A stretch of DNA of 64,000 nt, taken from contig JAEUSM010000017.1 of assembly GCA_016788785.1 (NCBI GenBank), positions 1 to 64,000 of the forward strand, given 5' to 3'. Both the position numbers and the translations under genes were made by a program. Below are positions 1 to 64,000 of this stretch, in pieces. This DNA comes from Candidatus Kapaibacterium sp. GTDB taxonomy: Bacteria; Bacteroidota; Ignavibacteria; Kapaibacteriales; JAEUSM01. Below the pieces are notes generated by a model that saw only the letters and a list, made by a program, of their open reading frames with translations, was not told the DNA's origin and did not search any database. How positions within the stretch are numbered: position 1 is the stretch's first letter; the number at the start of each line of letters is the position of its first letter.

Positions 1-1
1 T

Positions 2-763
2 GGAAATGGATGTATTGCACGTGACACCATCACCGTTTTTGTACCATCGACAGCAACGACAGTAGCAATCGCACGACGTGAAGTGAGTGCGACTGCATTC
101 GGTGAACGTTTCCCAATTACAGCTACCTTAACGCCAAATACGCCGATTACTCCGAGCGGGTTTACTGCAACCATTACCGTTCCATTCGAACAATTTATTC
201 CAAAAACTGTGAGTAACGGAACAATGACAGTAACCCAAAATGCAACCGATTATGTTATCAACATCAACGTTCCGCTAACCGAACCAATCCAAAATGGCGA
301 CGTCATTACCGAACTCATTGGCGATATCTTACTCGGTCAACAAGACAGCACGCCAATCGTGATTTCTAACGCTCAATGGACTGGCACAACCTATCCTGTA
401 ACGACACAAAACGGAAGAATAGTGCTAAATGACGTTTGCTATAGCGGAACGAGACGGTATCTGCTACCAACAACCGTTGGTTTCGGTATATTGTCTGTTC
501 ATCCAAACCCATCAAACACAAAAGCGACGTTTGAATTTGGCATCATCGAAGCTGGACAAACCACCTTCGAAATCATCGACGTGTTTGGGAATGTAGTACA
601 TTCCACCAGTTGGACACGACAACCAGCCACACCAAAAGGTGGCACTGACGACAGCCGTACTACGCACACCGTGGACGTAAGCAATCTGCCAAACGGCACG
701 TATTATGGCGTTCTAAAATCGTTCTCGCAACGTGCGACAGTACCAGTGGTGATAGTGAAATAA
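2..763 (+). CDS. T9SS cargo protein, C-terminal part (5' end outside window)
   Basis: The frame is open from base 2 to the TAA at 761-763 with no convincing internal start, although a GTG exists at 83, so this is the 3' end of a larger gene. The last ~80 residues look like a T9SS type A sorting domain: the motif VHPNPSNTKATFEF, a central IIDVFGNVV strand, GTYYGVL, and the basic C-terminus VPVVIVK. This tail sends proteins across the outer membrane by the type IX system. The visible upstream ~150 residues are rich in Thr, Pro and Ile, look beta-sandwich-like, and match no enzyme I recognise. The segment is visibly richer in G and C than the genes that follow. The T9SS assignment is firm; the function of the cargo is unknown. 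Confidence 0.85.
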   Translation, partial: GNGCIARDTITVFVPSTATTVAIARREVSATAFGERFPITATLTPNTPITPSGFTATITVPFEQFIPKTVSNGTMTVTQNATDYVININVPLTEPIQNGDVITELIGDILLGQQDSTPIVISNAQWTGTTYPVTTQNGRIVLNDVCYSGTRRYLLPTTVGFGILSVHPNPSNTKATFEFGIIEAGQTTFEIIDVFGNVVHSTSWTRQPATPKGGTDDSRTTHTVDVSNLPNGTYYGVLKSFSQRATVPVVIVK

Positions 764-764
764 T

Positions 765-871
765 GTAGGGGCGAAACATTTTTCACCCATTGATTTAGTA
801 TGACCCCTCACCCCATAGGGGCGAGGGAGATATCGTTGATATTGTAGAGTCGCACGGCTATGCGTCTTTAC
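765..871. repeat. cluster of palindromic intergenic repeats
   Basis: Three short imperfect palindromes sit side by side between the T9SS cargo stop and the mfd stop, which are convergent. The first begins GTAGGGGCGAA at 765. The second pairs CCCCTC (804-809) with GAGGG (823-827) around an inner CCCC/GGGG. The third, 844-871, starts GTAGAG and ends CGTCTTTAC. The third resembles the palindromes at 18895-18920 and 18969-18994, so it is probably a degenerate member of the same dispersed family. It may also help terminate transcription from both sides. Confidence 0.6.
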
Positions 872-888
872 TGTTTACATTGAAAAAA

Positions 889-3800
889 CTATTCGTACAC
901 GATATTGGCGTCTATGGTTTCGAGCGTAGAGATGAGGTGTTCTTTTGATTGAACAGGGAACTCTAAATAGAGTTTTTTTCCTTTTTGTTGAAGTTTAGTT
1001 TTTGGAACTGCCTCTAATGCTTTGAGGAGTTTCGGGAAATGTGATGAATAGAAAAATTCATCAGAATCTGGAGGTAATTCAACGACTATTCTTTCATTAC
1101 GTTTCATTAAACGAACAAATCCTAATGGTAATGCTTTGATTCGCACTTCTACTGCAAAGAGAAGATTTTCCGCAGAATCTGGAAGTGCACCATATCTGTC
1201 TTGCAATTCTTTACGAATTGTGTCAATTTCTACTGTGGATTTGATACGATATAATCGTTTATAAAAATCAAAACGCTCTGTATCACCTTTGACATACGAT
1301 TCAGGCAACAATGCGTCACCTTCCAAATCAATGGAAAGATCTTCATGATAGGCTTGTTTTTTAGCATCTTTTTTCTGTGTCGAAAACAAGGTAGCAAATT
1401 CTTCTTGTCGAAGTTCCGTCACTGCTTCGTCGAGTATTTTCTGGTATAATTCAAATCCCATTTCAAGGATGAATCCACTTTGTTCAGCACCCAATAAATT
1501 CCCTGCACCACGTATTTCCAAATCACGTAAGGATAATTGAAACCCACTTCCCAAATCGGTAAATTCTTCCAATGCTTGTAATCGACGAACTGCAATTGAT
1601 GTCAACATCGACGCAGGTGGAACGAGCAGATACGCATAGGCTTGCGTATTCGATCTTCCAACTCTTCCACGCATTTGATACAGTTCAGCCAAACCAAAGT
1701 TTTGTGCGTTATGTACAAAAATGGTATTTGCATTTGGAATGTCTAATCCTGATTCAATGATTTTGGTGGCGAGTAAACAATCAAATTTTCTTTCTAAAAA
1801 CCGTTCCATGATGTTTTCTAATTCTGTTGCAGACATTTGTCCGTGAGCAACAGCTGTTTTTATAAATGGATCGAGAGTGATAAGTCGGTCTTGGAGTGTA
1901 TACAAACTATCAATGGTATCTGAAACAAAAAAGATTTGACCCTTTCGTTCCAATTCTCGTTTAAGAGCAGAAAAAACTATATCGTCATTCCATTGTGTAA
2001 CAACAGTTTCAATTGGAAGTCTGTTTCGTGGGGGAGTTTGGATAACACTCAAATCTCTTGCACCCATCAAAGAAAAATTTAACGTACGCGGAATAGGTGT
2101 TGCTGTTAAGGTCAAAGTATCAATCGAGGCACGAATTTGGCGAAGTTTTTCTTTTGCACCAACTCCAAATCGTTGTTCTTCATCTATGATCAATAATCCG
2201 ATATCTTTGAATTGCACATCAGCACTTAAAATCCGATGAGTCCCAATGAGAATATCGATTTCACCCTTTTTAAGTCTCTCAACAATACTTTTTTGTTCTA
2301 ATTTTGAACGGAATCTTGAAAGTACTTCTACGGTGACTGGATACCGTTGCAATCTATCACGAAAAGTTTGAAAATGTTGTTCTGCTAAAATAGTTGTAGG
2401 TACTAAAACTGCAACTTGTTTATTACTTTGGGTTGCTTTGAATGCAGCTCGAATAGCAATTTCTGTTTTTCCGAAACCAACATCACCGCACACAAGCCTA
2501 TCCATAGGTGTTGCAGATTCCATATCTTCTTTCACTTCCAATGTTGCTTTTGCTTGGTCAGGAGTATCTTCATATTGGAATGATGCTTCAAATTCTTGTT
2601 GCCACTGTGAATCTGTTGAAAAAGCAAAGCCTTTTTGTTGTTTTCGTTCTGCATAAAGTTTTATCAATTCACGAGCAATGTCTTTGAGACGTTTTTTTGC
2701 TTTTGATTTCTTTTTCTCCCATTCAGCACTACCTAATTTCGTAAGTTTAGGTTGAGTGCTTTCTTCCGAAGCGTACTTTGATAACTTGTAAACATTATTA
2801 AGAGAAACATAGAGAATATCTCCATCTGCATAGAGAAGTTTGACAGATTCTTGCGTATTTCCTGAAACAGTGATAGCAACTAAACCAGCAAATTGTCCAA
2901 CACCTTTATCTTCATGAACTACGTAATCTCCGGGATGGAGTAATTCTAAATCTCGTAAAGTTAGTGCATTACTTTTGGATTTTTTGATAGCAACATCTCT
3001 AATTCGCTGTCGATTGAACACTTGATGTTCAGTAAATACTGCAATGCGAAGGGTTGGAAGCGTAAAACCAAATGATGAACTATGATTCAACCATTCAATT
3101 GTGCTATATCGTTCATAACCTAAAAGTAAGTCTACATCATTTTTTTTGTCTATTAATGAAAGAAAAGTTGTTTTAAACAAATCCTTAAAACGATTTGTAT
3201 GAATTTCACCTTCTGAACAGATATACACTGTAAATTGATTTGCTAATAGATTGGCAATATGAGCAGTGCATTGCTCCATAGACATAGCAAAATCTGGTTG
3301 CGAAGTAGAATGAAATAATGTCGTAGTTGCGGCAATTGCTTGAAAAAAATTGAAAGAAATTGATTGAAAGGTAGATAATAATTCGTTTAATTCTGTGTAC
3401 TCTTCAGATTGAAGAGTTGTTTCAATTGAAGCATCAAATACAACAATACAATCATCTTGAAGGTAAGAAAGTAATCGTTTTCCTTCCGTCTCTTTGTACA
3501 TGTTGACCGTACCATAAAACGTAATTGAATCGAGTGTTCGGATGCTTCTTTGTGATGAAGGATCAAATTCACGGATTGATGTTAGTTCTATATCCCAAAA
3601 CTCTATACGTAATGGATTATCCCAATCTAATGGATAAATGTCAATAATTCCACCACGAACAGCCATATCTCCATGTTGTTGGACATAATCAGTTTTGTTA
3701 AATCCCTGTAACAGTAAGGTTTGAACAAATTCATCAAATTCTAAAACATCTCCCTTTTTTAGAGAAATTTTCTGCAAAGAAATCTCACTTTTTTCGGGCA

Positions 3801-4200
3801 ATTGTTGCTGAAATGTTTCAGGTGTTGTTACAATTAGTGCTTGAGGAGAAGAAAGTACAACTGAGAGAGCTTCGGCAATCACCATCGTCGAAGGATCAAT
3901 GTCTGATGTAAGTTTCGAGCGATGTTTTTTGGGTGAAGGAAAAAATGCGATTGGAAGTGAATTTGATGAAAATAATGCACAGTCATGAGCATACATATCT
4001 GCAGTTTCATAAGAATCACAGACGAGGACTATTTGCTTGTTACATTTACGATGCAAAGCAGTTAGTACTATAGATGCAAGAGAGCCTTGCACTCCTTTTA
4101 CAGAAACTGACTTGTTTTTTTCGATTTCCAGTAATAATTCTTGAAAATTCGATGAAGACTCAACGGATTGAAGTAATGACTGTATTGGACTCTTAGACAT
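889..4200 (-). CDS. mfd: transcription-repair coupling factor Mfd
   Basis: Mfd is a DNA translocase that removes RNA polymerase stalled at lesions and recruits UvrA. The protein (1,103 residues from the chosen start) has a UvrB-like N-terminal part, a CarD-like RNA polymerase interaction domain around residues 450-530 (LHPGDYVVHEDKGVGQF), the helicase motif I GDVGFGKTEIA, the Walker B-type box LLIIDEEQRFG, the motif TATPIPRTL, and a C-terminal TRCF domain. The length is normal for the family. I chose the ATG at 4200 (MSKSPIQSLL) because the longer frame from 4290 would overlap ruvC by 80 bases. The gene lies 10 bases downstream of ruvC on the same strand, so both DNA-repair genes are likely cotranscribed. 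Confidence 0.97.
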   Translation of the reverse strand: MSKSPIQSLLQSVESSSNFQELLLEIEKNKSVSVKGVQGSLASIVLTALHRKCNKQIVLVCDSYETADMYAHDCALFSSNSLPIAFFPSPKKHRSKLTSDIDPSTMVIAEALSVVLSSPQALIVTTPETFQQQLPEKSEISLQKISLKKGDVLEFDEFVQTLLLQGFNKTDYVQQHGDMAVRGGIIDIYPLDWDNPLRIEFWDIELTSIREFDPSSQRSIRTLDSITFYGTVNMYKETEGKRLLSYLQDDCIVVFDASIETTLQSEEYTELNELLSTFQSISFNFFQAIAATTTLFHSTSQPDFAMSMEQCTAHIANLLANQFTVYICSEGEIHTNRFKDLFKTTFLSLIDKKNDVDLLLGYERYSTIEWLNHSSSFGFTLPTLRIAVFTEHQVFNRQRIRDVAIKKSKSNALTLRDLELLHPGDYVVHEDKGVGQFAGLVAITVSGNTQESVKLLYADGDILYVSLNNVYKLSKYASEESTQPKLTKLGSAEWEKKKSKAKKRLKDIARELIKLYAERKQQKGFAFSTDSQWQQEFEASFQYEDTPDQAKATLEVKEDMESATPMDRLVCGDVGFGKTEIAIRAAFKATQSNKQVAVLVPTTILAEQHFQTFRDRLQRYPVTVEVLSRFRSKLEQKSIVERLKKGEIDILIGTHRILSADVQFKDIGLLIIDEEQRFGVGAKEKLRQIRASIDTLTLTATPIPRTLNFSLMGARDLSVIQTPPRNRLPIETVVTQWNDDIVFSALKRELERKGQIFFVSDTIDSLYTLQDRLITLDPFIKTAVAHGQMSATELENIMERFLERKFDCLLATKIIESGLDIPNANTIFVHNAQNFGLAELYQMRGRVGRSNTQAYAYLLVPPASMLTSIAVRRLQALEEFTDLGSGFQLSLRDLEIRGAGNLLGAEQSGFILEMGFELYQKILDEAVTELRQEEFATLFSTQKKDAKKQAYHEDLSIDLEGDALLPESYVKGDTERFDFYKRLYRIKSTVEIDTIRKELQDRYGALPDSAENLLFAVEVRIKALPLGFVRLMKRNERIVVELPPDSDEFFYSSHFPKLLKALEAVPKTKLQQKGKKLYLEFPVQSKEHLISTLETIDANIVYE

Positions 4201-4210
4201 TTGAAAATGA

Positions 4211-4759
4211 TTAAGGAGAAAATTTTTTGATTCTATCAGGATTTTGAGCAACAAAGTCTTTCCAACTTCTTGAGGATGACTCAGGTGCATTGCTTTTTAA
4301 ACCGTGGCAAATTGCAATTGCTAAAGCATCGGTAGCATCAAAAAAAGATGGGTTTTCTTTTATTGATAACATTGATTTCACCATATATTGAACTTGTTCT
4401 TTCGAGGCTCTACCTTTGCCGGTAACAGACTTTTTAATCTCTAATGCTGAGTATTCAGAAATTGGAAGATTTGATGTAGCCGCAGATAGCATAGCAACAC
4501 CTCGAGCGTGAGACAATTTCAAGAGTGATTGAGGGTTTTTAAAGAAAAACAGTAATTCCAATGCAGCTTCATCAGGTGTTGTACGTAGAATTACTTGTTG
4601 TAAACGCTCGTAAATAATTTTTAAACGGTGTTCTAAAGAAGAATATTCTCTTTTAGCCTCAATTACCCCATACTCTACTAATGAGAACTTGTTCCCTGTT
4701 TTTTCGACAACGCCAAAACCAGTAACGACACTACCAGGGTCAATTCCTAAAATTCTCAC
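4211..4759 (-). CDS. ruvC: crossover junction endodeoxyribonuclease RuvC
   Basis: RuvC resolves Holliday junctions made during recombination, working with the RuvAB motor. The 182-residue protein has the family's N-terminal catalytic Asp in MRILGIDPGSVVTGFG, the acidic residues of the central region (DEAALELLFF), and the C-terminal DATDALAIAICHG motif that supplies the last catalytic acids. The length is typical. No ruvA or ruvB is in the window. It is followed by mfd on the same strand after 10 bases. Confidence 0.96.
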   Translation of the reverse strand: MRILGIDPGSVVTGFGVVEKTGNKFSLVEYGVIEAKREYSSLEHRLKIIYERLQQVILRTTPDEAALELLFFFKNPQSLLKLSHARGVAMLSAATSNLPISEYSALEIKKSVTGKGRASKEQVQYMVKSMLSIKENPSFFDATDALAIAICHGLKSNAPESSSRSWKDFVAQNPDRIKKFSP

Positions 4760-4792
4760 GCTAATATAGATAAGTAGAAGTTAATGTACAAT

Positions 4793-4822
4793 CAAGCATA
4801 CAATTGGTAATAAATATACAAA
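4793..4822 (-). promoter_or_regulatory. candidate Bacteroidetes-type promoter for ruvC-mfd
   Basis: On the minus strand TTTG (4822-4819) is followed after 18 bases by TATGCTTG (4800-4793), one mismatch from the Bacteroidetes -7 element TAnnTTTG. It lies about 35 bases upstream of the ruvC start. The spacing is slightly short and the match is imperfect, so this is tentative. Confidence 0.3.
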
Positions 4823-4879
4823 CGACTGAATGAATGAACAAGTGTAAGCACAGTTTACTACATTAAATACAATACAAAA

Positions 4880-4913
4880 AAGGGAAGAATTGCAATTGTA
4901 TTCTTCCCTTTTT
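4880..4913 (-). terminator. rho-independent terminator of tRNA-Leu
   Basis: A perfect 11-bp stem (4880-4890 with 4900-4910) with a 9-base loop is flanked by A-runs on one side and T-runs on the other. It lies 6 bases beyond the 3' end of the minus-strand tRNA. Because both flanks are A/T tracts it can work in both directions and may also separate ruvC-mfd from the plus-strand DUF899 unit. Confidence 0.85.
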
Positions 4914-4918
4914 GTGAG

Positions 4919-5001
4919 TGCGGAAAGGGGGACTTGAACCCCCATGCACTACCGTGCACCACCCCCTCAAGATGGCGTGTCTGCCATTTCACCACTTCCG
5001 C
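4919..5001 (-). tRNA. tRNA-Leu (anticodon GAG)
   Basis: The 83-nt cloverleaf folds by eye on the minus strand. The acceptor stem GCGGAAG pairs with TTTCCGC (one G-U) before discriminator A. The D arm is TGGTGAAATGGCAGA. The anticodon stem CCATC/GGTGG encloses loop TTGAGGG, giving anticodon GAG. A long variable arm (TGCAC-GGTA-GTGCA), typical of class II tRNAs such as Leu, follows, then a T arm with GGGGG/CCCCC around TTCAAGT. CCA is not encoded. Confidence 0.96.
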
Positions 5002-5160
5002 AAATGATTTTTGGTGTGCAAAAATACAGTATTTTTTTCAATTAGCGAAAAACTTCGCAATATAATTGGAAAAAAATTCCATTTACAATGCGTATTTAGT
5101 TCAGACTTTTTGGTATATTGCTTTTCTTGAGTAGGAATTTTCCATTTTATTTTGTTTACA

Positions 5161-5733
5161 ATGTTTCAACAAGAGTTAGAGTTAATCGAAAAACAAATTG
5201 AAACTCTACAAGAACAGAGAAATTTGTTGCTTCAAAAAGAAGCGAAAATAGATATAATCAGTGATTATGTTTTTAAAGACTTTGATGGAAATGCTATCTC
5301 ATTACCATCGCTATTTCAAGATAAAATCACTCTTGTTGTTATACACAATATGGGCTCTGGTTGTTCTTATTGTACCTTATGGGCAGATGGATTTAATGGA
5401 ATTGCAAACCATTTGAATGATGCGTTTGGTTTTGTTGTTGCTACTCCAGATAGTTTTGAAAAAATGTCTGATTTTGCAAATTCAAGAGAATGGAAATTTA
5501 AAATGGTTTCTTCAAAAGAGAATACATTTTTTGAAGATATGGGGTTTGCATCAAAACAAGAGGAAAAGACATATTATATGCCAGGTTATTCTGTGTTTTC
5601 AAAAAACGAAGATGGTACAGTTTCGCGAGTTGCGATGGATTATTTTGGACCAGGTGACAGTTATTCTTCAATTTGGCATTTATTAAACATCATTCCAAAC
5701 CAAGGAAATTGGTCGCCGAAAAAAGTATACTAA
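5161..5733 (+). CDS. DUF899-family thioredoxin-like protein
   Basis: The 190-residue cytosolic protein starts with a coiled-coil-like stretch (residues 1-30, rich in Glu/Gln/Leu), followed by a thioredoxin/AhpC-like fold. The diagnostic DUF899 motif is CSYCTLWADGFNG at residues 68-80, with a CXXC pair (Cys68, Cys71). The family is thiol-redox-like and poorly characterised; the substrate is unknown. The ATG at 5161 is preferred over a TTG three codons upstream. It is followed after only 2 bases by a histidine kinase gene, so the two are probably translated from one message. The region upstream (5002-5160) is A/T-rich and holds no gene that I can see. Confidence 0.8.
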   Translation: MFQQELELIEKQIETLQEQRNLLLQKEAKIDIISDYVFKDFDGNAISLPSLFQDKITLVVIHNMGSGCSYCTLWADGFNGIANHLNDAFGFVVATPDSFEKMSDFANSREWKFKMVSSKENTFFEDMGFASKQEEKTYYMPGYSVFSKNEDGTVSRVAMDYFGPGDSYSSIWHLLNIIPNQGNWSPKKVY

Positions 5734-5735
5734 CT

Positions 5736-7679
5736 ATGGAATCCAACGAAAGACAAACGATTATAAATGAGATAGATAAACTTCTCACAAAAGCATTTAA
5801 TGCAAGAAATAAGCAATTATCCCAACTTCTTGGCTTATCGAGTAAGGCATTATCTTTAGCAAAAGGAATTAACCATGTCGAAGGCGTGTTGAGGTCTTTA
5901 AATTATATTGGGATTTATCATTCTAAGAAAAGAAATACTCAAGAATGTATCAATATTTGTGAAGAAATGCATGCTTTCATCCAAGACAATGATGAATATG
6001 TAAAGTTTACAGGATATGCAAAAAAATTAGTTGGCATTGAAAAAGTATATATGAAAGAGTATGAAGCTTCATTCACATTACTCAATGAAGCTTTAGAGAT
6101 TTTTGAACGAATAGGTTTAGCTGAAGAGATTTATTCCACTCAATATCTTATTGCAAATTCTTGGAAAGTAGTTGGTAATAATGCAAAAGCTTTAGAAATA
6201 CTTCAATTAGCTCTTCAAAATTGTAAAGAACTTAATGATAAAACTAAAGAAGTAGAAATTCTTTCATCATTAATAGAAATAACGTTAGAATTAAAACAGT
6301 TCGAACGTGCAAAAAGATTACTTTTTGATGTAATAAACATTCAGAAAGAATTAGGTTTGCAGGAAAATCATGCAGGTAGTTTAATAAAATTAGGTGTAAT
6401 ATATGATTTGCACAAGGACTATGCTGTAGCCTTAGATTACTATCTTCAATCATTGGAAATACTAAGAACTATACCAAAAGAAGATCTAACTGGGAATCCT
6501 GATATATTTGTAGTTTGTTGCTATATCGGGGCTATCCATATTCATTATGATGATTTAGCAAAAGCAGATTTATATTATAATGAAGCTGCAGATTATGCTG
6601 AATTTTTTGACAATTTTGCCGTTAAAGCAAAATTAAGTTTATCTTTTTCAAATTTGCGGTTCAAACAAAACAACAGAATAGAAGCACTTCGTTATGCTGA
6701 AGAATCACTTCAATATTTCGAAAAAATTGAAACAGTTCATTCAAAGATTTATATTTACGACATTGCTAGTTATGTTTTTGAACAATTAGAAGATTATAAA
6801 CGATGTTATGAGTTTTCAAAAAAGTTAATAGATCTTGTAAGCAAACGAACTGAAGGTTTTCAAGAAGCTAAAATGATAGAATTTGATTCTAAATTGAAGT
6901 CTTTGGATTTAGAAACACAATTAACCGAATTAAAAGAAATGAATGAAGATTTATTGCGTTTAGAAATAGAGAAAAATGAATATATTGGAATGGTGGCTCA
7001 CGATTTGAAAAACCCAATTTCCAATATAACACTCTTGTCAAAACTTTTGCAATCCCAAGCAACTACAATTAAAGAAGATGAAATTTCAGATATAGCTAAT
7101 GATCTGATTGAAACTTCGAATAGAATGTTTGAGTTAGTAAACAATTTATTGGATATAAATATCATTGAATCAGGAGTAGTACATCTCCACAACACTTCAA
7201 TTGATATCAACTCATTACTCAATACAATTATCAATCATAATACACTCACTGCATCTACAAAAGGAGTTACTTTACACTTTACAACTTCTGTTACTCAGAA
7301 TGTACTTTCAGACGAAGGTAGATTGTATCAAATACTTGAAAATTTATTATCGAATTCAATCAAATATTCTAAACCAAATACTACAGTATCTATTATAACT
7401 GAGATAACGGATAAAGTTTATCAAGATTCTTTTCTACAGCCAATTCTTCGGATAATTTTTGAAGATCAAGGACATGGAATACCTACCGAAGAAATACCAA
7501 ACTTATTCAAAAAGTTTGCAAAAGTAAGCACAACACCAACTGCGGGTGAGCATTCAACTGGATTAGGGTTGTCAATAGTTAAAAAAATTGTCAATCAACT
7601 CCAAGGAAGTGTTTATTGTGAAAGCACCGTTGGTGTTGGAAGTAAATTTATTGTAGAAATTCCGTTTATTCCATCATAA
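5736..7679 (+). CDS. cytosolic TPR sensor histidine kinase
   Basis: A soluble two-component sensor kinase of 647 residues with no membrane segment or signal peptide. Residues ~1-370 form tetratricopeptide-like helical repeats (A/L/Y-rich, for example ALDYYLQSLEIL), the likely sensing or docking region. A coiled coil (KLKSLDLETQLTELKEMNED) leads to the HisKA box MVAHDLKNPISN with phospho-acceptor His422, then the ATPase domain with N box ENLLSNSIKYS, G1 EDQGHGIP and G2 TGLGLSIVKKIV. No response regulator is nearby, so its partner is elsewhere. I chose the ATG at 5736, not the TTG at 5673 inside the DUF899 gene. The tight link to that thiol protein suggests, but does not prove, a redox-linked signal. 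Confidence 0.9.
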   Translation: MESNERQTIINEIDKLLTKAFNARNKQLSQLLGLSSKALSLAKGINHVEGVLRSLNYIGIYHSKKRNTQECINICEEMHAFIQDNDEYVKFTGYAKKLVGIEKVYMKEYEASFTLLNEALEIFERIGLAEEIYSTQYLIANSWKVVGNNAKALEILQLALQNCKELNDKTKEVEILSSLIEITLELKQFERAKRLLFDVINIQKELGLQENHAGSLIKLGVIYDLHKDYAVALDYYLQSLEILRTIPKEDLTGNPDIFVVCCYIGAIHIHYDDLAKADLYYNEAADYAEFFDNFAVKAKLSLSFSNLRFKQNNRIEALRYAEESLQYFEKIETVHSKIYIYDIASYVFEQLEDYKRCYEFSKKLIDLVSKRTEGFQEAKMIEFDSKLKSLDLETQLTELKEMNEDLLRLEIEKNEYIGMVAHDLKNPISNITLLSKLLQSQATTIKEDEISDIANDLIETSNRMFELVNNLLDINIIESGVVHLHNTSIDINSLLNTIINHNTLTASTKGVTLHFTTSVTQNVLSDEGRLYQILENLLSNSIKYSKPNTTVSIITEITDKVYQDSFLQPILRIIFEDQGHGIPTEEIPNLFKKFAKVSTTPTAGEHSTGLGLSIVKKIVNQLQGSVYCESTVGVGSKFIVEIPFIPS

Positions 7680-7794
7680 CATTTTCGATTTATAGCTTTC
7701 TTTACCTAAAGTAAAAATTAGTTTATTCTCTAAACGTCAAAAGCACGTATTTAAAAAAACACTTCTTTTTTACCGACCAATACTCTTTAAATGT

Positions 7795-9978
7795 ATGCAA
7801 TCAACTCGATTCCTCGCAATTGAAAACATCTTAAGTAATCAAGATTCCTCATCGTCTATCAAAGAGACTTATACTGGTACAGAACTGTATAATACGTTAG
7901 TATTTGACGACAGAGCTAAGAAAAAATATCTCATCAAACAAGCATACGAAAGTTTATTACAAGCCGTTGTGAAAGGTGAACCTATCGACAGAAAAAGTGC
8001 AGATTTTATTGCGAATGGAATGAAAAATTGGGCAATTGATAATGGTGCGACATATTTCACTCATTGGTTTCAACCATTAACTGGAAAAACTGCGGAAAAG
8101 CATGATTCATTTTTTGAAGTGTTTCCATTTTCTGAACCAGTAAACGAATTATCTGGCAAAGCATTAATACAACAAGAGCCTGATGCATCAAGTTTTCCAA
8201 CTGGAGGATTACGTTCGACTGATTCGGCTCGTGGTTATTCTGTTTGGGATCCATCTTGTCCTCCATTTATTATGGAAATTGGATTAGGAAAGACGCTTTG
8301 TATTCCAGCAATTTTCATTTCCTATACAGGTGAATCATTAGATTTAAAAACTCCATTATTGAAATCTGCTCATTTTTTAGAACAGGCAAGTAAAGAAGTT
8401 TGCAAGTTTTTTGATGAAACTGTTGAACGAACTTTTATCAATTTGGGGTGGGAACAGGAATATTTTGCGGTTGATGAAGGTCTATTTAATGCACGTCCTG
8501 ACTTAGTATTATGTGGAAGAACTTTATTTGGTAGTCCATCTGCTCGAGGTCAACAATTCGAGGATCATTACTTCGGCTCAATTCCAAGAAGAGTATTTAA
8601 CTTTATGATTGAATTGGAACAAGAGGCTTTGAAATTGGGAATCCCAATCAAAACTAGACATAATGAAGTAGCTCCTTCACAATTTGAATTTGCTCCGCAT
8701 TTTGAATTAGTGAGCATTGCAACTGATCATAATCAGCTATTGATGGATATTATGGATCGTATTGCAAGAAAACATAAATTACGTGTTCTCTTACATGAAA
8801 AACCATATAATGGAATAAATGGTTCAGGTAAACATAATAATTGGTCAATATCCAATGATAAAGGTCAAAATTTGTTAGAACCAGGGAAAGACCCATTAAA
8901 CAATCTTCAGTTTTTAACTTTCTATATCAATATCGTCAAAGCTGTTCATACGTATGCTGACCTATTGAGAGCTTCGATTGCAAATATTGGGAATGAACAT
9001 AGATTAGGAGCAAACGAAGCACCTCCGGCCATTATCTCGTTGTTTTCTGGAGATTACTTGCGTTCTATCATTGATGACTTTTTACACGACAGAACACAAA
9101 GTCAAAAACAATCTAATTCGATTGCTTTAAACGTCGCAAAAATTTCTGAAGTACAAATAGATACTACAGACAGAAATCGTACTTCCCCATTTCCTTTTAC
9201 AGGAAATAAATTTGAATTTAGAGCGGTAGGTTCATCCGTGAATGTTTCAAATCCAATGACTGTTCTCAATACAATTGTTGGTGATCAATTGGTTCATTTC
9301 AAAAAAGAAGTTGATAGATTAATGGAAAATGGAGTAGAAAAAACTTCAGCAATCAAACAAGTTTTGCGTCGATATATCAAAGAAGCAGAACCAATCTTGT
9401 TTGATGGTGACAATTACTCCAAAGAATGGATAGAAGAAGCAGAACGTAGAGGTTTATCTAATATCAAAACAACAGCTGAAGCTCTACAAGTTTACTTACG
9501 CAAAGAAGTTGTAGATTTATTCAGTAGAAATTCTGTATTGTCAGAAGCAGAATTGAAATCTCGATATAATGTATTTTTGGAAGAATATATTAAAAAGCAA
9601 GAATTAGAAGCCGTATTGTGTGTTGAATTAGCTCAAATGCATTATGTACCTGCAGCAATAACTCATCAAAATAACTTAATAACCAATTACAAAGGACTTG
9701 CTGAAATTGGGTTGAAACAACAAGCGGAAATTGTAAAACCGCAAATTGAAAAAATTTCGCAACATATTGAATCAATTTTTGCTCTTTCAAAACAAGTTGA
9801 AACTACATTACAAGAAGCTGATGGTATTCATGATGAATATAAAAAAGCACTCGTGTTAGCAAAGGAAATTAAGCCAAAAATTGAAGATATCAGAGCAAAT
9901 GTAGATTCGTTAGAAACAGTTGTAAGTGATAATTTATGGCCATTCCCGAAATATCGTGAATTGTTGTTTATTCAATAA
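7795..9978 (+). CDS. glnN: glutamine synthetase type III
   Basis: Makes glutamine from glutamate, ammonia and ATP. At 727 residues it has the size of the GlnN class (type III), far larger than the ~470-residue type I. Family hallmarks include RGYSVWDPSCPPFIMEIG near residues 145-165, the active-site segments FINLGWEQEYFAVD and KTRHNEVAPSQFEFAP, the flexible motif NGSGKHNNWSIS, and RTSPFPFTGNKFEFRAVGSS. The C-terminal ~150 residues are helical, as usual for this class. The gene stands alone; no strong promoter motif was found in the 115 bases upstream. Confidence 0.96.
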   Translation: MQSTRFLAIENILSNQDSSSSIKETYTGTELYNTLVFDDRAKKKYLIKQAYESLLQAVVKGEPIDRKSADFIANGMKNWAIDNGATYFTHWFQPLTGKTAEKHDSFFEVFPFSEPVNELSGKALIQQEPDASSFPTGGLRSTDSARGYSVWDPSCPPFIMEIGLGKTLCIPAIFISYTGESLDLKTPLLKSAHFLEQASKEVCKFFDETVERTFINLGWEQEYFAVDEGLFNARPDLVLCGRTLFGSPSARGQQFEDHYFGSIPRRVFNFMIELEQEALKLGIPIKTRHNEVAPSQFEFAPHFELVSIATDHNQLLMDIMDRIARKHKLRVLLHEKPYNGINGSGKHNNWSISNDKGQNLLEPGKDPLNNLQFLTFYINIVKAVHTYADLLRASIANIGNEHRLGANEAPPAIISLFSGDYLRSIIDDFLHDRTQSQKQSNSIALNVAKISEVQIDTTDRNRTSPFPFTGNKFEFRAVGSSVNVSNPMTVLNTIVGDQLVHFKKEVDRLMENGVEKTSAIKQVLRRYIKEAEPILFDGDNYSKEWIEEAERRGLSNIKTTAEALQVYLRKEVVDLFSRNSVLSEAELKSRYNVFLEEYIKKQELEAVLCVELAQMHYVPAAITHQNNLITNYKGLAEIGLKQQAEIVKPQIEKISQHIESIFALSKQVETTLQEADGIHDEYKKALVLAKEIKPKIEDIRANVDSLETVVSDNLWPFPKYRELLFIQ

Positions 9979-9980
9979 AA

Positions 9981-10012
9981 TTTGGTTTATAAGTAAAAAA
10001 CTACTATATTTG
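9981..10012 (+). promoter_or_regulatory. Bacteroidetes-type promoter for rpmG
   Basis: TTTG (9981-9984), 20 bases, then TATATTTG (10005-10012) is an exact match to the Bacteroidetes housekeeping promoter layout (-33 TTTG, -7 TAnnTTTG). Transcription would begin about 35-40 bases before the rpmG start at 10056. The same element with the same 20-base spacer occurs at 37108-37139. Confidence 0.7.
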
Positions 10013-10055
10013 TAGTCCTTTCAGAAAATAACGAAACAGAAATTTAGGATATATC

Positions 10056-10235
10056 ATGGCAAAAAAAGGCGTACGTGTAATTATTACACTTGAATGTACA
10101 GAAGCGAAAAAAGAGGGTAAACCTGCATCTCGTTACTCTACAATGAAAAACAAACAAAATACCACAGAGAGACTTGAAATCAAAAAGTATAACCCGTTTT
10201 TACGTCGTCATACTGTCCATAAAGAAATTAGATAA
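10056..10235 (+). CDS. rpmG: 50S ribosomal protein L33
   Basis: A short 59-residue gene encoding [18 protein letters not shown] and ending [10 protein letters not shown], clear L33 sequence of the large ribosomal subunit. Only one Cys is present, so this is the zinc-free (C-minus) form that lacks the paired CXXC motifs. It has its own promoter (9981-10012) and terminator (10271-10306), so it is monocistronic. The usual neighbour rpmB is absent here. Confidence 0.96.
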
Positions 10236-10270
10236 TTTCTTCTTATCTCTATAGCAACAAATTTTCATTC

Positions 10271-10306
10271 GCACCGTTACTTCTAAATAAGTTAACGGTG
10301 CTTTTT
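10271..10306 (+). terminator. rho-independent terminator after rpmG
   Basis: GCACCGTTA (10271-10279) pairs perfectly with TAACGGTGC (10293-10301) around a 13-base loop, followed directly by TTTTT. It ends just 5 bases before the start of the metal permease gene, which must therefore be read through from rpmG or start from a promoter that overlaps this region. Confidence 0.85.
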
Positions 10307-10311
10307 GTTTT

Positions 10312-11577
10312 ATGATAGATCCGATTCTCTTTCTTCCTCTTTTTGGTTCCATCATCGTCTCCATTGTGAGTGCGATAGTAGGAACATTTGCCTATTTACG
10401 AAAAGAATCACTCTTGGGTGATGCGACTGCTCATTCGATGCTTCCAGGGGTTTGTCTTGCTTATATACTCTTTTCATCAAAACATACTGCCGTTTTACTG
10501 GCTGGTGCATTTGTATTTGCATTTCTTTCACAATGGATATTATCGATTGTTTCTTCATTTACAAAACTTAAAAAAGAAACTGTCTTAGGAGTGGTACTTT
10601 CCGTTTTTTTTGGGTTAGGTATTTTCCTTTTAACTATAATTCAACATAGTGGTGTAGGATCTCAATCAGGGTTGGATAAATTTCTATTTGGCAAAGCAAC
10701 CACCATTTCTTCCGACGATGTGTATGTGTTTTTGGGAATTGCAATAGTTGCCATTATTTCCATTGTAGTATTTTATAAAGAATTATTAGCCACCTCATTT
10801 GACAGCACTTATTCACTTGCTATTTTTGGCAGTACAAAGTTTATTGATGTACTCTATTCAGTTTTAGTTGTATCAGTCATTGTTCTTGGTATTCAAATGG
10901 CTGGAATCATACTAATATCAGCTTTATTAATTACTCCAACTGTCATTGCCCGAAATTGGGCAAATTCAGTAAAACTAATGATGTTGATTGGGGTTATCTC
11001 TTCAGTATTTTGTACAGTTTTAGGAGTTGTCATTTCTGCTTTAGTACCAAAAATACCAACTGGACCAATGATAGTTTTCTGTTTAAGTTGTTTATTTATT
11101 ATCTCTGCAGTAATTTCACCAAAAAGTTCATTTTGGAGAAAAATCAAACAATCTTCTATTCAATGGAAGGTCTTTGATGAAAATGTTTTAAAGTATTTAT
11201 TTAAATTGGAATTGGGAACGACAAAAGCTCATAAAAGAGAAATTGTTGTTGAACTTTCAAAAACATTTAATAAGTCAGTTGTTTCTACCCAAAAAAGCAT
11301 TCAACGACTGATTACAAAAGGGTATATAGAAGGCAATAATCAAACGGTACTTTTAACAAGTGAAGGCGTTAAAAAAGCACAAAGACTTATCAAGCTACAC
11401 CGTTTATGGGAAGTCTATTTGGTTGAATATGTGCATATAGCACCTGACCATGTGCATGAAGATGCTGAATCTTTGGAGCACATTATCACTCCAGAAATTG
11501 AACGCAAATTAGAGGAGTTGTTGCAATTTCCAGAGCATTGTCCTCATCAAAAAAGGATACCGTATTCTATTGGTTAG
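10312..11577 (+). CDS. metal ABC transporter permease fused to an MntR/DtxR-like domain
   Basis: Residues ~1-285 are an ABC-3 family permease (ZnuB/MntB/TroC type) with about eight membrane helices and the family motif RKESLLGDATAHSMLPGVCL. Residues ~300-421 are a cytosolic iron/manganese-dependent repressor-like domain: a winged helix (STQKSIQRLITKGYI) and the dimerisation/metal-binding part (HRLWEVYLVEYV, HEDAESLEHII, FPEHCPH). At the position of the DtxR ligand Cys102 there is Glu386, followed by Glu389 and His390. This is the ligand pattern of manganese-sensing MntR, so Mn(II) is the likeliest signal or cargo, though Zn or Fe cannot be excluded. No ATPase or binding protein gene is adjacent. 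The 3' end overlaps a convergent gene by 11 bases. Confidence 0.92.
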   Translation: MIDPILFLPLFGSIIVSIVSAIVGTFAYLRKESLLGDATAHSMLPGVCLAYILFSSKHTAVLLAGAFVFAFLSQWILSIVSSFTKLKKETVLGVVLSVFFGLGIFLLTIIQHSGVGSQSGLDKFLFGKATTISSDDVYVFLGIAIVAIISIVVFYKELLATSFDSTYSLAIFGSTKFIDVLYSVLVVSVIVLGIQMAGIILISALLITPTVIARNWANSVKLMMLIGVISSVFCTVLGVVISALVPKIPTGPMIVFCLSCLFIISAVISPKSSFWRKIKQSSIQWKVFDENVLKYLFKLELGTTKAHKREIVVELSKTFNKSVVSTQKSIQRLITKGYIEGNNQTVLLTSEGVKKAQRLIKLHRLWEVYLVEYVHIAPDHVHEDAESLEHIITPEIERKLEELLQFPEHCPHQKRIPYSIG

Positions 11578-11872
11578 TTGTAGTAGCAGGTTCTTCTTTT
11601 TCCTCTCCAAAAAAGTAAAATTTGAAAAAGAAAAATTCAACTATCACTAACATTACCAATGAAAGTGTATCTGAGGTAAACCAAGGTAACTCATATTCTT
11701 GGTGTAATAACATTCGAGAAAGTGGTCCCATAATTGCCCAACCGATGGAGAAAGTGAGCCCTAATACTGCAAGAGATAAGAAACCATCAGACAGTTTTTT
11801 TTCTTGCCAACGCTTTGTAAACAAATACAAAGCAAAGAGAATGTGCGAATGGAGTATGAGAATTTCAATCAT
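11567..11872 (-). CDS. small membrane protein of unknown function
   Basis: A 101-residue protein with three hydrophobic helices (near residues 3-20, 31-55 and 69-88) and a charged tail GEEKEEPATTTNQ. No family recognised. It is convergent with the metal permease (11-base overlap at the stops) and diverges from cutA, which starts 41 bases beyond its start codon. Hydrophobic composition and placement support a real gene, but nothing in the sequence gives its job. Confidence 0.6.
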   Translation of the reverse strand: MIEILILHSHILFALYLFTKRWQEKKLSDGFLSLAVLGLTFSIGWAIMGPLSRMLLHQEYELPWFTSDTLSLVMLVIVEFFFFKFYFFGEEKEEPATTTNQ

Positions 11873-11913
11873 AGTTTTTGGTAATTTTTACAAAAATACA
11901 TTATTTTAACCGT

Positions 11914-12246
11914 ATGAAAAAAGATGGACTCATTCTTATACTGACTTCGTTTTCTCAAAAAGAGGATGCAAGATCTTTTTCTAAGCAACTTTTAGAGCTA
12001 AAACTGATTGCTTGTGCGACCATTTTACCACAATGTGAATCGATGTATCATTGGAATGACACAATAGAAATCACTAATGAAGTTCAAGTAATTTTTAAAA
12101 CAATTCCCCAAAATGTTGATGAGATTTTTGCTATTTGTAAAGAAATACATCCGTACGAATTACCAGAATTTATAGTCATCGATTCAACACAATCATCCAA
12201 TGAGTATACACAATGGATTCAAAATCATTGTTCTCATTTACTTTGA
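11914..12246 (+). CDS. cutA: divalent cation tolerance protein CutA
   Basis: A 110-residue CutA1-family protein: small trimeric ferredoxin-like fold, linked historically to copper and divalent-cation tolerance, exact role uncertain. The signature segments are LKLIACATILPQCESMYHW, TNEVQVIFKT and HPYELPEFIVI. The ATG at 11914 is preferred because it puts KKDGLILILTSF at the N-terminus as in relatives; the frame extends 12 codons further upstream. It starts the run cutA - M15 peptidase - hutH with gaps of 8 and 1 bases. Confidence 0.92.
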   Translation: MKKDGLILILTSFSQKEDARSFSKQLLELKLIACATILPQCESMYHWNDTIEITNEVQVIFKTIPQNVDEIFAICKEIHPYELPEFIVIDSTQSSNEYTQWIQNHCSHLL

Positions 12247-12254
12247 TACACTCT

Positions 12255-13052
12255 ATGAAAAAAAGTTGTTTCTATTTAACTCAAACTATATACCTTATTC
12301 TTTTTGTATTCACCAATAGTGCATTTTCTCAACACAAACACCATTGTTTACAAATAGCATATCCAGAAGTCATAAAGAAAGTCACTACAACAGAAGTTCA
12401 TTTTTTAGATGGAACGGTCTTACCATTAATGCATCACACTAAACTAAGCAAAGATTATTCAAATTTCGAAGAGTTTTTAGATAATGCTTCATTGATGAAT
12501 CAATTAGAACAATGTTATCCACTTTCTGAACAATATCTTCCATTACCAAAAAACTACGATCCTGGCAGAGCAAGATATGAACCTTTTTTCAAAAAAATGT
12601 ATGGTTCATCTGCTGCAGAAGTACGAAAGAAACTTGTATCTATTCGATGGATGCCGACTGTAATAAATAAATCATTAATGGTTACAACTGTCAATGGAGT
12701 AGATAAGAAACTCCTTGCTATTTCTAAAGAATTAGAAACATTACCGAAAGAATTTCACAAATATTTACAAAATCCCGGCGGAACGTTTTTGTGGAGAACC
12801 ATCGCAGGTACAAAAAGATTAAGCACTCATAGTTTTGGTTGTACTATCGATATTAATGTAGCCCATTCGGATTATTGGCGTTGGTTTAGTCCCAATAAAA
12901 ATGGCCTATACGAATATAAAAATAGAATTCCCTACGAAATTGTTCGTATTTTTGAAAAACATGGTTTTATTTGGGGTGGTAAATGGTATCATTTTGATAC
13001 GATGCACTTTGAGTATAGACCAGAATTATTCCAAAAAGATTGTCATTGCTAA
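12255..13052 (+). CDS. secreted M15-family peptidase (D-Ala-D-Ala carboxypeptidase-like)
   Basis: A 265-residue exported protein. The first ~25 residues are a signal peptide (MKKSCFYLTQTIYLILFVF, cleaved after AFSQ). The C-terminal half carries the zinc-peptidase motifs of family M15/VanY: STHSFGCTIDIN (zinc His and Asp) and WYHFDTMHFEYRP (catalytic acid and zinc His). Such enzymes trim peptidoglycan stem peptides in the periplasm. I took the ATG at 12255; a start inside cutA would destroy the signal peptide. It lies between cutA and hutH, with no functional link apparent. Confidence 0.85.
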   Translation: MKKSCFYLTQTIYLILFVFTNSAFSQHKHHCLQIAYPEVIKKVTTTEVHFLDGTVLPLMHHTKLSKDYSNFEEFLDNASLMNQLEQCYPLSEQYLPLPKNYDPGRARYEPFFKKMYGSSAAEVRKKLVSIRWMPTVINKSLMVTTVNGVDKKLLAISKELETLPKEFHKYLQNPGGTFLWRTIAGTKRLSTHSFGCTIDINVAHSDYWRWFSPNKNGLYEYKNRIPYEIVRIFEKHGFIWGGKWYHFDTMHFEYRPELFQKDCHC

Positions 13053-13053
13053 T

Positions 13054-14589
13054 ATGAATATACTACTCAATGGTTCAGATTTAACCTTAAATCAAATCCA
13101 TCAATTAATTTCTCATCCAACTGCTACTATTTCTCTATGCAAAGAAGCAATAGTTTCAATGAATAAATCACGAGCCTTAGTTGACCAATGGGTTGCAGAA
13201 AATAAAGTTGTCTATGGTGTTACTACAGGTTTTGGAGAGTTTGCAAATGTGTTTATATCCGAAGATCAACGAGAAGAATTACAAGAAAATCTAATTCTCT
13301 CGCATAGTGCTGGAACTGGAGAATTTTTACCAGAATACATAGTACGAACAATTATACTTTTGCGAATCAATGCCTTAGCAAAGGGTCATTCTGGTATTCG
13401 AGTATCTACTGTTGAAACATTGGTTTCTATGTACAACAATCATATCACTCCTGCAGTGCCAGAACAAGGTTCAGTCGGTAGCAGTGGCGATTTGGTGCAA
13501 TTATCCCATATTGCTTTAGCACTTATCGGAAAAGGAACAGTGGTAAAAAATGGGCAGTATTTCTCTTCCAAAGAAATTTTACAACAACACAATCTTCAAC
13601 CTGTTAGACTTACGTCAAAAGAAGGTCTTGCACTCATAAATGGTACGCAAATGATGGGTGCATTCGGTGCAATTGCAGTTATAGAAGCTCAATATTTAGT
13701 TTCCATTGCAGATATCGCTGGAGCAATGACTGCTGATGCACTCCGTTCAACTGATAGAGCCTTTGATGAACGTATTCATAATTTGCGTGGTTTTGTTGGA
13801 CAAAAAACTTCTGCAAAAAATCTTCGTTCATTACTTCAAGGCAGTAAAATTCGTGAATCTCATCGTGAAGATGACAATCGAGTTCAAGACGCATATTCAA
13901 TTCGGTGTATGCCACAGGTTCATGGTGCTTCACGAGATGCCATCAATTATGTAACTGATGTTCTTTCGAGAGAAATAAATGCTGCTAATGATAATCCACT
14001 TATTTTTCCTGATTCAAATGAGTATTTAGAAGGAGGAAATTTTCATGGTCAACCTCTTGCATTAGCATTAGACTTTTTGGCAATTGCTTGTGCAGAACTT
14101 GCAAATATTTCAGAACGTCGCATTGAACGAATGGTCAATGGAGCATTGAGTAATGGTTTGCCACGATTTTTGGCTAAAAATGGTGGAGTACAGTCAGGTA
14201 TGATGATAGCTCAATATTCTGCAGCGTCAATAGTTTCAGAAAATAAGGTTTTGTGTCATCCTGCAAGTATTGATTCCATCCCAACCAGTGCAAATCAAGA
14301 AGATCATAATTCGATGGGGTCAATCTCTGCTCAAAAATGTTTGAAAGTTGTCGATAATTTGAGAAAAGTACTTGCTATTGAATTGTTATGTGCTGCTCAA
14401 GCTATTGATTTTCTAAGGCCATTACAATCCAGTAAATCCTTAGAAGATGTCCATGCTGAAATAAGATCTATTGTTCCGTTTGCAGAAACTGATAGGGTAG
14501 TATATAATGATATTAAAGCAATTGAACTGTTGTTAAAAACAAAAACCTTACCCTCAATTGCTTCAATTCCTGTCGATTTGCACCTTTAA
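13054..14589 (+). CDS. hutH: histidine ammonia-lyase
   Basis: Converts L-histidine to urocanate and ammonia, the first step of histidine breakdown. The 511-residue protein has the Tyr loop VVYGVTTGFGEFAN, the SHSAGTG segment, and the HAL-specific HPASIDSIPTSANQEDHN with the catalytic-region Glu. This favours HAL over tyrosine or phenylalanine lyases. The MIO cofactor tripeptide, Ala-Ser-Gly in classical enzymes, reads Ser143-Ser144-Gly145 here (GSVGSSGDLVQLSH). The middle Ser is kept, so cyclisation is still plausible. The ATG at 13054 lies one base after the M15 stop. hutU and hutI are not in the window. Confidence 0.92.
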   Translation: MNILLNGSDLTLNQIHQLISHPTATISLCKEAIVSMNKSRALVDQWVAENKVVYGVTTGFGEFANVFISEDQREELQENLILSHSAGTGEFLPEYIVRTIILLRINALAKGHSGIRVSTVETLVSMYNNHITPAVPEQGSVGSSGDLVQLSHIALALIGKGTVVKNGQYFSSKEILQQHNLQPVRLTSKEGLALINGTQMMGAFGAIAVIEAQYLVSIADIAGAMTADALRSTDRAFDERIHNLRGFVGQKTSAKNLRSLLQGSKIRESHREDDNRVQDAYSIRCMPQVHGASRDAINYVTDVLSREINAANDNPLIFPDSNEYLEGGNFHGQPLALALDFLAIACAELANISERRIERMVNGALSNGLPRFLAKNGGVQSGMMIAQYSAASIVSENKVLCHPASIDSIPTSANQEDHNSMGSISAQKCLKVVDNLRKVLAIELLCAAQAIDFLRPLQSSKSLEDVHAEIRSIVPFAETDRVVYNDIKAIELLLKTKTLPSIASIPVDLHL

Positions 14590-14668
14590 TTCATATTGTT
14601 TGGCCTTTTTTTTGTAAGTTACTTATATTGGAATAAATTTCGACCCTTGTTTTGGAAAAAACATCTCT

Positions 14669-16009
14669 ATGGTATACCAATTGACCAAAAAACTTTTGTA
14701 CTTTTTTCTGCTCTTCTGTGTCTCAATTTCTGTGTATTCACAAGAATTTGATGAGCCTACAGCAATAAAATTACAAACAGAAAAAGCTATTGTGGCGATA
14801 GATTTGTTTTCTAAAGAAGGTGAGTTTTTGAAACGTTCTACTGGTTTTTTCATCAATCAAGATGGCTGGTTTGTTACATCGTCTCTATCAGTGACAGAAC
14901 CATCAACTAATAGAACGGGAATTGTTATCGTAACAACTGCAGATAAAACACAATTCACAGTAAATACCATCTATTTCTTGTCAAATTATTACCCACATCT
15001 TGCAGCGACAAATGTTGCTTTAGGTAAAATTCAAATTACAGGTAATGCCTTTTTACCGTTGGCAAAATACGAAGAAGAAGTTCCTCCTTCGATTTTACGA
15101 GTTATCGGTTTTCATACAAACGATAGAACGCCAGATGTATATGTTGAAAATGTAGCTTCTAAGAAAATTCTCACTCAATTTGAGTCAATTTATCAATTTC
15201 CAAAAAAGACTCCTTTGTTTTCAACAGGCTCTCCCATTATTACTCGCAATGGTGAAGTAGTTGAGTTTCTTACTGAAACAGACCTTACCAAAAGAGTTTT
15301 CGCTGCCTCCGAATATGTGACAGCGACTAAAATTTATGCTATTAACTCTCTCATCAAAGATTTACGATTGAATATTACCATACCAGAATCCTGGACAAAC
15401 ATACCCGAGAGATTGCCTGTCGAAAAATCTGTTGTAAGTATTATTCCAGATTTGAATAAAATTGATAGCATCGTGGGAGTGCAAACAGAATTATTACCTG
15501 CACCTGTCTTATCAAACAGAACTTCTATCGAGATATCAGCAATGCCTCAGTATGGATTTAGCAGAGCACTAAATCTATCCTATCTAATGGGGCAAGCATC
15601 AGCTGCATTATTCTACAGATGGGGGGTTGATCCATATTCTCAAACTATTGACACTGACAGAAAACACAGGATTGGAATTGAATACAGTATACGAAAACTA
15701 TGGGATGTTCAACCACCTGTTGGTACAAATTCGCGTCGAGTTGCTCCAGTTTCTGGTTTTACTCATGATTTTTCTGTCATAGCTGAGTTTTGGGAGTTTT
15801 TCAGAATGGGTGGTGGATTTGGTGTGAATACAACTCCAACACTCTTTACACAGTCGTATTATTATTCAGCTCAAGGCTCACTTCAATTTACAAGGTACCC
15901 ATTTCCAATTGCATTAAAAGGTGGATATTTAACAAATGATGTTTTTGATACTCACTGGTTTACAGCAGGTATTTCCATTGGATTAGGATTGAATTTCTTA
16001 CAATTCTAA
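14669..16009 (+). CDS. exported protein with degenerate trypsin-like domain and predicted beta-barrel tail
   Basis: A signal peptide (residues 1-25, ending VYSQ) precedes a ~210-residue domain shaped like an S1/HtrA-type peptidase. STGFFINQDGWFVTSS corresponds to the family's GSGF-INKDGYILTN segment, but the following catalytic His is not present. NVALGKI replaces the Asp-containing DLALLKI, and STGSPI stands where GNSGGP would be. It therefore looks like an inactive protease fold. From ~residue 280 the sequence alternates polar and hydrophobic residues and ends in ITHWFTAGISIGLG-like strands with a terminal Phe, suggesting an outer-membrane barrel or surface domain. No exact family is recognised. 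Confidence 0.65.
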   Translation: MVYQLTKKLLYFFLLFCVSISVYSQEFDEPTAIKLQTEKAIVAIDLFSKEGEFLKRSTGFFINQDGWFVTSSLSVTEPSTNRTGIVIVTTADKTQFTVNTIYFLSNYYPHLAATNVALGKIQITGNAFLPLAKYEEEVPPSILRVIGFHTNDRTPDVYVENVASKKILTQFESIYQFPKKTPLFSTGSPIITRNGEVVEFLTETDLTKRVFAASEYVTATKIYAINSLIKDLRLNITIPESWTNIPERLPVEKSVVSIIPDLNKIDSIVGVQTELLPAPVLSNRTSIEISAMPQYGFSRALNLSYLMGQASAALFYRWGVDPYSQTIDTDRKHRIGIEYSIRKLWDVQPPVGTNSRRVAPVSGFTHDFSVIAEFWEFFRMGGGFGVNTTPTLFTQSYYYSAQGSLQFTRYPFPIALKGGYLTNDVFDTHWFTAGISIGLGLNFLQF

Positions 16010-16071
16010 TACTGACTATTCACTTACGTCAGTACTCATAAATCTAATTCATACCATTTAATACTATCTCA

Positions 16072-16716
16072 ATGAAACTATTAGTTCTCTTCAGTGTGTT
16101 TATTGCAATGATAGCGTGTAATAAATCTCAATCTGAAGTCAAAATTTTTAATAAACCTATGGAAACAAGTTCGAAAGTTGTAGATACCATTACATTAGGT
16201 GCTGGTTGTTTTTGGTGCGTTGAAGCTGTATTTCAACGCCTTGAAGGTGTTCATTCTGTTCAAAGTGGGTATTCAAATGGAAATACGGGCAAACCATCGT
16301 ATAAAGATGTTTGTTCGGGTACTACAGGATATGCTGAAGTATGCCAAATCACGTATGATCCTGAAAAGCTTCGGTTTGAAGAAATCTTGGAGGTTTTTTT
16401 CAAAACTCATGACCCAACAACATTAAACAAACAAGGTGCTGACGTTGGAACGCAATACCGTTCTGGAATCTATTATCACAATGATACTCAACGACAAATT
16501 GCAGAAAGAATACTAAAACAAATTGAACAGGAAAGAATTTACTCAAATCCAATTGTAACGGAAATCAAAGCAGTAGCTAACTATTATCCTGCTGAAGATT
16601 ATCATCAAAATTACTATAACCAAAATTCTAATCAATCGTATTGTTCATTTGTCATCACACCAAAATTAGAGAAATTTGAAAAAATTTTCAAATCCAAACT
16701 TAAACCTTCAAATTAA
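16072..16716 (+). CDS. msrA: peptide-methionine (S)-S-oxide reductase, lipoprotein form
   Basis: Repairs oxidised methionine in proteins. The core has the catalytic motif GCFWCVEAVFQRLEGV (Cys46), SGYSNG, the TGYAEVCQITYDP segment, THDPTTLNKQGADVGTQYRS and YHQNYY. A candidate resolving Cys191 sits near the C-terminus (SYCSFV). The N-terminus is a lipoprotein signal (MKLLVLFSVFIAMIAC, lipobox Cys16), so the enzyme acts outside the cytosol, probably on envelope proteins. The length of 214 is normal for an exported MsrA. Transcription appears to end in the palindromic repeats that follow. Confidence 0.95.
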   Translation: MKLLVLFSVFIAMIACNKSQSEVKIFNKPMETSSKVVDTITLGAGCFWCVEAVFQRLEGVHSVQSGYSNGNTGKPSYKDVCSGTTGYAEVCQITYDPEKLRFEEILEVFFKTHDPTTLNKQGADVGTQYRSGIYYHNDTQRQIAERILKQIEQERIYSNPIVTEIKAVANYYPAEDYHQNYYNQNSNQSYCSFVITPKLEKFEKIFKSKLKPSN

Positions 16717-16737
16717 TTCTTTTTAAAAAATCAAATT

Positions 16738-16834
16738 CCCCTCCTAATTTAGGAGGGGTGCCACCAAGTGGCGGGGTGGTATTACCTTACACAACCCCTC
16801 AGTCCTTTGGACAGCTCCCCTTGAAGGGGAGCTG
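16738..16834. repeat. three-hairpin palindromic repeat between convergent genes
   Basis: Three strong hairpins lie in the 167-base gap between msrA and the minus-strand cyclase. CCCCTCCT/AGGAGGGG (16738-16758, 5-base loop) is followed by GCCAC/GTGGC (16760-16772, 3-base loop) and CAGCTCCCC/GGGGAGCTG (16812-16834, 5-base loop). The segment 16752-16779 recurs inverted at 19058-19085. This is a dispersed non-coding repeat, possibly a MITE or REP-like element, which may double as a bidirectional terminator. Confidence 0.75.
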
Positions 16835-16883
16835 CCAATACTTCAATTTCCACTCCTATTTTGTAGACGGGAACCTTTCTTCC

Positions 16884-18824
16884 TTACTTCCCCTTCTCTA
16901 TCCAAAACGTACTCATTGTTCCTTTGCCTTTGACGATGATTTCGCCTCGTGGTATGAGTGTAAATTCTTGGTATGATTCAATTGATTTTGCGAATTGTTC
17001 GCTACTATGAATACGACCTGGTTCAGAGTTTGATTCCATGCGTGAAGCTACATTAACAGCATCACCCCATACATCATATGCAAACTTTTTCTCACCAATA
17101 ATTCCAGCTACAACACTTCCACAATGTAAACCAATTCTAATTTGTAAATTCTTAAAATCTTCTCCAAGTTCTAATGTATGTAACACTTCAATTGCCTCAA
17201 GAGCAAAGTTAGTAGCTCTTTGTGCATGATTTTCAAAAACTTCAGGTACACCACAAACAGCCATATAGGCATCGCCTATGGTTTTGATTTTTTCTAAACC
17301 GTATTTTGTAGCGATTCTATCAAATGCAGTAAAAATGGTATTTAATCCTTTTACTAATTGTGCAGGTTCGATGTTTGATGAAAGAGTAGTAAAACCAACT
17401 ATATCTGAAAAGAAGATACTTACGTTTTCAAAAGATTCAGCAATGGTTTGTTCACCTTCAATTAAGCGGTCGGCAATAGAAATAGGTAAAATATTATGAA
17501 AAATTCGTTCTTGTTCTTTGAATCGGGCAAGTTTCAATTGACGTGCTTTTTCATCTTCTTCTATTTTACGACGTTGATCAAATATTACTGCATTCTTCTT
17601 TGCTTCTTCAGATAGAATTTCTTTTTCAATTTCTTTTGACTTTTTGTAATAATCTAATGCTTCTTCAAAATGTCCTTCAATATATCGAAGCGTATGAAGA
17701 TTATCATAAACATATTGTGTCATGCTTTTATCAACAAGTTCCTCTGATAAAACTAAAGCTCTTTGAAGATATTCTTCTGCTTTTTTTAAATCAAAGAATG
17801 ATGATTCTTTCGTTGAATATATAGTCCCTATATTCCCGAGTATAGTTGCAATACCATGTTTGTTTTTTATCTCTTCATTAATGTGTAATGCTTTAGTGTA
17901 ATATTCTATTGCTTTAGGGTAGTCTAAAAGTCTATTGTAAACATTCCCAAAACTCCTAAGGTTTATTGCAATACCATATTTGTATCCAATTTCTTCATTG
18001 ATGCGTAACGCCTTGGAATAATACTCCAAAGCTTTGGGATAATCAAAAAGATTGGAGTATAAAATCCCAATATTACCAAGATTTATAGCAATACCATTTT
18101 TGTTTAGAATTTCTTCATTAATTTGTAATGCTTTTGTATAATATTCCAAAGCTTTGGGGAAGTCTATAAGATTACTGTAAACAATCCCAATATTACCAAG
18201 GTTAGAAGCAATACTCTCTTTCTTTCCAATTTCTTCATTTATTTGTAATGACTTTGTGTGATACTCTATAGCTTTTGGGTAGTCTGAAAGTCTATTATAA
18301 AGATTCCCAATATTCCCAAGGCTTGCTGCAATTCCTACAGTAAATCCTATCTCTTCAAATATTTGTATTGATTTTGAGTAATATTCTAAAGCATTTGGGT
18401 AGTCAGAAAGAATATCGTAAACTACCCCAATATTAGCTAGGTTTTTAGCTATACCAAATTTTTCTCCAATTTCTTCACTAAGTTGTAATGCTTTTGTATA
18501 ATACTCCAAAGCTTTGGGGTAGTCTGAAAGATTTCTGTAAGTAATACCAATATTTCCAAGGTTAGTAGCAATCCCATCTTTTTTTCCAATTTCTTCATTG
18601 ATTTGTAATGCTTTTGAGTGATACTCTAATGCTTTGGGGTAGTCTGAAAGATTTTGATAAACATTCCCTAAAACATTATAGACTTTTGTAAGAGATTCGG
18701 GGTCATGTTGAATTGCAGGATTATCCATGAGTTCATTTGCTAATGCTTTTGCTTCATTGTACTGTGAAGTCTGCCCCAAATTTCTTAATTTTTCAAGAGC
18801 TTGTTGTATTTCTTCGGGTGTCAT
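16884..18824 (-). CDS. TPR-adenylate cyclase (class III)
   Basis: A 646-residue cytosolic protein. Residues ~50-340 are seven consecutive 40-residue tetratricopeptide units of the type ALEYYTKALQINEEIG...LSDYPK, followed by two diverged units and a coiled-coil linker (residues ~400-440). The catalytic domain (~455-640) has both metal aspartates, Asp474 (FFSDIVGFT) and Asp518 (TIGDAYMAV). The base-selecting pair Lys514 (KIKTIGDAY) and Asp584 (YDVWGDAVN) marks an adenylate, not guanylate, cyclase. Asn591 and Arg595 (NVASRM) complete the transition-state set. It should make cAMP under control of a TPR partner. The gene stands alone, bracketed by palindromic repeats. Confidence 0.93.
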   Translation of the reverse strand: MTPEEIQQALEKLRNLGQTSQYNEAKALANELMDNPAIQHDPESLTKVYNVLGNVYQNLSDYPKALEYHSKALQINEEIGKKDGIATNLGNIGITYRNLSDYPKALEYYTKALQLSEEIGEKFGIAKNLANIGVVYDILSDYPNALEYYSKSIQIFEEIGFTVGIAASLGNIGNLYNRLSDYPKAIEYHTKSLQINEEIGKKESIASNLGNIGIVYSNLIDFPKALEYYTKALQINEEILNKNGIAINLGNIGILYSNLFDYPKALEYYSKALRINEEIGYKYGIAINLRSFGNVYNRLLDYPKAIEYYTKALHINEEIKNKHGIATILGNIGTIYSTKESSFFDLKKAEEYLQRALVLSEELVDKSMTQYVYDNLHTLRYIEGHFEEALDYYKKSKEIEKEILSEEAKKNAVIFDQRRKIEEDEKARQLKLARFKEQERIFHNILPISIADRLIEGEQTIAESFENVSIFFSDIVGFTTLSSNIEPAQLVKGLNTIFTAFDRIATKYGLEKIKTIGDAYMAVCGVPEVFENHAQRATNFALEAIEVLHTLELGEDFKNLQIRIGLHCGSVVAGIIGEKKFAYDVWGDAVNVASRMESNSEPGRIHSSEQFAKSIESYQEFTLIPRGEIIVKGKGTMSTFWIEKGK

Positions 18825-18894
18825 AACGGTTAAGGAAGATTGGTAAGGATTAAGCAGTACGAATATACGAAAATATAGGTGAATATGGACTAAT

Positions 18895-18994
18895 GTAGAG
18901 ACATTGCATGCAACGTCTCAGTTAAGGTATGTATAAGAATGAGAGTGTTTAGAAGAATCATTCTCGTCTGAGACGTAGCATGCTACGTCTCTAC
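18895..18994. repeat. nested inverted-repeat element (~100 bp)
   Basis: Two 26-base arms, 18895-18920 and 18969-18994, are inverted copies of one another (about 21 of 26 bases), both reading GTAGAGAC...CGTCTCA toward the centre. The right arm is itself a perfect 22-base palindrome (18970-18991, half-site GAGACGTAGCA). Between them AGAATGA and TCATTCT form an inner stem. The unit resembles a short MITE-like element. It contains no coding sequence and lies 71 bases upstream of the cyclase start. Confidence 0.75.
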
Positions 18995-19057
18995 AGTTGA
19001 AAAATTCAACCACTTCTTAAAAGGGAGAGGGAGTTATCATATTTTGGCTTGCAGATT

Positions 19058-19137
19058 CCACCCCGCCACTTCGTGGCACCCCTCAAGAGGGGAATAGACA
19101 GCCACCCTGACCTAGGGTCACCCTTTCAAAGGAGGGG
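19058..19137. repeat. palindromic repeat downstream of pyrB, inverted copy of the 16.75-kb repeat
   Basis: 19058-19085 is the reverse complement of 16752-16779 with one mismatch in the hairpin loop (GCCAC TTC GTGGC). It is followed by CCCCTC-AA-GAGGGG (19078-19091) and further partial palindromes ending CTTTCAAAGGAGGGG. It fills the space between the cyclase upstream region and the pyrB stop codon at 19154. The rest of the 329-base gap 18825-19153 shows no gene. Confidence 0.7.
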
Positions 19138-19153
19138 AATTAGAATACATTTT

Positions 19154-20071
19154 TTAGTTGTTGATAAGGGAGAGTAATGCCATTCGTATGGCTACGCCGT
19201 TGGTAACTTGCTGTTTGATGAAGGAGTTTGGGTAGTCTTGGGCGACATCGAAGGCGATTTCTACACCATAGTTGACTGGTGCTGGGTGAAGCAATGAAAT
19301 GTTGGGATTTTTTGCAATAACTGAAGAAGAAATGCCATAGTATTTTGAAAATTCTTCTAATGATGGCAATAGCCCATTTTCCATACGTTCTTTCTGTAAA
19401 CGAAGTACAATTAGTACATCATTTTCTTGAACTGCCTCATCGATTGTTTTGATGACAGGGACATTGTACGGTGTATGTTTGGGAAGTATTGTTTTGGGAC
19501 CGCAGATGCTGACGTTTGCTCCTAATTTTGTGAGTAATTGAATATTTGATCGAGCAACTCTGCTATGCAAAATGTCTCCAACGATACAAACTCGCAAGTT
19601 GTTGAGTGATTTATTGGCAGTATTTTCAATGGTATATGCATCAAGTAACGCTTGTGTTGGATGATTTTGCTGACCATCACCTGCATTGAGAAAACGAATG
19701 GAAGAATTTTGAGACAAAAAGTCGACTATGCCGGAGGATTGATGCCGTAGTACCATCATATCCACTCCCATTGCTTCTAAGGTATGGATTGTATCAAGGA
19801 TTGATTCACCTTTTTGTTGACTGCTTGATGAAGCAGTGAAGGTTAGTACTGTAGCTCCAAGTCGTCTTGCAGCAATCTCAAAAGAGAATTTTGTGCGAGT
19901 GGAATTTTCAAAGAATGCTAATGCCACTGTTTTACCTGTTAAGGTAGTGGTATGTGCAGTAAAATCATCCCAATTTGCCAAATAGTTTTTCGCACGTTCG
20001 AACGTTAGTCGAATTTCTTCAACAGATAATTGCTCAATGGAGATTATGCTACGATGTGGGAAGTCGGTCAT
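19154..20071 (-). CDS. pyrB: aspartate carbamoyltransferase catalytic subunit
   Basis: Joins aspartate and carbamoyl phosphate in pyrimidine synthesis. The 305-residue protein shows the carbamoyl-phosphate loop FFENSTRTKFSFEIAARRLG, the loop KGESILDTIHTLEAMG, the HPTQALLDAYTI motif, and HPAPVNYGVEI near the C-terminus. The distance and motif set fit PyrB, not OTCase. No pyrI regulatory subunit follows. It is the last gene of an eight-gene minus-strand run, 3 bases after pgpA. Confidence 0.96.
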   Translation of the reverse strand: MTDFPHRSIISIEQLSVEEIRLTFERAKNYLANWDDFTAHTTTLTGKTVALAFFENSTRTKFSFEIAARRLGATVLTFTASSSSQQKGESILDTIHTLEAMGVDMMVLRHQSSGIVDFLSQNSSIRFLNAGDGQQNHPTQALLDAYTIENTANKSLNNLRVCIVGDILHSRVARSNIQLLTKLGANVSICGPKTILPKHTPYNVPVIKTIDEAVQENDVLIVLRLQKERMENGLLPSLEEFSKYYGISSSVIAKNPNISLLHPAPVNYGVEIAFDVAQDYPNSFIKQQVTNGVAIRMALLSLINN

Positions 20072-20074
20072 AGT

Positions 20075-20575
20075 TTACAAAAAATAGAGAAAAGGCAACA
20101 GCAATGACGTATGATAGAACAAATACACTATAACAGCTGCAAAAATCCCTGCAACAATATCATCAGCAACTATGGAAAATACGGTTGTTTGATTATTTAT
20201 CAAATTAATAGGAAAGGGCTTTTGAATATCAAAATACCGAAAGAGTGCAAACCCTATTACATACCACACAGCAGAAAGAGGAATTATCAAAATAGCATAC
20301 ATTACCCACATACCAATCACTTCGTCGAGAACAATCCAACTCGCATCGTGGGTGTTGATTTTGTTCAATTCTGGGATGACCAACATAAACAAAGCAATAG
20401 CCAATAGGACTAACAATGGTAGCAGAACAATACGAATTTCGAATGGCACAAACAGTATTGGCATCGCCATAATGGAACCAAAGGTTCCAGGTGCTTTTGG
20501 TAGTAATCCTACACCACCAACAGAAGCAATGAGAAATTTTATCTTCAAAGAAGTCGTCATTTCTGAGAACTTCAT
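20075..20575 (-). CDS. pgpA: phosphatidylglycerophosphatase A
   Basis: Removes phosphate from phosphatidylglycerophosphate to give phosphatidylglycerol in the inner membrane. Motifs are GLLPKAPGTFGS, IVLDEVIGMW, RYFDIQKPFPI and ADDIVAGI, with about four membrane helices. I chose the ATG at 20575 because it overlaps the pgsA stop in the classic ATGA arrangement. A start three codons earlier, at 20584, is possible. It directly follows pgsA, which makes its substrate. Confidence 0.94.
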   Translation of the reverse strand: MKFSEMTTSLKIKFLIASVGGVGLLPKAPGTFGSIMAMPILFVPFEIRIVLLPLLVLLAIALFMLVIPELNKINTHDASWIVLDEVIGMWVMYAILIIPLSAVWYVIGFALFRYFDIQKPFPINLINNQTTVFSIVADDIVAGIFAAVIVYLFYHTSLLLPFLYFL

Positions 20576-21150
20576 CGCTTCCATGCTATTCCTTTGCCGA
20601 TATATTCAATTCCTGTCCAAGCACTGTACAATGTAACAGTCCCTAATAGGAAGGTCAAAATACCATTGATTGGTATTGACTCTATATTTTGCCACAAATG
20701 TGTTTGAGAAAACAAGGCTCTTAGAGCAATTATCACCAACACCAAACTAACTATAATCATTTGATAGAAGGTTTTGATTTTTGCAGCCATGGAAGTTTGT
20801 AATGGTTTATCATTATCCTTCATTTTCCACCGTAATGCCGTTACAACAACATCACGAGTAGTAAGCACAAGATACATCCACATCGGCATCAATGAAATAT
20901 GCACGATATAGTACATTATCAGTAGGGTTAAAACTTTATCGGCTAACGGATCGTAGAAACTTCCCCAGCTGGACTGAACCTTCCACCTACGAGCCAACCA
21001 ACCATCAATAAAATCAGTGTATGCTGCTACAAAAAACAATACTACTGCAACAACAATTTGTATAGGTGAATTTGAAAGTAATAAATACAGAATTATCGGA
21101 GCAACAACAATCCGAATCGTGGTGATGAGTGATGGAATTGTTGCTTTCAT
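20572..21150 (-). CDS. pgsA: CDP-diacylglycerol-glycerol-3-phosphate 3-phosphatidyltransferase
   Basis: An inner-membrane enzyme that makes phosphatidylglycerophosphate, the committed step to phosphatidylglycerol and cardiolipin. The 192-residue protein carries the CDP-alcohol phosphotransferase signature DFIDGWLARRWKVQSSWG followed by SFYDPLADK, that is, the spaced D-DG-AR-G-D-D pattern, among about five membrane helices. It is translationally coupled to pgpA, the next step. Confidence 0.95.
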   Translation of the reverse strand: MKATIPSLITTIRIVVAPIILYLLLSNSPIQIVVAVVLFFVAAYTDFIDGWLARRWKVQSSWGSFYDPLADKVLTLLIMYYIVHISLMPMWMYLVLTTRDVVVTALRWKMKDNDKPLQTSMAAKIKTFYQMIIVSLVLVIIALRALFSQTHLWQNIESIPINGILTFLLGTVTLYSAWTGIEYIGKGIAWKR

Positions 21151-21153
21151 TTG

Positions 21154-21933
21154 CTACTGTAAAGAAATTGCCGAAGTTATAATTGACGTAAAATCCTGTA
21201 CCTTTAGCGATGCTCCGCCTATAAGACCGCCATCGATATTAGGTTTTGACAGTAAATCATAGGCATTTGCAGCATTCATACTACCACCATATAAGATTTT
21301 TGTTGTAAGTTTATGACCAAATTGATTTGCAACAGAATGAAGTAATTCACGAATAAAACTATGGGTTTCTTCCGCCATTTCAGGGGTAGCAGATTTGCCA
21401 GTACCAATAGCCCATACTGGTTCGTACGCAATGACGATACTTTCTACTTCTTCTAAGGTAAGACCTTCAAATACAGCACGAATTTGTTTTTCTAAAACAA
21501 CATTTGTTTGTCCAGATTCACGTTCATCTAAGGTTTCTCCGATACAAAAAATAGGAGTAACGGAAACAGCCAATAATGCTTTAACTTTTTGAGAAATCAT
21601 TTCATCAGTTTCGCCAAAAATAGATCTGCGTTCAGAATGCCCTAAGATGCAATAAGAACATCCAATTGCTTTGAGCATAGAAGGTGCAACTTCACCAGTG
21701 AACGCTCCAGTTTCTTTGAAATAACAATTCTGAGCACCAACAGCAATTTCACTAGAAGTAAGCTCAGAAATCACACCTGCTAAATGCGTAAACGGTGGAC
21801 AAACCACAGTACGAATGGTAGGATTTTGATGAAGTGTTTCGTCAATTGTTCCCGAAAGTTCTTGCACAAACATTTTTGCCTGTGTTGGAAGCATATTCAT
21901 TTTCCAATTACCTGCTATCAGAAATTCTCTCAT
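21154..21933 (-). CDS. tpiA: triosephosphate isomerase
   Basis: Interconverts glyceraldehyde 3-phosphate and dihydroxyacetone phosphate. The motifs are AGNWKMN (catalytic Lys region), CILGHSERRSIFGE (His), the flexible loop AYEPVWAIGTGKSATPE with catalytic Glu, and ILYGGSMNAANA/DGGLIGGASL at the phosphate site. The 259 residues are normal. Its start overlaps the lptC stop by 4 bases, within the hslU-pyrB operon. Confidence 0.97.
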   Translation of the reverse strand: MREFLIAGNWKMNMLPTQAKMFVQELSGTIDETLHQNPTIRTVVCPPFTHLAGVISELTSSEIAVGAQNCYFKETGAFTGEVAPSMLKAIGCSYCILGHSERRSIFGETDEMISQKVKALLAVSVTPIFCIGETLDERESGQTNVVLEKQIRAVFEGLTLEEVESIVIAYEPVWAIGTGKSATPEMAEETHSFIRELLHSVANQFGHKLTTKILYGGSMNAANAYDLLSKPNIDGGLIGGASLKVQDFTSIITSAISLQ

Positions 21934-22466
21934 TTTGTACGTCCAGTGACTTTATAAATAGTGTAATTTACTAAATCTTTGTCAGATTCGAAACCAATTC
22001 CTGAAATTGTTTCACTCGGTGAGTCAATTTCTACCGCTTTATCGGAAGTAAATTTTTGTGGAATTTGCAACCATCGTAACAATGGAGTTTTTACATTGGT
22101 TTTTGAAGTAAAAGAAGTAACATCTACATTTCCAAATGCGGTCATATCTTTAGTATTATCATACACAACGGCACTATCGCATTTGAGAATAGTTTCTATA
22201 GTTGTAGTAAATGGCTTATACAGCAATAATTGCACATTTCCCGTAAGGATGGTTATCATTTTTGCTTCATACACTTCAGCTTTGTCCCCTTTTACGACAG
22301 AACGAACGGAGGTTGAGTCAACAAGTTGAAGCGTAATTCCATAAGAAACATGGGTTGGAATGGAGGAATCCTTTTTTCCTTCACCTTTGGGGAGCTCTTT
22401 GTTTTGACACGAAACAAGTATCAAAACAACAACTACACAAGCAGGGAAGAACTTGAAAACAATCAT
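21930..22466 (-). CDS. lptC: LPS export protein LptC-like lipoprotein
   Basis: A 178-residue envelope protein with an N-terminal hydrophobic segment ending in a lipobox (LILVSC, Cys20). A beta-rich LptC/LptA-type domain follows: TLQLVDSTSVRSVVKGDKAEVYE, ILTGNVQLLLY, DSAVVYDNTKDMTAFGNV, SDKAVEIDSPSETISGIGFESD. LptC carries LPS from the LptBFG transporter across the periplasm. Directly following kdsA, which feeds LPS core synthesis, supports the call. Anchoring by lipid instead of a membrane helix is a common variation in this phylum. Confidence 0.83.
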   Translation of the reverse strand: MIVFKFFPACVVVVLILVSCQNKELPKGEGKKDSSIPTHVSYGITLQLVDSTSVRSVVKGDKAEVYEAKMITILTGNVQLLLYKPFTTTIETILKCDSAVVYDNTKDMTAFGNVDVTSFTSKTNVKTPLLRWLQIPQKFTSDKAVEIDSPSETISGIGFESDKDLVNYTIYKVTGRTK

Positions 22467-23239
22467 TACAAATACTTTTGATAAAAAGAATGTAACTCCA
22501 ATATTTCATTGAGAAAGTTTTCTGCATTCGCTAACGGCATTTGGGTAGCAGCATCACTTTTTGCTTTAGCAGGATTTGGATGTGTTTCAAAGAAGATACC
22601 ATCAATTCCAACAGCAGTGGCAGCTCTTGCTAAAGCACGAATGTATTGAGGATTTCCACCAGATTGATTGGAAATACTGGGAGCTTGTACAGAGTGTGTA
22701 GCATCGTAGATAACAGGAACATTTAGTTCTTTCATTATCACTAACGACCGATAATCAACGACCAAATCATGGTAACCAAAGGTAGTTCCACGTTCAGTTA
22801 CCCAAGTTGAAGAACTTCCACCTGATTGAACTTTTTCCACAGCATATTTCATCGCTTCAGGAGCTAAAAATTGACCTTTTTTGATATTGACTATTTTACC
22901 CGATTTCCCTGCGGCTACCAACAAATCAGTTTGTCGACACAAGAAAGCTGGTATTTGCAAAACATCAACATATGGAGAAACAAGTTCAACATCTTTCACC
23001 TCGTGAATATCTGTCAACACAGGAACATTCCACTTGTTGCGAACATCTGAGAGCAATTGCAGGGCAACTTCATCGCCAATTCCTTGGAATGAGTCACCAC
23101 TCGTACGATTTGCTTTTTTGTAAGAAGCTTTAAAATAGAAGGTAACAGGAAGTTTTTTTGTAATTTCTACTAACCGTTCTGCAACTTCTTCGACGACCTC
23201 TTGGGATTCGGCTAAACATGGACCCGCAATTACAATCAT
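22466..23239 (-). CDS. kdsA: 3-deoxy-8-phosphooctulonate synthase (metal-dependent type)
   Basis: Condenses phosphoenolpyruvate with arabinose 5-phosphate to make KDO-8-phosphate for LPS. The motifs are IVIAGPCLAES, TDIHEVKD, QIPAFLCRQTDLLVAAGKSG, NIKKGQFLAPEAMK, TERGTTFGYHDLVVDYRSL and DATHSVQAPS. Cys in AGPC, His in DATHSVQ, Glu in FETHPNP and Asp in SDAATQ match the metal-ligand set of the metallo-class (the non-metal class has Asn for Cys). The ATG at 23239 is taken; a TTG at 23251, immediately after the mlaF stop, would add four residues. Confidence 0.95.
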   Translation of the reverse strand: MIVIAGPCLAESQEVVEEVAERLVEITKKLPVTFYFKASYKKANRTSGDSFQGIGDEVALQLLSDVRNKWNVPVLTDIHEVKDVELVSPYVDVLQIPAFLCRQTDLLVAAGKSGKIVNIKKGQFLAPEAMKYAVEKVQSGGSSSTWVTERGTTFGYHDLVVDYRSLVIMKELNVPVIYDATHSVQAPSISNQSGGNPQYIRALARAATAVGIDGIFFETHPNPAKAKSDAATQMPLANAENFLNEILELHSFYQKYL

Positions 23240-23251
23240 AGTATTACTCAA

Positions 23252-24025
23252 TTAAGAAAATCGTTCAATAAACTCAGAAACAACAGGATCTTTGGAAGAA
23301 CGAAGTTCTTCTACTGAGCCTGAAAAACGCACTAATCCTTGGTCTAACATTTTCACCTGATGAGCAATTCGATACACAGAAAACATATCGTGCGTGATCA
23401 CTAAGGATGTAACTTTGTATTTTTTTGCCAAATCTGCAATAAGGATATCAATTTGTTCACTGGTAACTGGGTCTAAACCCGTTGTTGGTTCATCATAGAA
23501 AATATATTTGGGACTACCTGTCAATGCTCTGGCAACTCCAACCCTTTTTTTCATCCCACCAGATAAATCGGAAGGTTTTTTAAATTTCAAAATTCGCCAT
23601 TCTTGTTCGAAATTTTCTGTATCTTGTTCGGAAATATCTGGTAAAAGCCCTACAGCTGACAATACTCTTTTCGCTTCATTTTCCAAAACTGTTTCGTTTT
23701 TTTCACCGTGTTCGTACATACCGATTACTACATTTTCGAATACAGTCATCGAATCAAATAGTGCCGCACCTTGGAATACAAAACCAACAGAGCGACGAAT
23801 TTCGAATAACTCTTTTTGGGAAAGTGAGGAAACATCCAATCCATTTAACAAGACAGTTCCTTCATCAGGATGCAGAAGTCCAACTATATGCTTTAGTAAA
23901 ACGCTTTTTCCACACCCTGATTTGCCTATGATGCACGTCGTTTGACCCTCTTCTACTTCAAAAGAAATCCCTCGGAGAACTTTTTTTTCTCCAAAGGATT
24001 TATGTAGATTTTTTAGTTCAATCAT
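23252..24025 (-). CDS. ABC transporter ATP-binding protein, MlaF-like
   Basis: A 257-residue ATPase with Walker A IGKSGCGKSVLLKHIVG, Q-loop GFVFQGAALFDSMTV, signature DLSGGMKKRVGVARAL, Walker B YIFYDEPTTGLDP and switch His in VITHDMFSV. The QGAALFDSMTVFENV stretch and GGMKKRVGVARA typify the MlaF/MCE lipid-transport ATPases that move phospholipids between the membranes. A short acidic insert (QDTENFEQEWRILKF) precedes the signature. The MlaE permease and MCE protein are not in the window. It sits between hslU and kdsA with gaps of 3 and about 0-12 bases. Confidence 0.88.
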   Translation of the reverse strand: MIELKNLHKSFGEKKVLRGISFEVEEGQTTCIIGKSGCGKSVLLKHIVGLLHPDEGTVLLNGLDVSSLSQKELFEIRRSVGFVFQGAALFDSMTVFENVVIGMYEHGEKNETVLENEAKRVLSAVGLLPDISEQDTENFEQEWRILKFKKPSDLSGGMKKRVGVARALTGSPKYIFYDEPTTGLDPVTSEQIDILIADLAKKYKVTSLVITHDMFSVYRIAHQVKMLDQGLVRFSGSVEELRSSKDPVVSEFIERFS

Positions 24026-24028
24026 AGT

Positions 24029-25447
24029 TTACAAAATATACTTGCTGAGGTCAACATTTTGCACTAAGGTTGAAAGTTTCGATTGTACAGTTTCTGCAGT
24101 GATCGTTACCGTTTTCTCTTCCAAATTATCGGGAGCGTTGTAAAGAATATCCTCAAGAAGATTTGTCATAATAGTATGTAATCGTCTTGCACCAATATTT
24201 GCCACTTCATCATTGACTTTTGCTGCAATTGAAGCTATTTCTTTGATTCCTGACTCTTCAAAAATGAGGTCATATCCATCAGTTTTAATCAAAGCACAGT
24301 ATTGTTTTATCAGTGCATTTTCAGGAATTGTCAAAATTTTAACAAAATCCTCTTCTGATAAAGACTGTAATTCTACTCTAATAGGAAATCGTCCTTGAAA
24401 TTCTGGGATTAAATCAGAAGGCTTTGATACGTGAAATGCACCAGATGCTATAAACAAAATGTGGTCAGTTTTGACAGGACCATATTTCGTATTAATAGTA
24501 CTACCTTCAACAATTGGAAGTAAATCTCGTTGCACACCTTCACGTGAAACTTCTGGTCCACCACCAGATTTTGCACCTCCACGAGAGGCAACTTTGTCAA
24601 TTTCATCTAAAAATACAATGCCTGAATTTTCAACTCTGTATAATGCTTCTTTTGTAACTGCATCCATGTCAATGAGTTTATCGGCTTCTTCTTGCTCAAG
24701 AACTACCCTTGCTTCTGCAACAGACATTTTACGTTTTTTCGTTTTCTTGGGGAGCATATTTGAGAGCATATCTTGGAGATTCATACCCATTTCGTCCATT
24801 CCAATTGGACCAAGCACATTGACTCCTGATGAAGCATCCATTGTGATATCTACTTCTATCATCTTCTCATCTAAGCTACCTTCGCGAAGCATAGTGCGAA
24901 ATTTTTCTCTTGTAACGGAATTTTCGTCTTCTTCCTCAGGTGTAGAGACATCAAAGGAAATTCCTTTTTTTATAGGCGGGATGAGTATGTCTAAAATTCT
25001 ATTTTCTACAGCTTCTTTTGCTTGTTTTCTGACATTTTGAACTTGCTCAGAACGAACGGAAGCTACTCCAATTTCCATCAAATCTCTAATTATAGACTCA
25101 ACGTCTCGACCAACATATCCAACTTCAGTGAACTTAGTAGCTTCAACTTTCAAGAATGGAGCTCCGGATAATTTAGCCAAACGTCGAGCTATTTCCGTTT
25201 TTCCAACTCCTGTTGGTCCAATGAGAATGATATTATTTGGCATTATTTCATCACGCAAAGGAGTAGCAACTTGTTGTCTTCTCCATCGATTACGCAATGC
25301 AATTGCAACAGCTTTTTTGGCAGTTTGTTGACCAATGACATATTTATCTAATTCTTCAACGATTTGTCTGGGAGTATGATGATGAATGGTTGTAGGTAAC
25401 GGAACAGATCCGTTACGATTCTCAGCAGTATTGAACGATGATTCCAT
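24029..25447 (-). CDS. hslU: ATP-dependent protease ATPase subunit HslU
   Basis: AAA+ unfoldase that feeds substrates to the HslV peptidase. The 472-residue protein has a ~28-residue N-terminal extension, then the start of the family at [16 protein letters not shown], Walker [30 protein letters not shown], the I domain (~110-240), Walker [12 protein letters not shown], sensor [16 protein letters not shown], and the HslV-activating C-terminal tail DLSKYIL. hslV, usually next to hslU, is absent from the window, so it must lie elsewhere. First gene of the eight-gene minus-strand run. Confidence 0.96.
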
Positions 25448-25558
25448 GAAATATTCTATATAATTTTACAGCAAAAACAGAGTTTTTGTATTGGCATGGT
25501 AAACGAAATTGGAGTGTTTCTATTACAGAGTTGACATAAGTGTATTAGTAATACCAAA

Positions 25559-26146
25559 TTAGATTGAATTTGAACGCAAGAATACTTTTTTTTCAGTCAC
25601 AATTACATCTAATGGAATATCAGTCTTTTCTATTAGGATGGATTCTAATTCTTGCAAAGAAAAAGCAATCCCAATTTTTCGTGCATTAGGTACTTGTTGA
25701 AGAAATCTATCATAATATCCACCACCATACCCTATCCGATTACATGAAACATCAAACCCTACAACAGGTACTATTATAAGTACATTTTGATTATTTAATT
25801 TATCAATAGTAATTTCCGATATAGATGTAGGTTGTGGAATACCATAACTTCCTTTCTCAAAAATAGTTTCTGAAGTGATTGTAAAATGTAAAAGCTCTCC
25901 TTTGGTGTTTTTAACAACAGGAACAACTACTTGAATATCAAAAGACAATACTCTTTGAATTAATTCATTAGTTATAACTTCACTTCCATAAGAGCAGTAA
26001 CAATGAAATATAGAAATCTTTCGAATATCTTCAGAATCGAACAAATTTGAAGAAATTGAATGTGAAAAAACTTCTCTTTCAAAATAAGATAACGAATTTC
26101 TTTTTTGTAAAAGTTCTGAACGTAGATCTGACTTACTTTTAATCAT
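25559..26146 (-). CDS. 5-formyltetrahydrofolate cyclo-ligase
   Basis: Converts 5-formyl-THF to methenyl-THF using ATP. The 195 residues show KSDLRSELLQKRN at the N-terminus, the central VVVPVVKNTKGELLHF, and the hallmark IVPVVGFDVSCNRIGYGGGYYDRFL followed by KIGIAFSLQEL. The start overlaps the preceding GWxTD stop by one base (TAATG), so the two genes are coupled. The 111 bases between it and hslU hold no gene. Confidence 0.93.
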   Translation of the reverse strand: MIKSKSDLRSELLQKRNSLSYFEREVFSHSISSNLFDSEDIRKISIFHCYCSYGSEVITNELIQRVLSFDIQVVVPVVKNTKGELLHFTITSETIFEKGSYGIPQPTSISEITIDKLNNQNVLIIVPVVGFDVSCNRIGYGGGYYDRFLQQVPNARKIGIAFSLQELESILIEKTDIPLDVIVTEKKVFLRSNSI

Positions 26147-27561
26147 TATTTGTTAAGTCTGGCATAACGTTCAAACCAATTATCTTCTCGAAGTTCATTA
26201 AAATGTGTAGAATGAACTTGCACGTATCTATTAACACCACCAACCTCAACAAAAACAAAAATTACATTTGCTTGCCCTTCTAACGTTTGATAAAACCAAA
26301 TCTCGTGAGGTCTTGCGTCAGAAGAAGCAATACGAAGATCAATTTGAGTTGGAACACCGTATTTCAGCCTTACTCTACCTCTGTCTGATCTCCATCCATC
26401 TTTTATTATGGGGTTTTTGTAAAATTTATTAGAATAACGAACATTCTCTTTGAATTCTTCATATTTTTCGTTGATCGATGTTAAAGGATCAGGGTCTAAT
26501 CTCGACCAATATTGATATAAAAACTTTTGTTTTGCCTTAGTTTCTGATAAAGATTTGACCACATCTAATTGATTTTTGGGGAGTAGTATTTTTAATTTTT
26601 CTACTTCAATATCAGTTTCTGACTCTGACAATGAAGAAAATTCACTTCGAAGGAACTGTTCTTCTTCCGTCAAAAATTCTTCAACTTCATTTGGTAAATT
26701 GTTTGGATTTATAATATAAAACTTTTTTCTTTTTTCAGTCATTAACGTGGTATCATTTCGACTGTATATCAACTGAACATAAAAGTAATATATACCACTT
26801 GGTAAAATTTCCAATGGTATCACATCATTCAAAAATATTGGCTCATTTGTGGACTCTTTTTCAATTGGAATTGAAACAACCTCCTTGTTGAGACTATTCT
26901 CAATCTTGTAATTGAGAAAGTATTTTCCACTTTCAATAGATTTTGTATTATATACTTCCGTGTAAAATTTCAACATAGGACTTGATGAAGCAATTTCATG
27001 AGATGGGTTAGGAATAACTAACGAACCATTTTTATAAAATTCACTACTGTTTTCTTGTGATTTTTCAGCAATTTGAATAATATCTGTCGCTAATTCAATA
27101 TCAGAGAGTTTTGGTTGATTAGCAGAAAATCGTTGAATAAACACATCGAAATTGTACACTTTCTTTGTGGCTGAATCTAAGGGGTCGTATGAAGTAACTG
27201 TTACTGTATATTCTCCAAATCCTAATTGGAAATTTTTCTGGCCAATATAGGTGCCAAGTGTATCAATTGTTGGCTTATATTGCATTTGTTGAATGCTCCA
27301 ATCATAGTTGATTTCTGGAACAGAGTGTACCTTATTTTTTATTTGGACATTGATAATTGCATTGCCTACAAATGTATTTGACTGTGAATTTTTTGTATAA
27401 ACTAATGATGTATCAATAAAGGAATAATACAACTCAAAAAGCGATGTTGTATCATCTAAGGCAAAAACTGCATAATCTAAAAATAAATTGACTGGTTTTG
27501 AAATTAGCAAGGAACTTGTGAACAAAAAAAATGAACAAGTAAGTAGTAACAATTTATTCAT
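26146..27561 (-). CDS. exported GWxTD-domain protein
   Basis: A 471-residue protein with a signal peptide (residues 1-22, LLLLTCSFFLFTSSLLIS) and a long beta-rich region. The C-terminal GWxTD-type domain has KDGWRSDRGRVRLKYGVPTQ (here GWRSD in place of GWxTD), followed by HEIWFYQTLEGQANVIFVFV and a terminal NWFERYARLNK. GWxTD domains are typical of FCB-group and related bacteria; their role is unknown. It is coupled to the folate cyclo-ligase by a one-base overlap, with no evident functional tie. Confidence 0.85.
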   Translation of the reverse strand: MNKLLLLTCSFFLFTSSLLISKPVNLFLDYAVFALDDTTSLFELYYSFIDTSLVYTKNSQSNTFVGNAIINVQIKNKVHSVPEINYDWSIQQMQYKPTIDTLGTYIGQKNFQLGFGEYTVTVTSYDPLDSATKKVYNFDVFIQRFSANQPKLSDIELATDIIQIAEKSQENSSEFYKNGSLVIPNPSHEIASSSPMLKFYTEVYNTKSIESGKYFLNYKIENSLNKEVVSIPIEKESTNEPIFLNDVIPLEILPSGIYYFYVQLIYSRNDTTLMTEKRKKFYIINPNNLPNEVEEFLTEEEQFLRSEFSSLSESETDIEVEKLKILLPKNQLDVVKSLSETKAKQKFLYQYWSRLDPDPLTSINEKYEEFKENVRYSNKFYKNPIIKDGWRSDRGRVRLKYGVPTQIDLRIASSDARPHEIWFYQTLEGQANVIFVFVEVGGVNRYVQVHSTHFNELREDNWFERYARLNK

Positions 27562-27772
27562 TGTGCATTGAAAGGAAAATGTATAATATAGACTCTGTAA
27601 AATCGTACATACGTTTTACTATAAGATTAATTGATGAATTCAAAACACAACATTTATCAAAAAGTTACACTAATCCATCTACATTACAAAAGGTACAAAC
27701 ATTCTTTCCTCACTGAAACAACTGAAACAGTATTCATTAGAATCTGATTTTCTTCGCAAAACTTCTGGAACA

Positions 27773-28972
27773 ATGCTTGCTAAGATTATCATAGGTATTT
27801 TAGGTGCAGTGAGTTCGATTTTGTTAGCAAGACTTTTAGGTCCAGATGCTCGAGGTACTTTTGGTATTGCATTACAATTAACTACATTTGGAGTACAAAT
27901 CGGATGTCTTGGACTTCATTCCTCAAATTTATATTATAGTGCAAAAGATTCTTCAAAGGTTCCAACTTTAGTTGGAAATTCCATTATTTTGTCGGTAGTT
28001 TTAGGAATTGCAGTAATTATAACAATGGCTGTTTTTTTTCTTTTATTTCCATCAATACGGCCTTTAGACGGATCAATCTATGTACTTTCACTCTTAGCAA
28101 TTCCTTTCGGAATAGTGTATTTGTTAATTCAAAATATACTACCAGGTATTCAAGATATAAAAAGCTATAATTATTCCGAAATTGCATTTAGAATAATCGG
28201 TGTTTTGCTCTTTATCATTGTGATAGTACTATTCAATTCTTCTTCTATAGAATTTGTATATAGTACAACATTTGTAGCTCCGTTATTAGTGAGTACTTGG
28301 ATTGTTTGGAAGTTGAGAAGATATGGAGCACCAACGACGAGCATACCGGAAGTAAAGAGCTCAATATCCTATGCTTCAAGAGTTTATGTATCAATGATTT
28401 TTGCTTTTGTGATGTTTAAAGGAAATCTTTTTATCATCAAAGAAATGCTTGGTGTTACTCAGGCAGGTTATTATTCTGTGGTCATGAATATTGCTGACTT
28501 GTTTACATTGATTAGTGCTTCTATTGGGATGATTCTTTTTTCGAAGTCTTCATCAATGGAAAACAATAAACAACGCTGGAAGATGACGATAAAATCAGCA
28601 ATGCTTTGTGGAGGTATATTGTTATTTTCAGTAGTGTTATTTTATTGGAATGATGATCTTCTTGTTACGTTATTATTTGGAAAAGAGTTTTCCCAAGCTA
28701 TAGAACCTTGCAATTATTTATTGGTAGGAATTATATTCATAGGTGTTCAAACAATTTTTATGCAATATCTTGCAAGCATCGGTTTACCAAAATTTACTTT
28801 ATATTTGTGGGGAATTGGGGCGATTGTGACCGTTATCCTGAATTATTTCTTCATTCGAGAGTATGACTTGAATGGTGCCTCAATTGCTTCATCAATTTCT
28901 TATTGTGTTTTTACAATTGCTGTTTTTATCTATGCATCATATTATGGAAGAAAAGAGATTGTTAGTATTTAA
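27773..28972 (+). CDS. polysaccharide flippase (Wzx/MATE-like membrane protein)
   Basis: A ~400-residue integral membrane protein with about 12 helices, opening with SSILLARLLGPDARGTFGIA, the family's typical LARLLGP first-helix end. Such proteins flip lipid-linked sugars across the inner membrane. The ATG at 27773 is the first standard start, but the frame is open ~75 bases upstream and reads QYSLESDFLRKTSG, which resembles the usual pre-helix segment. The real start may be a non-standard codon such as CTG or ATT. It heads the seven-gene operon that runs to 37095. Confidence 0.87.
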   Translation: MLAKIIIGILGAVSSILLARLLGPDARGTFGIALQLTTFGVQIGCLGLHSSNLYYSAKDSSKVPTLVGNSIILSVVLGIAVIITMAVFFLLFPSIRPLDGSIYVLSLLAIPFGIVYLLIQNILPGIQDIKSYNYSEIAFRIIGVLLFIIVIVLFNSSSIEFVYSTTFVAPLLVSTWIVWKLRRYGAPTTSIPEVKSSISYASRVYVSMIFAFVMFKGNLFIIKEMLGVTQAGYYSVVMNIADLFTLISASIGMILFSKSSSMENNKQRWKMTIKSAMLCGGILLFSVVLFYWNDDLLVTLLFGKEFSQAIEPCNYLLVGIIFIGVQTIFMQYLASIGLPKFTLYLWGIGAIVTVILNYFFIREYDLNGASIASSISYCVFTIAVFIYASYYGRKEIVSI

Positions 28973-29840
28973 AATTAGTTTTTGGAGACAGCATATACTA
29001 TTTGCAGCTTTAGCTTTATTCTCCTATTCTGTTTCGTTTTCTCAAAATAACGAATTACAAGGTAGCTGGCATTCGGAATATAGTATTTTGATGAAGGATA
29101 ATGCATTGTTTTCTGCTACAACATTTACTGTTACACAAGACAGTATTCATGTGACGTTCCAACGACGAACTACTGACTCCACAGATATATTTTTCGGTTC
29201 AATAATCCCAGGAAAAAAATTAACGATACTTCAATCTGCTAAAATAAATAAATTCCATACATTTGATTCTACCAAAGGTGCAATTCTGTTTGCTCTTCAA
29301 GATACAATGTTCTCAGGAACGTTAGCAATTTTATACGAAAAAATTACACGTGATAGATATCGATTCTTTTTAGATGGAAAAGTAGTGGAGGATGAGAAGA
29401 ACCTGTCATCACTTGCAAATTTCTCATCACATAATTTATTGCTCATGACAAAGGATTCTACGTTTTTTCGTGAAAAGCAACTACCAACTGTTGCACCAAT
29501 ACTATCAATCAGAGATTTCCAAAAAGTCCAGCAACGATTGGTTCCATTACTAAAATCTGAAGATGCAAAAAAGAGAGCAGAATTATCTACAAATGATGCT
29601 TCAGAGCTATTAACAAACATCTATATTGTCATAGAATCATTACAAGAAGTTTTTCGAAAAGATAAAAAAAACCCTTACGAAAGCAATCATAGATTTTTTC
29701 AATTTTTAATCAATGAAGTTATCAAAGATTATACAAAAAAGGTTGCTTCAAAAAGTAGCTCAAAAAACAAAGTAGAACGTGAAAATTTGAAGTATAAAAT
29801 CGAAACCTTAGAATCATTTATCCAACAAGGAAATCAATAG
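28944..29840 (+). CDS. secreted protein of unknown function
   Basis: A 298-residue protein starting at an ATG inside the flippase gene (29-base overlap), which gives a proper signal peptide (hydrophobic HILFAALALFSYSVSFSQ). The first mature half is beta-rich (NELQGSWHSEYSILMKDN, lipocalin-like opening). The second half is helical and Lys-rich (RDFQKVQQRLVPLLKSED, ending KYKIETLESFIQQGNQ). No family recognised. Its stop is 3 bases before asnB, so it belongs to the glycan operon. It could be an envelope accessory of that pathway, which is inference from position only. Confidence 0.7.
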   Translation: MEEKRLLVFKISFWRQHILFAALALFSYSVSFSQNNELQGSWHSEYSILMKDNALFSATTFTVTQDSIHVTFQRRTTDSTDIFFGSIIPGKKLTILQSAKINKFHTFDSTKGAILFALQDTMFSGTLAILYEKITRDRYRFFLDGKVVEDEKNLSSLANFSSHNLLLMTKDSTFFREKQLPTVAPILSIRDFQKVQQRLVPLLKSEDAKKRAELSTNDASELLTNIYIVIESLQEVFRKDKKNPYESNHRFFQFLINEVIKDYTKKVASKSSSKNKVERENLKYKIETLESFIQQGNQ

Positions 29841-29843
29841 AAT

Positions 29844-31748
29844 ATGTGCGGTATTGTAGGGATATTCTCAACAAAGAATCAAGCTCCCATTGAAAAAGAA
29901 CTCTTGATTTCCATGCGTGATACCATGGTTCATCGTGGACCTGATGGTGGAGGAAGTTGGCACGATGAACACTCGAAAATAGCGTTAGGTCATCGTCGAT
30001 TATCCATAGTTGATTTAAGTACTTCTGCTGATCAACCAATGTCTTCTCATAGTGGTCGATACACTGTAGTATTTAATGGAGAAATCTATAATTTTTTAGA
30101 AGTTAAAAAGGAATTGGAGTCTGTTGGTATAACAAAATGGAAAACTGACCACTCCGATACGGAAGTTCTCATAGAAGCATACGCATATTGGGGAGCAGAT
30201 GCCGTTCAAAAATTGCGTGGAATGTTTGCATTTGCAATTTGGGATGAAGAAGAACAATCGTTGTTTGTTTGCAGAGATAGAATAGGTGAAAAGCCATTAT
30301 ACTATTCATTTAAAAACAATGTTTTTCTATTTGCATCGGAAATCAAAGCGTTACTGAAACATCCGAACCATAAAAAACGAGCTATAAACAAGGAAGGATT
30401 CTTTCACTATCTTTCTTTTTTGACAACACCTGCACCGATGACATTGTTTGAGGATATTTTCAAACTTCCACCTTCTACTTGGATGAAAATTTCTTCAGAC
30501 GGGACAGTAAAACAGCAGAAGTATTGGGATATATATAACGATGATTATCAACCAATAAATTCTACATCTGAAGATGAAGTATCGAAACGGATTTTAGAAG
30601 AACTTCGAACTTCAGTACAAATGCGAAAAATGAGTGATGTCCCAGTAGGAGTTTTTCTTTCTGGTGGAATAGATTCCAGCACGAATGCAGCTTTGTTTTC
30701 TGAGGGAAGTTCCACCCCAGTTAAAACATTTTCCATTGGATATGAAGGTCAATATAGTAGCTATACCAACGAACTACATTATGCTAAGCAAATTGCAAAT
30801 CAAGTTGGTGCAGAGTATTACGAAAAACTTTTGACAGTCGATGATTTGATTTCATTTTTACCACAAATGGTGTGGTTACAAGATGAACCAATTGCAGATC
30901 CTGTGTGTGTTCCAGTCTACTATGTTTCGAAATTAGCCCGAGACAATGGCGTTGTCGTTGCTCAAGTAGGAGAAGGTGCAGATGAACTCTTTGCTGGTTA
31001 CCCGAGTTGGAAACGTTTTTTAAAACTTCAACAACTGAACAACTATCCTGTCCCCTCAGCTTTGAAAAAAGTTGGCCTTACGGGATTATCAATCGCTGGT
31101 AAGAAAAACCACCTCATGGCTGAATGGTTACAACGCGGAATCAACAAACTTCCGATTTTTTGGGGAGGTGCAGAAGCCTTTTCAGAAGTTCATAAAAAAT
31201 CCTTACTACATCCAAGTTTGCAAAATGAATTTATGGATTATTCGTCGTGGGAGGTGATAAAACCATACTGGGATAGGTTTCAATCTCTTCATCCAAATCC
31301 TAATACCTTAGATTGGATGAGTTATATTGATTTGAATTTTCGTATTCCCGAATTGCTGTTGATGAGAGTCGACAAAATGAGTATGGGTGTCAGTTTAGAA
31401 GGAAGAGTTCCTTTTTTGGACCATAAATTTGTTCAAATGGCAATGGGAATACCTTCAGAATGGAAGCTAAAAAATGGAACTTTGAAGTATATGCTCAAAA
31501 AGGCTGTACGAGGAGTAATTCCAGATGAGCTCATCGATCGCAAAAAACAAGGTTTTGGAGTTCCTGTCCATGAGTGGTTTTTTGATAGATTGGGTGATAC
31601 AGCCAAAATTACAATAAAAGAGTTTCTTTCTGAAACCGAATTATTACACCACAAAGAAGTAGAAAATCTTTTCCAACAAAAACAACCTCAACAATTGTGG
31701 TACATACTGAATGTAGCGTTGTGGTGGAAACATTACATTCAATCCTAA
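29844..31748 (+). CDS. asnB: asparagine synthase (glutamine-hydrolysing), glycan-cluster copy 1
   Basis: A 634-residue AsnB-family amidotransferase. The N-terminal class II glutaminase begins with nucleophile Cys2 (MCGIVGIFS), followed by HRGPDGGGSW, HRRLSIVDLS and FNGEIYNF. The synthetase domain has the PP-loop VGVFLSGGIDSST, SIGYEGQYSSY, GEGADELFAGYP and LEGRVPFLDHKFV. Copies inside polysaccharide operons probably amidate a sugar acid or another carboxylate instead of making asparagine; which applies here cannot be told. A second AsnB lies four genes on in the same operon. Confidence 0.93.
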   Translation: MCGIVGIFSTKNQAPIEKELLISMRDTMVHRGPDGGGSWHDEHSKIALGHRRLSIVDLSTSADQPMSSHSGRYTVVFNGEIYNFLEVKKELESVGITKWKTDHSDTEVLIEAYAYWGADAVQKLRGMFAFAIWDEEEQSLFVCRDRIGEKPLYYSFKNNVFLFASEIKALLKHPNHKKRAINKEGFFHYLSFLTTPAPMTLFEDIFKLPPSTWMKISSDGTVKQQKYWDIYNDDYQPINSTSEDEVSKRILEELRTSVQMRKMSDVPVGVFLSGGIDSSTNAALFSEGSSTPVKTFSIGYEGQYSSYTNELHYAKQIANQVGAEYYEKLLTVDDLISFLPQMVWLQDEPIADPVCVPVYYVSKLARDNGVVVAQVGEGADELFAGYPSWKRFLKLQQLNNYPVPSALKKVGLTGLSIAGKKNHLMAEWLQRGINKLPIFWGGAEAFSEVHKKSLLHPSLQNEFMDYSSWEVIKPYWDRFQSLHPNPNTLDWMSYIDLNFRIPELLLMRVDKMSMGVSLEGRVPFLDHKFVQMAMGIPSEWKLKNGTLKYMLKKAVRGVIPDELIDRKKQGFGVPVHEWFFDRLGDTAKITIKEFLSETELLHHKEVENLFQQKQPQQLWYILNVALWWKHYIQS

Positions 31749-31758
31749 GAATTCATTC

Positions 31759-32661
31759 GTGAAATTATTCTATAAAACTATTTATAACCCGGCTGTGAAT
31801 GCAGTAATTCGAACGATACTTTATCCATTTCGTTCGCTTTTGCCATTTACACTCAAAATTCCCATTAATGGGGTTATCAACGTTCCAATCACGAACGATA
31901 TTTCTATCAAGGTTGGAACTAACGAAACAAGTTATATCAATAGAGTGATGTATTGGGAAGGAATAGATAGTTTCGAATATACTCCAATTTTTAAAAAATT
32001 GGTCCCAACCATTCGTTGTTTTGTCGATATCGGGGCAAATTTTGGGTATTACTCTCTTATCACATGTGCATTAAATCCCAAAGCGACTGTTTACGCTTTT
32101 GAACCTTCGTACGGTCCAAAGCACTATTTGCATATGAATAAAAATCTCAATGGATTTTCTAATCTTCATATACAAGAAATTGCTTTGTCGAATGAAGATG
32201 GAAGTATTGATTTTTATGAAGAGTTCAATCCAAAATATAGCTATTTGGAGCATCATCTTGGAGGTGTTGGCTCTATGGCAAATACTCAAAGCAAATATCC
32301 TGTTCGAAAAACAACCGTTTCTACTACAACGTTTAATAAGTTCGTTCAAAAAGAATCTATAACATCTATAGACTTAGTCAAAATTGATACTGAAGCAACT
32401 GAACATATAATATTACAGGGTGCATCTGACATCATAGAAACAATTCGACCGATATTTATCATTGAAGTCCTCTTTAATCAAATTGAGGAGAAACTTCATT
32501 CGTTGTTTTCGCCACATTCGTATAGATTCTTTTGGGAAACGAAGAATGGACTTGTGGAAACGCCAACCTTGCTTCGAACTGAAGACAATGGCTATAGAAA
32601 TTGTTTCATTGTTCCTGCTGAAAAATATCAAACTATTCAACATTTACTTCAACAATCATGA
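31759..32661 (+). CDS. FkbM-family methyltransferase 1
   Basis: A 300-residue SAM-dependent methyltransferase. The SAM-binding motif is FVDIGANFGYYSLITCAL, followed by VYAFEPSYGPKHYLH, and the FkbM signature region is IDLVKIDTEATEHIILQG with RPIFIIEVL after it. FkbM enzymes O-methylate sugars and polyketides. The start is GTG at 31759, 10 bases after the asnB stop. The canonical KIDVEGxE box reads KIDTEATE here. The stop overlaps the second FkbM gene by 4 bases (ATGA). Confidence 0.88.
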   Translation: MKLFYKTIYNPAVNAVIRTILYPFRSLLPFTLKIPINGVINVPITNDISIKVGTNETSYINRVMYWEGIDSFEYTPIFKKLVPTIRCFVDIGANFGYYSLITCALNPKATVYAFEPSYGPKHYLHMNKNLNGFSNLHIQEIALSNEDGSIDFYEEFNPKYSYLEHHLGGVGSMANTQSKYPVRKTTVSTTTFNKFVQKESITSIDLVKIDTEATEHIILQGASDIIETIRPIFIIEVLFNQIEEKLHSLFSPHSYRFFWETKNGLVETPTLLRTEDNGYRNCFIVPAEKYQTIQHLLQQS

Positions 32662-33569
32662 GTGATTCCATCTTTCGCATTATAGCTCGTAAACTATTTC
32701 GTGCTGTATTTAAACATTACAAACGTGATTATGGTCGGTACACCATTTTGATGAAGTATTTTATTCCATGGGCAGCTCCAAAATCAAGTGATGTTTTTGA
32801 TATCATTACCATGGATGATGGCATTCGTTTGGAATTGAATGTACGAGAATATAATCAAGGGTATTTTTATCTTTTTAACAACTACGAGCCTGAAACTGTT
32901 GCATTTTTACAGCAACAAACAAAAAAAGGTGATTATGCTTTTGATATTGGAGCCAATATGGGATATATGTCCCAAATCCTTTCTCGAGCTGTTGGAGAGA
33001 ATGGAAAAGTTTTTTCTTTTGAACCAGATCCATTGAACTTCGCAAAGTTGAAAAAGCACAATGCAATGAATAACTCCAATAATGTTTTTCCATTTCAAAT
33101 TGCTTTGAGTAAAGAAACTGGAACTCTTACTTTATATCATTGTATTGTTGATAATAGTTCTTCTCATTCTACCATTTTCTATGATGCTCGTGTATCGGAT
33201 ACTGACACGATAACTGTTCCAGCTCAAACATTTGACTCTTTTGTCAAAGAGCACAACATTCCAAAAGTCGATATCGTTAAAATAGATGTTGATGGTGGAG
33301 AATTTAATGTCATCGAAGGAATGAAAGAAACATTATTAGAGAAAAAACCAGTGGTTATTTTGGAATTATTTTCTGAAATGCTCAATATTTCTGGTATGTC
33401 CGTGCGAACTTTCAAAGAGTATTTTTACGAGAATTTTGACTACGTTTCTTACAAACTCAATCAAAATGGTGTACTGACTGAAAGTCCAATTTCTGAGTAT
33501 CACCATACTGACAATGTTGTCTTTGTCCATACTTCAAAAAAAGATAGCTTAGTTAATGTTCGCAAATAA
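32658..33569 (+). CDS. FkbM-family methyltransferase 2
   Basis: A 303-residue SAM-dependent methyltransferase with FDIGANMGYMSQILSRAVG and FSFEPDPLNFAKLK at the cofactor site, and the FkbM box VDIVKIDVDGGEFNVIEGM followed by KPVVILELF. It overlaps the first FkbM gene by 4 bases and is probably translated by coupling. The two proteins share the fold and motifs but differ widely in sequence, so they likely methylate different positions or sugars rather than being a recent duplicate. Confidence 0.88.
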   Translation: MSDSIFRIIARKLFRAVFKHYKRDYGRYTILMKYFIPWAAPKSSDVFDIITMDDGIRLELNVREYNQGYFYLFNNYEPETVAFLQQQTKKGDYAFDIGANMGYMSQILSRAVGENGKVFSFEPDPLNFAKLKKHNAMNNSNNVFPFQIALSKETGTLTLYHCIVDNSSSHSTIFYDARVSDTDTITVPAQTFDSFVKEHNIPKVDIVKIDVDGGEFNVIEGMKETLLEKKPVVILELFSEMLNISGMSVRTFKEYFYENFDYVSYKLNQNGVLTESPISEYHHTDNVVFVHTSKKDSLVNVRK

Positions 33570-33580
33570 ACGAGTGTAAT

Positions 33581-35584
33581 ATGTGTGGAATTGCTGGAAT
33601 TGTTGCTCAACAATCTTCTCAACCATTACATACATATTTAGATGTAATGTCCAAAAAACTTCGGCATCGTGGACCCGATGATGAAGGCTTTTTGATATAC
33701 TCTCAAAATTCCATTTCGTTGCATTATGGGGACGATACTCCTCAATCGGTACATCAATTTCCTACGAAGTACCAACCGACATCACATATTTCTTCTGCCA
33801 ATTTTTCCTCAACTTTTGGATTTGTTCATAGAAGACTTTCCATTTTAGATCTTTCACCTTATGGACATCAACCCCAATGTTACGAAGAAGATGATGTGTA
33901 CATCACATTTAATGGTGAAATCTATAATTATATTGAAATTCGAACAGAATTAGTTCAAAAGGGATATTCTTTCAAAACTGAATCTGATACAGAAGTTCTT
34001 TTAGCATCGTACAAAGAATGGGGAGTAGATTGTTTGTCCCATTTTAACGGAATGTGGTCTTTTGTTCTTTTTGATAAACAAAAGCAACTTCTCTTTGGTG
34101 CAAGAGATAGATTTGGCGTAAAACCATTATATTATTTCCACAATAATGGGTATTTTGTTTTTGCATCCGAACCAAAAGCAATTGTTTCATTGCCTTTTGT
34201 TTCATCAAAAATTCATTCTGGTTCATTATTCGATTATTTGGTGTATGGGTTGAAAGATTTTCAAGAACAAACTTTTTTTGAAGATATCAAAGAGATACGA
34301 CCATCGTGTTATTTTGTCTATAATTTGCAATCACATTCCTTTACCACAAAAGAATATTATTCTTTGGAAACTACCCTAGATTGGGAGAAGTTTGCACGCG
34401 ATAAGTTCCTAACTCACTCCAAAAACATCCAAGAATTGTTTTTTTCGGCGGTAGACCTGCGTTTACGATCCGATGTAACGGTTGGTTCCGCTCTTTCTGG
34501 AGGATTAGATAGTTCAGCGATTGTATGTGCAATTCGTCGTTTAATCAATTTGAGAAACTATCAACAAGTTGGTGTTCATCAAAAAGTGTTTACTGTTACT
34601 CACCCTAATCAAAGTATCAATGAAGAACATTGGGCAGAGATAGTTGCCAAACAAGCGTCCGCTGAAATGCATACGATTACGCCAACTTCTACCACTTTCC
34701 AACAAGATATTGAACATTTGGTCTATGCTCAAGATATCCCATTTGATTCGACGACTATTTATGCTCAATATATGGTTATGAGATTGGCTAAATCTCATAA
34801 TGTAACAGTACTATTGGATGGTCAAGGAGCTGACGAACTCTTTGGTGGGTATCAACAGTATTATCGTGGTTTTTTCGCTGAGATGATTAAAAAGTTGGCA
34901 CTTCCACGTTTTTTTTACGAATATGAACATCTCGACAATTCACCTGTCAATGCAAAATTTGTTCAATTTTCCATGGCAAAGTTACTTCGTGCAAAGTTAC
35001 TACCTTCCTTTTTGAAAAGCAGATCAACTCGAAGTTATATCAAAGAATTTGCCTATATCAACGACGATTTTTGGAGTTCACATTCTCACAGAATTTCTGC
35101 ACATACCGATATGATGTATCAAACATCTTTGAATGAAATGCTTCTTAGTTCCATGACAAAAAGTGGTTTATTGTCGTTGTTACGATATGAAGATAGAAAT
35201 TCTATGAGTTTTTCTATCGAATCTCGAACACCTTTTGCTGATGACACTCCATTGATTGAATATGTATTTCAAATTCCTTCGAGTTATAAAATTGTTCAAG
35301 GGTGGTCAAAAGCACTATTGCGACAGTCTATGATTGATATAATACCAAATGAAAATAGACTTCGCAAAGACAAGGTTGCATTTGCAACTCCTGAATATAG
35401 CTGGTTGAATGAAAGTAAAGAGTTTTTACAATCGTTTATTTCCTCAGAGTTATCAGAATATTTTGATGTTTCCTCGTTACTTCGTGATTGGGACAAATTG
35501 CTACAATCTCAAAACAAAGAGGGAATTACGATGATTTGGCGTTTCATCAACGTCGCAATTTGGATGAAGGTTTTTGCAAAATGA
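33581..35584 (+). CDS. asnB: asparagine synthase (glutamine-hydrolysing), glycan-cluster copy 2
   Basis: A 667-residue AsnB-family protein distinct from copy 1. Cys2 (MCGIAGIV), KLRHRGPDDEGFL, a ~40-residue insert before HRRLSILDLSPYGHQP, FNGEIYNY, PP-loop VGSALSGGLDSSAIV, DGQGADELFGGYQQYY and IESRTPFADDTPLI. All catalytic elements are present. The glutaminase insert and a different C-terminus place it in another AsnB subfamily from copy 1. It overlaps the glycosyltransferase start by 4 bases (ATGA). Confidence 0.92.
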   Translation: MCGIAGIVAQQSSQPLHTYLDVMSKKLRHRGPDDEGFLIYSQNSISLHYGDDTPQSVHQFPTKYQPTSHISSANFSSTFGFVHRRLSILDLSPYGHQPQCYEEDDVYITFNGEIYNYIEIRTELVQKGYSFKTESDTEVLLASYKEWGVDCLSHFNGMWSFVLFDKQKQLLFGARDRFGVKPLYYFHNNGYFVFASEPKAIVSLPFVSSKIHSGSLFDYLVYGLKDFQEQTFFEDIKEIRPSCYFVYNLQSHSFTTKEYYSLETTLDWEKFARDKFLTHSKNIQELFFSAVDLRLRSDVTVGSALSGGLDSSAIVCAIRRLINLRNYQQVGVHQKVFTVTHPNQSINEEHWAEIVAKQASAEMHTITPTSTTFQQDIEHLVYAQDIPFDSTTIYAQYMVMRLAKSHNVTVLLDGQGADELFGGYQQYYRGFFAEMIKKLALPRFFYEYEHLDNSPVNAKFVQFSMAKLLRAKLLPSFLKSRSTRSYIKEFAYINDDFWSSHSHRISAHTDMMYQTSLNEMLLSSMTKSGLLSLLRYEDRNSMSFSIESRTPFADDTPLIEYVFQIPSSYKIVQGWSKALLRQSMIDIIPNENRLRKDKVAFATPEYSWLNESKEFLQSFISSELSEYFDVSSLLRDWDKLLQSQNKEGITMIWRFINVAIWMKVFAK

Positions 35585-37095
35585 CACCACCAGAAATTGT
35601 TACAGATAAAGAGATTCTTTCCTGCTTTCTGAGAAAGAAATTGTTTCCAAAAAAGAACATTGTTATTCAAGTTCCAAACTTGAATACCGTTGCTCTACAT
35701 AGTTTGATAGAATGTTTTCTTTTCATATCTGGAGTACGGTTTAGCTGGAAAGATGCTTCCAATCGAACGAAAACTTCTGCAGTTAGCGATGCAGTTGGAA
35801 CTCTTATTGGTGATGTTTTTGATTGGTTGGGACAATATAACAAAGTTTCTTTGCAAGTTAGATCATTACAACAAAAAGAAGTTGAGTATTTTCCTGTTCA
35901 AGAAATAGATTCTTGTTTGTTTTTGCGAACAGACCATTGGTTTGGTGTAAAAGGTGGCGGTTCTGTTTCCCATCTTCAAGGAGATATTACTGGATTTAGA
36001 ATGAACAACGTAACAACAAATGTAATAAGTTCTGATTATTTGGTTGGTGTACCATCTGATGATAATTTTACTGTTATAGAACCTAATTACACTACATGTG
36101 GGAATGTTCCTGAAATGCCTGATTTGTTGTATAATCTTCAATTGCAACAATCTATTTCTTCTTTACCAAAACAAAAACCTTCGTTTATCTACCAACGATA
36201 TTCCTTAGGTAATTTTTTTGGTATATATCTAAAGTATAAATATAAAGTTCCGTTTGTGTGTGAATACAACGGTTCTTTTGTTTGGATTGCAGAAAAGTGG
36301 AATGGACGGAAATTACTTCATAACTCACTCATGCACTCAATTGAACTGCTTAATTTGCAACATGCAGATGTTATTGTCGTTGTCAGTGAAGTACTCAAAG
36401 AAGAATTAATTTCACGGGGTATAGGGGCTGAAAGAATTTTTGTCAACCCCAATGGGGTCCATCCTGATTTGTATTCACCTGATATAGATGCCGATAAAAT
36501 CCGTACTCAATATTCTTTACAAAATAAATTCGTCTATGGATTTTTAGGAACATTTGGTCCTTGGCATGGTACCGAAGTACTAACAGAAGCTTTTGGAAAA
36601 CTCTTACAACAAAAACCTGAGTTACGTGGTAAAATTGCCTTGCTCTTAGTAGGTGATGGTAAAACAATGCCATTAGTACAACAAGTTATAGAACAGTATT
36701 CAATTCAAGATTCTGTCATTCTATCAGGGTTAGTACCACAAGAACAAGGACCATTCTATTTGGCAGCATGTGATGTATTGGTATCACCAAATATCAATAA
36801 TCCCGATAACTCAAAATTTTTCTGTTCACCAATTAAGCTGTTCGAATATATGTCTATGTCAAAACCGATTATTGCCTCAGATTTGGAGCAATTAGGGAAA
36901 ATTCTTCAACATGAAGAAACAGCACTTCTCACAGAACCGGGTAATGTTGAGCAATTAACAGCTTCATTGTATACTTTGTATACAGATAAAGAACTACGTG
37001 AAAGTATTGCTATTGCAGCTAGGAAAGAAGCTATAGAAAAACATACCTGGAAAATGCACACAAAAAAGACACTTGATTTCCTAAAATCATTATAA
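35581..37095 (+). CDS. glycosyltransferase family 4
   Basis: A 504-residue GT-B glycosyltransferase. The N-terminal acceptor half includes GVKGGGSVSHLQGDITGF (glycine-rich loop near residue 120) and YQRYSLGNFFGIYLK. The C-terminal donor half has RIFVNPNGVHPDLYSPD, YGFLGTFGPWHGTEVL, LLVGDG and the E-x7-E-type motif SPIKLFEYMSMSKPIIASD. The ATG at 35581 gives a 4-base overlap with asnB copy 2. It is the last gene of the operon. Sugar donor and acceptor are unknown. Confidence 0.9.
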   Translation: MTPPEIVTDKEILSCFLRKKLFPKKNIVIQVPNLNTVALHSLIECFLFISGVRFSWKDASNRTKTSAVSDAVGTLIGDVFDWLGQYNKVSLQVRSLQQKEVEYFPVQEIDSCLFLRTDHWFGVKGGGSVSHLQGDITGFRMNNVTTNVISSDYLVGVPSDDNFTVIEPNYTTCGNVPEMPDLLYNLQLQQSISSLPKQKPSFIYQRYSLGNFFGIYLKYKYKVPFVCEYNGSFVWIAEKWNGRKLLHNSLMHSIELLNLQHADVIVVVSEVLKEELISRGIGAERIFVNPNGVHPDLYSPDIDADKIRTQYSLQNKFVYGFLGTFGPWHGTEVLTEAFGKLLQQKPELRGKIALLLVGDGKTMPLVQQVIEQYSIQDSVILSGLVPQEQGPFYLAACDVLVSPNINNPDNSKFFCSPIKLFEYMSMSKPIIASDLEQLGKILQHEETALLTEPGNVEQLTASLYTLYTDKELRESIAIAARKEAIEKHTWKMHTKKTLDFLKSL

Positions 37096-37107
37096 TGCTT
37101 CATCTTA

Positions 37108-37139
37108 TTTGCAAGTTACTTGCATTTTGCATATATTTG
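37108..37139 (+). promoter_or_regulatory. Bacteroidetes-type promoter of the metal-uptake pair
   Basis: TTTG (37108-37111), 20 bases, TATATTTG (37132-37139): an exact match to the -33/-7 consensus, identical in spacing to the rpmG promoter. Transcription would start near 37145, about 28 bases before the lipoprotein ATG at 37173, which has GAGG at 37162-37165 as a ribosome site. Confidence 0.75.
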
Positions 37140-37141
37140 CA
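37109..37141 (+). promoter_or_regulatory. candidate metalloregulator operator overlapping the promoter
   Basis: A perfect dyad TGCAAG-TTA-CTTGCA (37110-37124) lies in the spacer between the -33 and -7 elements, where a bound repressor would block RNA polymerase. The half-site core TTGCA occurs four times in 33 bases, starting at 37109, 37120, 37127 and 37137. The genes behind it look like zinc uptake, so a Zur-like repressor is a reasonable guess; no regulator gene is in the window. Confidence 0.5.
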
Positions 37142-37172
37142 TTTATATTTCAACATAATTTGAGGAAATTTG

Positions 37173-37601
37173 ATGAAAACTACCCTTTTTATTGTAATTG
37201 CTTTAGTTTCAACATTCTTGTTTTCTTGTTCTCATTCACATGAACATGGAGATCATGCAGAGGCCTTTGGTCTTGTTCTATTTGATTCTAATAATATGGA
37301 AGTATTGAGAGTTCAAAATGGGAACCCTTCTGACTCTATTCATGTAAAGATTGATTCGGTATCAAAAGTGTATACTGTCAAGTTTTTAGATGACAAAAAT
37401 GAACTTTTTACTCCATCTGATGATGAAATTTCAATGAAACTAACACTTGGCAATGGTGCAATCGCCTCAGAAACTATCTCAAATAAATGGAATTTCACGG
37501 TCAAAGGACTTTCAGTAGGAACTACATCCTTACGTGTATCACTATTCCATGATGATCATGCAGATTTTGTTTCTGCACCAATCTATATTGCAGTACGATA
37601 A
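37173..37601 (+). CDS. histidine-rich lipoprotein, likely metal-binding
   Basis: A 142-residue exported lipoprotein: signal ending in lipobox LFSC (Cys19) followed at once by the metal-ligand-rich SHSHEHGDHAEAFG. The middle is a beta-sandwich-like domain (VYTVKFLDDKNELFTPSDD, WNFTVKGLSVGTTSLRVSL), and a second His/Asp cluster, FHDDHADF, lies near the end. The start is the ATG at 37173, with GAGG seven bases upstream, rather than the TTG at 37170. Two bases after its stop the frame of the TonB receptor opens. The likely role is to bind zinc or another divalent metal at the outer membrane for that receptor; this is inference. Confidence 0.75.
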   Translation: MKTTLFIVIALVSTFLFSCSHSHEHGDHAEAFGLVLFDSNNMEVLRVQNGNPSDSIHVKIDSVSKVYTVKFLDDKNELFTPSDDEISMKLTLGNGAIASETISNKWNFTVKGLSVGTTSLRVSLFHDDHADFVSAPIYIAVR

Positions 37602-37618
37602 GATTGTTCCTTGATACA

Positions 37619-39820
37619 ATGAGATTGATACTATTTGTAGTTTTTGTACTTTGTTTCTTTCAATCCATTGTTCTTTTTTCGCAAAATCATGTTATTCGAG
37701 GGTATGTACAAGATTCTATTTCTGGTATTGCTATATCACAATGTACTGTCTTGTTCTTACCCTCAAATATTTCTGTAAAAACCGATAAACGTGGTTATTT
37801 CATCTCTCAAATTCCTTTTTCACAAAAGTTTGATTTGATATTTTCACATCCTCTTTATAAAGAATCCAAACAAACTATCTCTACTCTCAATTTTGATACT
37901 ACAAGTCTAACCATCTCCTTACTTTCGTCTACATTTTCAACGAAAACAGTTTTAGTTGAAGATGACCATTTTCACAATGGTATCCGACAAGGTGAATCAG
38001 ATATTCTTGTATCTGGTGATTTTTTACGAAAAAATCTCACTTCTACTATTGGTGAAACAATGAAAAACATACCGGGTATTTCAGTACAATCAATGGGTGC
38101 TTCTACTTCTCGTCCGACATTACGAGGAATGGGTATGGATAGGGTTTTGCTTTTTGAAGATGGACAAAAAAGTGGGGATATGTCTGCTACATCAGCAGAC
38201 CACGCTGTTTCTATTGATCCCCAATCGATTGATCATATAGAAGTCATTCGTGGACCTATGGCATTTCTCTATAGTTCAAATTCTACAGGTGGTGTTATCA
38301 ATGTTACAAGGAATACCATTCCAACAGTTCTTCCAACAGACATTCAAGCTTCAACGTTGCTATATGGTGAGTCCGTTAGTAGATTAGCCTCATTATCTGG
38401 TAAAATTGAAATTCCTTTTTCAAAGTTTTCGTTACGTGGAGATGCTTCTTATAAGAATAATCAACCCTATTTTACACCATTAGGTTTATTGAGAAATACT
38501 CAATCGTCAATGTTGAACACATCAATTGGAGGAACCTTTTTTGGTGATAGAGGATATGTTGGTGGTGGATTTTCCTTTTTTGCCAATGATTACGGTATTC
38601 CTCCTGATTCTATTCTTGGTCATCCGAATGGAGTAACAGTATCAATGATGAAATCTCGAATCGAGACGAAAAGTGAGATGTTTTTCCCTGAACAAACATT
38701 CTCACACATTGAAGTATTAGGGAGTTTTATAGATTATTTTCACAAAGAAATTGAAGCAAATGGTCGTGTAGGTATGTCTTTTTCATTGAAAACAACCTCC
38801 TTGACTGCATTAAGTGATGTTTCTACTTCTCTACAAGATTCAAAAACAAAGGTTGGACTTTGGTTTGAACACAGAAATTTCCAAAGCGGAGGATTCACCT
38901 TTACTCCGAATACAAATGAATATTCTTCTGCAATGATGCTATACCATTCTATTGAGAAAGATAGATTTTCCTTTGATATGTCATTACGATATGATGTTCG
39001 TTCGATACTTCCTTTTGTCAACGATTCTTCCGTTGCTGGGAAAATCGAAAACAAGTTGTTTGCAAACCTTTCTGGAGCAGTTGAGATTGTTTATAACAAG
39101 CACAAAGATTTTTCATTTGGTAGTAGATTCTTACGTACTTTTCGTTCACCAATGACGGAAGAACTTTTCTCGGAAGGACCTCATCTTGCGGCATATTCTT
39201 ATGATGTAGGCAATGCTTCTTTGGAGCAAGAAATAGGTACCACATTTGAGATTTTTACGACCTTATCGAATGAAACACTTTTTTCGAAAATGTCTATATA
39301 TGGTACTCATTTTCAAAATTTTATTATTCCTGTTAATACCGGTCAACGATCTTTACGAAGAAATGATTTGTTTTTATACCGCTATATTGGACAAGATGCT
39401 TTGTTTTTAGGATATGAATTCCAAGTAGAATTGAAATTGAGCAAGTATTTTAATCTCAGTACAAATTCGTTTTACACGTATGCACGATTTATAGAGTCTC
39501 AACAGTATGTTCCTCGAATACCACCATTAATATCAACCATAGATTGTGTATTTCGGTATAACTCATTGGAAACAAGTATCGGTCTTACCAATGGATTAGC
39601 ACAAAGGAATTTAGGTGAATTTGAAACTGAAACTTCCGGTTATACACTCTTACATATCAAAGCTCAATATCATTTTCAATGGAACTCTTCTTTACATACA
39701 CTTTCATTTTCAGTTCTTAATGCAACAAATCAATTATATAGAAATCATTTGAATCGCATTAAAGATGTGGTACCAGAACAAGGAGTAAACGCTCGTTTAC
39801 TCTATTCAGTATTTTTGTAA
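37619..39820 (+). CDS. TonB-dependent receptor, ZnuD-like
   Basis: A 733-residue outer-membrane receptor. Signal peptide (RLILFVVFVLCFFQSIVLF), a carboxypeptidase-regulatory-like domain (~residues 25-105), then the plug with TIGETMKNIPGISVQSMGAS, RPTLRGMGMDRVLLFEDGQ, SADHAVSIDPQSIDHIEVI and RGPMAFLYSSNSTGGVINV, and a 22-strand barrel ending YSVFL. The SADHAVSIDP wording is typical of the ZnuD zinc-receptor branch. A His pair (DDHFHNG) lies before the plug. The ATG at 37619 is preferred over a TTG at 37604. It is cotranscribed with the His-rich lipoprotein. Confidence 0.86.
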   Translation: MRLILFVVFVLCFFQSIVLFSQNHVIRGYVQDSISGIAISQCTVLFLPSNISVKTDKRGYFISQIPFSQKFDLIFSHPLYKESKQTISTLNFDTTSLTISLLSSTFSTKTVLVEDDHFHNGIRQGESDILVSGDFLRKNLTSTIGETMKNIPGISVQSMGASTSRPTLRGMGMDRVLLFEDGQKSGDMSATSADHAVSIDPQSIDHIEVIRGPMAFLYSSNSTGGVINVTRNTIPTVLPTDIQASTLLYGESVSRLASLSGKIEIPFSKFSLRGDASYKNNQPYFTPLGLLRNTQSSMLNTSIGGTFFGDRGYVGGGFSFFANDYGIPPDSILGHPNGVTVSMMKSRIETKSEMFFPEQTFSHIEVLGSFIDYFHKEIEANGRVGMSFSLKTTSLTALSDVSTSLQDSKTKVGLWFEHRNFQSGGFTFTPNTNEYSSAMMLYHSIEKDRFSFDMSLRYDVRSILPFVNDSSVAGKIENKLFANLSGAVEIVYNKHKDFSFGSRFLRTFRSPMTEELFSEGPHLAAYSYDVGNASLEQEIGTTFEIFTTLSNETLFSKMSIYGTHFQNFIIPVNTGQRSLRRNDLFLYRYIGQDALFLGYEFQVELKLSKYFNLSTNSFYTYARFIESQQYVPRIPPLISTIDCVFRYNSLETSIGLTNGLAQRNLGEFETETSGYTLLHIKAQYHFQWNSSLHTLSFSVLNATNQLYRNHLNRIKDVVPEQGVNARLLYSVFL

Positions 39821-39843
39821 AATCAGTTATTTTTTCAAGAAGT

Positions 39844-39874
39844 TTTGACTATTACATTTTTTTTGCTATTTTTA
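39844..39874 (+). promoter_or_regulatory. candidate promoter of the 1,418-residue cargo gene
   Basis: TTTG (39844-39847), 19 bases, TATTTTTA (39867-39874), one mismatch from TAnnTTTG. It lies 35 bases before the ATG at 39909. In such an A/T-rich gap a chance match is possible. Confidence 0.35.
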
Positions 39875-39908
39875 CCATTCACTGATAAATCAATATCCCG
39901 CTTAGGTC

Positions 39909-42900
39909 ATGGTTGTAATTCGGAATATTCTGTTTCTCACCTTACTTTTAATGAGTACATGTACCCTTCAGAGTGTATTTGCACAACGTTGGGAAAAAGT
40001 GACGAATATTCAGCCAGAGTACAATCTTCCCACTGATTATTATTTAGACATTTACTTTCTACCTTCCGATCCATTATTTGGATGGGCATGTGGTTATAGT
40101 GGCAAAACCATTCGAACAACAGATGGTGGAATTTCTTGGATAGGCTCTACCATTCTCAATGGAGCTATGCTTGAATCAATTCATTTTGTTTCACCTTCAA
40201 TTGGATATACAAGTGGCCCAGATGGCATATTCAAATCTATTGATGGTGGAGCTACTTGGACAAGTATAAGCAATGGTTTAGGTGGTGGATTGTGGGGATT
40301 ATATTTCCTTTCAGAAGACTACGGAATTGCAATCGGTGGTGGTTGTGATACAAACCAACGATTTAATATTACTACGAATGGTGGAACTACGTGGTCGACA
40401 TCGCAATATTCCGTACCCAATACAGGTTTAACCGATGCAATTCTATTATCAGATGGTGTTGGATTTGCTTCTTCCAGTGGTAGAATTTGGAAGTCTCTTG
40501 ATAGTGGGAGAACATGGAATATCGCTGCGACAACTGGTGATGTTGGATGGCAAGAAGAAATTACGTTTGTTAATGGGTCAATGGCTGTTCCAACTGCTGG
40601 AGATAATTGCACAGGTGGTACCAATGGTTCGTTACGATTTTCAATTGACTCAGGGCTAACATGGCGAACGTTTAATGTTCCTACGAATATGTTTGGCACA
40701 TTTGTTTTAGATAGCGTTACTGCGTGGGGATGTGGATTGGGCGGTGCAATTTACTACACAGAAAATGCAGGTATTTCTTGGCATTTAAAAAATTGTGGAA
40801 TTGGTACAGCTGATTTAGACGATGTATTTTTTGTGGAAGATAATAATGGATGGGTTGTCGGTAATGGAGTCTTTCGATTAGCCCCTGCCTCAAGAACAAT
40901 TTCTAGAAATCAAATTGATTTTGGAACCATTTGTATTCCCGGTTCAAAATTGGAATTGGTTGGAGCAGTGAATACTTCCTTTAGCGACGTTACTGTTACA
41001 ACAACCTTACTTACCAATGATGATAATGCCTTTTTAATAGTCAATCAAGACCAACAACCCTTTGCAATAGGCAATTGCGAACAACGCTCCATTGGGTTAC
41101 TTTTTCAACCAACTTCTGAGGGTCCAAAAACTTGCACCCTACAAATTGCCTTTTCTTCTGGTGAATCGTATACTGTAACAGCCACTGGAGACGCTACAAC
41201 ACGCAAATCCATTCCCGCTGATACAATAGTGTTTTTTGACACTACACAATGCAACACATTGCAATATGTGAATGCTTTGTGGTATAATACTGGCAATGTA
41301 GAAGAAAATATATCTACAGTTACAAAAGACTCAGGAAGTTCTTCTATTTTATATTTATCTCCTCCAACGTTACGTGTTCCACCAAGAGATTCAATCAACA
41401 TCGTTTATTCTGTGATTCCTTTGGATACTGGTTGGATTTCAACCAGATATAGCTTTAAAGTTGAGCCTTGTAATAATAGTTCTTATCAACATTTATTTGT
41501 CTATGGAAAATCTGCTATTATTACTGCAGAAGATACACTTAAATTTCGAAGCACATGCGATCAGGTTTCCTTGGATTCAATCCTAATAAAAAACACTGGA
41601 AATGACACGCTAATAATAAACAATCCTCGTTTACTTGGTATACAATCAACTGCATTTGAGTTAGTGTCATTTTCTGATGGCACAAATTCATTACTTTCCA
41701 AGAAAATTGCTCCAAACGATAGTATTTATTTGATTATAAAATTCCTTTCTACGTTCACTGGAAATGTGTCGGCACAGTTAGAGTTTTTCACCAATGACTC
41801 AACAAAAGTACGTGGTAATATGGCTATTTACAAAGGAACTTTATTAGGGTTTTGGGGAGCTCCTGATTTAGCCAGTGACAAAAAAAATCTTGATTTTGAC
41901 TCGATTTGTGTTCAATCGTATAAATCGGATACAGTTACCATTTACAACAATGGGGTGGTCTCGTCAGATTTTGTCCCTTTTGATTACGATACAACTAATT
42001 TTATTCTTACGCCAGTATTCGGAAACTTTCCAGTTCTAATTCCTCCTCAAGATTCTGCAAGAATAGTCGTTACTGCTCATCCTCAACAACGAGGATTGAT
42101 TCGTGATACAATTTGGTTAGTATCGAATAATTGCGCTTCTGAAAAATTTATTGTCGCTTCTGTTTTTGGCAAGGAAGGAGTGCTATTGGCGTCTCCATCA
42201 ACAATAACTCATCAAATTATTCAGTCTTCGTTCGATTCTGCTTCTGTTATTATCACAAATGTTGGCAATATACCGGTTGAAGTGAACTCAATATCATTTG
42301 TACCGACAAATCAAAAATTGGAAATTGTATTTCCTAAAAACCCAAAAATTGTCGCACCAAATGATACTTTTTCTATTTTGTACAAATACACTGCAAGTTT
42401 GCGAGAAACTATTCAATCGACAATTGAAATTGTTTCAACATCTGAAAATTGTACACAACCACTGCAAATACCCGTTGTCATTCGTGGTGTTGGGTCTATG
42501 CTTTCTGCATCTGATTCTATTATGAATTTAGAACAACGCTGTTCTACTTCAACTGTTTGCAAACCACTTTCAATTATCAATCAAGGAATTGCACCCGACA
42601 CAATAAAAAGTGTTCAAATCATCTCAAATTCTACAAATCCTGTTACTTTGATAAATCCATTTGTAATTGGTACGCTCATTCGAGCAGAAGAAACACTGTC
42701 GATGTCTGTTTGCTTCACCGCAACACAAGAAGGAGTTCAAAATGATACGATAATCATCAATACTGCTAATTCCGATAAACCTATTATAGTCGTTGTCAAT
42801 GCAAGTTATTATCGAACAAATACAACAATAGAAGATACACTCATTGATTTTGGGATTGTTCATATCTGCGATTCTATTCAAACAATTTCAAAATTGTTGG

Positions 42901-44165
42901 TTAATTCCGGTAGTTTGAATGATACGTTGGATTTTATTCCATCATTATCTGTACTCTCACCTCATTGGATAGCTCCAACTGAATTATTAATTCATGGAAG
43001 TGATTCAGCATTATTTTCGCTTTCGAATAACCCAACAAATTTTGAGTCAGTTTCGGAAGGATTGTATACTGCAACATTTACCTATAGGTCAAGAATATGT
43101 GGTAATCTAATTGTCGTTCAAGTTCAAACTTTGTACCAACATCCAACTATCACAATGTCTAAAAACACCATAGATTTTGTGACACTGTGGATGGATGAAG
43201 TTCGAACGGATTCGATTCTACTTACAAATACATCAACAAATCCTATTACCATTCTTCAAGGTATTTTTGATTATACAGAATTCGGTTTTCGTACGAATCC
43301 TTTAGACTTTCCAATTACAATTTTGCCAGATTCTTCGTACCAATTGAAAGTCGTTTTTACCGCAACTGTCGAAGGTACTTCAACAGCTCGTTTACAACTC
43401 TCGTTACAATCGGTTTGTACAGATTCACTGTTTGTAGATGTTACTGCAACTGTTCCATTTGAAGAATACTCCGCAGCATTTGGATTGGAAGACAAAACTG
43501 GTATGCCCGGTGAAGAAATTATTTTTCCACTTTTTTTGTACGATAGTTTATCTAAAGCAAAAATTGATTCGATTGATTTTGCAATTTCATTTGATGAGCG
43601 TTTACTTTCTCCAAAAGGAATTTTACTTCCTTGGACATTTCCACCAAGATTTATTCCTTATGTGTTTCAAAATGATATACTCACTTTTTCTGTGCCACAG
43701 AATGAAACCTTCGATTTGGGTCGTCAACCAATGCAACTTGCAAGGATTGTTACAAGAGCGTTATTGAACAAACCAGATAGAACACCATTGAAGTTTCTAT
43801 CTATAACCCCAAGAACAACAAAGAGAGTAAATACCAGTTTCAAAAATGGGTCATTTCTAATTAATGTTTGTGGTATTAGAGGTGGGTTAGATTATTTGCC
43901 AACAGCTACGGTTGCAATACCTCATCCGATTGTGACAAGTCCATCTCTTGATATTTCACTATTATCGACAGGTGAACAATTTGTAGATATTGAGCTCTAT
44001 TCTCTACTCGGTGTGCCACTAACTACAGTGCGAAGACAATTAACTCCAAATCAGGAGCACGAAGTCAGTATGCCGTTAGGACAGAATGGGAACGGAACAT
44101 ATTTTCTTGTTGTGAAAACTCAATATGGTGAAACATTCCAAAAGCAAATCATCTTACAACGATAA
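39909..44165 (+). CDS. large T9SS cargo: BNR repeats, choice-of-anchor D domains, cohesin-like domain
   Basis: A 1,418-residue surface or secreted protein. After a signal peptide (ending SVFAQ), residues ~40-320 hold BNR/Ycf48-like beta-propeller repeats (GKTIRTTDGGISW, KSIDGGATWTSI, SIDSGLTWRTF, GWVVGNGVF). Residues ~330-1230 are a chain of about eight choice-of-anchor D/ASPM-type sandwiches with the recurring phrases VDFGTICI-like, TGN and PNDS. Residues ~1235-1330 resemble a cohesin-like fold (GMPGEEIIFPLFLYD). The last ~75 residues are a T9SS type A sorting domain (VDIELYSLLGVPL, GTYFLVVKTQYGETFQKQI). Probably structural or adhesive, with no enzyme motif. Confidence 0.88.
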   Translation: MVVIRNILFLTLLLMSTCTLQSVFAQRWEKVTNIQPEYNLPTDYYLDIYFLPSDPLFGWACGYSGKTIRTTDGGISWIGSTILNGAMLESIHFVSPSIGYTSGPDGIFKSIDGGATWTSISNGLGGGLWGLYFLSEDYGIAIGGGCDTNQRFNITTNGGTTWSTSQYSVPNTGLTDAILLSDGVGFASSSGRIWKSLDSGRTWNIAATTGDVGWQEEITFVNGSMAVPTAGDNCTGGTNGSLRFSIDSGLTWRTFNVPTNMFGTFVLDSVTAWGCGLGGAIYYTENAGISWHLKNCGIGTADLDDVFFVEDNNGWVVGNGVFRLAPASRTISRNQIDFGTICIPGSKLELVGAVNTSFSDVTVTTTLLTNDDNAFLIVNQDQQPFAIGNCEQRSIGLLFQPTSEGPKTCTLQIAFSSGESYTVTATGDATTRKSIPADTIVFFDTTQCNTLQYVNALWYNTGNVEENISTVTKDSGSSSILYLSPPTLRVPPRDSINIVYSVIPLDTGWISTRYSFKVEPCNNSSYQHLFVYGKSAIITAEDTLKFRSTCDQVSLDSILIKNTGNDTLIINNPRLLGIQSTAFELVSFSDGTNSLLSKKIAPNDSIYLIIKFLSTFTGNVSAQLEFFTNDSTKVRGNMAIYKGTLLGFWGAPDLASDKKNLDFDSICVQSYKSDTVTIYNNGVVSSDFVPFDYDTTNFILTPVFGNFPVLIPPQDSARIVVTAHPQQRGLIRDTIWLVSNNCASEKFIVASVFGKEGVLLASPSTITHQIIQSSFDSASVIITNVGNIPVEVNSISFVPTNQKLEIVFPKNPKIVAPNDTFSILYKYTASLRETIQSTIEIVSTSENCTQPLQIPVVIRGVGSMLSASDSIMNLEQRCSTSTVCKPLSIINQGIAPDTIKSVQIISNSTNPVTLINPFVIGTLIRAEETLSMSVCFTATQEGVQNDTIIINTANSDKPIIVVVNASYYRTNTTIEDTLIDFGIVHICDSIQTISKLLVNSGSLNDTLDFIPSLSVLSPHWIAPTELLIHGSDSALFSLSNNPTNFESVSEGLYTATFTYRSRICGNLIVVQVQTLYQHPTITMSKNTIDFVTLWMDEVRTDSILLTNTSTNPITILQGIFDYTEFGFRTNPLDFPITILPDSSYQLKVVFTATVEGTSTARLQLSLQSVCTDSLFVDVTATVPFEEYSAAFGLEDKTGMPGEEIIFPLFLYDSLSKAKIDSIDFAISFDERLLSPKGILLPWTFPPRFIPYVFQNDILTFSVPQNETFDLGRQPMQLARIVTRALLNKPDRTPLKFLSITPRTTKRVNTSFKNGSFLINVCGIRGGLDYLPTATVAIPHPIVTSPSLDISLLSTGEQFVDIELYSLLGVPLTTVRRQLTPNQEHEVSMPLGQNGNGTYFLVVKTQYGETFQKQIILQR

Positions 44166-44170
44166 GCAAA

Positions 44171-44572
44171 TTAGTTGTTTAATCCACCCTCTCGAATCCA
44201 TTGTTTGATTCCATCAATTTGATTTTGATTTACTCTTTGTGATATATTCCACGCGAAGTGATTTACCTTTCCTTCGAGTAATTGAATGAGTAAATTTTGT
44301 TCAGGAGGTAGATTGGTAGCCACAAGTCCGGGATATTCAATCATCACATAGGTGTATTCAGTAACTCGCAAATTTCCTGCTCTACTTTCATCGGAATGAC
44401 ACCCACCTAATCCACAACTTAAGGTAAGAAATGGTTGAACATGCGTAATATAACTAATATTTTTTTCAGGAAAAACCACTTGCGAAGGATCTGTAATATT
44501 GTTTGAATTACAACTAAGGAAACAACAACAGACAATAAGTAGCAAAAGTGACTTAATAACTTTCTTGTTCAT
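44171..44572 (-). CDS. lipoprotein with c-type heme-like CX4CH motif
   Basis: A 133-residue protein: lipoprotein signal (LLLLIVCCCFLSC, Cys21), then HVQPFLTLSCGLGGCHSDES, giving Cys53-x4-Cys58-His59, an unusual c-type heme attachment spacing. The C-terminal part (SQRVNQNQIDGIKQWIREGG) has the QIxxIKxWIxxGA pattern common after such motifs in Bacteroidota and Planctomycetes cytochrome-like domains. The ATG at 44572 lies 20 bases inside the panB 3' end. Heme binding is likely but unproven. Confidence 0.72.
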   Translation of the reverse strand: MNKKVIKSLLLLIVCCCFLSCNSNNITDPSQVVFPEKNISYITHVQPFLTLSCGLGGCHSDESRAGNLRVTEYTYVMIEYPGLVATNLPPEQNLLIQLLEGKVNHFAWNISQRVNQNQIDGIKQWIREGGLNN

Positions 44573-45377
44573 TCGGAAACTGTTCTTGTTCAATGTCATC
44601 AATATAGTTTTTTGTAGCAGAGAGCATATTTTCATACATAGTCATATATTTTCGGACAAACCGTGGATTGAAATCAACAGTTAAGCCAAGCATATCAGAA
44701 TAAACCAAGATTTGACCATCACATCCAACACCGGCACCAATTCCAATTGTTGGTATTGACAATTCTTTTGAGATAGTTGCTGCTAAAGTAGCAGGAATTT
44801 TTTCTAAGACGATAGCACATGCACCAGCTTGTTCAAGATTTTTTGCTGCTTGTTGAATTGCTTCTGATTCTTCCTCATCTTTTCCTCGAACTTTGTAAGA
44901 GCCAAATTTATGAATACTTTGAGGAGTAAGTCCCAAATGTCCTAAAACTGGAATTCCGCTATTTGTCATATTATACACTGAATCTAAAACATTAGACGTA
45001 GCACCTTCGAGTTTTATAGCCTCAGCACCAGCTTCTTTGAGTAATCGACCTGCATTTCTGAATGCTTCTTTGGCATCAACTTGGTAAGACATAAACGGCA
45101 TATCTGCTACAACCAATGAACGTTTTACTCCACGTATAACCGCTTTTGTGTGATATATAATCTCATCAATAGTTACTGGGATGGTAGTTTCGTGTCCTTG
45201 TACTACGTTACCTAAAGAATCACCTACTAAAAGCATATCAATACCTGCTTCATCTAAAATTCGAGCAGTCAGTGCATCATAAGCAGTCAAAGAAGTAATT
45301 TTCTTCTTAGCTTCTTTCATTTCTTGCAAGGTTCTTGTGGTTACTTTTCGTTGTTTTAGCGATTCAATGATTGTCAT
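44553..45377 (-). CDS. panB: 3-methyl-2-oxobutanoate hydroxymethyltransferase
   Basis: First committed enzyme of pantothenate (coenzyme A) synthesis; transfers a hydroxymethyl group from methylene-THF to ketoisovalerate. Motifs: KKITSLTAYDALTARILDEA, LVGDSLGNVVQGHETT, VVADMPFMSYQV, AIKLEG, GHLGLTPQS, PTIGIGAGVGCDGQILVYSD. The ATG at 45377 (MTIIESLKQRKV) gives 274 residues, the usual length; a 22-codon upstream extension lacks homology-like sequence. panC and panD are not in the window. Confidence 0.95.
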   Translation of the reverse strand: MTIIESLKQRKVTTRTLQEMKEAKKKITSLTAYDALTARILDEAGIDMLLVGDSLGNVVQGHETTIPVTIDEIIYHTKAVIRGVKRSLVVADMPFMSYQVDAKEAFRNAGRLLKEAGAEAIKLEGATSNVLDSVYNMTNSGIPVLGHLGLTPQSIHKFGSYKVRGKDEEESEAIQQAAKNLEQAGACAIVLEKIPATLAATISKELSIPTIGIGAGVGCDGQILVYSDMLGLTVDFNPRFVRKYMTMYENMLSATKNYIDDIEQEQFPNEQESY

Positions 45378-45496
45378 TTTGATGCGATTAAAATGGGTAT
45401 ACTTTTCTACAGAAGTGTAAAGATAAAAAAAAGTGCTGTACAATCAATAGATAATTGCACAACACTTAAAAAAACAGTTGAATTTACGAAGAGGAA

Positions 45497-46810
45497 TTAG
45501 GTTCCAGCGTTATAATCATTCATATATTTCACTTGCTCTTCGGTCAAAACATCAATAGTAATACCCATCGTAGCTAATTTTGTAGCAGCAATAAATTGAT
45601 CTTGTTCTTCAGGAATGTCAATCACTTCAACAGGAAGTGGGTTTCCTGATTTATGAGATTCAATTATACGAACGTGAGAAAGGAATTGATTTGCAAATGA
45701 CATATCCATAACTTCTGATGGGTGTCCTTCAGCAGCAACCAAATTCACCAAGCGACCTTCAGCAAGTAAATAGATTCTTTTTCCATTTTTTAAAAGATAC
45801 TCTTCACAATTTGGACGAATTGTTCTTTTGCTAACAGAAACTGATTCTAATTCTTTGATGTTGATTTCGGCATCATAGTGACCTGTGTTACAAACAATTG
45901 CACCATCTTTCATTGATTCGAAGTGATGTTTACGAATGATGTCTTTCACACCAGTTGCTGTACAGAAAATATCACCAACTTTTGCTGCTTCATCCATCGT
46001 CATTACTTCATGACCTTCCAATGTAGCTTTGATAGCAGCTGTTGCTTTCACTTCCGTTGCAATAGTGTTTGAACCCATACCTTTAGCACGTTTCAATACA
46101 CCTGAACCGCAGTGTCCATAACCAGCAACAACAAATGTTTTACCTGCTAACATAATGGAAGTTGAGCGGATAATACCATCAATGGTTGATTGACCAGTAC
46201 CATACACATTATCAAAATCCCATTTAGTTTCTGCGTCATTTACAGCAATTACTGGGTAGTATAATTTATTAGCTGCACTTCTTGCACGAAGACGTTGTAC
46301 TCCAGTAGTCGTTTCTTCACTACCACCAATTACAACTGTTTTTGCATAATCTTCGTAACGTTCGTGAACAGTATCTATTAAATCACAACCATCATCTAAA
46401 GTTAAATGCGGACGGAAATCTAAGGTTCTATCGATACACCAGTAGAAATCTTCATGATTACCATACCATGCAAAAATAGAAACACCTTCAGCAGCTAAAG
46501 CGGCTGCAACAGCATCATTTGTTGAAAGTGGGTTACAACCAGACCAAGTTAATTCTGCACCTGCATCAATAAATGTTTTGATTAATACAGCAGTTTCTTT
46601 CGTTACGTGCAAACATCCTGCTATTTTGTACCCTTTAAAAGGTTGAGTTTTTTTGTATTTATCACGTAAACTCATCAAAACAGGCATGTGAGCTTCCGCC
46701 CATTCAATAAGTAATTTTCCTTCTTCAGCTAAGTCTAAATTTCGTACGCAATAGACACCTTCTTTTTCGTGAAATTGTCCTGTAGCTTTTTTTGGAGGCA
46801 ATCCTGACAT
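45497..46810 (-). CDS. ahcY: adenosylhomocysteinase
   Basis: Hydrolyses S-adenosylhomocysteine to adenosine and homocysteine, relieving product inhibition of methyltransferases. The 437-residue protein shows GCLHVTKETAVLIKTF, WSGCNPLSTNDAVAAAL, the NAD site VVAGYGHCGSGVLKRAKG, NTGHYDAEINI and the C-terminal PEEQDQFIAATKLATMG region. It lies 31 bases after metK on the same strand: synthesis and recycling of SAM are encoded together. Confidence 0.97.
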   Translation of the reverse strand: MSGLPPKKATGQFHEKEGVYCVRNLDLAEEGKLLIEWAEAHMPVLMSLRDKYKKTQPFKGYKIAGCLHVTKETAVLIKTFIDAGAELTWSGCNPLSTNDAVAAALAAEGVSIFAWYGNHEDFYWCIDRTLDFRPHLTLDDGCDLIDTVHERYEDYAKTVVIGGSEETTTGVQRLRARSAANKLYYPVIAVNDAETKWDFDNVYGTGQSTIDGIIRSTSIMLAGKTFVVAGYGHCGSGVLKRAKGMGSNTIATEVKATAAIKATLEGHEVMTMDEAAKVGDIFCTATGVKDIIRKHHFESMKDGAIVCNTGHYDAEINIKELESVSVSKRTIRPNCEEYLLKNGKRIYLLAEGRLVNLVAAEGHPSEVMDMSFANQFLSHVRIIESHKSGNPLPVEVIDIPEEQDQFIAATKLATMGITIDVLTEEQVKYMNDYNAGT

Positions 46811-46841
46811 ATGTTTCTTTATCGGTTAATGATTAAAAGTT

Positions 46842-47978
46842 TTAGATAGTCTTAAACAAATCAACAAGGTTAATTTGTTCCCATGGAAATTCATTTCTAC
46901 CAAAGTGGCCATACGATGCCGTTTGTTGGTAAATTGGACGTCTCAAAGCGAAACGTTCGATGATTCCGTGTGGAGTTAAATTTATATTTTTTAGAATAAA
47001 ATCTGCAATGACTGTATCGGCAATTTTACCAGTTCCATTGGTGTTAACAAAAATAGAAACCGGGTCAACAACGCCAATTGCATAGGAAAGTTGAATAGTA
47101 CATTCAGTCGCCAAACCTGCAGAAACGACATTTTTTGCCAAATGACGAGCAGCATATGCTGCAGATCTGTCTACTTTGGTTGGATCTTTACCAGAAAATG
47201 CTCCACCACCATGAGGTGCTTTACCACCATACGTATCAACAATGATTTTTCTACCGGTCAAACCAGTATCACCATGAGGTCCACCAATTTCAAATTTCCC
47301 AGTTGGGTTTATATGATATTTTGTATCTGAACTTAATAATTCTTGAGGAATTGTTTGAAAGATTGCATGATTTTGAACATCTTCAATAATCCGTTCACGT
47401 TTTACAGACGGGTCATGTTGAACAGAAACAACAACAGTATCAACACCTAATATTTCTCCTGTATCAGAGTATTTTAACGTTACTTGAGATTTAGAATCAG
47501 GGCGTAAATACGGCATTTTGTTTGATTCGTGTTTACGAATATACGCCAATTTTTGAAGTATTTTATGTGAATACATCAATGCAGCTGGCATTAACTCTGG
47601 AGTTTCAGAACAAGCATACCCAAACATTATTCCTTGATCACCTGCACCACCTGTATCTACACCCATCGAAATATCTGGTGATTGTTTATTGATTACATTA
47701 ACAACTGCACATGAGTCAGCATCGAAACGATATTCAGGTTTCGTGTAACCGATTTCGCGAATTGTCTCTCGAACAACTGTTTGTAAATCAACGTATGAAT
47801 CGGTAGTTATCTCACCACCAACAACCAAAAGTCCAGTAGCTGCAAAGCATTCACATGCAACTCTGGCCATAGGATCTTGGCTGAAAATTGCGTCTAAGAC
47901 AGCATCGGAAATTTGATCACAAATTTTATCTGGATGTCCCTCAGAAACTGATTCTGAAGTAAAAAGGTAGGTACTCAT
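46842..47978 (-). CDS. metK: S-adenosylmethionine synthetase
   Basis: Makes SAM from methionine and ATP. Motifs: [37 protein letters not shown], the P-loop-like [39 protein letters not shown]. The 378 residues are a normal length. It precedes ahcY. No SAM riboswitch was recognised in the 95-base leader, only a hairpin at 48018-48047. Confidence 0.97.
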
Positions 47979-48017
47979 TCAAGTATAGTAAGGTTGATAA
48001 ATGCTTGAAAAGCGTAA

Positions 48018-48047
48018 ATTCTATATCGTTGTTGCAACGTATAGAAT
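48018..48047 (-). promoter_or_regulatory. hairpin in the metK leader / nucleotidyltransferase 3' flank
   Basis: CGTTG/CAACG plus a flanking ATTCTATA/TATAGAAT stem (one bulge, 3-base loop) folds ~40 bases upstream of metK and ~27 bases after the nucleotidyltransferase stop. No poly-T tract follows, so it is a poor classical terminator. It may be an mRNA-stability or leader element. Confidence 0.4.
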
Positions 48048-48073
48048 GTGATTTTATTGGAATTTTGTTGAGA

Positions 48074-49060
48074 TTATTTTGCTAAAATGATGCTTGAATC
48101 TCCAACATTAACAGAAGTAAAGGTACCTGTCAACTCTACATATTCCCCAATTATTGAATTTTCTAACAAAGATGAAGAAACTTCTGCATTAGAATTCACT
48201 ATGGAATTTTTCAAAATAGAATCTTCAATAACAACGTTGTCAGAAATGGTAACATGAGGACCTATAACTGATCTTCTAATCGTAGCAGTTGGTGAAATAT
48301 ACACAGGAGGAATGACAATAGAATGATCTAAGGATACATTTGTTAATTCAGTTGTTTCTAAAAGATACGCATTGGTCGCAAGCAAGGTTTCTGGTTTTCC
48401 ACAATCAAACCACTTACTAACTTCAATAGCTGAAAAGTTTTCACCTTTTTCCAGCATTTTCTGCAATGCGTCTGTTAATTGAAACTCACCAAGTGTTCGT
48501 TCGTTGTTTTTGATATTAGAATCCAAAGTTTCCATCAGAACTTTCGCAGATGAAAAATAATACAATCCTACAATTGCACTGTTACTGGTTGGATTTTGTG
48601 GTTTTTCAACAAATTTATTAACTTTTTTCGTAGATGTCTCTAATTCTACAATACCAAATCTACGAGGGTCTGCAACTTCTTGAATTGCAATCATATGACT
48701 AGAACTTCCAACCATTGTATCCAAAGGAGCTTTTATTATGGTATCTCCCAGAATTACTAACAATTGATCATTAGGGTCAATAAAGTCTTTTGCAACCCAT
48801 AATGAATGTCCCAATCCTTCTCGATGCTCTTGAAAAACAAAGGTAACATTGACAGAATAGTTCTTTGCAACATAGTTTTTGATTGCCTCAGATTTATAGC
48901 CTACTATAATAATAATATCAACAATTCCAATTGCAATCACACTATCTAAAATATGACCAATGATTGGTTTTCCAGCAACATTCAAAAGAGCTTTTGGTTG
49001 CGAAAAAGTGTGAGGACGTAATCTGGTTCCTATTCCTGCAGCAGGAATTATTGCTTTCAT
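48074..49060 (-). CDS. sugar-1-phosphate nucleotidylyltransferase with left-handed beta-helix tail
   Basis: A 328-residue nucleotidyltransferase making an NDP-sugar. N-terminal signature MKAIIPAAGIGTRLRPHTFS with PKALLNVAGKPI, IVGYKSE, and metal-binding acids in LVILGDTI. The C-terminal ~75 residues contain hexapeptide-like beta-helix turns (YISPTATIRRSVIGPHVTIS, VVIEDSILKNS). It resembles glucose-1-phosphate thymidylyl- or uridylyltransferases of the long archaeal/bacterial type; the nucleotide and sugar cannot be assigned from motifs. It lies 14 bases after the transglycosylase stop. Confidence 0.88.
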   Translation of the reverse strand: MKAIIPAAGIGTRLRPHTFSQPKALLNVAGKPIIGHILDSVIAIGIVDIIIIVGYKSEAIKNYVAKNYSVNVTFVFQEHREGLGHSLWVAKDFIDPNDQLLVILGDTIIKAPLDTMVGSSSHMIAIQEVADPRRFGIVELETSTKKVNKFVEKPQNPTSNSAIVGLYYFSSAKVLMETLDSNIKNNERTLGEFQLTDALQKMLEKGENFSAIEVSKWFDCGKPETLLATNAYLLETTELTNVSLDHSIVIPPVYISPTATIRRSVIGPHVTISDNVVIEDSILKNSIVNSNAEVSSSLLENSIIGEYVELTGTFTSVNVGDSSIILAK

Positions 49061-49074
49061 ATATATATTGTATG

Positions 49075-51381
49075 CTATTGTATCGTAATGACCTGACCTA
49101 TGCTAACATTGTCAGAAGATAAGTTGTTAACTTTTTTAATAATGGTTGTCGTCGTATCAAACTTTTTCGCAATTGAATAGAGAGTATCCCCTTGACGAAC
49201 AACATATTGGTTGTTTTTACCTACGTTTCCGATTTTTTCGAGGAGGTCCGGATTTTTTTTTTTGTTGTCTGCAATTCCTTGCTTCTTAGAAGTCTTTTTC
49301 ATTGGAGCAGGCACCTTGAGTGTTTGTCCTAATTTGACTGATGTTTCACTGGATTTCAATTTATTTAACTTTACCAAAACATCTATTGAAGTAGAATGTT
49401 TTGCAGCAATTTTTGTAAGTGTCTCACCTTTTTTAACAGTATGTAATATTGTAGCTACATCTGTTTCTTTTGAAGATTCACCGGTACTTTTTGATGCAAT
49501 TCCAGTAAATTCTAACTTTATTTCCGTTCCTTTTTTCAATACATCGCTATTGTATGGCAATTTATTCCAAGTACGAATATCTGTTATCCTTGAGCCATAC
49601 AATTTCGAAATCGAATACAAGGTTTCACCATCACGAACAACATGAGTAATCCATTTTTTTGAACTACTGACCACTTCTTTCGATGCAACTTCTTTCGATT
49701 GAACCTTTGTCGTTTCTTTCGTTACATTCTGTTGTTTTTGCGAAGTAGTAGCTTCTTCACCAGCAGATGTGTTCTTTTTTTGGAAAATTGTCGATTGAGT
49801 GGCATTTTTAGTTGTCTCCGATTGATTATCATTTGATAAAGTCTCTTGCTTCGCTATTACCATGCCCTTCATTCCAATTCTAGACATAGGAATACGAATA
49901 TCCTTGCCATCTTGCAATTTGTTTTTGTATGAACTTAATTCATTTAGATTTGCAAGTTCAATTGGTGAGAGTGTATACATCTTTGCAATAGATTGAACCG
50001 TCTCGCCTTTTTGGGCAGTATGATAAAACCAAGGAGCTTTTTCTTCTGGAGTTAATTTTTCAAAATTTGCGGCAAATGTCGCCATTGAACCTTGAGGTAT
50101 TCTAATTCTATAGGCTTTTGCGTTTGGAGGAGTGATACCTTGTAACAATTCTGTGTTTAATTCTCGAATTTCTTCTTCCGTAGTTCTTGCACATTTTGCA
50201 ATGACAGCCAATGTAATTGGTTCACGAACAGTATATGTATCAAATTTATACTCTTTGTCATAATTGATTGAGGAAATATCAACACCATACTGATCAGGAT
50301 TAGCAACAACCAAACTTGTCGCTATGAATAATGGGACATAATTCCGCGTTTCTTTTGGTAAATTATCTCTAATATCCCAAAAGGAAGCATTGTCTCCCAA
50401 ACCAGCTTTTCTCATACCTTTACGAACTCCACCTGGACCACAATTGTATGCTGCAAGTGCCAAATGCCAATCACCAAAACGATTGTATAAGTCATTCAAA
50501 TGCGTCAACCCCGCTCGAGTTGCTTTTTCAGGGTCTCTTCGTTCATCTACCCAAGGAGTTACTTTCAAATCATACATTTCTCCTGTAGAACGAATGAATT
50601 GCCACAATCCAACTGCTTTTGCTGGAGATTCGATTGTAGGGTTCAATCGAGATTCAATCATAGATAAGTGAATGATTTCTTCAGGTACTCCTACTTCTGC
50701 GGCAACACGTTTGTACATTGGAAACCAACGACCAGAACGGGTGAGTACATCGGTCAAAAATCGTTTTCCTGCGTTATTTTTGGTTAGAAATTCGATATTT
50801 TTTTCAACATGTTCATTCACAACCAATAACTCTGTAGGGCCTGCTTGTACTGTTTGTTTTTTTGGAACTTCTGTAAATTGTTCTTTTCTTTTAGGATTAA
50901 ATAGTACTTCTTGTTCGTATGCTTCGTTATAATCACTTGATTCTTGAAAAAGAAAATTTCTTAACGTAACAACTGAAGAGTTTGTTGGTAACAAGTCAAT
51001 ACGCTGAATGTAGGTTTCATAATCTTCCACAATGGTTTGTGCCAAATCTATAAAATCTTCATTAAGAGTAATACCCGAATACGTAACAAGCTCATTCAAA
51101 GCGGTAAGAGCTTCTTCAAAAAACTTTGCAGTAGATAGTGTGTCATTTTGTTCTAAATACGTCAAACCACGTAGATATTTTTGCTTCGAAAATTCTAATG
51201 TTTCATTGATATAGGTAACCTCTTCCGGCGATAAGAACGGCTTTGAAGGAAGCAATGTATCTTTTGAAATGAATTGGGTTTTCGAACCAACAGTTGTTTC
51301 TACAGTAGCGGAAGCTGATACAACTGACGCAACTGAAATAAACAAAGAACAGTAGATCACCGTAAGGATTTTTTTTGCCAT
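49075..51381 (-). CDS. MltD-like lytic transglycosylase with LysM repeats
   Basis: A 768-residue exported peptidoglycan lyase. Signal peptide (~1-25, SVVSASA), helical region (50-200), SLT family 1 catalytic domain (~215-370) with Glu243 in LSMIESRLNP, AVGLWQFIRSTG and ALAAYNCGPGGVRKG, then LysM repeats: a degenerate one (DTYTVREPITLAVIAK) and four clear ones (QKGETVQSIAKMY, RDGETLYSISKLYG, KKGETLTKIAAKH, RQGDTLYSIAKKF) separated by Ser/Thr/Lys-rich linkers. LysM binds glycan strands. The start is supported by GAGGT six bases upstream of the ATG. It cleaves murein during growth or remodelling. Confidence 0.92.
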   Translation of the reverse strand: MAKKILTVIYCSLFISVASVVSASATVETTVGSKTQFISKDTLLPSKPFLSPEEVTYINETLEFSKQKYLRGLTYLEQNDTLSTAKFFEEALTALNELVTYSGITLNEDFIDLAQTIVEDYETYIQRIDLLPTNSSVVTLRNFLFQESSDYNEAYEQEVLFNPKRKEQFTEVPKKQTVQAGPTELLVVNEHVEKNIEFLTKNNAGKRFLTDVLTRSGRWFPMYKRVAAEVGVPEEIIHLSMIESRLNPTIESPAKAVGLWQFIRSTGEMYDLKVTPWVDERRDPEKATRAGLTHLNDLYNRFGDWHLALAAYNCGPGGVRKGMRKAGLGDNASFWDIRDNLPKETRNYVPLFIATSLVVANPDQYGVDISSINYDKEYKFDTYTVREPITLAVIAKCARTTEEEIRELNTELLQGITPPNAKAYRIRIPQGSMATFAANFEKLTPEEKAPWFYHTAQKGETVQSIAKMYTLSPIELANLNELSSYKNKLQDGKDIRIPMSRIGMKGMVIAKQETLSNDNQSETTKNATQSTIFQKKNTSAGEEATTSQKQQNVTKETTKVQSKEVASKEVVSSSKKWITHVVRDGETLYSISKLYGSRITDIRTWNKLPYNSDVLKKGTEIKLEFTGIASKSTGESSKETDVATILHTVKKGETLTKIAAKHSTSIDVLVKLNKLKSSETSVKLGQTLKVPAPMKKTSKKQGIADNKKKNPDLLEKIGNVGKNNQYVVRQGDTLYSIAKKFDTTTTIIKKVNNLSSDNVSIGQVITIQ

Positions 51382-51617
51382 TATGGTACCTCGTTAATGG
51401 TAGAGAAATTTGAGTACGATAAATCGAATACAATTATACGTAAATTAAGACAAAGTAAAAAACGCTTACGTTTAATTCTTCTGAAATATGAGAATTAATC
51501 TTGCTATTTTTCAATTATTATGAAAATTCAACGTACTCTTTGCTTCGAATTACGTATTTTTGTTGAAATTATTACATCCACAAAAACTTTACCAATTATT
51601 TAAATTAGGAGAATTCA

Positions 51618-52277
51618 ATGCAATTTTATGTTGATTCAGCAAATCTTTCAGACATTCGGCATGCAGCTTCGTTAGGATTTTTAAGTGGTGTTACTACGAA
51701 TCCAAGCTTACTCGCAAAAGAGGATCCATCACTTGATGTAAAACAAATTATAAAAGAAATTCATGCCTCAGTTGGTGGTCATTGTTCTGTTGAAGTAAAT
51801 TCAACTGATACTGATGGTATGTTACGAGAGGCAGATGAAATATTGAAGTGGTTTCCGGAAGCTACTATTAAAATCCCTATGATTCCTGCTGGACTTTCTG
51901 CTGTTCGACGATTGGCTCAACAAGAAATCCCAACGAATGTTACTTTAATATTTACTGCTAACCAAGCCCTTGCTGCCCATAATGCTGGAGCTACATATGT
52001 AAGTGTTTTTGTTGGAAGATTAGACGATATTTCAACAGAAGGAATACAAGCAATTCGAGATACAGCTGAGATTTGGGATTTACACAGTTTAGATTCCCAA
52101 ATTATTGCTGCATCACTTCGACATCCACTTCATGTATTAGAATGTGCAAGAGCCGGAGCTCACATTGCTACAGTACCCTATAAAGTATTGATGCAAACAT
52201 TAAATCATCCATTAACAACCAGTGGCGTCCAAGCATTTGTTGATGATTACAAAAAAATGATGGCTGCAAAATCGTAA
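51618..52277 (+). CDS. transaldolase / fructose-6-phosphate aldolase-like (TalC family)
   Basis: A 219-residue class I aldolase of the short transaldolase family. Motifs: QFYVDSANLSDIRHA, GVTTNPSLLAKE, TIKIPMIPAGLSAVRRLA (Schiff-base Lys), NVTLIFTANQALAA, YVSVFVGRLDDIS and a C-terminal MQTLNHPLTTSGVQAFVDD. It acts in the pentose phosphate pathway, or cleaves fructose 6-phosphate; the two cannot be separated by eye. The start is backed by AGGAG 6 bases upstream. The 236-base gap before it (51382-51617) shows no gene. Confidence 0.93.
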   Translation: MQFYVDSANLSDIRHAASLGFLSGVTTNPSLLAKEDPSLDVKQIIKEIHASVGGHCSVEVNSTDTDGMLREADEILKWFPEATIKIPMIPAGLSAVRRLAQQEIPTNVTLIFTANQALAAHNAGATYVSVFVGRLDDISTEGIQAIRDTAEIWDLHSLDSQIIAASLRHPLHVLECARAGAHIATVPYKVLMQTLNHPLTTSGVQAFVDDYKKMMAAKS

Positions 52278-52307
52278 AATAGAATATTTTTTTAAAAAAT
52301 TCGACTT

Positions 52308-52874
52308 ATGGTAACATTATTCAAAATGGAACCTTTGTCGAATTTTTTGTTTATTGTCGTGATAAAAGCAATTCTTCTTTCCGTATTTACAGTTGTTGTT
52401 ACTTGTACTAACACGTTTTCTAACGAGAAAATGGTTGGGAAAAAAGCCTATAATTTCACCTTGCGTGATCAGCATGACAACACACATTATTGGACATCGT
52501 TCAAAGGGAAACCAACGATTATCATTTTAAGCGATAGAGCCGGAAGTGATTTTGTGGACAATTGGGTCAAACCGCTCCAAAAAGCGTTAGGTTCAAAAGT
52601 TAAATTTGTTCCAGTTGCTGAGGTAAGTTCTGCTCCAGGATTTGTCCATGGAATGATTCGTAGTGGTATTAGAGACAAATACAACTATCCATTATATTTG
52701 GATTGGGAGGGTGACACCTATAGATATTATCAGTGCAAAGCAGAAGTACCTAATCTTTATTTTGTTGGTTCTGACGAAAAAATCGCCATTACTACTGCTG
52801 GAAAAGGAACGAAAAATGAAGTTGCAACATTTATTGAAAATGTTGAAAAGTTACTAGAGCCTAAATCAAAATAG
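52308..52874 (+). CDS. exported thioredoxin-fold protein lacking a CXXC motif
   Basis: A 188-residue protein with an N-terminal membrane/signal segment (NFLFIVVIKAILLSVFTVVV), then a peroxiredoxin/YtfJ-like domain: KKAYNFTLRDQHDN, SFKGKPTIIILSDRAGSDF where redox enzymes have Cys, PLYLDWEGDTYRYYQCKA and PNLYFVGSDEKIA. No redox-active Cys pair is present. Function unknown. It follows the transaldolase gene after 30 bases; its end overlaps the convergent aminotransferase stop by 9 bases. A start at the second Met (52326) is also possible. Confidence 0.68.
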   Translation: MVTLFKMEPLSNFLFIVVIKAILLSVFTVVVTCTNTFSNEKMVGKKAYNFTLRDQHDNTHYWTSFKGKPTIIILSDRAGSDFVDNWVKPLQKALGSKVKFVPVAEVSSAPGFVHGMIRSGIRDKYNYPLYLDWEGDTYRYYQCKAEVPNLYFVGSDEKIAITTAGKGTKNEVATFIENVEKLLEPKSK

Positions 52875-54014
52875 TGTAGGCAATGATTCTGCCAAATACT
52901 GATATTCATCCTCAGTATTATACAAAAACGCTGAAATCCTAAACCACATCTTGTTATTAAATGGCATAAATGGCATTTGAATAGAACGTTCGCTTCTAAG
53001 TCGCTTGTTCAACTGTAACTTAGCCTCTTCATTGGGTGAAATTTCAAAAGTCAATGGCAATGTCGCCATTGTTGTTAGAAATGATACCGATGCTGGTGCT
53101 TCAATACCTAAAGAAGAAGTAAGGATATCTCTTCCTTTGAGTAATAACTCTTTGTTTTTCCTTGTGATTTCCTCCACCCCACCCCACTCTTGAATCAAAT
53201 CTAAGACATCTGGCAAACATAAAATAGAAGTCAAATCTTTTGTTCCTGTCCAATCGAATTCAGGGATAAAACCTGTTTTATAGTTGTGGGAAATAACGGT
53301 TGGATGAGTAAATGGAGCCATTTCCTTAGAAGTCCAAAGAAATGCAGTTCCCTTTGGTGCACACATCCACTTATGACAATTTCCAGTGTACCAACTTGGT
53401 TGCAATTCATCTAAATTGATTGGTACATTTCCCGGAGCATGAGCTCCATCAATGAGTGTATATATTTCATTTTCTTGACAAATTCGTATAATTTCCTCAA
53501 TGGGGAATAAAATTCCTGTAGGAGAGGTGATATGGTCTACAACTACTAATTTCGTTGCTGGTGTAAGAGCAGATTTTACAGCGTTTATAACTTCATCATT
53601 ATGTGAAATAGGAAATGGCACTTCAGCTGTCACCAATCGTACACCTGTAGAATCGCGAAGATACTGCAATGTCTGCCAAACAGCACCATATACATGTGAA
53701 GTTGTGACAATTTCATCAGAAGGTCGAAGTACAGGCAATAACGATCTAAGTACTGCATTCACACCTGTTGTTGCATTATCAACAAAAACAAGTTGTTCTG
53801 CTGATGTATGTAAAAATGTGGCTAATCGTTCAGCAGAGTTACGTATCATTTGTGGGAGAATTTCCATATTGAAATAGACTGGATCTTCTTCCATTGTAGA
53901 ACGCCATCGAGCTTGTGTTGCTAAAATTGATTTTGGTGTTGCCCCAAATGAACCATGATTGAGAAAAACTATTGAAGGGTCTAATCCCCAAAGTTCTTTA
54001 TATGGATTTTGCAT
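52866..54014 (-). CDS. class V PLP aminotransferase (isopenicillin-N epimerase-like)
   Basis: A 382-residue PLP enzyme. NHGSFGATPKSILATQ at the N-terminus, FVDNATTGVNAVLRSLL, VVVDHITSPTGILFP, LIDGAHAPGNVPINLDEL and the cofactor lysine Lys215 in TGNCHKWMCAPKGTAFLW. This arrangement is typical of the isopenicillin-N-epimerase/cysteine-desulfurase-like branch, whose bacterial members are mostly uncharacterised. Real substrate unknown. It follows a small unknown gene on the same strand after 5 bases. Confidence 0.87.
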   Translation of the reverse strand: MQNPYKELWGLDPSIVFLNHGSFGATPKSILATQARWRSTMEEDPVYFNMEILPQMIRNSAERLATFLHTSAEQLVFVDNATTGVNAVLRSLLPVLRPSDEIVTTSHVYGAVWQTLQYLRDSTGVRLVTAEVPFPISHNDEVINAVKSALTPATKLVVVDHITSPTGILFPIEEIIRICQENEIYTLIDGAHAPGNVPINLDELQPSWYTGNCHKWMCAPKGTAFLWTSKEMAPFTHPTVISHNYKTGFIPEFDWTGTKDLTSILCLPDVLDLIQEWGGVEEITRKNKELLLKGRDILTSSLGIEAPASVSFLTTMATLPLTFEISPNEEAKLQLNKRLRSERSIQMPFMPFNNKMWFRISAFLYNTEDEYQYLAESLPTLF

Positions 54015-54019
54015 TGTTT

Positions 54020-54442
54020 TTATGATTCGTATTTTTGTTGGTTCTGTACTTTTTTCACTACGCTCAAATCATGGGATAAATCAACTATGTTGCGTATAAC
54101 TCCTTGGGTCATTCCAAAATAAATTTCTTCAAACCGATTGTAAGTAGTATCATCAACTGGAGTGAGTAAATCAGCGATGTCTGTTCGTAAATCATTGAGA
54201 CCTTTTGCAAACTCTTGTTCTAAATGTTGATAGCCTTCTTGGTCAGATGTCATTGTTCGTAATTTGGAAAATACATTCCAAACGAATGTTCCATTCACTA
54301 TTATTTTTGATACCAATTCTCCACTGTCATAACTTGCACCACATTCGAAAATTGTGCCAATATCACCTCGTTTACGTAGATTCTCTCCTGAAAAAGAATC
54401 CAAATAATCAAGAAAAGCGTTTGTATCTGCAGATAATTCCAT
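54020..54442 (-). CDS. conserved-looking protein of unknown function
   Basis: A 140-residue acidic, mostly helical soluble protein (MELSADTNAFLDYLDSFSGE, YNRFEEIYFGMTQGVIRNIV) with no signal peptide or motif recognised. A real gene is suggested by its position 5 bases upstream of the aminotransferase in a likely operon and by normal codon use. Confidence 0.65.
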   Translation of the reverse strand: MELSADTNAFLDYLDSFSGENLRKRGDIGTIFECGASYDSGELVSKIIVNGTFVWNVFSKLRTMTSDQEGYQHLEQEFAKGLNDLRTDIADLLTPVDDTTYNRFEEIYFGMTQGVIRNIVDLSHDLSVVKKVQNQQKYES

Positions 54443-54529
54443 ATTTTTGATAAGATATTCTATTCTTTTGTAAAGTACAAAAGTACAAATTTTCTCTTTC
54501 TTATTTGTAAATTATATTCTATTCAAACT

Positions 54530-55912
54530 ATGAGTTCGCCAGTCTATCAATCACTCAATCCATACACCGAAGAAATATTTCAACAATACTCTGTAACTTC
54601 ACCGATTGAAATTCACGGTTTCCTTCAAACATTGTCGCATTCTCAACAGCAGTGGAGCACAGTTTTGCTCGATGAAAAACAATCATTATTAGGAAATCTC
54701 AAGACAGCACTTTTAGAAAAAAAAGAAACACTTGCGGAACTCATATCTTTGGAAATGGGTAAACCACTCAATCAATCTCGAGCTGAAATTGAAAAGTGTA
54801 CAACCCTTTGTGAATATTATACCACGATTCAACCGTCAGTTTTTGAAGAAGAACATACCATTGATGATACAAAAACTATTATTTCATATAAACCAATTGG
54901 AGTAATTTTACTCATAATGCCATGGAATTTCCCGCTTTGGCAAGTCTTACGTTGTGCAATTCCAGCTCTTTTGATGGGAAATACTATCTTACTCAAACAT
55001 GCTCCCAATGTACCAAGATGTTCACTCTTTATCGAAAAACTGTTTACTGAAGTAATATCTAAAAGTTCAATTGATTTACCAATTTTTAAAAGCTGTTTTG
55101 TATCGAATGAAACAGTCGCCGAATTGATTTCCTCACCAATAATTCAAGGAGTTTCCTTAACTGGAAGCACTAATGCAGGAAAAATTGTGGCTAGTCTTTG
55201 TGGTAAAGCTGTAAAAAAATGTGTTCTTGAACTTGGTGGGTCTGATGCATATATCCTTCTTGAAGATGCAGAGTTAACAAGAGCAATTGATGCATGTGTT
55301 ACATCGAGACTATTGAATACTGGTCAAAGTTGCATTAGTGCAAAACGGTTCATCGTTCACAAACGATTAGTTAGTGCATTTATAGAAGGTATGAAATCAG
55401 CTTTTGAAAAAAAAACGTATGGTGACCCTATGAAATCTTTTGATCTTGGCACCATTGCTCGGAAAGATTTGCGAGATGGCTTACATTCACAAGTACAACG
55501 AGCAATAACAAGCGGTGCTGAATGTATTCTTGGAGGTTTTATTCCTGTGGAAAAAGGATTTTTTTACCCACCAACTATTTTGACAAATGTTTCTCCTTCA
55601 ACTTCTTCGTTCGATGAAGAGTTATTTGGTCCAGTAGCACAAATTATCGAAGTAGAAAATGACAAACATGCACTTGAATTAGCAAACAATTCTTCCTTTG
55701 GATTAGGAGGAGCTATTTTCTCAAGAGACGAAGAATATGCTCAAAATTTAGCTTTGAACTATTTTCATACAGGTTCAATAGCAATCAATGACTTTCTACG
55801 CTCCGATGCACGATTACCATTTGGTGGAATAAAAGAATCCGGATTTGGAAGAGAAATGGGAATCCAAGGATTACGAGAATTTAGCAATTGTAAAACAATT
55901 CGTTTTGCATAA
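54530..55912 (+). CDS. aldehyde dehydrogenase, succinate-semialdehyde dehydrogenase-like
   Basis: A 460-residue NAD(P)-dependent dehydrogenase. PIGVILLIMPWNFPLWQVLR, catalytic Glu in LELGGSDAYIL, nucleophile Cys in NTGQSCISAKRFIVH, and SSFGLGGAIFSRD, LPFGGIKESGFGREMG. The PWNFP/ISAKR wording and 460-residue length match the short Sad/YneI-type succinate-semialdehyde dehydrogenases. Substrate is inferred, not proven. Convergent with the CtlX-like gene (11 bases between stops). Confidence 0.88.
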   Translation: MSSPVYQSLNPYTEEIFQQYSVTSPIEIHGFLQTLSHSQQQWSTVLLDEKQSLLGNLKTALLEKKETLAELISLEMGKPLNQSRAEIEKCTTLCEYYTTIQPSVFEEEHTIDDTKTIISYKPIGVILLIMPWNFPLWQVLRCAIPALLMGNTILLKHAPNVPRCSLFIEKLFTEVISKSSIDLPIFKSCFVSNETVAELISSPIIQGVSLTGSTNAGKIVASLCGKAVKKCVLELGGSDAYILLEDAELTRAIDACVTSRLLNTGQSCISAKRFIVHKRLVSAFIEGMKSAFEKKTYGDPMKSFDLGTIARKDLRDGLHSQVQRAITSGAECILGGFIPVEKGFFYPPTILTNVSPSTSSFDEELFGPVAQIIEVENDKHALELANNSSFGLGGAIFSRDEEYAQNLALNYFHTGSIAINDFLRSDARLPFGGIKESGFGREMGIQGLREFSNCKTIRFA

Positions 55913-55923
55913 ATAAAATTACA

Positions 55924-56835
55924 TTAAAACAATTCGGCGACCATACATCTTGCACTTCCGCCACCAAAAGTTTCAATAGTTGAGACTGGAATCATTTGGA
56001 GTTCTCCATCTTTGCGTAATTGTTGCTTTTGATCATCTGTTAACGTTCCAAACGCTCTGGCTGAGCATATCCAAATAGCAGACCCCTTCGAAGTTTGGAC
56101 TAATAAAATATTCGCTGCAAAATTCTCTAATTGCTCAAGTGAAATTTCCACTATTTCTTTTCCGGTAGTGTGTAATGATGAACAAACAAGAGACCGTTCT
56201 TCTTCATTTGCAAAAATATCCGGGCATATAACAGCAGTTGATACCCCCATTGACATTAAAACATTGGAATGATAAATTGCCACACCACTTGGATGTTTTG
56301 TGGAAAATGTGATTGTTTTATACCCTGTAATTTTCTCCCATTCTTTGATTACTTCCATATTTGTACGTTCGGAAAGTGCAGCATAAGCAATTTTATTTTT
56401 CCTATCCAAAATAAGACTTCCGGTACCTTCTAAATACAATCCTTGTTCTTCATAACTACTCAAATCAATCACTTCTTCATAATTGCCTTGTTCAATTAAA
56501 AATTTTTTTAGTTCATCTCTTCGCTCTAAACGTCTATTTTTTGCCATCATAGGGTAAAAAATAATCGTTCGTTTTTCAGAAATTTCTGTATGTGTTGAAA
56601 ACCAATTATTCGGGAAAATAGAATCAGGAGTTATAATATCCTTTGCATCTTGAACAACTACTACTTCAACTCCTATATAATGCAATAATTCATGAGATAA
56701 CTTTGTCTCTTTTTGAACAGTTCTCAACAAATCACCTTCATATGTTTCTGAGGATTGAAAGGTATTCGAAGAGGCAGTTTCCTCATTGGAACGAAAATGC
56801 AATGGTGAAACCATCAAAATTTTGTTTGTTAACAT
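55924..56835 (-). CDS. CtlX-like amidinohydrolase (arginine-deiminase superfamily)
   Basis: A 303-residue cytosolic member of the guanidine-modifying superfamily. FPNNWFSTHTEI, the acidic LYLEGTGSLILDR, His in GVAIYHSNVLMSMG, and nucleophile Cys297 in FGGGSARCMVAELF at the extreme C-terminus, the order and spacing of the CtlX (citrulline utilisation hydrolase)/dimethylarginine hydrolase group. It probably hydrolyses citrulline, arginine or a methylated derivative. It lies 77 bases downstream of a secreted deiminase gene on the same strand. Confidence 0.85.
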   Translation of the reverse strand: MLTNKILMVSPLHFRSNEETASSNTFQSSETYEGDLLRTVQKETKLSHELLHYIGVEVVVVQDAKDIITPDSIFPNNWFSTHTEISEKRTIIFYPMMAKNRRLERRDELKKFLIEQGNYEEVIDLSSYEEQGLYLEGTGSLILDRKNKIAYAALSERTNMEVIKEWEKITGYKTITFSTKHPSGVAIYHSNVLMSMGVSTAVICPDIFANEEERSLVCSSLHTTGKEIVEISLEQLENFAANILLVQTSKGSAIWICSARAFGTLTDDQKQQLRKDGELQMIPVSTIETFGGGSARCMVAELF

Positions 56836-56912
56836 AGGGTAAAGAAGGTTAAAAATAAAGAAGACACACTATTTTGGAAATTACAATGTGTCTTCTAATT
56901 TAAACGAAGCAA

Positions 56913-59087
56913 TTATTTAAGAATTGAAATTGGAATAAATGAACGTTTTTCATTGGATACAATTCGAACATAATACATCCCTGATGCCAAAGTATTGGCT
57001 TGAATAGGTATAAAATGCGTTCCTTTCTCAATAGACCCATTGAATATAGTCATAACGATATTCCCAAGATTATCAATCACATCAACAGTGGTTTTTATTG
57101 CTTGATTGGCTGTAATTTCGATTGTTGCGTTTGAACTAACTGGATTTGGATATACTGCAAATGATGCGATGTTATCAAATGATTCAGGATTTTTAACAGA
57201 AGTTATATTTCCAATTTTGACAGTATAAAACCCATCTGGAGCAGACATAGGTTTATTTATTGATTTACCATTGTTGCTTTCAGCATGAAGGTAATATTCT
57301 ATTTCATCATTTTCAGCAAATTGTTGTAAAGCTAACTGACCAGAAAAATTAGAAGAACCCTCATTGGAAAGCGAAATCTCTTGCCATTGAGCTTCTCCTT
57401 TTTTTCTCCAAACAAAATTCGCAACTTTGATACCGCTTCTATTCGTGATTCGTGAAGTGATGTCGTAGCTTTGCATTGTCACAGGGAAAGTACCTCTAAC
57501 AGGAGCAAATTCTATGCGAAGTGGATTTTCCGCTGGAATCTGCATGGTTACACAGTGCAAAGCTCCACCACCAGGTGATAAGATTCGTGAATCTATCGGA
57601 ACAATTTTATACCCTGGCATTGCACGTTTGTAATATTCAACGGCTTCAGCATCTAAAGTTTTATTTCCTGAGGTAGTATTTGAATATGTAGGAAAAATTA
57701 AGGTCTTGTTGACTTGAATCCCATTGATATAGTTCCTAGCATCTTGCGTATAATCAGTCCCACGAGTTGAATACGATCCATCATCATTTGTAGGTAGTGG
57801 AATTGTTGGAAATTCATAGTTTCTGTCATAAGGACCATTCATCGTACCTAAAACACGGATATTGTTGCGAACTCTATTATAATCTGGAAATTGCTGATTG
57901 TTGTAGACTTCAGGGAAATCCGTTGTCATAAATCGTTCTTCATCTAATTGACGAAGATACAAATCCAAATGACCAGTTCCTCCATCATGTTGTAATCGTT
58001 GTAAGATATTTACTGAATCTACCCCAAAAAGTCTTCGCATGGTATCTCGTATTTGAGTAGCATTCAGTGGTGATCTAAATCTATATATAGGGTTCGTATT
58101 TGGACGTAGATTGAATACCTGTCCAGTATTTTCAGCATTTGATTCAATGATTGCACTACTAGTTAGTATTCTATTATTTCCGTCCGTAAAGAAGTTTCCA
58201 CCTTCATTCATCAAAGAAGTTTGGAACACCTTATATCCTAATTGTGGCAGTAAATAGACTCCCAACGAATCATCATTTGCTCTGCCTGGATAGTAAGTAA
58301 AATCCATAAATGCTAGACTGTCTTGGGCACCGTAATAAAATCCTAAAGGAGTAAAATCTCTCGCCCAAAAGGCATTGCCACCTTGTGGAATGACAAAAAA
58401 TCTATAATTTGTCAATGGTTTGTTTTGAGACAAACAAAAGTTTTTAATATCTATTGAATCCTGTGCCGAATGAATGCGAATCCATACTGGAACTTCTTGT
58501 TGAATGGCATCTGCTAATTGAGCCCATAGAGAAGAATAGGGACTATTAGGGAAAATGTCTGGAGTATATGAAGCAATTTCTACATGCAATGAAGCAAGTA
58601 CGCTATCTTCTTTAGATGGATTTTGTTGTAGAAATTGAATAATTCTTGCATATTCTTCATTAGAAAGCATTTTGAAACCAACATTATTCGAAATTGGATC
58701 TACTTCATTTCCATTTCCATCATAAGCATACATAGGCCAAGCAAGAAAGATAGCTTGCACTTCCTCTGTTTCTGCTGGAGTTCTGATGTTTGATGGTAAT
58801 GGTTCATTCAGTGTTGTTTCAGCTTCTTTTGCTGAAAAAAGAAGCGTTTTTTTGAATGAATGTAATCCAATTTCTATTGGATTTGCTTTTGGTATACGAC
58901 TATGAAATTTGCGAAAGTCGTTAGTATCATATGTTGAAATTCGTTCTAAAAATATTTTTTTAGCTCGATGTTTTTGCTCAATCGTAACAGTTGATTGTGC
59001 AGTAAGAGTATTGGTGGTTACAGTAAGCATAAGTGTTAATAACAAACCTACCAAATAGCTTTTCCGGTTTAATTCTACATTTTTCAT
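56913..59087 (-). CDS. secreted peptidylarginine deiminase-like protein with T9SS sorting domain
   Basis: A 724-residue exported protein: signal peptide (1-31, ending LTAQ), a PAD_porph/agmatine-deiminase fold (~95-520), an Ig-like domain (~525-635) and a T9SS type A tail (FAVYPNPVSSNATIEI, GMYYVRIVSNEKRSFIPI). Catalytic residues are in place: Asp244 (FWARDFTPLGF), His373 and Asp375 (GGTGHLDLYLRQ) and Cys512 (GGALHCVTMQ). The order deiminase-Ig-sorting tail is that of Porphyromonas gingivalis PPAD, which citrullinates C-terminal arginines. Peptide versus agmatine specificity cannot be set from sequence. A -7-like TACATTTG (59139-59132) lies upstream on the minus strand. Confidence 0.87.
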   Translation of the reverse strand: MKNVELNRKSYLVGLLLTLMLTVTTNTLTAQSTVTIEQKHRAKKIFLERISTYDTNDFRKFHSRIPKANPIEIGLHSFKKTLLFSAKEAETTLNEPLPSNIRTPAETEEVQAIFLAWPMYAYDGNGNEVDPISNNVGFKMLSNEEYARIIQFLQQNPSKEDSVLASLHVEIASYTPDIFPNSPYSSLWAQLADAIQQEVPVWIRIHSAQDSIDIKNFCLSQNKPLTNYRFFVIPQGGNAFWARDFTPLGFYYGAQDSLAFMDFTYYPGRANDDSLGVYLLPQLGYKVFQTSLMNEGGNFFTDGNNRILTSSAIIESNAENTGQVFNLRPNTNPIYRFRSPLNATQIRDTMRRLFGVDSVNILQRLQHDGGTGHLDLYLRQLDEERFMTTDFPEVYNNQQFPDYNRVRNNIRVLGTMNGPYDRNYEFPTIPLPTNDDGSYSTRGTDYTQDARNYINGIQVNKTLIFPTYSNTTSGNKTLDAEAVEYYKRAMPGYKIVPIDSRILSPGGGALHCVTMQIPAENPLRIEFAPVRGTFPVTMQSYDITSRITNRSGIKVANFVWRKKGEAQWQEISLSNEGSSNFSGQLALQQFAENDEIEYYLHAESNNGKSINKPMSAPDGFYTVKIGNITSVKNPESFDNIASFAVYPNPVSSNATIEITANQAIKTTVDVIDNLGNIVMTIFNGSIEKGTHFIPIQANTLASGMYYVRIVSNEKRSFIPISILK

Positions 59088-59176
59088 AAAAAATAGATTG
59101 TTAAAAAAAGATCGGTTTTTGGATTCAAATCCAAATGTAGTAGAATTACAAGAGTGATTTATATTGTTAAATTTTG

Positions 59177-61669
59177 TTAAAACGTAGCATTTCCAAATGT
59201 TATGATAAATCTTGGTGAGTTTACTTGTGAAAGTCGCACCGTAACGTCTGTGCGTAAAAATAGAAGGAACTTATTAATACCCAATCCAACTTCATAATAC
59301 CATCTATCCGAAGTTTGTGAAGTTGTTTTTCGTAATTCCGGTACTTCCATCATTGACAATGCACCAAAATCAGTCCATGCAGCATTGAACGTAGCAATAA
59401 ATTCTAAACCAAAGGATGCAATATTGGGAATACGTAAAATTCCAGGAACAATCTCTCCCAAATTGTGCTCTACATTGAAGGCGAAAATTCTATCTCCATA
59501 AAATTCTTTTACCCCCATGACTCTATACACATCTCCAATGGGAGCAACATTCGAAGCTACTGTTTCCAAGCTGTAGTAGTTTTGTGGTAATATAGTCCCC
59601 CGTGAAAAAACAGAATGGAAGGTTATGGTTGTTTCCCACAATGGTAACGTTCGAAATTTCCAAAAAAACGAACCTTCATATTGTTGAAAATCAACTGCGG
59701 AAGCTAAATATTCAGGAGAAGAAAACTTACCCTTTAATTGCATTCCAATACGAGAGAATCTTCTACGAGAATTATAGTTAAGATTAAGTTCATATCCTAC
59801 CATTCGTTGAGTGACATCTGCAATTTCTGGATTATCCCTAAAGAGGGCATTGCGATTGAAAAAAGAAAATTGCGTATTTGTTCGAGCAGTCCTATGATCT
59901 TCGTTTTTATAATACAGCTTCAAAGAATATGGATGCTCAAAATATTCTGGTCGAATAAACTGAAGCTGTCCAGCTCCGAATTGTACAAATAATTCCATAC
60001 CACGGTTATAATAATAATCTCCGTAGTCATTTTTAGCAAACAAAGCAACCGTTGATATAAGTGCAGTTTGCACCCTATATGGCTCATCTCTTCTTTGCAA
60101 AATATCATATACTGAAGCTCCAATTTGGATTTGTCTTTTTGCATCAGGAAAAAAAACTGCTGTAGTTTGTCCATAATAACGATTATCAGAAAACCCATAA
60201 CCAATTTTTCCTAGTACTTCAAGATTATCACCAATTTGATGAATCAAACCTAATCCGAGATACAATCCGTGAACCCTATTGAATTTGAAAATATCTGTTC
60301 TATCAGTAAACGGTCTTCTACCAGTTCTTGCAATTACTCGATTTATAGGTCGAAGGTATTCTTCAAAGAACCCTATTGGTACTAATGAATCTGGATACTC
60401 AATATTTATTCGTATTTGGTTGTATGCAAGTTCTTCTTCCGAGCGTAAAGGCAATTGAATATAGTCATTCCAATAAGTAGAATCAAAAATATCTGCAGTT
60501 TCAGTCGATTCCACTTTCCGATTTGAAAACACATCATCATTGAATGGTTTATTTATTTCATAATCGAATGCGACAGTTTCTATGTTAATATCACCACGTG
60601 GTGCAATTATCCAAAAAATCTTTGCCGATGCAGATGATGTAATACTCAATGCATGTGGAAGAGTATAAGAAAAATTCTGTTGATTGAAATCACTAAAAGT
60701 TTGTTTCACCTTCAAAGATGCACTAAATGGCAATGAAACAGCCTCATTTGGCACTGCTTCAAACCTCAATGGTGAATTTGTTTTATCATCAAGATATAAA
60801 ACTCCCGTGAAAAGCCGTCTTTGTCCAGTTTTCGGAGTTACCACAATTTTATTGACTATTGTCGAATCGTTTTCTACAAACTGACCCTCCAATTCAAAAT
60901 TGTAAAAGTCCAATGCTTTTGGATTGAATGGAGTAAAAATCTCTTCTCCTAAAAAATCTATAATATCATCGTAGATATTCAAATTTGTTCCAAAAGCAAC
61001 AACATTATTCTGTTGTGGAATGTTTGCTGTTTGTCTTCGTTGGTAAATTTCATTATAAAAATTATCCGATTTTTTGAAATACCCTTTTGAAAATGACTCA
61101 AAAATTGCCAAAATTGTTGTGTCATTTGTTTTGTTTGAGTAACCAGAAGTTAGTGAATCCAAACTTGCGACAAACTTAGTATACAACCTATAGTTATATC
61201 GTTCCAATCGTATGGACTGTTCTTGTTTTTTTGCTATTGCTCTCCTCATAATACGTATGCCCATCGGCTCTGCATCAACCATAACTTCAGCAATAGAAAG
61301 ACTTTTTTGTGAAAGTGCAATCGTTAGTGATGTCGTATCATTTTCTATTGTTACTTCTTGTTCATAGGTAGTATACCCAACCATTGATGCAGTGAGTATG
61401 TAACGTCCTTGTGAAAGTTTTAAAGCAAATGAGCCATTTTTACTGGAAACTGCTCCAGTTTTTGTATTCTTTATTCGTAATGTTACAAATTGCAGTGGTT
61501 GATTTGATGAAGAATCAACTACAATTCCTTTTAAAACCGACAATGTATCTTTTTTGCTGACTGCCGAAACATTTTGAACACAAAACACGATAAGTCCAAC
61601 AACAATTATTAACATTGTTGGTACTTGTTTTGAAATAATAAACTGTACTTTTTTTTCTATTTCCGTCAT
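59177..61669 (-). CDS. outer-membrane DUF5686/carboxypeptidase-regulatory-like protein
   Basis: An 830-residue outer-membrane protein. The ATG at 61669 gives a signal segment (MLIIVVGLIVFCVQNVSAVS). Next is a CarboxypepD_reg-like domain (SVLKGIVVDSSSNQPLQFVT, GAVSSKNGSFALKLS, VGYTTYEQEV), then the DUF5686 region (IMRRAIAKKQEQSIRLERYN onward) and a long beta-barrel ending RFIITFGNATF. The family is common in Bacteroidota, lacks a TonB plug and has unknown cargo. The longer frame to 61819 would run into the divergent cytochrome gene and is rejected. Confidence 0.85.
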   Translation of the reverse strand: MTEIEKKVQFIISKQVPTMLIIVVGLIVFCVQNVSAVSKKDTLSVLKGIVVDSSSNQPLQFVTLRIKNTKTGAVSSKNGSFALKLSQGRYILTASMVGYTTYEQEVTIENDTTSLTIALSQKSLSIAEVMVDAEPMGIRIMRRAIAKKQEQSIRLERYNYRLYTKFVASLDSLTSGYSNKTNDTTILAIFESFSKGYFKKSDNFYNEIYQRRQTANIPQQNNVVAFGTNLNIYDDIIDFLGEEIFTPFNPKALDFYNFELEGQFVENDSTIVNKIVVTPKTGQRRLFTGVLYLDDKTNSPLRFEAVPNEAVSLPFSASLKVKQTFSDFNQQNFSYTLPHALSITSSASAKIFWIIAPRGDINIETVAFDYEINKPFNDDVFSNRKVESTETADIFDSTYWNDYIQLPLRSEEELAYNQIRINIEYPDSLVPIGFFEEYLRPINRVIARTGRRPFTDRTDIFKFNRVHGLYLGLGLIHQIGDNLEVLGKIGYGFSDNRYYGQTTAVFFPDAKRQIQIGASVYDILQRRDEPYRVQTALISTVALFAKNDYGDYYYNRGMELFVQFGAGQLQFIRPEYFEHPYSLKLYYKNEDHRTARTNTQFSFFNRNALFRDNPEIADVTQRMVGYELNLNYNSRRRFSRIGMQLKGKFSSPEYLASAVDFQQYEGSFFWKFRTLPLWETTITFHSVFSRGTILPQNYYSLETVASNVAPIGDVYRVMGVKEFYGDRIFAFNVEHNLGEIVPGILRIPNIASFGLEFIATFNAAWTDFGALSMMEVPELRKTTSQTSDRWYYEVGLGINKFLLFLRTDVTVRLSQVNSPRFIITFGNATF

Positions 61670-61736
61670 CGATAGAGATGAAATTCTATTTTTTTCGTAA
61701 ATTGTCTCAAACTTTTGTTTATCTATCGTATAAGTT

Positions 61737-62921
61737 ATGAAAATAGTTCTTTTTCTCATTAGTTTTTTGGTTGCAATACCACTTCTCTCATTACCACAAT
61801 ACCAATTACTTACTGGCAATAGATGTGGAAATTGTCATGTCAACCATCAAGGTGGTGGACAAAGAAATGAACTTGGATATTATTCTATGGCAGATGTTTC
61901 TATTTTGAAACCTGACTTCATTATGAAAAATTTACCTGAGTCAAATTCACCATTTTCCAATACTATGATAGGCTTGGATTTACGTGCTCAAATGGCTCGT
62001 GGTGTTGCTGATGATGCAGAACGCCGAGTATTCCCAATGCAATTTGCAGCATATGCTTCTCACCAAGCTACTGATTGGCTAACCTTGGAGGGTACATTTT
62101 CGTTTTATAATAAGGAAAGAAGATACCCTGGACAACAAATGTTTTTTGGTTCTGCTTTGATTCAACCAAACTTATCATTCCCCCAACTTAGAGTAGGATA
62201 TTTCCAACCTTCCATTGGGGTTCGATTTGACGACCATACAAATTTTGCTCGTTTAGTTCCTAACAATCGTGTGTTTAATACACCTATCATTGCTCCGAAT
62301 TATGCCGAATTAGGTGCGGAAATGACCTACGATGTTGTCAATTATAAAGCAAAAGGATTTGTAACGCTTACTGGAGGTGCATTCTCTACTCGGTCTTTAA
62401 ATGATGTTACGATGTTTTCTGAAAATGGTCAATTACTTCCGATTGTAAAAAATGACGATATTTCCTACATTGGTAGAATTCAATTCTCAGAAAATCATTT
62501 GATAACAGATATAACAAATTCAACGCTTGGTGCGTCTTATTTCACAAATGCAGGTGTTACTATGACAAATGTATTTGGTGGAGTTGGAGTGAGCGATGCT
62601 TTTTCGTTAATGGCTGAGTACTCAATGAAAGAAGCAAATTCGTTTTTTTCCATTCAATCAACGAGTATTTCTGCTATGTATCAAGCTACCGAAGGAGTGT
62701 TTTTTGAGCTAAGAGCCGAAGAATCCTCTGGAACTATCCAACAAGGTAGCGAAAAAGTAACCAATACCAATAAACAGTTAGTGCTTGGTTCGCAGTTGTT
62801 CATTCTCCCTGGAATTGTTCTCAGACCTGAATATCGTATTCTCGATACTGAACAAAGTCCCAGACTATTAGAACAATATACTTCATCAAGATTCTTTGTT
62901 CAATTGTACGCCTTTTTCTAA
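61737..62921 (+). CDS. monoheme cytochrome-outer-membrane barrel fusion
   Basis: A 394-residue protein. The signal peptide (1-18) is followed at once by a c-type heme motif, TGNRCGNCHVNHQGGG (Cys30, Cys33, His34) and QRNELGYY. The remaining ~340 residues look like an outer-membrane beta-barrel: alternating strands such as LRVGYFQPSIGVRF, AELGAEMTYDV, GRIQFSENHL, SLMAEYSMKEA, with terminal FFVQLYAFF. The layout, one heme at the mouth of a barrel of ~400 residues, parallels Cyc2-type iron oxidases. The CHVN-GGGxRNxxGYY wording, however, is a different family that I know only as uncharacterised. Electron transfer across the outer membrane is inference. Confidence 0.78.
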   Translation: MKIVLFLISFLVAIPLLSLPQYQLLTGNRCGNCHVNHQGGGQRNELGYYSMADVSILKPDFIMKNLPESNSPFSNTMIGLDLRAQMARGVADDAERRVFPMQFAAYASHQATDWLTLEGTFSFYNKERRYPGQQMFFGSALIQPNLSFPQLRVGYFQPSIGVRFDDHTNFARLVPNNRVFNTPIIAPNYAELGAEMTYDVVNYKAKGFVTLTGGAFSTRSLNDVTMFSENGQLLPIVKNDDISYIGRIQFSENHLITDITNSTLGASYFTNAGVTMTNVFGGVGVSDAFSLMAEYSMKEANSFFSIQSTSISAMYQATEGVFFELRAEESSGTIQQGSEKVTNTNKQLVLGSQLFILPGIVLRPEYRILDTEQSPRLLEQYTSSRFFVQLYAFF

Positions 62922-62941
62922 TATTTTTAGGAGATGTTGCA

Positions 62942-63574
62942 ATGTCAATATCAAAATTTTTCGCTTTAGCGATTATCGGTTTATTTGTTGTTACTTCATC
63001 AAGTTTTGCTGGTGGTAAAAACTTTTCATTAAACAACAATGTTGGTAAAAATCAAATCAAATTTGACTCTGAAGCACCTGTTGAAACTATTAACGGTGTT
63101 GTGAACACAGTAAATGGAAATTTTACTATGGATATGTCTAACTTCGAAGCTACTACTGGCACTATCACTCTTAACATTGCTGATATGAAAACAGGTGTAG
63201 AAAAAAGAGATGAACACATGCGTGGTGCTGATTGGTTGAACGCTGACAAAAATCCTCAGATTAAATATCAAATCACAAAATTAACTGGTTTGAAAACAAG
63301 TTCTGAAAATGGTAAATTTACTACAAAAGGTACCGTAGAAGGTAATTTTATGTTAAATGGAGTTTCGAAGTATTTAAAAGGTACAGTGAACATCAACTAC
63401 ATTCAAGAGAACGCAGAGACAAAAAAACGTGCGTCTGGCGATATTGTCAATATTCAAGCGAAAATTGATGTTCCTTTGGCTGATTTTGGTATCAAAGGTA
63501 AATCTGGTGTTTTAGGAAATAAAGTTGCGAACGTTGTTAAGATTTCTGCAGTTCTTTTTGCAAATTCCAACTAA
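62942..63574 (+). CDS. YceI-family protein
   Basis: A 210-residue exported protein with signal peptide (MSISKFFALAIIGLFVVTS, cut after SFAG) and a lipocalin-like YceI domain: IKFDSEAPVETINGVVN, GTITLNIADMKTGVEKRDEHM, NPQIKYQITK, VEGNFMLNGVSKYLKG. YceI proteins bind amphiphilic or isoprenoid molecules in the periplasm. AGGAG lies upstream of the ATG. It follows the cytochrome-barrel gene after 20 bases and is probably cotranscribed. Confidence 0.92.
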   Translation: MSISKFFALAIIGLFVVTSSSFAGGKNFSLNNNVGKNQIKFDSEAPVETINGVVNTVNGNFTMDMSNFEATTGTITLNIADMKTGVEKRDEHMRGADWLNADKNPQIKYQITKLTGLKTSSENGKFTTKGTVEGNFMLNGVSKYLKGTVNINYIQENAETKKRASGDIVNIQAKIDVPLADFGIKGKSGVLGNKVANVVKISAVLFANSN

Positions 63575-63598
63575 TATCATTCTTCTTCTTTTTTGAAA

Positions 63599-63629
63599 AG
63601 GGTTACTCACTTTGAGCAACCCTTTTTTT
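63599..63629 (+). terminator. rho-independent terminator after the yceI-family gene
   Basis: AGGGTTACTCA (63599-63609) pairs with TGAGCAACCCT (63613-63623) with one internal mismatch and a 3-base loop, followed by a run of T. It closes the cytochrome-barrel/YceI unit. Confidence 0.85.
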
Positions 63630-63704
63630 GTAACTTTTTTTGTAGTATCTTTGTTATGAATCAAAGAAATCACCTTTGTACAATCATTACTTTTACTTAT
63701 ATCT

Positions 63705-64000
63705 ATGAACTGGACTGATGCTTCAATTGAACAACGAAGAGACTTTTTAAAAACAGCAAGTTCTGCATTTGGCGTTGCTGCTTGTGGTGCTTTCTTTATT
63801 GCTTGTGAAAATACTACCGTAAAAAATCCTGATACTCAAAATAATCAAATCACTACTTTCACTATTACCGAAGATGTAAAGTTACAAGTCCTCACTACTA
63901 TCAATGCTTCTGTTTTTAAAGTTGTACCCAATTTTAATAGTGGATTTCCTATTTTATTCATACGTACCTCTGAAAGTGTGATAAAAGCGTATAGTAGTTC
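63705..64000 (+). CDS. Rieske-like iron-sulfur protein, N-terminal part (runs off window)
   Basis: Opens at ATG 63705 and stays open to the window end (98 residues). The N-terminus is a twin-arginine signal, RRDFLKTASSAFGVAACG, with a possible lipobox at FIAC. The rest (VKLQVLTTINASVFKV, FPILFIRTSESVIKAYSS) matches the strand pattern that precedes the first Cys-x-His cluster of small Rieske proteins in this phylum. The cluster ligands lie beyond the window, so this is a probable call only. A TATCTTTG -7-like element occurs at 63646-63653 without a well-placed -33. Confidence 0.6.
   Translation, partial: MNWTDASIEQRRDFLKTASSAFGVAACGAFFIACENTTVKNPDTQNNQITTFTITEDVKLQVLTTINASVFKVVPNFNSGFPILFIRTSESVIKAYSS

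Follow-up and report, generated by a model that had tools for sequence, protein, structure and literature searches.

PPAD of Porphyromonas gingivalis is still called the sole prokaryotic peptidylarginine deiminase (PMC6367333). A wider spread of PPAD-type genes has already been noted (PMC8826395). In PPAD, the carboxylate of the substrate is held by Arg152 through a double salt bridge, and the R152A variant is inactive. Arg154 also contacts the preceding peptide carbonyl, and R154A retains about 30% of the activity (PMC4487231, PMC4893104). Tyr233 would clash with C-terminal extensions, and PAD4 has a serine at this position (PMC4487231). CtlX is a putative citrullinase, so termed by its discoverers (PMC9007349).

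The window, a stretch of 64,000 nucleotides, originated from the genome of a free-living bacterium, 2.97 Mb in 18 contigs (99.45% complete). Genes for a deiminase, a CtlX-type enzyme and an aldehyde dehydrogenase were located where the earlier note had placed them (Table 1). The dehydrogenase and CtlX genes converged with a gap of 11 bp. A gene for a predicted outer-membrane protein with DUF5686 and CarboxypepD_reg_2 domains lay 89 bp upstream of the deiminase on the same strand. Among the relatives surveyed, no DUF5686 gene adjoined the deiminase.

Table 1. Features of the deiminase locus and of the deiminase protein; nucleotide positions refer to the window, residue numbers to the protein.
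Feature	Position	Strand	Description
Aldehyde dehydrogenase, Sad/SSADH-like	54530..55912	+	460 aa; convergent with CtlX
CtlX-type citrulline hydrolase (putative)	55924..56835	-	303 aa, cytosolic; FPNN, HSN, Cys297
Deiminase-CtlX gap	56836..56912	-	77 bp; 14-bp stem and T-rich tract, probable intrinsic terminator
Deiminase	56913..59087	-	PAD_porph family, 724 aa, predicted secreted; Pfam and NCBIfam
Deiminase, catalytic/substrate-binding residues	57552..58367	-	Trp241, Asp244, Pro267, Arg269, Glu295, Gly370, His373, Asp375, Asn455, Cys512
DUF5686/CarboxypepD_reg_2 protein	59177..61819	-	Predicted outer-membrane protein; Pfam
Deiminase, signal peptide	residues about 1-31		Read off the sequence (segment ends TAQ), no predictor program
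Deiminase, N-terminal extension			Between signal peptide and catalytic domain
Deiminase, pentein catalytic domain	residues about 95-522		
Deiminase, Ig-like domain	residues about 524-626		
Deiminase, T9SS type A sorting domain	residues 645-715		

The deiminase was affiliated with PAD_porph (Pfam, E 9.2e-36; 124 bits, cut-off 25) and carried a Por_Secre_tail (Pfam, E 4e-10). It was the only PF04371 protein found by a search of the host genome. Profile comparison with the PDB matched it to PPAD at E 1e-57. An AlphaFold2 model, built from 48 sequences, had a mean pLDDT of 85.9. Its top Foldseek matches were PPAD entries, with TM-scores by target of 0.83-0.86, and residues 92-626 superposed on PPAD, the Ig-like domain included. 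Pfam and this superposition bore out the Ig-like and T9SS sorting domains that had been read from the sequence. VIA-align of the model yielded Z 35.8 with PPAD over 413 residues (catalytic and Ig-like domains) and Z 36.9 with the agmatine-deiminase-like structure 1xkn over 333 residues, so that on the predicted structure the two are nearly tied. Structure prediction and superposition, as proposed earlier, favoured PPAD by Foldseek, and the catalytic domain also fitted agmatine deiminases.

Residues were compared in an alignment of 41 members of the window's clade, 18 PPAD-type proteins (group B), 17 agmatine-deiminase-type proteins and PPAD. Asp244, His373, Asp375 and Cys512 corresponded to Asp130, His236, Asp238 and Cys351 of PPAD, in the order given in the earlier note. 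Asn455 and Trp241 corresponded to Asn297 and Trp127. These six positions were invariant in all 41 window-clade members, and the same catalytic columns were invariant in alignment A2 too. Arg269 aligned with Arg154 and Pro267 with Arg152, and the claim that one carboxylate-binding arginine is retained and the other replaced was right. Arginine at the Arg154 position was present in 41/41 window-clade members and throughout group B. The agmatine-deiminase-type rows held Trp, His, Tyr, Phe or Cys there, never Arg. Arg152 was kept in 18/18 proteins of group B and in 0/41 of the window clade, and a motif scan of 92 window-clade sequences found Arg at this position in L068 only. A point absent from the earlier note was Gly370 in place of Tyr233 of the Michaelis loop, with glycine in 41/41 window-clade members. 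Glu295 aligned with Thr180 and Leu376 with Cys239. Judged by these residues, the chemistry would be kept in the window clade and the exo-enzyme clamp of PPAD changed. With Arg152 lost and Tyr233 replaced by glycine, the strict C-terminal-Arg specificity of PPAD cannot be assumed for this clade. Since PPAD R152A is inactive, activity after the loss of Arg152 is not guaranteed either.

Loss of both Tyr233 and Arg152 could open the active site, and the residue that binds the peptide carbonyl in PPAD, Arg154, is invariant. This would suit an exported endo-peptidylarginine deiminase that modifies surface proteins of the cell itself or of its neighbours in the manner of PAD4, with no nutrient role. 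However, the opening of the cleft would follow from single residues, and the recurrent neighbours of the deiminase gene are amino-acid catabolic genes. Such a function is considered unlikely.

A tree was calculated from 76 catalytic domains, 42 rows belonging to the window clade and 15 to the agmatine-deiminase type. The window clade had a support of 99 (SH-aLRT) and the agmatine deiminases formed a separate clade with a support of 100. PPAD paired with L195, near group B, which represents an Ignavibacteria line. The deiminase belongs to a third, strongly supported clade that is neither PPAD nor agmatine deiminase. An assignment as PPAD proper was rejected on the missing Arg152 and Tyr233 and on the separate clade. 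Phylogeny, which the earlier note had named as a test, likewise put the enzyme outside the agmatine deiminases. An exported deiminase of agmatine or another small guanidine would be consistent with the fold, which matched agmatine deiminases (VIA Z 36-37) and PPAD about equally, and with Glu295 and the GTGHxD loop, which are nearer to agmatine deiminase than to PPAD. However, the score against TIGR03380 was 50 bits at a cut-off of 381.8, the clades are separate, the agmatine-deiminase-type rows lack Arg at the position of Arg269 and the CtlX encoded downstream would be without its presumed substrate. The enzyme was therefore rejected as an agmatine deiminase proper, and the wider small-guanidine reading appears quite improbable.

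The window clade was present in 22 of 149 relatives and the PPAD-type group in four more. The idea of a secreted PPAD-like enzyme beyond the oral pathogens is supported. In GTDB species genomes, at least 550 related stretches were confirmed, a number that includes the PPAD-type clade, as the scan patterns may also catch this group. The best 80 of these originated from rumen and gut Bacteroidales, Chitinophagales, Cytophagales, Flavobacteriales and Kapabacteria. All 48 aligned members (48/48) combined PAD_porph with a T9SS tail. The window clade is widespread in Bacteroidota and Kapabacteria. No papers on it were found in the open-access literature, most subscription journals being beyond reach.

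Neighbouring genes in the relatives were of several kinds. In 11 loci with deiminases 38-86% identical, the adjacent gene, in divergent orientation, encoded a GME-superfamily enzyme of 300 aa. Its best models were arginine dihydrolase and dimethylargininase, with scores below their cut-offs. It retained an HLD motif where CtlX has HSN or HTN, and should therefore act on guanidines, not citrulline. P5CDH, above its cut-off, was encoded 50-130 bp upstream of the deiminase in six loci. KCE, an enzyme of lysine fermentation and likewise above its cut-off, was encoded directly upstream in 14 loci of gut Bacteroidales. Neighbour cluster 11 seems to consist of reading frames on the opposite strand of the KCE gene and was left out of the counts. 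Many other deiminase loci had unrelated neighbours. The pattern leans towards amino-acid catabolism, with no fixed partner.

The CtlX of the window scored 341 bits against the NF046062 equivalog (cut-off 334). Its motifs FPNN and HSN (H-x-N) and Cys297 matched those of described CtlX proteins (FPNN, HTN; PMC9007349). A cytosolic CtlX-like enzyme with Cys297 on the strand of the deiminase, as first described from the sequence, was thereby borne out. In the gap between both genes, a T-rich tract came after a strong hairpin. The predicted RNA fold had -18 kcal/mol and a z of -5.7, with 0/200 shuffles as stable. A promoter and terminator scan, at chance level overall, missed this hairpin, the loop of which exceeds the limit of the scan. 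The deiminase transcript probably ends here, with the hairpin as an intrinsic terminator. Hairpin and T-rich tract would make co-transcription of the deiminase and CtlX unlikely, and a common operon was rejected as unlikely on this ground.

Linkage of the deiminase with CtlX was found in 2 of about 96 loci, the window and G012. In G012, which belongs to another family and has a deiminase 40% identical to that of the window, both genes were divergent and about 2.2 kb apart, with a TPR/guanylate-cyclase gene between them. CtlX was missing from 15 of the 22 genomes carrying the window-clade deiminase and was present without it in 17 relatives. Co-occurrence among the 149 relatives had p = 0.053 with kinship ignored. 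The neighbourhood survey did not support a conserved linkage. The rare linkage, the p value (kinship ignored), the probable terminator and the 17 relatives with CtlX alone all favour a secreted arginine or peptide deiminase that works by itself, for ammonia, alkalinisation or peptide processing. The adjacency of CtlX would then be due to chance or local, and CtlX would serve general citrulline and ornithine metabolism. Against this stand the lack of another citrulline producer or consumer among the enzymes found in the host genome, the occurrence of both genes within about 2.3 kb in the distant G012 and the linkage of other arginine-type enzymes to the deiminase in relatives. Independent action of the deiminase appears somewhat unlikely on balance.

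The dehydrogenase showed an Aldedh domain (Pfam, E 1.8e-116). Its nearest PDB entries were the Sad structures 8qms and 8qmq (E 3e-114). Against the Sad-type model NF010575 it reached 427 bits, far below the cut-off of 855. Of the succinate-semialdehyde-type dehydrogenase claimed at first, the convergent orientation and the Sad type as nearest relative stood, and the curated cut-off did not confirm the type. No SSADH-type homologue adjoined the deiminase in the relatives surveyed. The ALDH neighbours seen there were ruled out as the same enzyme, being P5CDH, a different family. A role of the dehydrogenase in the system, as assumed before, is unsupported and it should be dropped from the proposal.

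Further enzymes of arginine and citrulline metabolism were searched for in the host genome. Argininosuccinate synthase was not found there and was detected in 14/14 control genomes. Ornithine carbamoyltransferase was not found either, the sole carbamoyltransferase being PyrB, and the same held for arginine deiminase (PF02274) and ornithine cyclodeaminase (OCD). Arginase, agmatinase, formimidoylglutamase and an ArgD-family transaminase were present, as was P5CDH with a score above its cut-off. As no argininosuccinate synthase was detected, citrulline could not become arginine by the usual route. If CtlX is a citrullinase, the deiminase and CtlX would be the only recognisable maker and consumer of citrulline in this genome. 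This enzyme set is the best argument for a coupling of both proteins. The argument presupposes that CtlX is a citrullinase, and citrulline from the environment remains compatible with it. The presence of arginase means that arginine does not need the deiminase route. The earlier note had suggested that deimination outside the cell is coupled to the use of citrulline inside it. This is plausible in the host genome, where none of the other citrulline enzymes searched for was found, and a conserved linkage to CtlX was not supported.

The best reading is that extracellular deimination of arginine feeds CtlX and then the formation of ornithine and glutamate, a putative chemistry to which an even chance is given. 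The T9SS would export the 724-aa guanidine deiminase. Outside the cell, arginine in peptides, and perhaps free arginine, would be deiminated with release of ammonia by the Cys-His-Asn/Asp-Asp chemistry of guanidino-modifying enzymes. With Arg154 kept and Arg152 and Tyr233 lost, the substrate range should differ from the strict C-terminal Arg of PPAD. Citrulline or citrullyl peptides would be taken up and peptidases would liberate the citrulline, which CtlX could convert to ornithine. The transaminase and P5C dehydrogenase could then lead from ornithine to glutamate.

A broader form of this reading extends to the whole third clade. PAD_porph enzymes of this clade, which hundreds of Bacteroidota from the environment and the gut would export by the T9SS, may deiminate peptidyl Arg, possibly including internal Arg, without the clamp of Arg152 and Tyr233. 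They would feed an extracellular-to-intracellular salvage of arginine, with CtlX as the last step in the genome of the window and arginine-dihydrolase-like enzymes or P5C dehydrogenase taking that place in other carriers. This extension is tentative and on the doubtful side. Two T9SS-tagged groups outside Porphyromonas can be told apart by residues of known function, one keeping both carboxylate-binding arginines and the other, that of the window, without Arg152. If these enzymes are active, citrullination of proteins or peptides would be widespread among Bacteroidota of the environment and the gut, and the original purpose of citrullination may be nutritional, not virulence. The window offers a simple test case, as the host genome has no recognisable citrulline enzyme apart from the deiminase and CtlX.

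Compared with known systems, the dehydrogenase had a Sad-type SSADH (8qms) as its best PDB match (E 3e-114), but reached only 427 bits at a cut-off of 855, was convergent and showed no recurring link to the deiminase. The CtlX of the window shared with that of PMC9007349 a score above the equivalog cut-off (NF046062) and ureido-type Asn residues at the positions of the two Asp that bind guanidine. It differed in its surroundings, with the gene of an exported deiminase beside it instead of ocd or aruFG. With agmatine deiminase (AguA; PDB 3h7k, 2jer), the deiminase had the catalytic fold and residues in common, including Glu295. Agmatine deiminases are cytosolic single-domain proteins of about 350 aa with an aromatic residue or His at the position of Arg269, whereas the deiminase is a predicted secreted multidomain protein of 724 aa with a T9SS tail. 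From PPAD (PDB 4ytg, 5ak7) it differed by Pro267 for Arg152, Gly370 for Tyr233, Glu295 for Thr180 and Leu376 for Cys239, by a longer N-terminal part and by its position in a clade apart. Common to both were the PAD_porph domain, the Asp-His-Asp-Asn-Cys set, Arg154, Trp127 and, by sequence and model, an Ig-like domain followed by a T9SS sorting domain.

Neither argininosuccinate synthase nor ornithine carbamoyltransferase was found in the whole genome of the window's organism (99% complete), which is therefore probably an arginine auxotroph. Arginase was present. Nine genomes of f7, a family of the same order, held both a cytosolic agmatine deiminase and the putative citrulline hydrolase CtlX (p = 0.0005, kinship ignored). 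The CtlX substrate in these genomes might be N-carbamoylputrescine.

Around the T9SS-tagged deiminase, the sole synteny common to the loci of the window and the related genomes G012 and G034 was a nearby pair of genes, one for a YceI-family protein and the other for a CxxCH-containing protein predicted to lie in the outer membrane. In gut and rumen Bacteroidales, the deiminase was directly preceded by the gene for the 3-keto-5-aminohexanoate cleavage enzyme of lysine fermentation, with a gap of 2–122 bp. A 1418-aa protein of the window combined a YCF48/BNR-like part with several ASH/HYDIN-type Ig domains.

Locations of the features and genomes or loci sharing them
Feature	Location
CxxCH outer-membrane protein and YceI-family gene, window	61737-62921 and 62942-63574
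Same pair, relatives' loci	L033 5600-8075; L035 597-2867
1418-aa protein, window	39909-44165
Cleavage enzyme upstream of deiminase	L104, L111, L117, L122, L126, L128, L131-L135, L137
Agmatine deiminase and CtlX, f7	G006, G015, G023, G030, G036, G042, G047, G052, G056

Alignment and tree revealed a second T9SS-type PAD_porph group in the Ignavibacteria line (loci L024-L027 and L178-L194). Outside Porphyromonas, it is this group whose members are the stronger candidates for a true PPAD-like enzyme. In the alignment, they shared both carboxylate-binding arginines with PPAD, in the motif YNRPRPxDD, but lacked its Tyr233.
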